In this document: one piece after another, positions 1 through 33,511 of the stretch | How positions within the stretch are numbered: the stretch's first letter is position 1 | Layout: each line of letters begins with the position of its first letter | Assembly (NCBI GenBank): GCA_016281475.1 | Contig: JAEEIS010000094.1 | Coordinates: 1 to 33,511, forward strand | Length of the DNA: 33,511 bases | DNA from: Bacteroidales bacterium | Lineage (GTDB): Bacteria > Bacteroidota > Bacteroidia > Bacteroidales > P3 | Direction: 5' to 3' | Made by a program: the position numbers and the translations under genes | The notes under the pieces: model-generated | Database searches by the model: none | Told to the model about the DNA's origin: nothing | What the model saw: the letters and a program-made list of their open reading frames with translations, nothing else

Positions 1-1
1 A

Positions 2-337
2 GGATTGTGCAACCGCTACAGTGCCGCCTTGATACAGCGTGCCGACGGGGGTGCGGGCACGGTATTCGAGCCGATGAACGTAATGTTCGCCATCGAAGGA
101 TGGTGGAACAACCAGACTCTGCCCCAACAGTGGAACGTGGGACTGCGCTGGAGCAACTATAACGACTTTGTGATTGAGCGGGTGGCAAACTGGTTTTTCA
201 GTGCCAAAGGGGTTTACACACTCAAGGACCAAACGGCACTATACGCCGAAGTGGGCCTACACCCTGTGGGGTCACTCAACCTAACGGCCAGCTACGACGG
301 CTGGTTTATGCATCTGGGAGCAGTACGGAGTTTTTAA
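2..337 (+). CDS. C-terminal part of an outer-membrane beta-barrel-like protein (5' end outside window)
   Basis: The reading frame is open at the left edge, so only the last ~111 residues are present; the TTG at position 5 is not a convincing start. The fragment has alternating polar and aromatic/hydrophobic residues (WNVGLRWSNYNDF, ALYAEVGLHPVGSLNLTASY) typical of transmembrane beta-strands, and it ends in Phe, the usual last residue of proteins inserted by the BAM machinery. No specific family can be named from the fragment. The next gene starts 118 bases downstream, with a GC-rich hairpin between. Confidence 0.6.
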   Translation, partial: GLCNRYSAALIQRADGGAGTVFEPMNVMFAIEGWWNNQTLPQQWNVGLRWSNYNDFVIERVANWFFSAKGVYTLKDQTALYAEVGLHPVGSLNLTASYDGWFMHLGAVRSF

Positions 338-401
338 TCGCGTAAGCAAATGTTAAATACCAATTTATACATACTTATCATACCCCCCGCCTTACGGCGT
401 A

Positions 402-417
402 CCCCTCTAAAGAGGGG
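402..417. other. GC-rich hairpin between genes
   Basis: CCCCTCT, loop AA, AGAGGGG forms a perfect 7-bp stem, preceded at 388-399 by a smaller CGCC/GGCG hairpin. No T-run follows, so it is not a standard intrinsic terminator. It could be a 3'-end stabiliser of the upstream message or a fragment of an interspersed repeat. Confidence 0.4.
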
Positions 418-454
418 ACGGCTGACGCGGTTTATTGCATATTGACTACTTACT

Positions 455-1315
455 ATGAAAACAAAGATTTTTCTTTTCTTAACGATAGCCCTGATATTTG
501 GGTCGTGCGACAGGCTTGACGTAAAGGGCATGCTCTTTTCGAGCGGAAGCCATACAGAAGACCGCGTGGCGGAATGGCTGGCTTGGGACGAGCAGCACGG
601 CGAGAACATCGTCGCGGGGGCGCCAGACACCTACCGAGTGTATGTCTGCTCCGACATACACCTCGAAGGCGAGGCCACAAGGGTTGCAGCCATGCTACAA
701 CGCGAAAATTCCGACCCGTTAGGGCTGTTCAGCATCGTGCTGGGCGACATTGCCAACGAGAGCGGCGAACGTCCGTTCCGCCTGATGGACAGTGTGGCAC
801 GTGTGGGAAACGACACCTGCTTTGTGATACTGGGCAACCACGACATCTATTTCGACTGCGAGCAGCACTACAAGCGATACTTCCACACCTCTACCTACAC
901 CGTCACCGTACAGACAGTGAGCGGAGCGAAAGACCTCTTCATCTTTCTCGACAGCGGCAACGCCACCCACGGCAAACGCCAGCTGGCTTGGCTGAAAGAG
1001 GTGCTACAGCACCGCAGCGACTACCGACATGTGGTGGTGGGGACACACACCTGCCTGTTTCGCACCAGCTACAACTACAGCACCACCCCTGCCGCCAATC
1101 TGCCCGAAGAGGAATACTACGAACTGCTGAACCTGATGGATGAGAACGACGTGAGCCTTTTCCTTATGGGACACTTCCACCATCGTGAGGAACACCTGAT
1201 AGGACATGTGCCCTATGTGATGCTAGATAATCTGAACGAAACCGAGGACACCCCAACCTACCTAGTGGTAACGCTAGGCAACGAAATAGAATATAAATAC
1301 TGCGAACTGATATGA
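455..1315 (+). CDS. Calcineurin-like metallophosphoesterase lipoprotein
   Basis: 286 residues. A lipoprotein signal ends in FGSC with Cys18 as the predicted lipidated residue, so the protein should be membrane-anchored outside the cytoplasm. The metallophosphoesterase metal-binding motifs appear in order: SDIHLEG (D67, H69), GDIANE (D98), GNHD (N128, H129), a late GTH, and GHFHHREE near residue 237. These residues bind the di-metal centre that hydrolyses phosphoester bonds; the substrate cannot be read from sequence. The stop overlaps the start of the next gene (ATGA, 1312-1315), so the two are probably translationally coupled. The family call is firm. Confidence 0.9.
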   Translation: MKTKIFLFLTIALIFGSCDRLDVKGMLFSSGSHTEDRVAEWLAWDEQHGENIVAGAPDTYRVYVCSDIHLEGEATRVAAMLQRENSDPLGLFSIVLGDIANESGERPFRLMDSVARVGNDTCFVILGNHDIYFDCEQHYKRYFHTSTYTVTVQTVSGAKDLFIFLDSGNATHGKRQLAWLKEVLQHRSDYRHVVVGTHTCLFRTSYNYSTTPAANLPEEEYYELLNLMDENDVSLFLMGHFHHREEHLIGHVPYVMLDNLNETEDTPTYLVVTLGNEIEYKYCELI

Positions 1316-3123
1316 AACGTAAAATACCTGCCACACTAGGCTTATCGCTAACCATAATGATGTTGTTGTATGCCTGCGCCAAGCAAGCCTACCCCACCGG
1401 TGGCCCCAAAGACGAGACCCCGCCAGTGGTGCTGGGCACCACCCCACCCAACGGCTCTACACACTTCGCCGCAAAGGAGTTCCTCATCATGTTTGACGAA
1501 TATGTGCAGGTGAAGAGTTCTGACGATAACATCATGGTGTCGCCCCCCATGAAGCAGAAGCCCGAATACAGCACCAAGGGTCGCGGCATATTGGTCAAGA
1601 TAAAAGACACCCTGCGTGAGAACACCACCTACCTGTTTCAATTCAAAGAAGGCATCGTCGACTTCAACGAGGGCAACGCACTGAAGAGTTTCGAATATGT
1701 GTTCTCGACAGGCAACAGCATCGACAGCATGACTCTGCGAGGCAAGGTGCTAGACGCTTTTACCAACCAACCCTGGAAAGAGACTGTGACAGTGGTGGCA
1801 TACCGTAGCGACACCGCCGCCAAAATGGCACCCAGCGGCGACTCGGTGACGGCAAAAGAGCAGCCTTTGTACATGACCCGCAGCGACAAGGATGGGAACT
1901 TCGAACTGAACCACCTGCGCGAGGGGAGATACCTACTGCTGGCCTATGAGGATGGCGACAAAAACCTGCGCCTGGGCACTGGCGAGGCTGTGGCATTCCT
2001 CGACACACTGGTTTTGGCACAGAAAATGCCACCACACATCGACACCACCGCCAAGGACAGCACCGCAACGGCCGACTCAACCGCCACAACAGATACCCTT
2101 GCCGTCCGCGACACCCTCCCCCCCACCGCCGACAGCACTCTGCTCGGCGAGCCCATACAACAGGTGACCATGTTGATGTCGCTCCTCAAAAAAGAGACCC
2201 AACGCGTGACCAAGAGTGAATTCAAGAAAAAAGGACAGATAGAAATCATCACCCAATGCCCGCTCACCGATAGTTTTGCCGTCAATCCCCTATACGGCAA
2301 AACTGAGGACCTCTACTACCGAGCCAACCGCACAAAAGACACCCTGCGGATATGGACAGCACTCGAGGCGTGCGATTCCATCACCCTACTGCTCACAGAC
2401 ACCAACCTGCGCGACACCCTAAAACTGCAATACCGCGAGAAAAAGACCACCAAGACCATGCCGCCAATGGCAGGGGTCAAGAGTTCTATACTGAAAAACC
2501 TAGTGGCAGGCACCCACCCCTATTTTGACACCCTCTGGGTCGGCTTCGAAAACCCCATTGCCGACAGCATGGCATCCGACCTTGACACTGCCGTAAGGGT
2601 ATTTAACCTCGCCGACAGCAGTATAAGCCACTGCGGCATGACATTGGCACACAACCTGCACCCCTCGGGCAGCGACCGCGCCATGATAAACTTCACAGGC
2701 AAGGCTGGCACAAAATATCGCTTCACCATCCTCCCCGACCACTTCACAGACATATACAAGCACACCAACCCCGACTCCATCCACATCAACACCGAATACT
2801 CCAAAGTAGAAAGCTACGGCAATATCATCCTCGACGTAACTATCGACAGCTCCACCCATACACCGCACATACTCATCCAGCTCACCAACGACAAGGGCGA
2901 CATGCTCCAGCAGCGCATCCTCATCCAGAGCCAACGGCTCACCTTCCCCAACCTCAAAGGCGGTAAATACGGTTTCCGCGCCATCGTGGACAACGACGGC
3001 AACGGCGAGTGGACCCCAGGCGACTACTGGCAAGGCCGCCAACCCGAGAAAGTCATCTACTTTGATAAGACCTTAGAACTACGCGAAAACTGGGACATGG
3101 AAGAAAAGTGGACAATACAGTAA
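1312..3123 (+). CDS. Ig-like domain-containing lipoprotein
   Basis: 603 residues with a lipoprotein signal (YACAK, Cys22). Directly after the Cys comes a Bacteroidetes-typical stretch (PTGGPKDETPPVVLGTTPPNG) followed by an SbsA-type Ig-like domain (FDEYVQVKSSDDNIMVSPP) over roughly residues 35-135. A small carboxypeptidase-regulatory-like fold may follow (SDKDGNFELNHLREGRYLLLAYED, ~190-225). Residues ~245-275 are Asp/Thr/Ser/Ala-rich and look like a linker. The C-terminus (GKYGFRAIVDNDGNGEWTPGDY) resembles another Ig-like or prealbumin-like module. Likely a surface or periplasmic structural lipoprotein of unknown role, coupled to the phosphoesterase upstream. Confidence 0.8.
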   Translation: MKRKIPATLGLSLTIMMLLYACAKQAYPTGGPKDETPPVVLGTTPPNGSTHFAAKEFLIMFDEYVQVKSSDDNIMVSPPMKQKPEYSTKGRGILVKIKDTLRENTTYLFQFKEGIVDFNEGNALKSFEYVFSTGNSIDSMTLRGKVLDAFTNQPWKETVTVVAYRSDTAAKMAPSGDSVTAKEQPLYMTRSDKDGNFELNHLREGRYLLLAYEDGDKNLRLGTGEAVAFLDTLVLAQKMPPHIDTTAKDSTATADSTATTDTLAVRDTLPPTADSTLLGEPIQQVTMLMSLLKKETQRVTKSEFKKKGQIEIITQCPLTDSFAVNPLYGKTEDLYYRANRTKDTLRIWTALEACDSITLLLTDTNLRDTLKLQYREKKTTKTMPPMAGVKSSILKNLVAGTHPYFDTLWVGFENPIADSMASDLDTAVRVFNLADSSISHCGMTLAHNLHPSGSDRAMINFTGKAGTKYRFTILPDHFTDIYKHTNPDSIHINTEYSKVESYGNIILDVTIDSSTHTPHILIQLTNDKGDMLQQRILIQSQRLTFPNLKGGKYGFRAIVDNDGNGEWTPGDYWQGRQPEKVIYFDKTLELRENWDMEEKWTIQ

Positions 3124-3155
3124 CGTTATCACGTTATCACGACAAATAGATTAGA

Positions 3156-4667
3156 ATGATTCAAAAGAAACTGCTGTCAGGACTATTCTGGGTATTGCTG
3201 CTCAACCTGCTCATCAAGCCTTTCTGGTTTCTGGGCATCGAGGTGGGTGTGCAAAATGCCGTAGGGGTCGAACAATACGGTTTCTATTTTGGCATCTTCA
3301 ATCTTGCCTACATCTTCAACATACTCCTCGACCTAGGCATCACCAACTTCAACACCCGCAACATCGCCCAAAACCCTCAACTCATCGGCAAGCATCTGCC
3401 ACACCTGCTCACCATAAAACTGTTGCTGCTGGCGCTCTACGTGGTGGTGACATTCAGCACTGGGCTGCTGCTAGGCTACGGCTCGCGCCAGTTCTACCTG
3501 CTGGCATTCCTCACATTCAACCAATTCCTCAACTCCCTCATTCTCTATCTGCGCAGCAACTTCGAAGGGCTCCTGCTATTCAAGTGGGACAGCGTCATCA
3601 GCATCCTCGACCGCGTCATCATGATTCTCATCTGCGGCGCTCTGCTATGGCTGCCACGCCACCCTACGTTTAAGATAGAATACTTCGTCTACGCACAAAC
3701 TGCCGCCTACCTCCTTACCGCACTGACGGCACTCACCGTGCTTATCAGCAAGACAGGATTCAGCCGACTGCATTTCTCCCGACCCTTCACCCTAGCCATA
3801 CTCAAACAGAGTCTCCCATTTGCCCTGCTGGTGCTACTAATGGCCTCATACAACAGGCTCGACCCTATTCTGCTACAAAAGCTCTCACCCGCAGGTATAG
3901 GCAACCACAATGCCGGCATCTACGCATCGGCCTTCCGCCTGCTCGATGTCCTCACCATGCTCGCCTACCTGGTCAGCGTCCCCCTCCTGCCCATCTTTGC
4001 CCGCCTCACCAAGCAAGCACTCGTGAAACAAGATAAGTCAGACCATTTCAATTTTCAATTTTCAACTTTCAATTCTAATCAAGAGCTCTCCTCCACCACC
4101 CGCATCGTCACCTCGCTGATGCTCGTCTACTCCATCACCGCCGCCATCACCCTCTCCAGCATGGACACCCAGTTGATGCTTCTCCTCTACACCGACCACC
4201 CCGAAGAATCCTCCACCGTCTTCCACCTGCTCGTCTTCGGCATCATCCCCATATCCATGACCTACGTCTTCGGCACCCTGCTCACCGCCGCCGGACGACT
4301 GCGACAGCTCAACATCTTTGCCCTCTGCACCCTCGCCATCAACGTCGCTGTCAACATCCTCTGCATCCCACGTTGTGGAGCCGTAGGGTCGGCATGGGCA
4401 AGCCTCATAGCCCAAAGTTTCATGGCTATCACCCAGATATGGGCAGCATTACGAATTTTCCACCTCCGTCCATCGTGGGGCTACATACTAAAAATAGCAA
4501 TCTTTACGTTATTAATAGCGAGTTGCAACCTCCTCCCACCGCCGGCACAAGCCTGGTGGCTGAGAATGGCCGTCATAGGCATCGTCGCCCTAGCCATGGC
4601 CGTGCTGCTCAAACTTATCGACATCAACGAATTAAAAACAATAATCAATAATAAAGAACAACAATGA
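3156..4667 (+). CDS. Oligosaccharide flippase family membrane protein (Wzx/MATE-like)
   Basis: 503 residues, almost entirely hydrophobic helices (about 12-14 predicted), starting MIQKKLLSGLFWVLLLNLL. Layout and composition fit the polysaccharide-transporter/flippase family that moves lipid-linked sugars across the inner membrane. The order phosphoesterase, Ig lipoprotein, flippase, fabD suggests cell-envelope work, but no glycosyltransferases are adjacent. Residues ~298-308 (FNFQFSTFNSN) are encoded by a copy of an AT-rich interspersed repeat sitting in the loop before the helix that begins near TTRIVTSLML. The stop overlaps the fabD start (ATGA at 4664-4667). The 32-base gap upstream holds a short tandem repeat of CGTTATCA. 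Confidence 0.8.
   Translation: MIQKKLLSGLFWVLLLNLLIKPFWFLGIEVGVQNAVGVEQYGFYFGIFNLAYIFNILLDLGITNFNTRNIAQNPQLIGKHLPHLLTIKLLLLALYVVVTFSTGLLLGYGSRQFYLLAFLTFNQFLNSLILYLRSNFEGLLLFKWDSVISILDRVIMILICGALLWLPRHPTFKIEYFVYAQTAAYLLTALTALTVLISKTGFSRLHFSRPFTLAILKQSLPFALLVLLMASYNRLDPILLQKLSPAGIGNHNAGIYASAFRLLDVLTMLAYLVSVPLLPIFARLTKQALVKQDKSDHFNFQFSTFNSNQELSSTTRIVTSLMLVYSITAAITLSSMDTQLMLLLYTDHPEESSTVFHLLVFGIIPISMTYVFGTLLTAAGRLRQLNIFALCTLAINVAVNILCIPRCGAVGSAWASLIAQSFMAITQIWAALRIFHLRPSWGYILKIAIFTLLIASCNLLPPPAQAWWLRMAVIGIVALAMAVLLKLIDINELKTIINNKEQQ
4045..4077 (+). repeat. AT-rich interspersed repeat, in-frame inside the flippase gene
   Basis: Four TTTCAA-type units in a row inside a GC-rich coding region. The same unit appears between genes and inside the signal peptide of the gene at 5796. 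The frame stays open across it. Confidence 0.75.
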
Positions 4668-5548
4668 AAAAATCCTACATCTTCCCCGGTCAGGGAGCCC
4701 AGTTCGTAGGAATGGGCAAAGACCTATATGAGGGCAACGCCCACTGCCGCGACATGTTCGAGCGCGCTAACGAGATTATCGGCTTCCGCATCACCGACCT
4801 CATGTTCGCCGGCACCCCCGACGACCTCAAACAGACCAAGGTGACTCAACCCGCCATATTCCTCCACAGCACCATCCTCGCCACCTACATGGGCAGCGAC
4901 TTCCAGCCCGACATGGTGGGCGGCCACTCCCTCGGCGAGTTCAGTGCCTTAGTTGCCGCCGGTGCCATGGACTTCGAGGACGGCCTGCGTCTGGTCATAG
5001 CCCGTGCTAACGCCATGCAGAAATGCTGCGAGCTGCGCCCCTCCACCATGGCCGCCATCGTCAAGCTCGACGACAAGACTGTCGAGGATGTCTGCGCCGA
5101 GATTTCTTCCACAGGCGAAATCGTCGTCCCCGCCAACTACAACACCACTGGCCAGCTGGTCATCAGCGGCACCATCGAAGGCGTTGCCAAGGCATGCGAG
5201 AAACTGAAAGAACTCAAAGGCCGTGCCCTGCCCCTTGCCGTTGGCGGTGCATTCCACAGTCCCCTCATGGAACCCGCACGCGTCGAACTGGCTCAGGCCA
5301 TCGATGCCACCCAATTCCACGCCCCCGTATGCCCCTGCTACCAGAACGTCTGCGCACTGCCCGTCACCGACCCCGAGACCATCAAGCAGAATCTCAACAA
5401 GCAACTCACCGCGCCCGTCCGCTGGACCGCCACCGTGCAGAACATGCTCGCCGACGGTGCCACCGAGTTCATCGAAGTGGGTCCTGGCACCGCCCTCCAA
5501 GGCATGGTCAAGCGCATCAACCCCAACGCCAACGCCCACTCAGCCTGA
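4664..5548 (+). CDS. fabD: Malonyl-CoA:ACP transacylase
   Basis: 294 residues, the normal length for FabD. It transfers malonyl from CoA to acyl carrier protein in the cytoplasm, supplying type II fatty-acid synthesis. The N-terminal FPGQGAQFVGMG motif, the nucleophile motif GGHSLGEFSA (Ser89) and GGAFHSPLM (His198) are all present, as is the late EVGPGTALQGMVKR. It starts inside the flippase stop codon, so it is probably translationally coupled. A hairpin-forming repeat follows 15 bases after the stop. No other fab gene is next to it. Confidence 0.97.
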   Translation: MKKSYIFPGQGAQFVGMGKDLYEGNAHCRDMFERANEIIGFRITDLMFAGTPDDLKQTKVTQPAIFLHSTILATYMGSDFQPDMVGGHSLGEFSALVAAGAMDFEDGLRLVIARANAMQKCCELRPSTMAAIVKLDDKTVEDVCAEISSTGEIVVPANYNTTGQLVISGTIEGVAKACEKLKELKGRALPLAVGGAFHSPLMEPARVELAQAIDATQFHAPVCPCYQNVCALPVTDPETIKQNLNKQLTAPVRWTATVQNMLADGATEFIEVGPGTALQGMVKRINPNANAHSA

Positions 5549-5563
5549 AAAAATGAGAATTGA

Positions 5564-5617
5564 AAATTGAGAATTGAGAATTGGCTGAGGCATCGGATAA
5601 TTCTCAATTCTCAATTT
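5564..5617. repeat. Inverted pair of AT-rich interspersed repeats (hairpin) after fabD
   Basis: Arms 5564-5582 and 5599-5617 are perfect 19-bp inverted copies of an AATTGAGAATTGAG-type unit around a unique 16-base GC-rich loop. They sit just after the fabD stop and abut the MITE-like element. Likely roles are 3' end formation or message stability. Confidence 0.8.
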
Positions 5618-5618
5618 A

Positions 5619-5779
5619 GAAGCTGTTTAAATTTGATTGATGAAATATATTATGGATATAAACGAGCTGGTTTTTCTTCTTTTCTCAATTACAATGGAGT
5701 TCCATTGTAATTGAGAAAAGAAGAAAAAGATGCCGTTTAGGTTCTTTAAGAAAATCATTGAATTATATTAAACAGCTTC
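5619..5779. mobile_element. MITE-like palindromic element with TTA target duplication
   Basis: The terminal inverted repeats GAAGCTGTTTAA (5619-5630) and TTAAACAGCTTC (5768-5779) are perfect over 12 bp and flanked on both sides by TTA (5616-5618 and 5780-5782), the kind of 3-bp duplication made by some IS5-type transposases. The centre is a perfect 28-bp inverted repeat (5671-5698 and 5701-5728) around a 2-base loop. There is no coding capacity. Length 161 bp. Confidence 0.7.
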
Positions 5780-5795
5780 TTAGAAACTGACAAGC

Positions 5796-6632
5796 ATGAA
5801 AAAGATCATCCTACTCCTCTTAATTTTCAACTTTCAATTCTCAATTTTCAATTTCCTTCACGCCCAGCTCTACGTCGGCGTGCATGGCGGTGTCACCCTG
5901 CCCCAGGGTCTTTATGCCGAATCGCGCATGAGCGACAACGAATGGATGTTCGCCGAAGGGCACCAACTCAAAGCCGGTGCCGGACGTGGTTGGGATGCCG
6001 GGCTCGACATCAGTTTCGCCCTCCCCTTCCATCCCAATCTCGAAATAGCCCTCACTGCCGACTTCACGCAGAGCACCTCCAACCGCGACATACGCGAATA
6101 CTACGAGCTCAGCTACGCCCGCCGCTACAGCCAATGCAGCCGCTACGAGATGCGCCTCCCCTACTATCGCAACATCCCCATCTTCCTCGGCCTCCGCTAC
6201 TGCTACCCCGCCACCATCGGCATCGACATCTACGGCGAAGCCCTCATCGGCATCAACCGCCGCACCTTCTCCGACTGGCTGCTCACCTTCACCAAAGAAC
6301 CTTGGACCCCCCAAGAGGAAATCCCTTACCCTGAATACAACAACATCGACATCCGATCCTACACCCCCGTCACTACCTTCGCCTTCCGACTAGGCGCAGG
6401 ATTCATCCTCAAAAAGAAATACACCATCGGTGCCAGCTTCCAGATGCTCGGCAAGGCACCCCTCGCGTGGGATCGCACCGTCACTACCCGCTACGACGTT
6501 TACGGCAACATCAGCGAATACACCAACCGCTCCCACACCGACTACACCGACCTCCGAACCACCCTCGTCCTCGTACAGCTAGGTTACCGTCTCAACCCCT
6601 TCGCCGGTGCCCGCCACGTACAAGACTGGTAG
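5796..6632 (+). CDS. Predicted outer-membrane beta-barrel protein with a repeat-derived signal peptide
   Basis: 278 residues. The predicted signal peptide is MKKIILLLLIFNFQFSIFNF then LHAQ, with cleavage probably after HA. Residues 10-20 of this signal are encoded by the AT-rich interspersed repeat found elsewhere in the window. The mature part (LYVGVHGGVTLPQGLYAES, DAGLDISFALPFHPNLEIALTADFTQS, YTIGASFQMLGKAPLAW, LVLVQLGYRLNPFAG) has amphipathic strands and aromatic girdles of a small outer-membrane barrel. Function unknown. It begins 16 bases after the MITE-like element, so its promoter may lie in or be altered by that element. Confidence 0.7.
   Translation: MKKIILLLLIFNFQFSIFNFLHAQLYVGVHGGVTLPQGLYAESRMSDNEWMFAEGHQLKAGAGRGWDAGLDISFALPFHPNLEIALTADFTQSTSNRDIREYYELSYARRYSQCSRYEMRLPYYRNIPIFLGLRYCYPATIGIDIYGEALIGINRRTFSDWLLTFTKEPWTPQEEIPYPEYNNIDIRSYTPVTTFAFRLGAGFILKKKYTIGASFQMLGKAPLAWDRTVTTRYDVYGNISEYTNRSHTDYTDLRTTLVLVQLGYRLNPFAGARHVQDW
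5823..5855 (+). repeat. AT-rich interspersed repeat forming the core of a signal peptide
   Basis: A run of TTTTCAA/TTCTCAA units encodes residues 10-20 (IFNFQFSIFNF) of the protein at 5796, which is where a signal peptide needs its hydrophobic core. Confidence 0.8.
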
Positions 6633-6655
6633 GCAAAAACATTCCGAAATGCGAC

Positions 6656-6675
6656 AACTTTCAATTTTCAATTTG
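6656..6675 (+). repeat. Short AT-rich interspersed repeat upstream of the C69 peptidase gene
   Basis: ACTTTCAATTTTCAATTTG ends two bases before the start codon at 6678, so it occupies the ribosome-binding region of that gene. Confidence 0.65.
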
Positions 6676-6677
6676 AT

Positions 6678-8372
6678 ATGAAACACCTTTTAGTTATTAG
6701 TTTCTACCTTTTACTTTTAGCAGCCACCCCGGCCCTCGCCTGCACCAATTTCCTGCTCTCGAAAGGCAGCACCGCCGACGGCAGCACCATGATTACCTAC
6801 GCTGCCGACAGCCACACCCGCTACGGCCAGCTGCGCTACCACGCCGGCGGCAGCCACCAGCCCGGCGAGACTGTCAAGCTCTACAACTACGGCAGCCTCA
6901 AGTTCCAGATTGAGATACCGCAGGTGGCCTACACCTACCGCGTCGTCGGCTTCATCAACGAGCACCAGTTCGCCATCGGCGAGACCACCTGGGGCGGCAT
7001 TGAGCCCCTCTCCAAAGGCAATTCCGAAGGCATCGACTACGGCAACCTCATGTACCTCGCCCTGCAGCGCGCCCGCAACTGCCGCGAGGCCATCTGCGTC
7101 ATGGCCGACCTCGTCACCACCTACGGCTATGCCGACGGCGGCGAGAGCTTCTCTTTGGCCGACCCAGACGAGGTGTGGATTTTCGAGATTACCAGCAAAG
7201 GCAGTGAGAAGGGCGCCGTGTGGGTGGCACGCCGTGTGCCCGAAGGCTATGTCTGCGCCCACGCCAACCAGGCCCGCATCACCACCTTCCCTCAAGAGCC
7301 CGCCCACTGGAAGAAGAAAGGCCCTCACCCCGCCATCAGCAGCCGCCACCTGGAATATATCAACAACCCCGAGGTCGAATGCGTCTACAGCGACGATGTC
7401 GTCACCTTCGCCAAGCGGAACGGTTATGCCGTCTATGCTCTCCCACCTAAAAACACCGATGCCGACTTCTCCTTCGCCGACACCTACAACCCCCTCACCT
7501 TCTCCGGCCTCCGCGCCTGCGAGGCACGTGTCTATGCCATGTTCAACCGCGTGGCACAAGGCATGCAGCGCTACGAAGCCTACGCCATGGGCGACCCCAA
7601 GGCCGAACGTATGCCCCTCTGGATTAAGCCCGACCACAAAATCGGCGTTCACGAGGTGATGGAGCTGATGCGCGACCACTTCGAAGGCACCCCCATGGAC
7701 ATGACCCAGGACGTGGGCGCAGGCCCCTTCCACTGCCCCTACCGCTGGCGGCCCATGGAGTTTGAGGTCGACGGCAAGAAATACATCCACGAACGCGCCA
7801 TCTCCACCCAGCAAACCGGTTTCAGCTTCGTCGCACAATGCCGTCGCTGGCTGCCCAACCCCGTGGGCGGCATCCTCTGGTTCGGCGTCGACGACACCTA
7901 CAGCACCTGCTACTGCCCCATGTTCTGCTGCATCGACAGCGTCCCCCTCTGCTTCCGCGAGGGCAACGGCTCCATGAGCCAGTACTCCCCCACCGCAGCC
8001 TTCTGGCTCTTCAACCGCGTCAGCAACTTCTGCTATCTCCGCTACGACGCCATGATACAAGATGTCCGCACCTATCAGAAATCATACGAAGAGGCATTCA
8101 TCGCCACCGTCAACTATCTGAAAGACAACGCCACCCCTGCTGAGCTCACCCGTCTCAGCCACCGTCTGGCACAAGAAATGATGGACGGCTGGAATAGCCT
8201 CGACCAGCAGTTGCTCACACGCTATATCGACGGTAACATCAAGTACATGAACGACAACCGCATCGAGACCACCCCCACCGGCGTGGTGCGCTTCCCCCAG
8301 CAGCCCAAGTACCCCGACTGGTTCTACCGCGCCATCGTCGACGACCACGGCGACATCCTCCAGGTCCGCTAA
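6678..8372 (+). CDS. Secreted C69-family dipeptidase
   Basis: 564 residues. Signal peptide residues 1-21 (MKHLLVISFYLLLLAATPALA) are directly followed by CTNFLLSKG, so Cys22 becomes the N-terminal nucleophile expected for peptidase family C69 (PepD type, Ntn-hydrolase fold). GSTADGSTMITYAADSH and the central FAIGETTWGG are characteristic. The enzyme should cleave dipeptides outside the cytoplasm, consistent with amino-acid scavenging by a gut or oral Bacteroidales. Cys22 could superficially look like a lipobox cysteine, but its position at the start of the conserved CTN motif favours the catalytic role. No operon partner is obvious. Confidence 0.92.
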   Translation: MKHLLVISFYLLLLAATPALACTNFLLSKGSTADGSTMITYAADSHTRYGQLRYHAGGSHQPGETVKLYNYGSLKFQIEIPQVAYTYRVVGFINEHQFAIGETTWGGIEPLSKGNSEGIDYGNLMYLALQRARNCREAICVMADLVTTYGYADGGESFSLADPDEVWIFEITSKGSEKGAVWVARRVPEGYVCAHANQARITTFPQEPAHWKKKGPHPAISSRHLEYINNPEVECVYSDDVVTFAKRNGYAVYALPPKNTDADFSFADTYNPLTFSGLRACEARVYAMFNRVAQGMQRYEAYAMGDPKAERMPLWIKPDHKIGVHEVMELMRDHFEGTPMDMTQDVGAGPFHCPYRWRPMEFEVDGKKYIHERAISTQQTGFSFVAQCRRWLPNPVGGILWFGVDDTYSTCYCPMFCCIDSVPLCFREGNGSMSQYSPTAAFWLFNRVSNFCYLRYDAMIQDVRTYQKSYEEAFIATVNYLKDNATPAELTRLSHRLAQEMMDGWNSLDQQLLTRYIDGNIKYMNDNRIETTPTGVVRFPQQPKYPDWFYRAIVDDHGDILQVR

Positions 8373-8393
8373 AACGGGCACACCTGCCACACC

Positions 8394-8416
8394 TCATGCC
8401 CCAAAAAAGGGCATGA
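8394..8416. other. Stem-loop after the C69 peptidase gene
   Basis: TCATGCCC (8394-8401) pairs with GGGCATGA (8409-8416) around CAAAAAA. No T-run follows. It may be a terminator-like or stabilising structure. Positions 8443-8468 hold a second CT/GA-rich imperfect hairpin. Confidence 0.45.
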
Positions 8417-8516
8417 ATCATGGATTACGACATCGTGTCTGAGGCGTCCTCTCTCTCGTGAGGGGAGAAAAACGGATGTTTTTTTTATTTTTAGTTTTTA
8501 ATTTGAAAATTATTTG

Positions 8517-8524
8517 TATCTTTG
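8517..8524 (+). promoter_or_regulatory. Bacteroidetes -7 promoter element for rnfA
   Basis: TATCTTTG matches TAnnTTTG and lies 48 bases before the rnfA start. The sequence where -33 should be is T-rich (GTTTTTA) but lacks a clean TTTG. Confidence 0.7.
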
Positions 8525-8572
8525 CAATTTGAAATAATATTTGTCGAACCCTATAAACAATTGCATAATACC

Positions 8573-9160
8573 ATGGGAATTAGTATTTTCGCTCTCATCA
8601 TCGGTGCCATCTTTGTCAACAATGTCGTATTGGCACAATTCTTGGGCATCTGCCCCTTCCTAGGCGTTTCAAAGGACGTAAAGAGTTCGCTTGGCATGGG
8701 CGGCGCGGTGCTGTTCGTCATGCTCCTCGCCACGCTGGTGACCTACCTTATATATTATTATGTGCTGGTGCCCGCGGACCTCGGCTACCTCCAGACTATC
8801 GCCTACATCTTGGTCATCGCCGGACTGGTGCAGATGGTCGAGATAGTTCTCAAGAAAATTGCACCCGCCCTCTATCAGACCTTGGGTGTGTTCCTGCCAC
8901 TAATTACCACCAACTGCGCCGTGCTAGGTGTCGCCATTCTGGTAGTCCAAAAGAACATGAACCTGCTTGAGAGCATCATCTATGCCGCCAGCATCGCCGT
9001 GGGCTTCACTCTGGCACTGGTCATCTTTGCCGGCCTGCGCGAGCAGATGGAGCTCACCGGCACCCCCAAAGGCATGAAAGGCGTGCCCATCGCACTAGTC
9101 ACCGCCGGCATCCTCGCCATGGCTTTCATGGGCTTCAATGGTCTTGTTCCCCTGCCTTAA
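8573..9160 (+). CDS. rnfA: Rnf electron-transport complex subunit A
   Basis: 195 residues from the ATG at 8573; an earlier TTG at 8522 would place the start inside the promoter and is rejected. FVNNVVLAQFLGICPFLGVSK and LPLITTNCAVLGVAILVVQ carry the two conserved Cys motifs that distinguish RnfA from the related NqrE. Six membrane helices are expected. RnfA is an inner-membrane core subunit of the ferredoxin:NAD+ oxidoreductase, which couples electron transfer to ion pumping. Normally it sits with rnfB, C, D, G and E; here it has its own promoter and none of those genes is nearby. Ferredoxin-dependent metabolism fits with nifJ at the end of the window. Confidence 0.93.
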   Translation: MGISIFALIIGAIFVNNVVLAQFLGICPFLGVSKDVKSSLGMGGAVLFVMLLATLVTYLIYYYVLVPADLGYLQTIAYILVIAGLVQMVEIVLKKIAPALYQTLGVFLPLITTNCAVLGVAILVVQKNMNLLESIIYAASIAVGFTLALVIFAGLREQMELTGTPKGMKGVPIALVTAGILAMAFMGFNGLVPLP

Positions 9161-9174
9161 ATTAGTTGAAAGTT

Positions 9175-9254
9175 GAAAATTGAGAGTTGAAGATTGAGAG
9201 TTCGGATTTGTCCAAATGAGGCAGCCAACTCTCCACTTTCAACACTCAATTTTC
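9175..9254. repeat. Inverted pair of AT-rich interspersed repeats (hairpin) after rnfA
   Basis: 9175-9202 and 9227-9254 are inverted copies matching at about 24 of 28 positions, beginning 15 bases after the rnfA stop, with a unique loop between. The rest of the 365-base stretch without a gene (9161-9525) is very AT-rich. It includes two copies of TTAACATTTTG 15 bases apart (9347-9357, 9362-9372) and the promoter of the next gene. Confidence 0.75.
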
Positions 9255-9427
9255 TATTTAAAAGGGGGTCAAAATTCGCAAAAACCATCGTAAAAAAGTC
9301 TGAATTTCAGGGGAAAAAGATGAATTTTCTCAAAAAAATCACTTTTTTAACATTTTGAATTTTAACATTTTGTATTGACGTTAAGATTTTTTGACATTTT
9401 TTTTCTTTTTAGTCGTAGAAAATGTAG

Positions 9428-9435
9428 TACTTTTG
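9428..9435 (+). promoter_or_regulatory. -7 promoter element for the small acidic lipoprotein
   Basis: TACTTTTG fits TAnnTTTG, followed by an AT-rich leader of about 85 bases that contains a small CAGAC/GTCTG hairpin (9446-9463). Confidence 0.65.
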
Positions 9436-9525
9436 CATCCGATTTCAGACGTGAAAAAGTCTGGATCGACAGACAAAGTAAACATTTTAAAAACCTAGTA
9501 TAGATAACTTTAAAAAATCAAAAAA

Positions 9526-9720
9526 ATGAAGAAAGTAATGTTCTTTATGGCCGTCGCCGGCATGTTCGCTTTTGCAGCTTGCAACAACACCCCCGCTCAG
9601 GAGGAAACCATCGACACTCTTCCCGCTGAGGAAATGGTTGAAGAAGAGACCATCGTTGACACCCTCGCTGGTGCTGTCGAAGCTGTTGCTGAAGAAGTTG
9701 CCGCTGAGGTTGCTGAATAA
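9526..9720 (+). CDS. Small acidic lipoprotein of unknown function
   Basis: 64 residues. MKKVMFFMAVAGMFAFAAC is a clear lipoprotein signal with the lipidated Cys at residue 19. The mature 46 residues are strongly acidic (many Glu, few basic residues) with repeats of the type EEVAAEVAE, and probably form a helix or stay disordered. It has its own promoter and an intrinsic terminator, so it is a free-standing transcription unit. Tiny acidic lipoproteins of this type are common in Bacteroidetes but not functionally assigned. Despite the simple composition, the lipobox, promoter and terminator together make it a real gene. Confidence 0.8.
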   Translation: MKKVMFFMAVAGMFAFAACNNTPAQEETIDTLPAEEMVEEETIVDTLAGAVEAVAEEVAAEVAE

Positions 9721-9739
9721 GCAGAACACAGACAAAAGG

Positions 9740-9774
9740 ATAAGGTCGGCTGCATGGCCGACCTTATTTTTTTT
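9740..9774 (+). terminator. Intrinsic terminator
   Basis: ATAAGGTCGGC (9740-9750), loop TGCATG, GCCGACCTTAT (9757-9767) is a perfect 11-bp stem followed by a run of seven T. Confidence 0.92.
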
Positions 9775-9803
9775 CATTTTTCTCATTTGTCGTTTTTTTT
9801 GTG

Positions 9804-9811
9804 TATCTTTG
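9804..9811 (+). promoter_or_regulatory. -7 promoter element for trpS
   Basis: TATCTTTG fits TAnnTTTG, 55 bases before the trpS start. A TTTG lies at 9786-9789, closer than the usual 19-base spacing. Confidence 0.65.
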
Positions 9812-9830
9812 CAAATTATTCTGTACCCAC

Positions 9831-9845
9831 CTAGGCATCGCCTAG
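9831..9845 (+). other. Hairpin in the trpS leader
   Basis: CTAGGC, ATC loop, GCCTAG is a perfect 6-bp stem located in the predicted 5' leader. There is no leader peptide with Trp codons, so attenuation is not supported. Confidence 0.4.
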
Positions 9846-9866
9846 ACATGCTTTAAACTAATTATT

Positions 9867-10877
9867 ATGACCGATACCAACAAACGAGAAACGGTATGCA
9901 GCGGCATCCGCCCCACAGGCAACCTGCACCTAGGCAACTACTTTGGCGCACTGCGCAACTTTGTACGCATGCAGGAGGAGCACGACTGCTATTTCTTCAT
10001 AGCCGACTACCACTCACTGACCACCCACCCCACCCCGGGCAGCATCTACGGCGATGCCAGTAAGATTATGGCGGCATACTTGGCGGCGGGCCTCGACCCC
10101 GACAAGGCGACCATCTACCTGCAGAGCGATCTGCCCGAGACGATTGAGCTCTACCTTTTCTTCAACATGAACGCCTACCTGGGCGAACTGGAGCGCGTCA
10201 CCTCGTTCAAAGACAAGGTGCGCCAGAACCCCAACAATGTGAACGCGGGCCTGCTGACCTACCCCACCTTGATGGCTGCCGACATCCTCATACACAAGGC
10301 CACCCGCGTGCCCGTAGGCAAAGACCAGGAGCAGCACTTGGAGATGACACGCACCTTCGCCGGGCGGTTCAACAATATGTATCATGCCGAGGTGTTCCCC
10401 CTGCCGCAGGCCATTGGTTCCGCCACCGGCCTAGTGAAGATTCCCGCCCTCAATGGCGCGGGCAAGATGGGCAAGAGCGAAGGCGAGGCCAGCACCATCT
10501 TCCTGACCGACGAACCTGCCGTGGTGCGCAAGAAGATTATGAAGGCCAAGAGCGACAGCGGCCCCACTGAGATGAACCAGCAGAAGCCCGAGGAGATAGA
10601 GAATCTCTTCACGTTGCTGAAGGTGGTCTCCACACCCGACACAGTAGAGTATTTCGACGACCTCTACAACCGCTGCCAGATACGCTACGGCGACCTCAAG
10701 AAGCAGCTGGCCGAAGACATGGTGGCCTTTGTGGAACCCATCCGTCAACGCATCATAGAGTTCCAAGCCGACGATGCCCGCCTGCGCAAAATAATGGACC
10801 AAGGAAAGGAGAAAGCCCACGAGAGTGCCCGCCGCACCCTCGACGAAGTGCGCCACGTAATAGGATACCGGAACTAA
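9867..10877 (+). CDS. trpS: Tryptophanyl-tRNA synthetase
   Basis: 336 residues, the usual bacterial length. Class I synthetase signatures are visible: GIRPTGNLHLGNYFGAL with the HIGH-type HLGN at residues 21-24, and KMGKS at residues 200-204 (the KMSKS loop). KDQEQHLEMTRTFAGRFN and the intervening adenylate-binding segments fit TrpRS. It charges tRNA-Trp in the cytoplasm. Preceded by its own promoter after an intrinsic terminator, so transcribed separately from the small lipoprotein. Confidence 0.97.
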   Translation: MTDTNKRETVCSGIRPTGNLHLGNYFGALRNFVRMQEEHDCYFFIADYHSLTTHPTPGSIYGDASKIMAAYLAAGLDPDKATIYLQSDLPETIELYLFFNMNAYLGELERVTSFKDKVRQNPNNVNAGLLTYPTLMAADILIHKATRVPVGKDQEQHLEMTRTFAGRFNNMYHAEVFPLPQAIGSATGLVKIPALNGAGKMGKSEGEASTIFLTDEPAVVRKKIMKAKSDSGPTEMNQQKPEEIENLFTLLKVVSTPDTVEYFDDLYNRCQIRYGDLKKQLAEDMVAFVEPIRQRIIEFQADDARLRKIMDQGKEKAHESARRTLDEVRHVIGYRN

Positions 10878-10888
10878 ATAAAATTTGA

Positions 10889-10940
10889 TTTCGTTAATTC
10901 GTTAATGTGTTAATTCGTTAGTCAAAAATTCACACATTCA
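10889..10940. repeat. AT-rich interspersed repeat (CGTTAATTCG / ATTCACACATTCAC type)
   Basis: The 78-base gap between trpS and the next gene consists of TTCGTTAAT units followed by AATTCACACATTCACC. The second unit is also found twice inside the radical SAM gene at 14761. Confidence 0.7.
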
Positions 10941-10955
10941 CCTTTCACTTTCATC

Positions 10956-11987
10956 ATGAACACCCATATAGTCATTATGGCGGGCGGCATTGGCAGCCGT
11001 TTCTGGCCGCTGAGTACGCCCGAATATCCCAAGCAGTTTATTGACATTCTAGGCTGCGGACGCACGCTGATACAGCTGACCGTAGACCGCTTCATGGGCA
11101 TCTGCCCTATGTCGAATTTCTGGGTGGTCACGAATGCCGCCTACGTCGACATCGTGCGCCGCCAGCTACCCGACATGCCCGCCCACCATATCCTTGCCGA
11201 ACCCGCGGCACGCAACACCGCTCCCTGCATCGCATGGGCCTGCTGGCGCATCCGTCAGGAGACTGCCAACGCCAACGTGGTCGTCACGCCTGCCGACGCG
11301 GTGGTGATGAACCCCGAAGAGTTCCGCCGCGTGATAGCCAACGCCCTCGCATTCACCGAACAGCGCAACGCCATCGTCACCATCGGCATCAAGCCCAACC
11401 GTCCCGAGACGGGCTACGGCTATATCAAATGTGGCGGCGAAGCACAGCAAGGCGAAATCATGTCTGTCGAAGCCTTCAAGGAGAAACCCGACCTAGAGAC
11501 CGCCAAGCAGTACCTTGCCGATGGCGGCTACCTGTGGAACGCCGGCATATTCGTCTGGAACGTCGCCACCATCACCAATGCCATCCGAACCTACAAACCC
11601 AACCTGGCGGACGACATGGAGCGCATGAAAACAGATGCCGACGTGCAGACAATATTCCCCCAGTGCGAAAAGATTTCCATCGACTATGCCGTCATGGAGC
11701 CTGCCGCCGCCGAAGGCAAAGTGTACACCCACCCTGCCGACTTCGGCTGGAGCGACCTCGGCAACTGGGCATCGCTGCATGAGAAGCTGGAGCTCGACCC
11801 CGACGGCAACGGCACCGTGGGCAACATCCACCTCTTCGAATGCAAGGACTGCGTGGTCCACGCTGAGGATGCCAAGAAGGTGGTTCTTCAAGGACTGGAA
11901 GGTTTTATTGTCTCCGAGAAAGGCGGGCAGATACTGGTCTGCCGCCGCAGCGAAGAGCAGAGAATCAAAGAGTTCTCTCAAAATTGA
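10956..11987 (+). CDS. manC: Mannose-1-phosphate guanylyltransferase
   Basis: 343 residues. The nucleotidyltransferase signature MAGGIGSRFWPLS then TPEYPKQF lies at the N-terminus, with VVTPADAVV, RPETGYGYIKCGG and FKEKPD downstream and the C-terminal SDLGNWASLHEKL. It makes GDP-mannose from GTP and mannose-1-phosphate in the cytoplasm, a precursor for fucosylated or mannosylated surface glycans. It is the short form without the phosphomannose isomerase domain. No GDP-sugar genes are adjacent. The symbol follows family usage; rfbM or cpsB is used elsewhere. Confidence 0.9.
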   Translation: MNTHIVIMAGGIGSRFWPLSTPEYPKQFIDILGCGRTLIQLTVDRFMGICPMSNFWVVTNAAYVDIVRRQLPDMPAHHILAEPAARNTAPCIAWACWRIRQETANANVVVTPADAVVMNPEEFRRVIANALAFTEQRNAIVTIGIKPNRPETGYGYIKCGGEAQQGEIMSVEAFKEKPDLETAKQYLADGGYLWNAGIFVWNVATITNAIRTYKPNLADDMERMKTDADVQTIFPQCEKISIDYAVMEPAAAEGKVYTHPADFGWSDLGNWASLHEKLELDPDGNGTVGNIHLFECKDCVVHAEDAKKVVLQGLEGFIVSEKGGQILVCRRSEEQRIKEFSQN

Positions 11988-12034
11988 AACTCGTGAATAG
12001 TGATGTGTGAATGGTGGTTTGTGAATAGTGATGT

Positions 12035-12084
12035 GTGAATTGTGAATGGACAAATGTATTGTCAATTCACCATTCACAATTCAC
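12035..12084. repeat. Inverted pair of interspersed repeats (hairpin) after manC
   Basis: GTGAATTGTGAATGG (12035-12049) and CCATTCACAATTCAC (12070-12084) are a perfect 15-bp inverted pair around a 20-base loop. Flanking copies of GTGAATAGTGATGTGTGAAT extend the repeat array back to about 11990. Confidence 0.75.
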
Positions 12085-12166
12085 CATTCACAAAAAAAAA
12101 TATCAACAGGATGTAAGATTTCGATATGTTGTGCGTCTACATAGTGTAGAATAAAAATTCAATCCC

Positions 12167-12637
12167 ATGAAAAAACATACATTTCTCTACCTCGCCACAG
12201 CAGCCCTTTTGCTTACAGCCTGCGACCCCGGCTACAGTTTCGACTTTGCCGTCAACAACCAGACAAGCCACGCCCTCACCATCCAGTCGCTTGACACGGC
12301 CTGGCACTTCAAAACCATCACAGCCCCCGCACTGACTGACACGGTAGTATTTGCCAACGGGGGATTAGGCACTGCCGAAATATCCCAAGTATCATACGAT
12401 GTGCGCGCCAACATATATGGCGACAGTGTGCAAGTGATATTCGACGACGGGCGGACGCTGAAGTACTACGCCCTCAGCGACACAGTCGGTGGCCTCTACA
12501 GCTTTGCCGACACCAACCACGCAGGTTCGCGCTACATTTATCGACCGCGCATGAACAACCTCACGTTCAAAGGCCATGCCGGCTACTGCCGCTATACCCT
12601 CGTCATCACCGACGACGACTACACCCGAGGCGAATGA
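12167..12637 (+). CDS. Lipoprotein of unknown function, first gene of the radical SAM operon
   Basis: 156 residues with a lipoprotein signal (LLLTAC, Cys19). The mature part is Asp/Thr-rich and beta-strand-like (YSFDFAVNNQTSHALTIQSLD, RYIYRPRMNNLTFKGHAGYC), and contains one internal Cys in addition to the lipidated one. I do not recognise the family. Its last bases overlap the sigma-factor start (ATGA, 12634-12637), which ties it to the operon below. It may be the envelope-exposed sensor or a target of the system; that is inference from position. Confidence 0.75.
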   Translation: MKKHTFLYLATAALLLTACDPGYSFDFAVNNQTSHALTIQSLDTAWHFKTITAPALTDTVVFANGGLGTAEISQVSYDVRANIYGDSVQVIFDDGRTLKYYALSDTVGGLYSFADTNHAGSRYIYRPRMNNLTFKGHAGYCRYTLVITDDDYTRGE

Positions 12638-13113
12638 CCGACGACGAGTTCACCGCGCTGCTGTCGCAAAACGAATGGCTGCTGTACCACATCGGCTACA
12701 CCTTCGCCAAAGGCGATGAGGAAGCCCTGCGCGACCTCTATCAGGAGATGGTGTGCAACCTGTGGAGCAGCCGCAGCCAGTATCGCGGCGACTGCTCGAT
12801 GAAGAACTGGATGTACCGCGTGGCGCTCAACACCGCCATATCGCTTTGGCGCAAAGAGGTGCGACGGCCACGCGTAGTCCCCCTGCCCGAAGAGATGGAG
12901 CAGTGGCTGCGCGACGAACCCGACGACCCGCTGCGCGTGGAACTCTACCGCCTCATCGACCTGTTGCCCAAAGCCGACCAGGCACTGATATACATGTACA
13001 TCGACGGTGCCACCGAGGAAGAAATGGCCGAAACGCTGGGCATAACTACCTCCGCTGTAGGTGTCCGCATCTACCGCATTAAACAAAAACTGAAGAAATG
13101 GAAGACCTTATAG
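12634..13113 (+). CDS. RNA polymerase sigma factor, ECF type
   Basis: 159 residues. Region 2 is around residues 10-70 (DEEALRDLYQEMVCNLWSS, FRGD-like YRGDCSMKNWMYRVALNTAI) and region 4 around 100-155 (LYRLIDLLPKADQALIYMYIDG, EEEMAETLGITTSAVGVRIYRIKQKL) with a helix-turn-helix. Short length and these two regions match sigma-70 ECF proteins. It overlaps both neighbours: ATGA with the lipoprotein upstream and 16 bases with the membrane protein downstream, as is usual for a sigma/anti-sigma pair. Likely directs transcription of this operon or of other envelope genes. Confidence 0.88.
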   Translation: MTDDEFTALLSQNEWLLYHIGYTFAKGDEEALRDLYQEMVCNLWSSRSQYRGDCSMKNWMYRVALNTAISLWRKEVRRPRVVPLPEEMEQWLRDEPDDPLRVELYRLIDLLPKADQALIYMYIDGATEEEMAETLGITTSAVGVRIYRIKQKLKKWKTL

Positions 13114-13673
13114 ACAAACTACGCGACCAACGCCTACAGCAGACAGCACCAGTGAGCGGTGCCCCGTGTATCGTGCCGCCCAAGAGCCGACGCAGCGACT
13201 ACGTCTGGCTGCGCACCCGCCTGCGGGCAGGACTGGTGGGCAGCATCGTGCTCATGATTGCCGTCGCCTGCCTGGTGCCGCTCTATATCCACCGCAGCAG
13301 CTATCTAATCTGTTACATCGTGGTGCAGCTAATCACCATCGTGCGCGTGCTTATCGCCATACAGATGAACATCCCCCTGCGCCACATCGACCCCTCGCAC
13401 AGCGTCAGCGAGGTGGCGGCATACGTCGACCGTCTCGAACTCATCCACCATTGGGATCGCCGCTACACCCTCTACGTCAAGGTGCCGCTGACCATCTGCG
13501 TCGTCACCCTTCTGCTGCCCCTGCTGGGACTCGACCCCTTCGCCGTCCGCTGGGTACTATACCTTTGGGTAGCACTTACCATCATAGCGATAGCACTCAA
13601 CTTTGTTGTCGCCTACCGCTCATTCCTCAAATTAGAGAAATCCATCAACAACCTAAAAAACGAAATATTATGA
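13098..13673 (+). CDS. Membrane protein next to the sigma factor, candidate anti-sigma factor
   Basis: 191 residues, about four membrane helices (AGLVGSIVLMIAVACLVPL, LICYIVVQLITIVRVLIAI, LTICVVTLLLPLLGL, RWVLYLWVALTIIAIALNF) after a ~45-residue cytoplasmic N-terminus that starts MEDLIDKLRDQRLQQ. The start lies 16 bases inside the sigma gene and the stop overlaps the next lipoprotein (ATGA at 13670). No zinc-binding anti-sigma motif (HxxxCxxC) is visible, so the anti-sigma role rests on position, overlap and membrane topology only. Confidence 0.7.
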   Translation: MEDLIDKLRDQRLQQTAPVSGAPCIVPPKSRRSDYVWLRTRLRAGLVGSIVLMIAVACLVPLYIHRSSYLICYIVVQLITIVRVLIAIQMNIPLRHIDPSHSVSEVAAYVDRLELIHHWDRRYTLYVKVPLTICVVTLLLPLLGLDPFAVRWVLYLWVALTIIAIALNFVVAYRSFLKLEKSINNLKNEIL

Positions 13674-14062
13674 ACATCATCAGAAAACTCCTCAAAGGCA
13701 TCTCGCTCACCGCCGCCATGTTCGTGTTCCAGGCCTGCTACGGCACCAACGAATGGAACAGCGATACCGACCTAACCTTCCGTGTAGTCTCCGCCGAAGA
13801 CGGCAGCCCCCTACCCCATGTTAAAATACGCTCGCAACTACAATGCGGCGACTCCGCCCAGGACTGGTATCTGCTGGGTTACACCAACGACGAAGGCATC
13901 TGCTCGGTATGGGTCGCCAACAACTATAGCGGCAACACGCAAACCCTATTCCGTTTCGTAGCCGACGACCCTGCCTATGCTGTCAAAGACACCCTTTTCA
14001 ACGGCTACATCAACCGTGACACCGTCAACATAGCCCTCAGCAAAGTCGACAATGCACAATAG
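13670..14062 (+). CDS. Radical SAM-associated putative lipoprotein
   Basis: 130 residues from the ATG at 13670, which overlaps the previous stop; a longer in-frame reading from 13166 runs through another gene and is rejected. Lipobox FQACYG puts the lipidated Cys at residue 23; the ACYG start followed by FRVVSAEDGSPLPHVKIRSQ resembles the small lipoproteins that regularly accompany a radical SAM enzyme in Bacteroidetes (from memory, the TIGR04133/TIGR04134 pairing). The mature fold looks like a carboxypeptidase-regulatory (transthyretin-like) domain. Two further Cys occur in QLQCGDS and DEGICSV. The last 11 bases overlap the radical SAM gene. It may be the substrate of that enzyme. Confidence 0.82.
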   Translation: MNIIRKLLKGISLTAAMFVFQACYGTNEWNSDTDLTFRVVSAEDGSPLPHVKIRSQLQCGDSAQDWYLLGYTNDEGICSVWVANNYSGNTQTLFRFVADDPAYAVKDTLFNGYINRDTVNIALSKVDNAQ

Positions 14063-15179
14063 CGTCAGCAATACCCTGTTCCGCCTGTTTCGTGCCAACG
14101 AAACAAGAGTCCACGAACTGAACTACCTCTTTTGGGAATGCACCACCCGCTGCAACCTCCACTGCCTCCATTGCGGTAGCGACTGTGCCGCCGCCACCGA
14201 CGACAAGGACATGCCGCTAGAGGACTTCCTGCGTGCCTTCGACACCATCCCCAAAGACGAATTACCACGCAACTTCACCGTGGTACTGACCGGAGGCGAA
14301 CCCCTCCTACGCCCCGACCTTAGCGAGATAGGCCACGCCCTACGCCGCCGCGGTGTAGGTTGGAGCATGGTCACCAACGGCTACCTCTACGACCGCGCCA
14401 TGCACTCCCAGCTGATGGATGCCGGATTGGGCGCACTCACCATCAGCCTCGACGGCCTGGAAGCCGAGCACGACTGGATGCGAGGCCATCGAGGCAGCTA
14501 CCAACGCACTCTCGAAGCCATAGCCATCGCGGCACAAGAACAGCACATCAACTTCGACGTAGTCACATGCGTCAACCAGCGCAACCTCCCACAGCTGCAA
14601 GACATCCACGACCTTCTTGCCTCGCTCGGCGTACCGCAATGGCGCATCTTCACCATCATCCCCATCGGCCGCGCCGTAGGCCAGCCCGACCTACACCTCA
14701 CCGACCCCCAGTTTGTCCAGCTCATGGAGTTCATCAAAGCCAAACGCGAAGCCTCCACCAACGAATTCACACATTCACGAATTCACACATTCATGAACGT
14801 CACCTTCAGCTGCGAAGGCTATCTGGGCCGCTACGAACGCCATGTGCGCCAAAACCCCTACTTCTGCCACGCCGGCATCAACATCGCCTCCGTCCTCATC
14901 GACGGCACCATCTGCGCCTGCCCCAATATCGACCGCCATGCCTTTACCCAAGGCAACATCTACAGCGACAACCTGTGGCAGGTGTGGCAGACCCGTTTCC
15001 AGCCCTTCCGCGACCGCAGCTGGGCACGCCGCGGCATGTGCCAAGACTGCAAGGCCTTCCGCAACTGCCTAGGCAATGGCATGCACAACTGGCACGGCGA
15101 CTGCCAAGAAGTCATCAACTGCCATTATCACAAAACCCTCACACCCCCCGACAACCCCATTAACCCCATCACACCATGA
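14052..15179 (+). CDS. Radical SAM protein of the lipoprotein-associated type
   Basis: 375 residues. The 4Fe-4S/SAM motif CNLHCLHC uses Cys34, Cys38 and Cys41, with extra Cys30 and Cys45 around it. VVLTGGEPLLRPDL is the GGEP motif, followed by MVTNGY and ISLDGL. The C-terminal third is Cys-rich (YFCHAG, CACPNI, MCQDCKAFRNCLGNG, then two more Cys), consistent with a SPASM-like domain carrying auxiliary Fe-S clusters, as in peptide-modifying radical SAM enzymes. It overlaps the lipoprotein upstream (11 bases) and the one downstream (ATGA). Residues ~237-249 (NEFTHS then RIHTFMN) come from an inserted repeat. Substrate unknown; the flanking lipoproteins are the obvious candidates. Confidence 0.9.
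   Translation: MHNSVSNTLFRLFRANETRVHELNYLFWECTTRCNLHCLHCGSDCAAATDDKDMPLEDFLRAFDTIPKDELPRNFTVVLTGGEPLLRPDLSEIGHALRRRGVGWSMVTNGYLYDRAMHSQLMDAGLGALTISLDGLEAEHDWMRGHRGSYQRTLEAIAIAAQEQHINFDVVTCVNQRNLPQLQDIHDLLASLGVPQWRIFTIIPIGRAVGQPDLHLTDPQFVQLMEFIKAKREASTNEFTHSRIHTFMNVTFSCEGYLGRYERHVRQNPYFCHAGINIASVLIDGTICACPNIDRHAFTQGNIYSDNLWQVWQTRFQPFRDRSWARRGMCQDCKAFRNCLGNGMHNWHGDCQEVINCHYHKTLTPPDNPINPITP
14761..14792 (+). repeat. Two tandem 16-bp interspersed-repeat units inside the radical SAM gene
   Basis: ACGAATTCACACATTC occurs twice in a row (14761-14776, 14777-14792). The same units appear between genes at 10920 and 20700. Because 16 is not a multiple of 3, each copy is read in a different frame, as NEFTHS and RIHTF. 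Confidence 0.85.
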
Positions 15180-15550
15180 AAAAACTCATAGTTCTTAGTT
15201 CCTTCCTCCTTCTTCTTTTCGCTGCCTGCGAACCGCCTGAATACCCCACCCTCATCTCAGGCACCCTCTACACCGACAGCACCCTCGCCACCCCTGTCGC
15301 CAACGACACCGTATGGTTCTGCAACATCGACAAGGCATACCTCGGCCACGCCACAACCGACAGCCTTGGCCGCTTCGGATTCTCGTTCTGGAACTTCGAT
15401 GTCACCAAAACCGAATATGAGAGGCGAAAGAACCTTTACTATACCTTCTTTACCCTCTATGGACAAGACACCCTGTTTCGAGGCCGCTATCGCGACGAAT
15501 ACAAGAAACTAATCCTCTTCCCCGGCCGCCGTTGGAGAATCACCCTGTAA
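15176..15550 (+). CDS. Second lipoprotein flanking the radical SAM gene
   Basis: 124 residues with lipobox LFAAC (Cys18). The mature part starts EPPEYPTLISGTLYTDS, followed by VANDTVWFCNIDKAYLG and TTDSLGRFGFSFW, which looks like a carboxypeptidase-regulatory or Cna-B-type beta domain similar to that of the lipoprotein at 13670. One internal Cys (WFCN). The start overlaps the radical SAM stop (ATGA, 15176-15179). Probably another partner or substrate of the enzyme; this is inference. Confidence 0.78.
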   Translation: MKKLIVLSSFLLLLFAACEPPEYPTLISGTLYTDSTLATPVANDTVWFCNIDKAYLGHATTDSLGRFGFSFWNFDVTKTEYERRKNLYYTFFTLYGQDTLFRGRYRDEYKKLILFPGRRWRITL

Positions 15551-15562
15551 CACCTCACCGCC

Positions 15563-16210
15563 ATGAAAAAGACACTCCTACTCATATTTATGCCCCTGCT
15601 GCTCGGCAACACGCAGGCGCAAGAACCAGACTCCCTGCTTATCGACCAGCCACTGCGGCATCATGCCATCACCATCGACCCCTTTACCTTCTACGCCGAT
15701 GCCTGCCTCCTCACCTACGAATATGCCCTCCCCCACCGCGCCTCGCTCGAAGTGGAGCTGGGAGCGCAAGGGTTCCACTGGAAAAAACACCAAGGCAGTG
15801 GTGCCGCCACCCGTCCCGGTATCGCCGCCACCGTCGGCTACAAGTTCTACTTCCCTGCAGGCAAACGCAGCAAGGCGATGGCACGCGCCGGCAGCCTCCC
15901 ACGTGTCGGCTACTTCGTCAAGCCACGCCTCACCTACGTGCACCAATGGAGCAGCTACGATGTCTATGTGGACAATATTGGCTGGGATATTATCACTCAA
16001 CGAACCACCCTCCACGAAAACCACCTCTCCCTAGGCATCATCCTAGGGCGCCAATTCGTGTCGCGCCACGGCTTCGTCTTCACCCCCTACCTCGGCTACA
16101 ACCTGCCGCTTTGGCACAAAGGCCCGTTCCACACCCATGACAATCCTGGCAGCAGTGCCGTCTACTACGGCTACATCTCTGCCGGCATGAAACTCGGCTG
16201 GGCTTTCTAA
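15563..16210 (+). CDS. Predicted outer-membrane beta-barrel protein of the radical SAM operon
   Basis: 215 residues. Signal peptide MKKTLLLIFMPLLLGNTQAQ with cleavage after AQA or TQAQ. The mature sequence has barrel-like strands (ASLEVELGAQGFHWKK, ATVGYKFYFPAG, HLSLGIILGRQFVSRHGFVFTPYLGYNLPLW, YYGYISAGMKLGWAF) and ends in Phe, fitting a small outer-membrane barrel. It starts 12 bases after the lipoprotein stop, so it is co-transcribed. Function unknown. Confidence 0.75.
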   Translation: MKKTLLLIFMPLLLGNTQAQEPDSLLIDQPLRHHAITIDPFTFYADACLLTYEYALPHRASLEVELGAQGFHWKKHQGSGAATRPGIAATVGYKFYFPAGKRSKAMARAGSLPRVGYFVKPRLTYVHQWSSYDVYVDNIGWDIITQRTTLHENHLSLGIILGRQFVSRHGFVFTPYLGYNLPLWHKGPFHTHDNPGSSAVYYGYISAGMKLGWAF

Positions 16211-16251
16211 CCCCACACAATAAAATTCCGCCATCGCCGTTATTATCGGCA

Positions 16252-16428
16252 ATGAAACATACACGACGCAACATATCCCTAGCCCTGTTGGCCATCCTGC
16301 TGCTTGCCTTTGCCGCAGGCTGTAGCAGCAAGGGCGTACACATGCCCAAGCACCGCAAACGCCGCCATTGCGACTGCCCCACCTTCTCCGAAACACAAAT
16401 CCCACAGCCACCACTCTATGTCGCCTGA
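16252..16428 (+). CDS. 58-residue lipoprotein overlapping the SprT-like gene
   Basis: Read directly from the sequence: MKHTRRNISLALLAILLLAF then AAGC with the lipidated Cys at residue 24, followed by SSKGVHMPKHRKRRHCDCP and a short Pro-rich tail. The mature part is basic and carries a CDC motif. It follows the beta-barrel gene by 41 bases and overlaps the SprT-like gene by 11 bases, the same overlap length seen between the lipoprotein and radical SAM genes. The convincing lipobox and the overlap argue for a real gene despite its size. Role unknown. Confidence 0.7.
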   Translation: MKHTRRNISLALLAILLLAFAAGCSSKGVHMPKHRKRRHCDCPTFSETQIPQPPLYVA

Positions 16429-17041
16429 AGAATACAAGGCCATCCTTGCCAAGTACCTGCCCGGCGATGCCGTCGAGCCCGTCTACGCCTTCATGGACCG
16501 CTACAATGTGTTCCTCCACATCACCCGCAAGCGTACCACCAAGCTGGGCGACTACCGCTGTCCGCAACCCCACCACAACTATCAGGAAATTAGCGTCAAC
16601 GGCGACATGAACCCCTACCAGTTCCTCTTGGTGCTAGTGCACGAGATGGCGCACCTCAACACCCACCAACGCTATGGCAACGACGTGCAGCCCCACGGCC
16701 ACGAATGGCAGGAAGAATACCGCCAGCTGATGCTCCAATACCTCGCCTGCTTCCCCGACGATGTCGCCGCGCTGATAACCCAATACACCGCCCGCATCCC
16801 TCTCAGCCGCACCATTGGAAAACAAATCGATGCCCAGCTGCGCCACTACGACCCCGACTACACCCCCTCCGACGAGCTCACGCTCGACCAGCTCGCCCCC
16901 GGCACCGCATTCCGCATCGCCACCAAGCCGCAAAAACTATTCCGCACACTCGAAAAACGCCGCACCCGCTGGCTCTGTCTCTGTCTGGACGACAACAAAC
17001 GATACCTCGTCAACGGCTCTGCGCGAGTCGTCAAATGCTGA
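16418..17041 (+). CDS. SprT-like zinc metalloprotease domain protein
   Basis: 207 residues from the ATG at 16418 (MSPEEYKAILAKYLP); an earlier in-frame start at 16304 would read the lipoprotein gene out of frame and is rejected. VHEMAHLNTH supplies the HExxH zinc site (His75, Glu76, His79), with a third ligand probably in HGHEW about 18 residues on. The C-terminus carries a small beta domain (LAPGTAFRIAT, RWLCLCLDDNKRYLVNG). SprT-like proteins are cytoplasmic metalloproteases or metal-binding proteins. It closes the operon. Confidence 0.85.
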   Translation: MSPEEYKAILAKYLPGDAVEPVYAFMDRYNVFLHITRKRTTKLGDYRCPQPHHNYQEISVNGDMNPYQFLLVLVHEMAHLNTHQRYGNDVQPHGHEWQEEYRQLMLQYLACFPDDVAALITQYTARIPLSRTIGKQIDAQLRHYDPDYTPSDELTLDQLAPGTAFRIATKPQKLFRTLEKRRTRWLCLCLDDNKRYLVNGSARVVKC

Positions 17042-17042
17042 T

Positions 17043-17092
17043 AATTGGCCTAAGCCACAGCCAATTCTCAACTATCAACTATCAATTCTCAT
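17043..17092. repeat. Hairpin plus AT-rich interspersed repeat between convergent genes
   Basis: AATTGGC (17043-17049) pairs with GCCAATT (17060-17066), followed by TCAACTATCAACTATCAATT-type units. The stretch separates the SprT-like gene from pcm on the opposite strand and could end transcription from either side. Confidence 0.6.
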
Positions 17093-17094
17093 CT

Positions 17095-17757
17095 TCAGAA
17101 ATTTCTCCCCTCCAGCATCGGCACAAACTTAGCATCGCCGTGGTCCTCCACGCGCCACTGGCTGGGGTCGTCGCCGTCTTTAAACACGCGCAGCATCCGC
17201 TGCTCCTCCTCCCCCACCGGTACGACCATGATGCCGCCCGTCTTCAGCACCTTCATCAGCCCTGCGGGAATCTCGGGAGCCCCGCAAGTCACCAAGATAC
17301 GGTCGTAGGTAACCCCCGCCATCTCCGGCACACCGTTAAAGCTGTCGCCAAGAAAACACTTGGCCGTGTAATGGAGTTTCGACAGCAGCTCCTTGGTCTT
17401 CCTATAGAGCGCATTCTGCCGCTCCACCGTGTGCACCCACGCGCCCATCTCGCACAATATCGCCGTCTGGTAGCCACTGCCCGTGCCCACCTCCAGCACC
17501 GTCATTTTTTTCTTTAGCTCCAACAGCTGCGTCTGCCACGCCACCGTATAGGGCTTCGAGATGGTCTGCTCGCAGTCGATAACCAACGCCCTGTCGATGT
17601 CGTAAAGGAAATTGTCCAACACCGAGTCGCTGACAAACCAATGCCGTGGTAGCCTCTCCATGGCCTTCAGCAACTCCTTGTCATGAATGCCGCGCTCGCG
17701 CAACTGTTCCACCATGCGCATGCGCCAAGAAAGATATTTCGTATTGTCGGGAGTCAT
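17095..17757 (-). CDS. pcm: Protein-L-isoaspartate O-methyltransferase
   Basis: 220 residues. TISKPYTVAWQTQLL is the family's substrate-binding segment, VLEVGTGSGYQTAIL the SAM-binding motif I, and DRILVTCGAPEIP the motif II/post-I region. The enzyme methylates isoaspartyl residues of damaged proteins in the cytoplasm so that they can revert. It starts 29 bases after the thiL stop on the same strand, so the two are probably co-transcribed from the thiL promoter. Confidence 0.95.
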   Translation of the reverse strand: MTPDNTKYLSWRMRMVEQLRERGIHDKELLKAMERLPRHWFVSDSVLDNFLYDIDRALVIDCEQTISKPYTVAWQTQLLELKKKMTVLEVGTGSGYQTAILCEMGAWVHTVERQNALYRKTKELLSKLHYTAKCFLGDSFNGVPEMAGVTYDRILVTCGAPEIPAGLMKVLKTGGIMVVPVGEEEQRMLRVFKDGDDPSQWRVEDHGDAKFVPMLEGRNF

Positions 17758-17786
17758 TTATATCAATTTGTATTGCTAAACAGGTT

Positions 17787-18836
17787 CTAATTCTTATGCC
17801 ACCCCTGCGCCCGCAGCTCAATGGTGCTGTTCTGCGGCGTCACCATCACGGCAGGCGTGCCCTCCTCGGTGATATGCCCGATAACGTGCACCTCCTTGCT
17901 CTCCTTCACCTTGTCGTAGTCCTTCAGGTCCACGGTAAACAGCAGCTCGTAATCCTCGCCGCCGTTCAAGGCGTTGCTCACAGGCAGCATATTCTGGCTC
18001 ATCTCCGAGCACACGCGCGTGGTCTGGTAGTCGATAGGCAGCCTCTCCTCATACACCTCGCAGCCGCACCTGCTCTGCTTGCAAATATGCAGCAGCTCGC
18101 TCGCCAGCCCGTCGCTCACGTCGATCATCGATGTCGGCACAATCCCCTTCTCCTCCAGCCACTTCACAATGTCGCAACGCGGCTCGGGCTTCAGATAACG
18201 CTCCAGCACATAGTCGTAGCTGTCCAAATCCGGCTGGAAATTGGGGTCGGCCTGATAGGTCACCTTCTCGCGCTCCAGCACCAGCAGCCCGCTGTAGGCG
18301 CTGCCCAAGTCGCCACTCACACAGATAAGGTCGTGCAGCTTGGCACCGCTGCGGTAGGTAATCCTGTCGCTGTCCACCTCGCCGATGGCCGTAACGCTGA
18401 TCACCATCCCCACGCGGCTCGACGACGTGTCGCCGCCCACCAAATCCACATCATACCGCTCGCAGCAGAGCCGTATGCCCGCATACAGCTCCTCCAACGC
18501 CTCCACCGAAAACCTATTGCTCACCGCCACACTCACCAGCACCTGGCGCGGCGTGGCATTCATGGCGCAAATATCGCTCAAATTAATCGCCACCGCCTTA
18601 TAACCTAAATGCCGCAGCGGCGTATACGTCATATCGAAGTGGATGCCCTCCACCAGCATGTCGGTCGTCACCACCGTCTTCTTCTTGCCCGTGCCCAGCA
18701 CCGCACAATCATCCCCCACACCCTTCACAGTGCTCTTGTTCACGCGCCCAAAACCATCCGTAAGACGCTCTATCAGCGCAAATTCGCCCAAGGTCTCCAA
18801 CTCGGTGCGACCCTCTTGATACTCCAAATGCTCCAT
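17787..18836 (-). CDS. thiL: Thiamine-monophosphate kinase
   Basis: 349 residues from the ATG at 18836. A longer frame starting at 18884 is rejected because the promoter element at 18860-18867 would lie inside it. Motifs of the PurM/ThiL ATP-binding fold are present: VKGVGDDCAVLG, TTDMLVEGIHFDM, DLVGGDTSSSRVG, and GGEDYELLFTVDL. It phosphorylates thiamine monophosphate to the diphosphate cofactor in the cytoplasm. No other thiamine gene is nearby; the pairing with pcm looks coincidental in function. Confidence 0.96.
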   Translation of the reverse strand: MEHLEYQEGRTELETLGEFALIERLTDGFGRVNKSTVKGVGDDCAVLGTGKKKTVVTTDMLVEGIHFDMTYTPLRHLGYKAVAINLSDICAMNATPRQVLVSVAVSNRFSVEALEELYAGIRLCCERYDVDLVGGDTSSSRVGMVISVTAIGEVDSDRITYRSGAKLHDLICVSGDLGSAYSGLLVLEREKVTYQADPNFQPDLDSYDYVLERYLKPEPRCDIVKWLEEKGIVPTSMIDVSDGLASELLHICKQSRCGCEVYEERLPIDYQTTRVCSEMSQNMLPVSNALNGGEDYELLFTVDLKDYDKVKESKEVHVIGHITEEGTPAVMVTPQNSTIELRAQGWHKN

Positions 18837-18859
18837 TGTTAATAATATTAAAATCTTTG

Positions 18860-18867
18860 CAAAAGTA
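18860..18867 (-). promoter_or_regulatory. -7 promoter element for thiL-pcm
   Basis: On the minus strand TACTTTTG fits TAnnTTTG. Transcription would start near 18853, leaving a leader of about 16 bases before the ATG at 18836. Confidence 0.7.
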
Positions 18868-18954
18868 CACAATTTTTTCCACACAACCGACGTTATCCAA
18901 AAAATATTTTCAATAACACATTGTTTAATTCACTCCTTAAACAACAATAACACT

Positions 18955-19515
18955 ATGAAAAAGACACTCTTCACCCTTATGACCCTCGCCGCCCTCGTCA
19001 TGTGCGGCTGTGAAAAAGACCCCAATAACCCCAACGGAGGCCCCAACGGCAACACCGATCCAGAACAACCCGTCATCGATATCACCCCCTACCTCGGCAA
19101 ATACCTGATGACACGCCACTCCGACCTCACCATCACCCTCATGAACATGTTCGCATTCCCGCTCGACCGCGACCTCGACGTTGAAACCGTCACCGTCGTC
19201 AGCGACCCCAAAGTCGAACACGGCATCATCATGACCAGCAACGACGGCCTCTACCTCCACGGCGTGGTCGACACCGCCGGTCTGCACCTGCAGAACGACA
19301 CCATCACCCTCGCCATCGACACCACCTACAACACCTACCCCATCAAGTTCACCGTCAGCGTCAGCATGACCCACCCCGTCATCCATGCACCCGTCGATGG
19401 CAAGATGGAATGGACCAGCGTGGCCGAAGGCACCGCCTCCACCAGCATCTTTGGCATGCCCATCACCGCCACCATCACCGGCAACATGCGCTACCGCACC
19501 ATCCTCAGCAAATAA
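18955..19515 (+). CDS. Lipoprotein of unknown function
   Basis: 186 residues. Lipoprotein signal ends VMCGC, with the lipidated Cys at residue 19. A short Asn/Pro/Gly-rich linker (DPNNPNGGPNGNTDPEQ) follows. The body has repeated beta-strands (YLMTRHSDLTITLMN, GLHLQNDTITLAIDTTYNTY, ATITGNMRYRTILSK), resembling lipocalin-like or calycin-like Bacteroidetes lipoproteins; I cannot name a family. Stand-alone gene with an intrinsic terminator downstream. Confidence 0.75.
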   Translation: MKKTLFTLMTLAALVMCGCEKDPNNPNGGPNGNTDPEQPVIDITPYLGKYLMTRHSDLTITLMNMFAFPLDRDLDVETVTVVSDPKVEHGIIMTSNDGLYLHGVVDTAGLHLQNDTITLAIDTTYNTYPIKFTVSVSMTHPVIHAPVDGKMEWTSVAEGTASTSIFGMPITATITGNMRYRTILSK

Positions 19516-19539
19516 ACTACCGTTTCAATTTTTCCTCCC

Positions 19540-19574
19540 AGGCGCCCCACTCCAGTGAGGCGCCTTTCTTTTAC
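19540..19574 (+). terminator. Intrinsic terminator
   Basis: AGGCGCC (19540-19546) pairs with GGCGCCT (19559-19565) across a 12-base loop, followed by TTCTTTTA. Confidence 0.75.
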
Positions 19575-19610
19575 TCACCCCAGCACCCCTCCGCCATTTA
19601 TACTATATTT

Positions 19611-19673
19611 ATACTTTAGTTATACTTCAGTTATACTATGCAAAATAGTATAACTGAAGTATAACTAAAGTAT
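19611..19673. repeat. Perfect 29-bp inverted repeat with an 11-bp internal period
   Basis: Arms 19611-19639 and 19645-19673 are exact inverted copies around GCAAA. Each arm is built from ATACTTTAGTT / ATACTTCAGTT / ATACTAT units about 11 bases long. It lies between the convergent lipoprotein gene and tRNA-His and is AT-rich. It is not a standard terminator. Confidence 0.85.
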
Positions 19674-19727
19674 AACTGTAGGATAAATACTGGAACAGAG
19701 GGGAGGGTGAAGGCGGGTATGGGGAAC

Positions 19728-19752
19728 AAAAAAAGCAGGTCGCTTGACCTGC
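19728..19752 (-). terminator. Intrinsic terminator for tRNA-His
   Basis: On the minus strand GCAGGTC, loop AAGC, GACCTGC is a perfect 7-bp stem followed by seven T, directly downstream of the tRNA. Confidence 0.9.
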
Positions 19753-19759
19753 TTCCTTG

Positions 19760-19833
19760 GGTGGGAGGTGGGGCTCGAACCCACGACCTCCAGATCCACA
19801 ATCTGGCGCTCTAACCAGCTGAACTACGCCCAC
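19760..19833 (-). tRNA. tRNA-His (anticodon GTG)
   Basis: The minus strand folds into a cloverleaf: acceptor GTGGGCG, D arm GTTC...GAGC, anticodon arm CCAGA-TTGTGGA-TCTGG with anticodon GTG, T arm GTGGG-TTCGAGC-CCCAC, discriminator C. A G at 19834 can serve as the extra G-1 opposite C73 that marks histidine tRNAs. CCA is not encoded. Acceptor pair 6-67 is a C-T mismatch. The gene has its own promoter and terminator. Confidence 0.95.
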
Positions 19834-19856
19834 CGTGCTGATTCGAAAATCGGGTG

Positions 19857-19887
19857 CAAAATTACTAACTTTTTCCGACATAGCAAA
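19857..19887 (-). promoter_or_regulatory. Full -33/-7 promoter for tRNA-His
   Basis: On the minus strand TTTG (19884-19887), 19 bases, TAATTTTG (19857-19864), exactly the Bacteroidetes consensus and spacing. The predicted start is about 17 bases before the tRNA 5' end. Confidence 0.88.
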
Positions 19888-19907
19888 AATATTTTCAAAA
19901 AAAATTG

Positions 19908-19915
19908 TACCTTTG
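19908..19915 (+). promoter_or_regulatory. -7 promoter element immediately before the RNA methyltransferase start
   Basis: TACCTTTG fits TAnnTTTG and ends 4 bases before the ATG at 19920. With the usual start site 5-7 bases downstream of the element, the message would be leaderless or nearly so. Confidence 0.75.
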
Positions 19916-19919
19916 CAAC

Positions 19920-20678
19920 ATGATATCTAAGGCAAAATTGAAGGAACTCGCTGTGTATAAGCAGCAAAAAGCATGTGACGAGCAGTCGGTTTTTGTTGTC
20001 GAAGGAGTGAAGATGTGCGGTGAGGCACTGGCTGCAAAATGGCCTGTGAAGGTGGTTTGCGCGACAAATTTGTGGCTTTCGCAGCACACGGAACTGCCGT
20101 CTGAAGCGGAAGTGTTTGAGGTTGACGATGCTGCGCTCGACCGGCTCAGCAGCCTGCGCACACCCAACGAGGTGTGGATGCTACTGCAACGCCCTGCCAC
20201 ACAGATGCCTACTAGAACGGGGCTGGTGCTTGCCATCGACCACCTGCAGGACCCCGGCAACCTAGGCACCATCATCCGCACTGCCGACTGGTTCGGCGTG
20301 CGACATATAGTCTGCTCGGAAGGCACGGTGTCGTGTTTCAACCCCAAGGTGGTGCAGGCCACAATGGGTGGCGTGTTCCGCACAAAGGTTGTCTACACCT
20401 CGCTGCCCGACTATCTGCAAAATTGCGGCGTGCCGGTGTACGGGGCCATGCTCAACGGAGAGGACATCTGGGGCGAAAGCCAACCCCTACGGCTACCCGC
20501 CGGCGGGGCGGTGCTGGTGATTGGCAACGAGTCGCGCGGCATCACGCCCGATGTGCAGCAGTGTGTCACCCACCGCGTTGCAATTCCTAATTTGGGCGGT
20601 ACTGCCGAATCGCTCAACGCTTCCGTGGCGTGCGCCATACTCATGGCCGAACTATTCAGGAATGGGAGGATGTGTTAA
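19920..20678 (+). CDS. TrmH/SpoU-family RNA methyltransferase
   Basis: 252 residues from the ATG at 19920; a TTG at 19905 lies upstream of the promoter's end and is rejected. The N-terminus (MISKAKLKELAVYKQQKA, FVVEGVKMCGEAL) is the substrate-binding L30e-like domain. The SPOUT knot motifs follow: DHLQDPGNLGTIIRTADWFG, VLVIGNESRGI, and IPNLGGTAESLNASVACAI. It methylates ribose 2'-OH in rRNA or tRNA; the exact site cannot be told. Divergent from tRNA-His across about 86 bases with interleaved promoters. Confidence 0.92.
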   Translation: MISKAKLKELAVYKQQKACDEQSVFVVEGVKMCGEALAAKWPVKVVCATNLWLSQHTELPSEAEVFEVDDAALDRLSSLRTPNEVWMLLQRPATQMPTRTGLVLAIDHLQDPGNLGTIIRTADWFGVRHIVCSEGTVSCFNPKVVQATMGGVFRTKVVYTSLPDYLQNCGVPVYGAMLNGEDIWGESQPLRLPAGGAVLVIGNESRGITPDVQQCVTHRVAIPNLGGTAESLNASVACAILMAELFRNGRMC

Positions 20679-20692
20679 GGTGGGAGTCATTG

Positions 20693-20745
20693 ATTAACGA
20701 AATTACGAATTCACACATTAACGAATTACAAAATTTTCACCTTTC
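20693..20745. repeat. Interspersed repeat between convergent genes
   Basis: Units TTAACGAA, TTACGAATTCACACATTAACG and TTTTCACCTTTCAATTCC fill the 58-base gap after the methyltransferase gene and run into the end of the minus-strand gene. Both interspersed-repeat types occur here. Confidence 0.7.
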
Positions 20746-21783
20746 AATTCCCTTGGTGTGATACATGCCGAAGATGCCACGGCGGAGGGTAAGGCTGACG
20801 GTGTCGCCGATGCGGAGGGTGCCGTCGCCATGCATGCGGAAGTAGATGGTGCCTTTGACGGGGGCGGTGACGTCGATGTAGTAGCTGTTAGAGCCTTTGT
20901 TCTCAATATGCCGAGTGACTACGCCTTGCCCCACGACGGGGTCGGCGGCGGGTATGAGACGATTGGTGGAAAAAACGGCGACCATCAGCAGCCCCGTCAC
21001 AATGGCTGTGGCGATGGTGCTGTAGACGAAACGTCCCCATAAGTTGTAGTTTTTGAACGTCACGTTGAGCAGGGCGAGAATCAGACCGACAGCGGCGAAG
21101 CAGACGAACGGCGCAAGGTCGGGGATGGAGAGGGGAAGCACGGTTTCGGAAAAATCCCAGGCACCCAAGATGGCAATGATGATGAGGGCGAAAAAGGCGA
21201 CGATGTAAAGGATCGATACGAGGCCCACTATCCACTCGGAGTCACTTTCCCACATCTTCTCGTATAGGCGGCGGAGGCGTTTGAACGGGCGTCGTTCGCC
21301 TACGGCGATGCGGGTGATGGGCTGCAGCTGCAGCTTGGGACGGGGATGGTAGGGGGCGGTGCCTTCCTGCTGGGCTTGGACGTAGTCGCTGCCGCTCTCC
21401 TCATCAGTGTAGAGGTAGTACACGTAGCAGTTGCCGTCGGGGTCGGTTATGACCAGCTCGTCGGGCGAGGGGTGGTCAAAGCCGATGTAGAGCATCTGAT
21501 GGGCTGGGAGGCCGTTCATGGTGTCGCCGCGGAGCTGGAGCCACGCCTGTATGGTTATGCCCTGCGTGTCGGCCAAGGCGGCCTTGAGGTGGGTGCATAG
21601 GTCGGAGAAGTCCCAGCCTTCACATAGACGGTTGGGGCAGACGGCGAAGGTGTCGGTGCGGCGGGTAGCGCTAAGTTGCAACGAGGTGATGGAGGCCTCG
21701 GGGTCGAGGTCTTTGGCCACTTTGTGCAGTATCTGTTCCAGCACGGCACGGCTGATGCCCTGTATGACGATGAGTTCTTTCAT
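20737..21783 (-). CDS. Membrane protein of unknown function
   Basis: 348 residues starting MKELIVIQGISRAVLEQILHK. The first ~170 residues are soluble and strand-rich (DTFAVCPNRLCEGWDF, AHQMLYIGFDHPSPDELVITD). Three membrane helices follow (LYIVAFFALIIIAILGAW, FVCFAAVGLILALLNV, STIATAIVTGLLMVAVF), then a C-terminal beta-rich domain (DVTAPVKGTIYFRMHGDGTL). I recognise no family. The gene is divergent from the DUF1294 gene, 81 bases apart. Its 3' end runs into an interspersed repeat. Confidence 0.7.
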   Translation of the reverse strand: MKELIVIQGISRAVLEQILHKVAKDLDPEASITSLQLSATRRTDTFAVCPNRLCEGWDFSDLCTHLKAALADTQGITIQAWLQLRGDTMNGLPAHQMLYIGFDHPSPDELVITDPDGNCYVYYLYTDEESGSDYVQAQQEGTAPYHPRPKLQLQPITRIAVGERRPFKRLRRLYEKMWESDSEWIVGLVSILYIVAFFALIIIAILGAWDFSETVLPLSIPDLAPFVCFAAVGLILALLNVTFKNYNLWGRFVYSTIATAIVTGLLMVAVFSTNRLIPAADPVVGQGVVTRHIENKGSNSYYIDVTAPVKGTIYFRMHGDGTLRIGDTVSLTLRRGIFGMYHTKGIER

Positions 21784-21864
21784 TTACGGTGTATAACGCG
21801 GCGGCGGCGCATTTATTGCTTGGAGGACACACAATAATATGGCAAATGCAGCGTTTATTGGGAT

Positions 21865-22134
21865 ATGTTGATTTATTATCTTTTGGCCATAAATGTGCTG
21901 ACGTTCATTGTCTACGGTGTGGACAAATGGAAAGCGCGCCGTGGACGCTGGCGTGTGCCCGAGGCCATGTTGCTGGGGTTGGCGGCATTGGGCGGCAGCG
22001 TGGGCGCATGGCTGGCGATGCAGTTCTTCCGCCACAAGACCCAGAAGAAGAAGTTCCGCTACGGAGTGCCGCTACTATTTGTGCTGCAGGTGGCAGCGGT
22101 GGTGTTGCTTGTGAATATGCTGATACGGCATTAG
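21865..22134 (+). CDS. DUF1294 family membrane protein
   Basis: 89 residues with three helices. DKWKARRGRWRVPEAMLLGL, GGSVGAWLAMQFFRHKTQKK and KFRYGVP are the family's signature positions. Function unknown. A second, decayed copy of its C-terminal half lies at 22554-22694. The Bro-N gene promoter begins directly after its stop. Confidence 0.88.
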   Translation: MLIYYLLAINVLTFIVYGVDKWKARRGRWRVPEAMLLGLAALGGSVGAWLAMQFFRHKTQKKKFRYGVPLLFVLQVAAVVLLVNMLIRH

Positions 22135-22135
22135 T

Positions 22136-22166
22136 ATTGCCAATTCATCGAAGTTTTGTATCTTTG
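22136..22166 (+). promoter_or_regulatory. Promoter for the truncated Bro-N gene
   Basis: ATTG (22136-22139), 19 bases, TATCTTTG (22159-22166), a consensus arrangement. Predicted leader of about 70 bases. Confidence 0.75.
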
Positions 22167-22242
22167 TAAAGCGGTACTATTGATAAAGCATAGTGCAATG
22201 AGGTGATTCTTAAAGCAATAGCAGCTAAATTGAGGTAAATAG

Positions 22243-22674
22243 ATGGAAAAAGTTCAGATATTTCAAGACAAGAAAGTACGTACCCACTGGGATGCGGAAA
22301 AAGAGGAATGGTATTTCTCGGTAGTGGATGTTGTCGGGGTGTTGACGGATTCTATAAATCCGACGGATTACCTGAAGAAGATGCGCAAGCGTGACCCTGA
22401 ACTTGCAGCGTTCATGGGGACAAATTGTCCCCAGATAGAAATGATGACAGAAACAAGCAAACGTCGAAAGACACTTGCAGCTGATAGCAAGGCGGTATTC
22501 CGTATCATACAATCTATTCCATCGCCTAAGGCAGAGCCGTTCAAGCAGTGGTTGGCAACAATAGTGCGTGGTTGTCGATGCAACATTTCCACCTCAAAAC
22601 ACAGCATAAGAAATTCTGCTATGGGGTATCGATTCTTTATCGGTTACAATTGGCAGCGATGGTGTTCTTTGTGA
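22243..22674 (+). pseudogene. Truncated Bro-N family (prophage antirepressor-like) gene
   Basis: 143 codons. Residues 1-108 match the Bro-N domain common in Bacteroidetes (VRTHWDAEKEEWYFSVVDVVGVLT, AVFRIIQSIPSPKAEPFKQWLA). At QWLA the homology stops, where the family normally continues with a long C-terminal part. From there the frame runs through a decayed DUF1294 copy out of its own frame (IVRGCRCNISTSKH and on), giving a meaningless tail. So a Bro-N gene has been cut and joined to other DNA. The Bro-N domain itself could still be expressed as a DNA-binding fragment. Confidence 0.8.
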
Positions 22675-22694
22675 ATAAGCTTATAGAACATTAA
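22554..22694 (+). pseudogene. Decayed second copy of the DUF1294 C-terminus
   Basis: Read from GGC at 22554 the DNA encodes GNNSAWLSMQHFHLKTQ, then HKKFCYGVSILYRLQLAAMV and FFVNKLIEH with a stop at 22692. This aligns residue by residue with the end of the intact DUF1294 protein 450 bases upstream (GAWLAMQFFRHKTQKK, KFRYGVPLLFVLQVAAVV, LLVNMLIRH). There is no start codon of its own. It overlaps the tail of the Bro-N frame in another reading frame. Confidence 0.88.
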
Positions 22695-22722
22695 ATGCTG
22701 TTAATAATTCAAAATAAAGTTG

Positions 22723-22730
22723 TATTTTTG
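22723..22730 (+). promoter_or_regulatory. -7 promoter element for the WG-repeat gene
   Basis: TATTTTTG fits TAnnTTTG; the leader to the ATG at 22874 would be about 140 bases, AT-rich and without features I can name. Confidence 0.5.
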
Positions 22731-22873
22731 CAAAGAAAAATAAAACAGATGGACAACAAATTATACGTTTTGCAGTAAGAAATAATGACTAAGTAAAAAT
22801 TGACCAATGTTACTATTAATATACAAATGAGTGCTTAAAAAAATAAATTAACTTCAATAAATCAATATTAGAA

Positions 22874-24424
22874 ATGGAATCACAACAAGATACTAATAGA
22901 ATAAAAATCGTATTGAGTAGAATAGAAAACAGACATTCATATTATGTTGATTCAAATGGATTATTAAAAGGAGAGTGGGAAGGATTTGAGAAACTATCGG
23001 AAAGAGGCCCCAATGGAGAGACCGAATATAGCCTTTATTGTTCAAATATCAAGGAAGATGTTATTATCAATGAATTTGGCCTCTTCTATGATAGGTTTTC
23101 ATGCAAAAAATACGATGTGGTTATAGCGATATGGGAACATAATTTGTTTAAATGTGAGAAGAATGGCAAATATGGATTAATTGATAATAATGGTAAAGAA
23201 GTATTTCATACTTGTTATAATGAAATAAGACATTTAACAGATTCCCCTGCATTTATCATTACTTGCGAGACGGGATCTTTTCTCTATAATGCATTATTAG
23301 AAGTGCAGTCGAATGTATATGATTCTATTGAAGTTATTTGTCATGACTGCTTGGTTTTCGGGGAAGATGGTAAATATGGATTGTTGGATTATTGTGGAAA
23401 TGTAATTCTAAGTGCCAAATATGAAGAGATCCTTTATAGCCATTGTGATGATTGTCAAAAGTACCTAATATTTAAAGAGAATGACCATTATGGGCTATTA
23501 AGTAGTACTGGAGATGTTATTCTAAGAGCCAATTACGAAAAAAGAATTCCCCATTTTAAGACAGATACTAATTGCAAGCTACAAGTTGATTTCCATGGTA
23601 TAAAGATTCCAGTTTCATATAAAAATTCACGTCTCTTCAAACATCAAGATAGTCATTCAGCGCACATATTAAAGTGTATGCAGAAATATGATCAATTTTT
23701 TGAAATAAGACACCGTGATGTTGGCAGGATGTTTTCTTATTACGTAATTAAACAAAATGGGAAATATGGGATATTAAACCTAGGCCTAAAACTGGTTTCT
23801 GACCCAATTCTAGATGATATCTTAATACCCGACGTATTGCCTCGAGGAGGAGGTCGGTTTATTATAGGAAAAATTGATGGAAAATATTGGTTATACGACC
23901 ATCATAAAAGCAATTGCATATTGGGGAATTGTAATAAGATGTATTATTGCCTAAACTATCATGGAGATAATATTATTTATGGACACATATCATCATGGTG
24001 TAAAAGTGTAACCGGATTTGAAATGGATTTCATAGAATATGAAAAAAATGGGGAAATTGGATATGTCACATGCAATGGTCAAATATTAAATCATGAAAAA
24101 TATGAATCCATTGAACTATTCAAGGGTTACTATCTCGTTTCAAAGAATGGTTTATTCGGCCTGTTGTATGGATCTGGGGACGAATTAACTTGCTGTGAAT
24201 ATGATGAAATAATGTATGATATAGACGGAATTGTCGCCATCAAGAATGGCGAAAGAATACGCTTGATAGACTACACTCGTTCAAAACGCCGATACTCACA
24301 ATATGAGCCACAGCATTATTCAGATTATTCAGGAAGTTATGCACAAGAGGAAATGGGGTATTCAGATGAAGATATTGACACAATTTTTGATGGCGACCCA
24401 AGTGCATATTGGAATATTGATTAA
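22874..24424 (+). CDS. WG-repeat protein (KWG/beta-repeat)
   Basis: 516 residues, no signal peptide. About seven degenerate WG-type repeats are visible: KNGKYGLIDNNGKEVF (~95), EDGKYGLLDYCGNVIL (~163), NDHYGLLSSTGDVIL (~202), QNGKYGILN (~293), DGKYWLYD (~333), NGEIGYVTCNGQIL (~391), KNGLFGLLYGSGDEL (~424). The repeats build a beta-rich scaffold of unknown ligand. The C-terminal ~70 residues (Tyr/Ser/Asp-rich) are not repeat-like. The gene is strikingly AT-rich compared with the chromosome to its left, so it was probably acquired. It sits beside an equally AT-rich HNH gene. Confidence 0.82.
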   Translation: MESQQDTNRIKIVLSRIENRHSYYVDSNGLLKGEWEGFEKLSERGPNGETEYSLYCSNIKEDVIINEFGLFYDRFSCKKYDVVIAIWEHNLFKCEKNGKYGLIDNNGKEVFHTCYNEIRHLTDSPAFIITCETGSFLYNALLEVQSNVYDSIEVICHDCLVFGEDGKYGLLDYCGNVILSAKYEEILYSHCDDCQKYLIFKENDHYGLLSSTGDVILRANYEKRIPHFKTDTNCKLQVDFHGIKIPVSYKNSRLFKHQDSHSAHILKCMQKYDQFFEIRHRDVGRMFSYYVIKQNGKYGILNLGLKLVSDPILDDILIPDVLPRGGGRFIIGKIDGKYWLYDHHKSNCILGNCNKMYYCLNYHGDNIIYGHISSWCKSVTGFEMDFIEYEKNGEIGYVTCNGQILNHEKYESIELFKGYYLVSKNGLFGLLYGSGDELTCCEYDEIMYDIDGIVAIKNGERIRLIDYTRSKRRYSQYEPQHYSDYSGSYAQEEMGYSDEDIDTIFDGDPSAYWNID

Positions 24425-24450
24425 AAAAAGTTAAAATATCACGATTTTTT

Positions 24451-24480
24451 CTTGCAATAGTGAAAAATGGCCTATATTTG
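24451..24480 (+). promoter_or_regulatory. Promoter for the HNH gene
   Basis: CTTG (24451-24454), 18 bases, TATATTTG (24473-24480). Predicted leader of about 75 bases. Confidence 0.65.
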
Positions 24481-24561
24481 CGTTCGAAAATATCCAATAT
24501 CATCGGAAACAGTATTATACAGGTGATGGAACAAATAAAAGTTTGATTAAAAATAATTGTT

Positions 24562-24879
24562 ATGTTTACAGAAGAAACTATACAAGAAGTATGGAATAAT
24601 GCAAAAGAAGTTCTAAATCAAGATCCATCAAAAGTTAGAATGGATAAATGTAATGCTATTATATGGCGTAAAGAATATGGGAATCGTGATAGTGAATATG
24701 GTTGGGAAATAGATCATATTATTCCTGTTTCAAAAGGTGGTAGTGATAACATTTCTAATCTTCAAGCTTTACATTGGGAGAATAATGTTGCAAAAGGAGA
24801 TGGTGTGTTACAGTGTAAGATTACATCTAAAGATAATCGCAATGTTAGAGTTCCATATGGGGATATATTATTCGAATAG
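24562..24879 (+). CDS. Small HNH endonuclease domain protein
   Basis: 105 residues. WEIDHIIPVSKGGSDNISNL then QALHWENNVAKGD is a complete HNH core: the DH pair (~residues 54-55), the conserved Asn residues and the final histidine-equivalent region. Bare HNH proteins of this size occur in mobile and defence loci and cut DNA. The zinc-ribbon Cys pairs of larger members are absent (single Cys in DKCNAI and LQCKI). AT-rich like the preceding WG-repeat gene. A DNA-cutting effector in the accessory region is plausible but unproven. Confidence 0.82.
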   Translation: MFTEETIQEVWNNAKEVLNQDPSKVRMDKCNAIIWRKEYGNRDSEYGWEIDHIIPVSKGGSDNISNLQALHWENNVAKGDGVLQCKITSKDNRNVRVPYGDILFE

Positions 24880-24928
24880 GTACTACCGGGTCATTCATAG
24901 TAAAGAGTTTATCAATAATGTTAATTTA

Positions 24929-24942
24929 TTAAACGTTTAAGC
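24929..24942. promoter_or_regulatory. Palindromic motif TTAAACGTTTAAGC, left copy
   Basis: A 12-bp perfect palindrome with a central CG, resembling LacI-family operators, followed after 4 bases by ATGGCAAA. An identical 14-base copy, followed after 2 bases by ATGGCAAA, stands at the nifJ start (33325-33338). Confidence 0.65.
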
Positions 24943-24964
24943 AAATATGGCAAAGGGGGTAGTT

Positions 24965-26722
24965 ATGAACAGAAGGTACACAATAGCAGAACTAAAAACA
25001 ATGCGTGAGTCAGAAGACCACGTTGAGTTCAAGAAAGGCGAAGGCGGAAACGTCTCTTATAATGGTAGTGGGAAAGAGAGACCCAAAGACAGACGTCGAT
25101 GTATCTTGGGGTATGTTGTTGCCTTGTGTAATGAGGGTGGTGGTCGGTTGGTGATAGGGATGCATGATAAATATCCGCACAAGGTCATAGGGACAAAACA
25201 ATGTGAAAATGCTATTGGTGAATTAGAAAGCGACATATATCATGACCTTGGCATAAGAACGTGTGTGTACGAATTGTTTGAAGATGAAGAACACAAGACG
25301 GGGAGAGTGCTGGTAATTGAGGTGCCCCCACGACCTATTGGAAAACTTTTCAAATATGAGGATGTTCCATTGATGAGGGTTGGCGAGGAACTGTTACTGA
25401 TGGATGACCAGACATATCTTTCCATCATTCAAGAACAGGAGCCTGATTTCTCAGAGCAGATTTGCGATGAGGCAACAATTGATGATCTTGACCCCGACGC
25501 AATTCGAATAATGAAGGAGCAATATGCGAGGAAACAGAATAATCCCTCATTTTTGACAATTAGCGACGAACAGGCACTATCTGATTTGCATTTGATACAC
25601 GAAGGCAAAGTGACCAATGCTGCGGTGCTTCTTGTTGGCAGAGAGAAATCACTTGATAGGGTATTCCCCCAAGCGAAGGTTATGCTCGAGTACCGAAATA
25701 CCGAGAATCAGATAGATTTCAATAACAGAGTACAGTTTGGTCAACCTTTCTTTATTCTGATTGATAAACTTTGGGGGGTAATCAATCAAAGAAATGGATC
25801 ATTCCCAATCCGTGAGGGTGCTTATATCTTCGATATTCAGTTTTTCAATCAAGATGTTGTTCGCGAATTAATCAATAATGCTTTTGCACATAGAGATTAC
25901 CGCAAGGCCAGCGAGATAGTTATCAAACAATCCCCGTCTTCACTTATGGTAATTAATGCGGGTGGATTCCCCAATGGTGTGACATTGGATAATCTACTGA
26001 AAGTCCCAAGCACTCCGAGAAACAGATTGTTAGCAGACGTTCTTTCAAAGACTGGAATTGTAGAACGTTCCGGGCAGGGAATTGACAAGATATTTTTATA
26101 CACCCTCTCCGAAGGCAAACCGTTGCCTGACTATTCCCATAGTGATAACTTCTCTGTCACAGCGACTCTTTTTGCAACAGTGAAAGATAAGGCTTTTGCC
26201 ATGTTTATACAAGCGGTTCAACAGGAGAATGACGATGAGCACAAATTGTCTGTATTTGATGTGCTGGATTTAAGTTACCTTCGTGATGGAGGTAAGCGGT
26301 TGAGAGATAGACGTCAGGAAGAGAAACTTGCACAAATGGGGTTGATAGAGAAACGAGGAAAGACAAATGCCACATATTTTATCCTATCTCGTCGTTACTA
26401 TGAATTGGCAGGTGATATGGTTTCATACTCTAAAGCAACAGATTGGGATATAAACCAAATTTGGGCAGTTCTCTTTCCATACTTGCAAAAGTATGGTAAA
26501 GCAAAACGGTCAGAGATTAACAACATTATAGGGAACCATCTGTCGGATAAACAGATTCGCAGATATATCGACCAATTAAAGGCTGGAGGGTTACTGAAAA
26601 CAGAGGGTGATAGAGGACAACGTGTATATATGATTGGTGATTCCTTTAAAGAAAGCAATACTATTATTCAGGAAGCACTTAGTATTGGAATGGAAGAACT
26701 GAAGAAGAAAGGTAAAATTTGA
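24965..26722 (+). CDS. AlbA/Schlafen-type ATP-binding protein with winged-helix C-terminus
   Basis: 585 residues from the ATG at 24965, chosen because the in-frame ATG at 24947 belongs to the nifJ-like duplicated stretch and a purine-rich AAAGGGGGTAG precedes 24965; the longer reading (591 residues) is not excluded. Residues ~10-125 are an AlbA_2 (Schlafen-like) domain (HVEFKKGEGGN, GYVVALCNEGGGRLVIGMHD). Around 300-376 is a GHKL-type ATPase region (VVRELINNAFAHRDY, RSGQGIDKIF). The C-terminus (~490-565) looks like a winged helix (KRSEINNIIGNHLSDKQIRRYIDQL). Such proteins are widespread accessory regulators, often linked to mobile elements or defence; the function is not settled. Confidence 0.85.
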   Translation: MNRRYTIAELKTMRESEDHVEFKKGEGGNVSYNGSGKERPKDRRRCILGYVVALCNEGGGRLVIGMHDKYPHKVIGTKQCENAIGELESDIYHDLGIRTCVYELFEDEEHKTGRVLVIEVPPRPIGKLFKYEDVPLMRVGEELLLMDDQTYLSIIQEQEPDFSEQICDEATIDDLDPDAIRIMKEQYARKQNNPSFLTISDEQALSDLHLIHEGKVTNAAVLLVGREKSLDRVFPQAKVMLEYRNTENQIDFNNRVQFGQPFFILIDKLWGVINQRNGSFPIREGAYIFDIQFFNQDVVRELINNAFAHRDYRKASEIVIKQSPSSLMVINAGGFPNGVTLDNLLKVPSTPRNRLLADVLSKTGIVERSGQGIDKIFLYTLSEGKPLPDYSHSDNFSVTATLFATVKDKAFAMFIQAVQQENDDEHKLSVFDVLDLSYLRDGGKRLRDRRQEEKLAQMGLIEKRGKTNATYFILSRRYYELAGDMVSYSKATDWDINQIWAVLFPYLQKYGKAKRSEINNIIGNHLSDKQIRRYIDQLKAGGLLKTEGDRGQRVYMIGDSFKESNTIIQEALSIGMEELKKKGKI

Positions 26723-26828
26723 AAGGGCGAATGAAAGGGCAGATAGAAAGGTAGAAATAAACGTATTATTCATACTAATATTACTGAATAATAGTATCTT
26801 AAAAGGGCTAATAAAAGGGCAGATAGAA
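26722..26828. repeat. Pair of 28-bp direct repeats downstream of the AlbA-type gene
   Basis: 26722-26749 and 26801-26828 (AAAGGGC-AAT-AAAGGGCAGATAGAAA) agree at 26 of 28 positions, 79 bases apart. Between them ATTATTCA/TGAATAAT (26764-26771, 26783-26790) forms a small hairpin. The rest of the gap up to 26945 shows no gene and no clear promoter. Confidence 0.75.
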
Positions 26829-26945
26829 ATGAATATTCTTGTGACAGCTTAAACGAATGAAGAATGTATACCCATTCGTGGTTATCTTGGGCGTAACGCT
26901 GTAAAAAGCCACCGATAGGGTAAAGATGATAATACAGGTGGAGAT

Positions 26946-29243
26946 ATGGATCAAAACAGACATAGACTGACTCGTTGGCTGATTGCAGTGGCGGCAATCG
27001 GGGTGGCGGTTGTGTTGCTGCTGTTGCGGACGGGAGTTGGGGAGAGTGTGAAGCGGGAGAGTGCGCGGCTGTTTGATTATGAGTATATCCCGAACCAGAA
27101 TGTGGATATAGACCGGTGCGAGGCGGCGGGGATGGCGGACTCGATATACAAGGACTTTCGCAAGAAGTATCGCTTCCATTATCAGGGCATAGGGATGGCA
27201 TCGTTCCCAGATAGCAGCCGCATGATTTTGCTGAGCGACATACCACCGCATTTCGAGACAGATTCCATCGCGCCTATCTTTGCAGAGTTCACACACAAGA
27301 CAGAGCAACGCAAGCACCCCATCGGCTATGACGGTTACACAACAGATGTGCTTATACTGCTGGGCAACGCCACACGGGAGAACTGCGACCGACTGCTCAA
27401 GCGGCTGAACAAAGAGCTCTTCTTTTCGGAATACAAGCCCACGGTGATGGCGCTGCCCGCAGAGGAGAAACGTCGATATTTTGCCAAGGAAAACATTGAC
27501 TACCAGATTACGCTGAACGAGTTCAACACCTGGTTCATTGAGGAGGGCGAGGGGTTTATCCACCTCGACGACACCAGCAAGGTGATGACCGTCAGCGACC
27601 TCTTTGCATCGAAGGCACGGGGTGTATATTTCAGCCAACAGCCGGGCTTTGTGGCTTGGGCGGTGGCGAAGAATGAGGACATTGCCGCACAGATGGGCGA
27701 CATACGGCAGTTCACCTTGGATGCCGACCTAATACTGGGAGCCTTGGCCGACAGCAACACGTTGGTAATCATTGGCCGAGAACGCCAGTCACCACTAAAT
27801 GAGTTGCCTCCGTTGCAGATAGAGAGCATCCTGCTGCTGGCCTCGACCACCGAGAAGGAGCTGTCGCAGAGTCTGGACATCAACGACCTGATGGCCGGGA
27901 AGATGAACAATGGGCGCGACTGGTGCCCCACCTACTTGAGCCGTGAGCTGGAGAACACCGAGTTTGGCGACCTGATGACCATCACCGACGTACTGCTGAA
28001 AGACTGGTCGGAACGCGGCACCATACAGGAGGGCTACTACCGCTACCCCGAACCGGGCTACTACCCCTTCGACAAGCCCCTGTTCCGTAAGTTGGGACTG
28101 AACGAATTAGTCTATAATTGGAACACCGCCGGAGCCATGTACGCCATAGACCGTGAGGGTTACACCATCTACACATTAGGGCGCACGGGCTCGCTGCCGG
28201 TGAGCTACTTTAATTCGCAGGAGCGAAGCCAGTCGATAGGCTACCGCTACGAGAGTCAGGCGTATCACTATTTCGCCACCCTCGGCAACACCGACTTGGC
28301 TCGTGTGGTGCAGTACACAGCATTGTACCAGCTGTTTATCGACAACAACATCACCTATTCGGGCAACACCTACCCTTCGTTCCCAAAGAACAAACCGTTC
28401 TTGCTGTACAAACCGACGATGGAGTTGCTTGATAAGATTCGTCAGCTGAACAGCGACGAGATTGCCTTGCTGGCCGACAGCCTGTCGCAACGCAGTTTCA
28501 GACACTTTCAGAAAGAGCAAATCGACAAGCATCTGCGGGAGAACGAGCAGAAGCACAATGTTTCGTACAATGAGGAGCATATCGATGCCATCTATCGGAA
28601 TGTAAACCGTGACACCAAGGCGGGCATCGGCCGGAGCCTGCAAGAGGTGAAGGATATGCTGTGCGGCCTCAACGAGGAACAGTTCAAGCAGTTGGCGCGA
28701 TACCTCTCCTACCCTCGCGGTGTGAAAATACGCGACCGCGAGAGTTACAACACCATGCTGCGCGGACGGCGGGTGAACATGCTAATGCGCGAAGTGGGCA
28801 AGAACAATTTGGACTTGATGGAGATGGACTTGAAGGATGTAAAGAACTGGTTCGCCGCCAACCTGAAGGGCAACGCGGGACGATACATGAAGACTTCGTC
28901 GCTCATTATCACCTATGCCGACCTGCTGACCACTGGTGGGCATAACCTGTCGTCGAAAATCAGCAGGGTCAACTCTATGACCAACTACAAGCGGAATCGT
29001 GGCAACTATACCCCGACAGAATACGAACGGCCTGCCAAGCCGGTGGCAAAAGAAGAGAGTCCATCTGTATCGACTCCGACCAACAACAAGCCTGCCGCCA
29101 GCAAGCCGGTAAAAACGGCGAAAACCGCCCCACAGAAGTCTAGCCGTCCAAGCACACAATCAGTCAAACAATCAAGCAATAACTCAGTCCGTCCCCGCAG
29201 TGCTGTCATCTCTTCTGCCCCTAGACGGACACGAGGATTATAA
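26946..29243 (+). CDS. Membrane-anchored protein of unknown function, 765 residues
   Basis: One N-terminal membrane helix (WLIAVAAIGVAVVLLLL, ~11-27) after a short basic cytoplasmic tail, then a large, presumably periplasmic domain. The body has an acidic middle part (WFIEEGEGFIHLDDTSKVMTV, GYYRYPEPGYYPFDKPLF), and the last ~85 residues are Lys/Pro/Ser/Thr-rich and probably disordered. I recognise no family or catalytic motif. Base composition is host-like, unlike the AT-rich genes either side, so it may belong to the original chromosome. The nitroreductase gene starts 13 bases after its stop. Confidence 0.75.
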   Translation: MDQNRHRLTRWLIAVAAIGVAVVLLLLRTGVGESVKRESARLFDYEYIPNQNVDIDRCEAAGMADSIYKDFRKKYRFHYQGIGMASFPDSSRMILLSDIPPHFETDSIAPIFAEFTHKTEQRKHPIGYDGYTTDVLILLGNATRENCDRLLKRLNKELFFSEYKPTVMALPAEEKRRYFAKENIDYQITLNEFNTWFIEEGEGFIHLDDTSKVMTVSDLFASKARGVYFSQQPGFVAWAVAKNEDIAAQMGDIRQFTLDADLILGALADSNTLVIIGRERQSPLNELPPLQIESILLLASTTEKELSQSLDINDLMAGKMNNGRDWCPTYLSRELENTEFGDLMTITDVLLKDWSERGTIQEGYYRYPEPGYYPFDKPLFRKLGLNELVYNWNTAGAMYAIDREGYTIYTLGRTGSLPVSYFNSQERSQSIGYRYESQAYHYFATLGNTDLARVVQYTALYQLFIDNNITYSGNTYPSFPKNKPFLLYKPTMELLDKIRQLNSDEIALLADSLSQRSFRHFQKEQIDKHLRENEQKHNVSYNEEHIDAIYRNVNRDTKAGIGRSLQEVKDMLCGLNEEQFKQLARYLSYPRGVKIRDRESYNTMLRGRRVNMLMREVGKNNLDLMEMDLKDVKNWFAANLKGNAGRYMKTSSLIITYADLLTTGGHNLSSKISRVNSMTNYKRNRGNYTPTEYERPAKPVAKEESPSVSTPTNNKPAASKPVKTAKTAPQKSSRPSTQSVKQSSNNSVRPRSAVISSAPRRTRGL

Positions 29244-29256
29244 CAAAAGATATACA

Positions 29257-29937
29257 ATGACAATACAGGAAGCAATCGTTGCACGTCATTCTGTGCGGCA
29301 GTATCAAGAGAAGCCACTTGAGGCTAGTATTATCAACCGCCTCAAAGAGGAGGTGGCACTATGTAATCAGGAGAGCGGGTTGCACATCCAACTTGTAGTG
29401 GATGAGCCTAAGGCTTTCAACGGTTCCGGCAGGTTTAGCAGCTATGGCAAGTTCAATGGGGTGAGCAATTACCTTGTCATGGTCGGGCAAAAAGGTGCTG
29501 ACGAGGCAGTGGGCTATTATGGCGAGCGGCTGGTGTTGCTGGCACAGACGCTAGGACTTAACAGCTGCTGGGTAGGGCTTACTTATCACAAACAGCCCGA
29601 CAGGTATCAAATTGATACTGGGGAGAAATTGCACTGCGTTATAGCTCTCGGCTACGGGGTTAACCAAGGTGTGCAGCACCCTATGCGGCCGATGGAACAG
29701 TTTGTGAAAGTGAACGGAACAACGGTGCCCGATTGGTTTAAACGCGGTATGGAAGCGGCTCTGCTGGCTCCCACGGCGGTGAATCAGCAGAAGTTCGAGT
29801 TTACGTTGGTAAACAACCACACCGTTGCGGCTCGAGCCCGGTTCACACTGATAGGCTACGGCAAGATGGACCTCGGCATCGTCAAATACCACTTCGAAGT
29901 GGCCGCTGGGAAAGAGAACTTCTCGTGGATACCTTAG
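29257..29937 (+). CDS. Nitroreductase family protein
   Basis: 226 residues from ATG 29257; the earlier in-frame start at 29200 lies within the previous gene. MTIQEAIVARHSVRQYQEKPL is the characteristic FMN-binding N-terminus (RHSVR), with EAALLAPTAVNQQKFEFTLV and GYYGERLVLLAQTLGLNSCWVGL matching the family core. An FMN-dependent NAD(P)H oxidoreductase acting on nitro or quinone compounds; the natural substrate is unknown. Probably co-transcribed with the 765-residue protein. Confidence 0.88.
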   Translation: MTIQEAIVARHSVRQYQEKPLEASIINRLKEEVALCNQESGLHIQLVVDEPKAFNGSGRFSSYGKFNGVSNYLVMVGQKGADEAVGYYGERLVLLAQTLGLNSCWVGLTYHKQPDRYQIDTGEKLHCVIALGYGVNQGVQHPMRPMEQFVKVNGTTVPDWFKRGMEAALLAPTAVNQQKFEFTLVNNHTVAARARFTLIGYGKMDLGIVKYHFEVAAGKENFSWIP

Positions 29938-29961
29938 ACAATTCTTTCAGAAAAAAAACAC

Positions 29962-29969
29962 TATCTTTG
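29962..29969 (+). promoter_or_regulatory. -7 promoter element for the SGNH hydrolase gene
   Basis: TATCTTTG fits TAnnTTTG, 15 bases before the ATG, so the leader is very short. No clear -33 element. Confidence 0.6.
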
Positions 29970-29984
29970 CAAAAATAATTCACC

Positions 29985-30662
29985 ATGAAAAAAACAGCTT
30001 TAATCATCCTTATGCTTACAATGTCAGTTTTTGGTTTTTCACAAGAAGATTGGTTCGGGTTCAATAGATACAAGGCAGACAATAAGCGTATTATCAAGAG
30101 CGAGGAATTCCCCGAGGTGGTATTTATGGGGAATTCTATCACCGAACTATGGGCTACATACCATCCTGATTTTTTCAGCAGCCACAACTATTGCGGCAGA
30201 GGCATCGGCGGACAGACCTCGGCGCAGATGCTGGCTCGATTCACGGCTGACGTTATCAACCTTCGTCCCAAGGCTGTTGTCATCATGGCGGGCACCAATG
30301 ATGTGGCACAAAATATCTATTGGGTGGAGCCCGACAAGGTGGTCGATAACGTTGTGGCGATGTGCCTTCTGGCACGTGCCAACGATATTGTGCCTATCAT
30401 CAGTTCTATCCCTCCGTGTGCCGCCTTTCGGTGGAATCCCGAAATCGAAAATGCTGCCTGGACTATTGTTGACATCAACAAGCACCTAAAGGCATACGCC
30501 GAGGCCAACAGCATCGTGTATGTCGACTACCACGTTGCCCTCGCAGACAGTTACAACGGATTCATAAAGAAACTGAGCGACGACGGCTGCCACCCCAACC
30601 CCGACACCTACTACATCATGGAGAGTCTGGTGCTGAAAGCGATAAGCGAGGCGGTGAAGTAG
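29985..30662 (+). CDS. Secreted SGNH/GDSL hydrolase
   Basis: 225 residues. Signal peptide MKKTALIILMLTMSVFGFSQ, then the four SGNH blocks: VVFMGNSITELW (Ser51), CGRGIGGQTSAQ, IMAGTNDVAQ, and DGCHPNPDTY (Asp200, His203). Members are esterases or lipases; the secreted form in Bacteroidetes often removes acetyl groups from polysaccharides, which is an inference here. Host-like base composition; own promoter. Confidence 0.92.
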   Translation: MKKTALIILMLTMSVFGFSQEDWFGFNRYKADNKRIIKSEEFPEVVFMGNSITELWATYHPDFFSSHNYCGRGIGGQTSAQMLARFTADVINLRPKAVVIMAGTNDVAQNIYWVEPDKVVDNVVAMCLLARANDIVPIISSIPPCAAFRWNPEIENAAWTIVDINKHLKAYAEANSIVYVDYHVALADSYNGFIKKLSDDGCHPNPDTYYIMESLVLKAISEAVK

Positions 30663-30675
30663 TGTAAAGCTACTC

Positions 30676-30706
30676 TTTGCCAATTAGGATTTATTTCGTA
30701 CTTTTG
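30676..30706 (+). promoter_or_regulatory. Full -33/-7 promoter for the ORF6N gene
   Basis: TTTG (30676-30679), 19 bases, TACTTTTG (30699-30706): consensus elements at consensus spacing, about 66 bases before the ATG. Confidence 0.88.
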
Positions 30707-30772
30707 TAAATTAGACGATAGAACGATTTTTTTGAAATTGGATTTGTTATCAATTAATTACATTCCACCCCA

Positions 30773-31468
30773 ATGGAGAGCGAGAAAGTAATAACCACCC
30801 AAATGACCTCAGAAGTCGAGGTCATCAAGCATCGCATCTACGAAGTGCGACGCTTGCGTGTGATGCTCGACCGCGACTTGGCGGAGCTGTATGGGGTGGA
30901 AACACGTGCCTTGAATCAGGCTGTCAAACGTAATATCGACCGTTTTCCCGATGACTTTTTGTTTCGACTGAATAAGAATGAGTGGACATTTTTGAAATCA
31001 CAAATTGTGATCTCAAATACTGATGCTACTACTGCTGATAATAAAGATGTTGTTACTAATGGCGATAGTTTGAAATCACAAATTGTGATTTCAAACAGAG
31101 GTGGTGATAGAGCACTTCCTTATGCTTTTACCGAATTGGGCATTGCAATGTTGAGTTCGGTCCTGCGGTCAGAGACGGCAATTCAAGTCAACATCAACAT
31201 CATGCGGGCGTTTGTGGCGATACGCCATGCAGTGAGTGCATGGCAAGGGGTGAACCTGAAGGTAGAGCAACTGTCGCACAAAGTGGACCAGCTCAACAAC
31301 TATGTGGAGGAAATCCTGCACGACCAGAACGACATCAACCGCATGCAGGAAGAGACTAACACAGAGATATCACTTCAAATAGAGGCCATCAACGATGCCC
31401 TCGACCAACTGAGAGAGAAATCATCAACCCCACGGAAACGTATAGGCTATAAAACAGAAAAACAATAA
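30773..31468 (+). CDS. ORF6N domain protein
   Basis: 231 residues. The ORF6N DNA-binding domain covers ~15-75 (IYEVRRLRVMLDRDLAELYGV, LNQAVKRNIDRFPDDFLFRLN). The conserved AFTELGIAMLSSVLRSETAI (~122-141) and an antirepressor-like coiled C-terminus (KVEQLSHKVDQLNNYVEEIL) follow. ORF6N proteins stem from phages but are common as chromosomal copies in Bacteroidetes. Between domain and AFTE motif the segment LKSQIVISN occurs twice, each time encoded by a 27-base palindrome. Confidence 0.88.
   Translation: MESEKVITTQMTSEVEVIKHRIYEVRRLRVMLDRDLAELYGVETRALNQAVKRNIDRFPDDFLFRLNKNEWTFLKSQIVISNTDATTADNKDVVTNGDSLKSQIVISNRGGDRALPYAFTELGIAMLSSVLRSETAIQVNINIMRAFVAIRHAVSAWQGVNLKVEQLSHKVDQLNNYVEEILHDQNDINRMQEETNTEISLQIEAINDALDQLREKSSTPRKRIGYKTEKQ
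30991..31095 (+). repeat. Duplicated 27-base palindrome within the ORF6N gene
   Basis: 31069-31095 is a perfect palindrome (13-1-13: TTTGAAATCACAA, A, TTGTGATTTCAAA); 30991-31017 is the same with one mismatch. Spacing is 78 bases, a multiple of 3, so both read LKSQIVISN. Confidence 0.88.
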
Positions 31469-31477
31469 GATATACGA

Positions 31478-31504
31478 TTTGCGGTCGAAAATTTCGACCG
31501 CAAA
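31478..31504. other. Perfect 27-base palindrome after the ORF6N gene
   Basis: TTTGCGGTCGAAA, A, TTTCGACCGCAAA, the same 13-1-13 layout as the palindromes within the gene but with different sequence. No T-run follows. Could be a terminator-like hairpin or a protein-binding site upstream of the DUF262 gene. Confidence 0.7.
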
Positions 31505-31557
31505 ATGAGTTAGAAGAGCTAAAAAAAGGAAACTGCTGAAATAAAACTGTTATAGAA

Positions 31558-33279
31558 ATGAACGCCGGTAAACAGAGCATAAATGGCATTTTTAATGGCA
31601 ATAGAATATTGCGAATACCCTATTTTCAACGTTCCTATGTATGGAATGAAGAACAATGGGAAAGAATGTTGCAGGACATTGAAGGGGTGAGTGCGGGACA
31701 GAGTCCATATTTTATGGGGTCGGTAATTCTTAAGCAAGAAAATACAGCACTTGGCAGCACCGTAGGTGATATAAGAACTATTATTGATGGCCAACAGAGA
31801 TTAACCACATTGTGTATTTTTTTCAAGGTATTAGGTCTAAAAAACAATCAAGATGGTTTAACAAACCGCTTGTTTTGGACAATGGGCGGGCAATTAGCAG
31901 TAGAACACAATCGAAATGACATTATGTCTTTTAACCACATAATGAACCTATCAAATCTTGATGACCTTTCGGATAAAAACGATCGCTTATCTCAATGTTA
32001 TACCTATTTTAAAAACAACATAAAAAAAACTCTTAATTACCAAAACATTCTTAACCAAATTGTTTTGATAGGCATCGAGGTTGACGCTCAAGAAAACGAA
32101 CAGCAGATTTTTGATACCATTAACTCATTGGGTGTTTCATTAACAACTGCAGAGTTACTGAAGAATTATCTTTTCAACAGAGATGAAGCTGCATACATGA
32201 AATATTGGTATCCCGTTTTTGAAGTGGACAAAGAGACAAAAGACTATTGGGACAAAACCATCGTAACAGGTCGATTTAAAAGAACACTTATTGACATTTT
32301 CTTTTATTCGTTTTTACAAATAAAAATCCAAGAAAAACAGGTGGGCAATGGGAATGTGAGTGCTGTGGACAAAGATGAATTTTCAAAAGTAGAAAACCTT
32401 TACGAATCATACAAAAAATACATTACAAATTATAATGTTGACTTGCACATTTTACTCAATGAGGTTAATGAATATGCAAGTATTTTTCATGAAACATTTG
32501 ACCTGGGCATTTTGGAACAAGAATTACCCAAAGAAGCTGGCATTGAAAGAATAAATGCACTCATTTTTGGGATGGACAATTCCACAATCATTCCATATGT
32601 TCTTTACATAATGAAAAAGCAGCAGAATATTGTAGAAAGGAATCTTCTTTTCGACTATATTGAAAGCTACTTAATTCGTAGAATAATTGTGCGTGCCACC
32701 AATAAAAATTACAATCAATTTTTTACCGAGCAATGCATAGGCAAATCATTCTTGTCCAAAAACGATTTGAAAAACAATATTGAACAAGTGCAGAATAGCA
32801 CAGTAAACTATATGCCCAACGATCAGGATGTCTCCATTGCATTATCCACCCAAGTTTACACTAACCACACTGCTGCCAATTTGCTATATTTTGTTGAGTC
32901 GAAACTAAGAGATCGTAGTAAACAATCAACACAACTCTTAGGAATGACAAAATATAGTTTAGAACATCTCATGCCTAAAAAATGGAGAAATCATTGGACA
33001 ATCCCACCAAAACAAGAAGACCAAGAGAAAAGAGACTATATACTTAAAACCATAGGGAATCTAACTATCATAACACAACCATTGAATTCATCAATTAGAG
33101 ATTCTGAATGGAATGTGAAACTTAATGGTCGAAATGGAAAGGAAGGCTTAATCAAGTATGCTGCAGGAATTGAGATTTGTGGCGAGGTTCTTAAATGCCC
33201 TGAATGGAACGAGGTTGAAATTGATTTACGAAAAGATAAACTGGTTAAAATGGTAAATGGTTTTTGGTCAACCAAATGA
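31558..33279 (+). CDS. DUF262/DUF1524 (GmrSD-like) protein
   Basis: 573 residues. DUF262 motifs IPYFQRSYVW (~20-29) and IIDGQQRLTTL (~75-85) form the ParB/Srx-like nucleotide-binding core. Near the C-terminus LEHLMPKKW (~467-475) and IGNLTIITQPLNSSIRD fit a DUF1524 HNH-type nuclease domain. This architecture matches GmrSD-type proteins, single-chain members of which cut modified phage DNA or are part of other anti-phage systems. The gene is very AT-rich, clearly unlike the chromosome, so likely acquired. No operon partner other than the ORF6N gene upstream. Defence function is inferred from family. Confidence 0.88.
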   Translation: MNAGKQSINGIFNGNRILRIPYFQRSYVWNEEQWERMLQDIEGVSAGQSPYFMGSVILKQENTALGSTVGDIRTIIDGQQRLTTLCIFFKVLGLKNNQDGLTNRLFWTMGGQLAVEHNRNDIMSFNHIMNLSNLDDLSDKNDRLSQCYTYFKNNIKKTLNYQNILNQIVLIGIEVDAQENEQQIFDTINSLGVSLTTAELLKNYLFNRDEAAYMKYWYPVFEVDKETKDYWDKTIVTGRFKRTLIDIFFYSFLQIKIQEKQVGNGNVSAVDKDEFSKVENLYESYKKYITNYNVDLHILLNEVNEYASIFHETFDLGILEQELPKEAGIERINALIFGMDNSTIIPYVLYIMKKQQNIVERNLLFDYIESYLIRRIIVRATNKNYNQFFTEQCIGKSFLSKNDLKNNIEQVQNSTVNYMPNDQDVSIALSTQVYTNHTAANLLYFVESKLRDRSKQSTQLLGMTKYSLEHLMPKKWRNHWTIPPKQEDQEKRDYILKTIGNLTIITQPLNSSIRDSEWNVKLNGRNGKEGLIKYAAGIEICGEVLKCPEWNEVEIDLRKDKLVKMVNGFWSTK

Positions 33280-33323
33280 ATAAGTGTTGAGTAATTAAAA
33301 TAATAACTTACAAATAATTAATC

Positions 33324-33511
<188 letters not shown>

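What the first reader, a model, noticed from the sequence alone, without database searches (positions are those of the whole stretch)
12167..17041. Nine-gene operon joining a radical SAM enzyme, four lipoproteins, a sigma factor, a membrane protein, a barrel protein and a SprT-like protease
Every junction overlaps or nearly touches (ATGA three times, 11-base overlaps twice, a 16-base overlap, gaps of 12 and 41). Pairing of such a radical SAM enzyme with a small ACYG-type lipoprotein is known in Bacteroidetes (TIGR04133/TIGR04134, from memory), but the ECF sigma factor, candidate anti-sigma protein, extra lipoproteins and metalloprotease make this a larger, self-regulated envelope system. A post-translational modification of the lipoproteins is the simplest reading.
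Basis: partly seen in the sequence, partly recalled or inferred. Interest (0 to 1): 0.72.

Follow-up and report, generated by a model that had tools for sequence, protein, structure and literature searches.

The report
Self-regulated lipoprotein-modifying radical enzyme operon
A gut bacterium carries a self-regulated gene set in which a radical enzyme probably modifies the tyrosine-glycine site right beside the lipid anchor of a partner surface protein, which points to a testable role for a common enzyme family of unknown function.

Summary
All nine ORFs and junctions are real, but they are not one conserved system. A-G (seven genes) keep their order in the four nearest genomes, behind one conserved ECF-type promoter (TGTAAGA-N15-CGTCTA). 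A looser form of that pattern occurs once in three of those genomes and twice in the fourth, the second time before a paralogous F-G pair. So A-G looks like an autoregulated sigma-factor operon. H-I (small lipoprotein, SprT-like protease) is a neighbour: absent after G in two of the four, and I is independent of the enzyme family (17 of 79 genomes, 17.3 expected).

The core is D plus E. E is a TIGR04133 radical SAM enzyme. D shows an inverted lipoprotein pattern: signal peptide through CYG nearly invariant, mature part variable. In 247 genomes, 60 of 68 TIGR04133 genes lie beside a protein with a YGxP or CYG motif, on more than one scaffold. I infer that E modifies Tyr-Gly of D before export. 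X-Y-G is the target of the splicease PlpX, and E groups with TIGR03913/TIGR04103-like enzymes (83/91), so tyramine excision at the lipid-anchor cysteine is the leading, unproven chemistry. Against it: E lacks a SPASM cysteine present in all 120 TIGR03913-type relatives listed.

The parts
12112..12139 (+). ECF-type promoter: -35 TGTAAG (12112-12117), 16-base spacer, -10 CGTCTA (12134-12139), 27 bases before the ATG of A
   Evidence: same hexamers and spacing before A in L001, L002, L007, L077; 5 sites in four whole genomes, 4 of them this operon and 1 before a second F-G pair; 1 exact match in the window
12167..12637 (+). A: lipoprotein (LLTAC-DPGYSFDF), first gene of the operon; no YG site
   Evidence: no Pfam/NCBIfam family over cut-off
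12634..13113 (+). B: ECF sigma factor
   Evidence: TIGR02937 72 bits, PF04542 and PF08281 over cut-off
13098..13673 (+). C: orphan hydrophobic protein with several probable membrane spans, candidate anti-sigma factor
   Evidence: conserved next to B in all four near genomes; 32 protein clusters found, none named; in 1 of 247 genomes of the order
13670..14062 (+). D: lipoprotein, presumed substrate of E; signal peptide then transthyretin/CpD-like beta sandwich
   Evidence: model pLDDT 84.9; Foldseek matches from E 1.8e-4 (SleC) include SusC N-terminal extension (TMt 0.77), transthyretin and CnaB domains
13670..13735 (+). hyperconserved signal peptide of D (residues 1-22), proposed recognition leader
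   Evidence: signal-peptide identity 0.91 vs mature 0.36 where a control lipoprotein family in the same loci shows 0.50 vs 0.82
13736..13744 (+). C23-Y24-G25: lipobox Cys followed by the proposed Tyr-Gly modification site
   Evidence: [A/S]CYG in 65 of 70 similarity-selected family members; the other 5 are fragments or calls that start after the site
14052..15179 (+). E: TIGR04133 radical SAM/SPASM enzyme
   Evidence: cluster cysteines C34, C38, C41 (14151-14174) followed by GS; SPASM-region cysteines 272-357 (14865-15122) with the fourth Cys of CX2CX5CX3C replaced by Gly
15176..15550 (+). F: lipoprotein, regulon member (second copy behind its own promoter in the L007 genome)
15563..16210 (+). 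G: probable small outer-membrane beta-barrel, partner of F
   Evidence: low confidence; F-G paralogue pair behind the same promoter
16252..16428 (+). H: small lipoprotein; adjacent, not part of the conserved unit
   Evidence: present after G in L002 and L077, absent in L001 and L007; with I elsewhere and on the other strand in L038
16418..17041 (+). I: SprT-like metalloprotease; adjacent, not part of the conserved unit
   Evidence: PF10263; relatives in 79 of 247 genomes, independent of TIGR04133

Best explanation
A-G is one autoregulated envelope operon. B is an ECF sigma factor, probably held by membrane protein C, that transcribes the operon from the promoter at 12112-12139. Its working core is D plus E: E, a TIGR04133 radical SAM/SPASM enzyme in the cytoplasm, recognises the nearly invariant signal peptide of pre-D as its leader and modifies the Tyr-Gly site that directly follows the lipobox cysteine (C-Y-G) before export, lipidation and signal-peptide cleavage. 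The modified lipoprotein, lipoproteins A and F and barrel G then act at the outer membrane. H-I is a separate neighbour. Shown: gene identities, conservation, the promoter sequence, the motif and its association with the enzyme family. Inferred: that the motif is the reaction site, the leader role, use of the promoter by B, the anti-sigma role of C, localisation. The exact chemistry is left to the novel case; excision of tyramine is my first choice.
For: E over the TIGR04133 cut-off (461.7 vs 425). A-G synteny in four of four near genomes. Promoter: exact in five of five operons; in four whole genomes the pattern occurs five times, four at this operon and the fifth before a paralogous F-G pair. 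D conservation is inverted relative to seven other lipoprotein families of the same loci. Motif tied to enzyme: FQACYG occurs 24 times in 247 genomes, 15 within 1.5 kb of a TIGR04133 gene; of the other nine, eight are not in a signal-peptide context and the ninth is a D-type protein beside a TIGR04133 gene cut by the contig end. Of 43 other F(Q/E)xCYG sites none is within 1.5 kb (one, FEACYG in G427, lies 1,573 bases away). In the 68 TIGR04133 loci of those genomes a neighbour within two genes has YGxP or CYG in 53 of the 67 with the enzyme called; 15 single control motifs score 0 to 5 of 67; rescanning the misses and one exact FQACYG site give 60 of 68. TIGR04134 over cut-off (33 of 247 genomes) and TIGR04133 at E <= 1e-90 (54 of 247) share 31, p = 1.8e-22. 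The motif sits on CpD-like proteins, on short acidic tails and on lipoproteins outside the TIGR04134-type profile (VYGSPE) alike.
Against: No biochemistry. Three of the 68 enzyme loci (L266, L268, L285) show no motif although flanks are present; three more (L156, L296, L308) end at contig edges; two (L279, L280) have XYG without the proline. The rescan was not run on the control motifs. 4 of 81 near loci have no CYG frame within 1.5 kb, one of them (L050) at a contig edge. CYG invariance is by construction of the selection; the unbiased count is 65 of 70. The seeds of the TIGR04134-type profile were picked by the motif. Two TIGR04134 genomes (G524, G542) have no TIGR04133 hit. C has no detectable anti-sigma domain. 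A hyperconserved signal peptide could serve something other than the enzyme.
Confidence: 0.72

Rival explanations
1. E modifies the Tyr-Gly site but by another chemistry than tyramine excision: for example a Tyr-centred crosslink, beta-carbon oxidation, epimerisation or decarboxylative rearrangement.
For: E lacks the fourth cysteine of the SPASM CX2CX5CX3C motif (Gly in 119 of 119 window-type sequences with the motif; Gly, Ala or Ser in 67 of 67 in the order-wide set), while TIGR03913-type relatives have Cys in 120 of 120; altered auxiliary-cluster ligation could mean altered chemistry. E is far below the TIGR04103 cut-off (133.8 vs 725). No PlpY-like partner was recognised in the operon.
Against: Y and G are the residues kept while the residue before them varies (C in D-type; E, M, A, Q, K in TIGR04134-type), as expected for X-Y-G splicing, and this also excludes a Cys-dependent crosslink as a general mechanism; the Pro two after the Gly is also present in the splice tags with PIRPGYGLPI that PlpXY accepted in FtsZ (2 of the insertions tested; PMC10533398 passages).
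Confidence: 0.4
2. One reading: a nine-gene system in which several lipoproteins are modified and the SprT-like protease takes part.
For: Tight spacing of all nine genes in the window; H-I also follows G in L002 and L077.
Against: H-I absent after G in L001 and L007; I is independent of TIGR04133 across 247 genomes; A, F and H lack the YG site.
Confidence: 0.05
3. The invariant signal peptide is kept for another reason, such as a released peptide signal after cleavage or a special export route, and E acts on a different target.
For: Signal peptide of D is far more conserved than those of control lipoproteins; signal-peptide-derived pheromones exist in other bacteria (recalled).
Against: Conservation runs across the cleavage site into CYG(TP), which a released signal peptide would not explain; TIGR04134-type proteins keep YGxP downstream of the cleavage site; the motif is tied to the enzyme genome by genome.
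Confidence: 0.06

Closest known systems
TIGR04133/TIGR04134 radical SAM plus lipoprotein pair (NCBIfam; function not assigned)
   Same: E is over the TIGR04133 cut-off; a lipoprotein with a Y-G-x-P-type motif and a CpD-like domain lies next to the enzyme. D-type proteins of distant genomes match TIGR04134 weakly, one over cut-off.
   Different: The window's D gives no hit to TIGR04134; its motif is fused to the lipobox (C-Y-G) instead of lying downstream; window-type enzymes form their own supported subclade (99/97); the near genomes hold both a classical pair and this one; here the pair sits in an ECF operon.
Splicease PlpXY and spliceotides (tyramine excision at X-Y-G; Morinaka et al. 2018, known to me only through passages of PMC10533398 and PMC11002830)
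   Same: Radical SAM/SPASM enzyme; X-Y-G motif, with Pro two after the Gly in the accepted PIRPGYGLPI tags; PlpXY needs no leader and also splices tagged whole proteins. WExT..C...C..C with HCGS is shared with TIGR03913 and TIGR04103-like enzymes, and E groups with them in a tree (83/91).
   Different: Not TIGR04103 (133.8 vs 725 bits); one SPASM cysteine missing; the substrate is a lipoprotein with a signal peptide, not a Nif11/nitrile-hydratase leader peptide; no recognised PlpY partner; activity untested. No true PlpX sequence was in the tree.
TIGR03913, 'GDL motif / Y-X(10)-GDL' peptide-associated maturases
   Same: With TIGR04103 the nearest families to the Bacteroidota relatives L101, L104, L106, for which TIGR04133 comes third; the L101 enzyme lies beside two ~57-aa peptides with PYG and LYG.
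   Different: C-terminal extension, fourth SPASM cysteine present, small peptides without signal sequence instead of lipoproteins. Whether TIGR03913 enzymes are spliceases I could not verify.
ECF sigma / membrane anti-sigma operons (FecI/FecR-like and others)
   Same: Sigma gene, overlapping membrane-protein gene, conserved promoter with TGTAA and CGTC elements of the ECF kind (consensus recalled).
   Different: C has no FecR or other known anti-sigma domain; no TonB receptor among A-G; the operon carries the radical SAM pair.

Membership tests
TIGR04133 | whole-protein score over the curated cut-off | tested here: met
   461.7 bits, cut-off 425
TIGR04133 | radical SAM CX3CX2C and SPASM domain | tested here: met
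   C34-C38-C41; PF04055 72.4 bits, PF13186 31.8 bits, both over cut-off
TIGR04134 (for D) | score over the curated cut-off (39.8 bits) | tested here: not met
   no hit at E <= 1; D orthologues of G001-G004 not hit at E <= 10. D-type proteins elsewhere score about 28-36 bits, one 42.5
TIGR04134 (for D) | lipoprotein with YG(xP) motif before a CpD-like domain, beside TIGR04133 | tested here: met
   CYGTN in the window protein (CYGTP is the commonest form, 29 of 65), transthyretin/CpD-like model
Splicease (PlpX type) | X-Y-G motif in the cognate substrate | tested here: met
   motif definition from passages of PMC10533398 and PMC11002830
Splicease (PlpX type) | membership of TIGR04103 (recalled to be the PlpX family, IPR026482) | tested here: not met
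   133.8 bits, cut-off 725; groups with TIGR04103-like and TIGR03913 enzymes in a tree
Splicease (PlpX type) | complete CX2CX5CX3C SPASM motif as in TIGR03913 and TIGR04103-like relatives | tested here: not met
   Gly/Ala/Ser at the fourth position in 186 of 186 TIGR04133 sequences with the motif (one of 187 had no match); Cys in 120 of 120 TIGR03913-type and 5 of 5 TIGR04103-like
Splicease (PlpX type) | PlpY (RRE-like) partner protein | tested here: inconclusive
   no such family hit among the nine proteins; short divergent RREs can escape family models
Splicease (PlpX type) | loss of C8H9NO (135.07 Da) from the substrate | not testable with these tools
   needs mass spectrometry
ECF sigma autoregulated operon | sigma region 2 and 4 domains | tested here: met
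   PF04542, PF08281 over cut-off
ECF sigma autoregulated operon | conserved ECF-type promoter before the operon | tested here: met
   five of five operons; five sites in four genomes
ECF sigma autoregulated operon | cognate anti-sigma factor | tested here: inconclusive
   C overlaps B in five genomes but has no known domain
SprT-like protease as part of the system | co-occurrence with TIGR04133 | tested here: not met
   17 of 79 I-positive genomes carry TIGR04133; odds ratio 0.97, p = 1

The most novel reading that the evidence does not exclude
TIGR04133 enzymes are lipoprotein spliceases. [quoted passage not shown] Across Bacteroidales, classical TIGR04133/TIGR04134 pairs would do the same at XYGxP just inside the mature surface lipoprotein, giving whole surface proteins with electrophilic backbones, here under a dedicated ECF sigma factor.
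Probability: 0.4. Interest if true: 0.87.

Novelty: new variant of a known kind. Interest (0 to 1): 0.68.

Why it matters
TIGR04133 is a common orphan radical SAM family in this order of gut bacteria (54 of 247 genomes at E <= 1e-90, 51 over cut-off). It is named for its gene neighbour, and neither TIGR04133 nor TIGR04134 is mentioned in the paper library searched. The evidence here narrows its unknown to one residue pair, Y-G, and one concrete mass-spectrometric prediction. If right, backbone-edited lipoproteins are a regular part of the gut bacterial surface. The promoter gives a ready regulon marker for finding what signal switches the operon on.

Tried and rejected
Nine-gene co-occurrence: rejected (H-I separable). 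The window's D as a TIGR04134 member by score: rejected, though D-type relatives match weakly. G homologous to the barrel that follows D in another clade (12 of 14 'barrel3' genes overlap D by 4 bases): not shown, profile comparison aligned only 22 columns of signal peptide at 37%. A broader family for C: none found. Sigma-70 promoter and terminator scans: no signal over shuffles. Sigma genes near D-E in other clades (L006, L016, L036, L053, L078, L080) are of mixed arrangement and not taken as the same. TIGR04103-like neighbours: only 2 of 6 loci (L101, L105) showed XYG partners in the short stretches fetched. The tree has no true PlpX, AhbD, NirJ, TIGR04053 or mycofactocin maturases; for the two classical enzymes scanned, TIGR04053 and AhbD score above TIGR04103, so the splicease kinship is moderate, not settled. 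The promoter pattern also matches once in L063, inside a called gene and with a 15-base spacer: read as chance. Stretches of G524, G542 and G427 with TIGR04134-type genes, fetched (L311, L312, L322), were not examined. Literature: Scott et al. [quoted passage not shown] it may already cover part of this. Haft and Basu 2011 is not held.
Full report
What is in the sequence. B is an ECF sigma factor and E a radical SAM/SPASM enzyme of TIGR04133. I is SprT-like. A, D, F and H have lipobox-like signal peptides. G is probably a small outer-membrane barrel, on a weak model. The window's own genome is not held; the nearest relatives are Bacteroidales genomes assembled from animal gut samples, such as sheep and goat omasum (L001, L002).

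Which genes belong together. I scanned genome contigs with E and kept the best 80 loci of 413 that encode a relative, then compared and called genes. A-B-C-D-E-F-G occurs in the same order in L001, L002, L007 and L077 (in L077 F was seen in the translated search only), with ManC upstream in all four. H-I follows G in L002 and L077 but not in L001 and L007; in L038 H-I lies about 4 kb from the enzyme on the other strand. Across 247 genomes of the order, I has a relative (E <= 1e-15) in 79 and TIGR04133 (E <= 1e-90) in 54; they share 17, as chance predicts. H-I is therefore a neighbour, not a part. C is an orphan family: 32 clusters found in a search of 5.8 billion sequences, its own included, none named (that search needs shared 5-residue words).

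Regulation. Aligning the DNA before A in the five genomes shows TGTAAG, 16 bases, CGTCTA in all five, 24-29 bases before the start codon. Searching four whole genomes for TGTAAG-N15-17-CGTCTA gave five sites, all with 16-base spacing and the longer shared form TGTAAGA..T.......TT.TGCGTCTA. Four are this operon. The fifth, in the L007 genome, stands before a second lipoprotein-barrel pair homologous to F-G. About 2.8 chance sites were expected for the shorter pattern from base composition, so one extra site would be no surprise; that it falls just before an F-G paralogue and shares the longer form is telling. I infer that B drives its own operon and little else. That B uses this promoter is inference from autoregulation in ECF systems (recalled).

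The core pair. Gene clustering by similarity, not by motif, put 70 D members in 66 loci; in 75 loci with the enzyme called, D is directly upstream on the same strand in 53 and a neighbour on the other strand in 12. Of the 70, 65 carry ACYG or SCYG at the lipobox; the other five are fragments or gene calls that begin after the site. Conservation is upside down for a lipoprotein: in the loci that also hold lipoprotein family c6, D signal peptides are 0.91 identical and mature parts 0.36, while c6 is 0.50 and 0.82. Six further families show no inversion of this size (F 0.67/0.65, A 0.49/0.57, H 0.52/0.47, c28 0.38/0.48, c29 0.38/0.45, c42 0.64/0.80). Some D proteins keep little else than MKWLHNLLKGLSLTxALFVFQACYGTP and a short acidic tail. 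The mature domain of the window's D models well (pLDDT 84.9) and resembles SusC N-terminal extension, transthyretin and CnaB domains, though the top Foldseek hit is SleC (E 1.8e-4).

The motif follows the enzyme. The four near genomes each hold a second, classical TIGR04133 enzyme (556-576 bits) beside a TIGR04134 lipoprotein with LMYGVPT. Of 34 distinct TIGR04134-type proteins collected from other genomes, 29 have YGxP in the first 110 residues, four have YG without that proline and one is a fragment call; the residue before YG is mostly E or M, also A, Q, K (the profile's seeds had been picked by the motif). In 247 genomes TIGR04134 over its cut-off occurs in 33 and TIGR04133 in 54, sharing 31 (p = 1.8e-22; exceptions G524, G542). 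FQACYG occurs at 24 places, 15 within 1.5 kb of a TIGR04133 gene. Of the other nine, eight lie in short or unrelated frames without a signal peptide, and the ninth (G321) is a D-type protein beside a TIGR04133 gene cut by the contig end. None of 43 other F(Q/E)xCYG sites is within 1.5 kb; one is 1,573 bases away (G427).

I then fetched all 68 TIGR04133 places of that set. In 53 of 67 with the enzyme called, a neighbour of 50-330 residues within two genes has YGxP or CYG in its first 110 residues; fifteen single control motifs gave 0 to 5. A six-frame rescan of the fifteen misses found six more (L298, L288, L248, L267, L310, L260), and L301 has an exact FQACYG site, so 60 of 68. L279 and L280 have XYG without the proline. 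L156, L296 and L308 end at contig edges; L266, L268 and L285 show nothing. The rescan was not run on controls. In L257, L260, L262, L269 and L273 the motif (VYGSPE, LYGTPE) lies in proteins that neither the profile nor TIGR04134 picked up in those genomes. The same two residues on different scaffolds beside the same enzyme is the best evidence that Tyr-Gly is the reaction site.

What chemistry. Passages of PMC10533398 and PMC11002830 say that PlpXY excises tyramine from X-Y-G, acts naturally on MYG and LYG, accepts GYG, does not need the leader, and spliced two of the FtsZ insertions tested, both with PIRPGYGLPI; most other insertions were not accepted. The window enzyme's second-best family of 18950 is TIGR04103, which I recall to be the PlpX family. 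For three of four TIGR04103/TIGR03913-like enzymes scanned, TIGR04133 comes third after those two (L101, L104, L106; fourth for L105). One of them (L101) lies beside two small peptides with PYG and LYG, another (L105) beside a protein with six KYGYP repeats; the other four loci fetched showed no such partner. The signature WExT..C...C..C with HCGS is in 119 of 120 window-type sequences, 57 of 67 order-wide TIGR04133, 118 of 120 TIGR03913-type and 4 of 5 TIGR04103-like, and in none of 20 other SPASM-locus proteins compared. In the tree TIGR04133 groups with TIGR03913 and TIGR04103-like enzymes at 83/91, against Bacteroidota SPASM outgroups only. Against: TIGR04133 has Gly, Ala or Ser instead of the fourth SPASM cysteine in all 186 sequences where the motif was found, while all 120 TIGR03913-type sequences have Cys. 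I therefore hold modification at Tyr-Gly as likely and tyramine excision as the leading but unproven form (0.4).

How it would work. A signal at the envelope frees B from C (inferred). B transcribes A-G. E meets pre-D in the cytoplasm, docks on its signal peptide (inferred) and acts on Y24 next to C23. Export, lipidation and cleavage follow. If tyramine is lost, the anchor cysteine carries a ketoamide and the +2 sorting residue is gone. The lipoproteins D, A and F and the barrel G would form the surface end.

Novelty. The pair type is named for its neighbourhood in NCBIfam; no paper of the library mentions TIGR04133 or TIGR04134. PMC10352776, a RiPP survey of Bacteroidales, has no occurrence of 'lipoprotein', 'TIGR041' or 'spliceo' in its main text (term counts and passages). 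Scott et al. 2022 could not be read. I file this as a new variant of a known kind: a distinct subclade (99/97) whose motif is fused to the lipobox, in an ECF operon.

Noticed in passing
L327/L328 (G002 contig 80): Second F-G pair (lipoprotein plus barrel) behind the same ECF-type promoter in the L007 genome, on another contig than the main operon.
   Followed up: yes
L105:1468-3599: TIGR04103/TIGR03913-like radical SAM gene followed by a 214-aa protein with six KYGYP(C/G) repeats near its C-terminus: a possible multi-site substrate.
   Followed up: partly
L101:828-2865: Flavobacterium-like locus: two ~57-aa peptides with N-terminal PYGVAVR and LYGVGIR beside a TIGR03913-type enzyme.
   Followed up: partly
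L257, L260, L262, L269, L273: TIGR04133 enzymes beside lipoprotein-like proteins of another kind with VYGSPE or LYGTPE instead of the TIGR04134-type partner.
   Followed up: partly
L049, L054, L056, L061, L063, L065, L067, L069, L070, L073, L076 and others: In one clade D is divergent from the enzyme and overlaps by 4 bases a different small barrel-like gene (12 of 14 such genes), a separate pairing of D with a probable outer-membrane protein.
   Followed up: partly
L011, L016, L018: A TIGR04134-like lipoprotein with two YG motifs (AKYG..AEYGCP) directly upstream of D and E: both substrate types in one locus.
   Followed up: partly
window 30773-33279: ORF6N-domain protein followed by a GmrSD-type restriction endonuclease (PF03235, PF07510).
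   Followed up: no
window 11998-12095: Near-repeats (GTGAATAGTGATGTGTGAAT and inverted TTCACCATTCACAA) between ManC and the promoter, not present in the matching stretches of L001, L002, L007, L077.
   Followed up: partly
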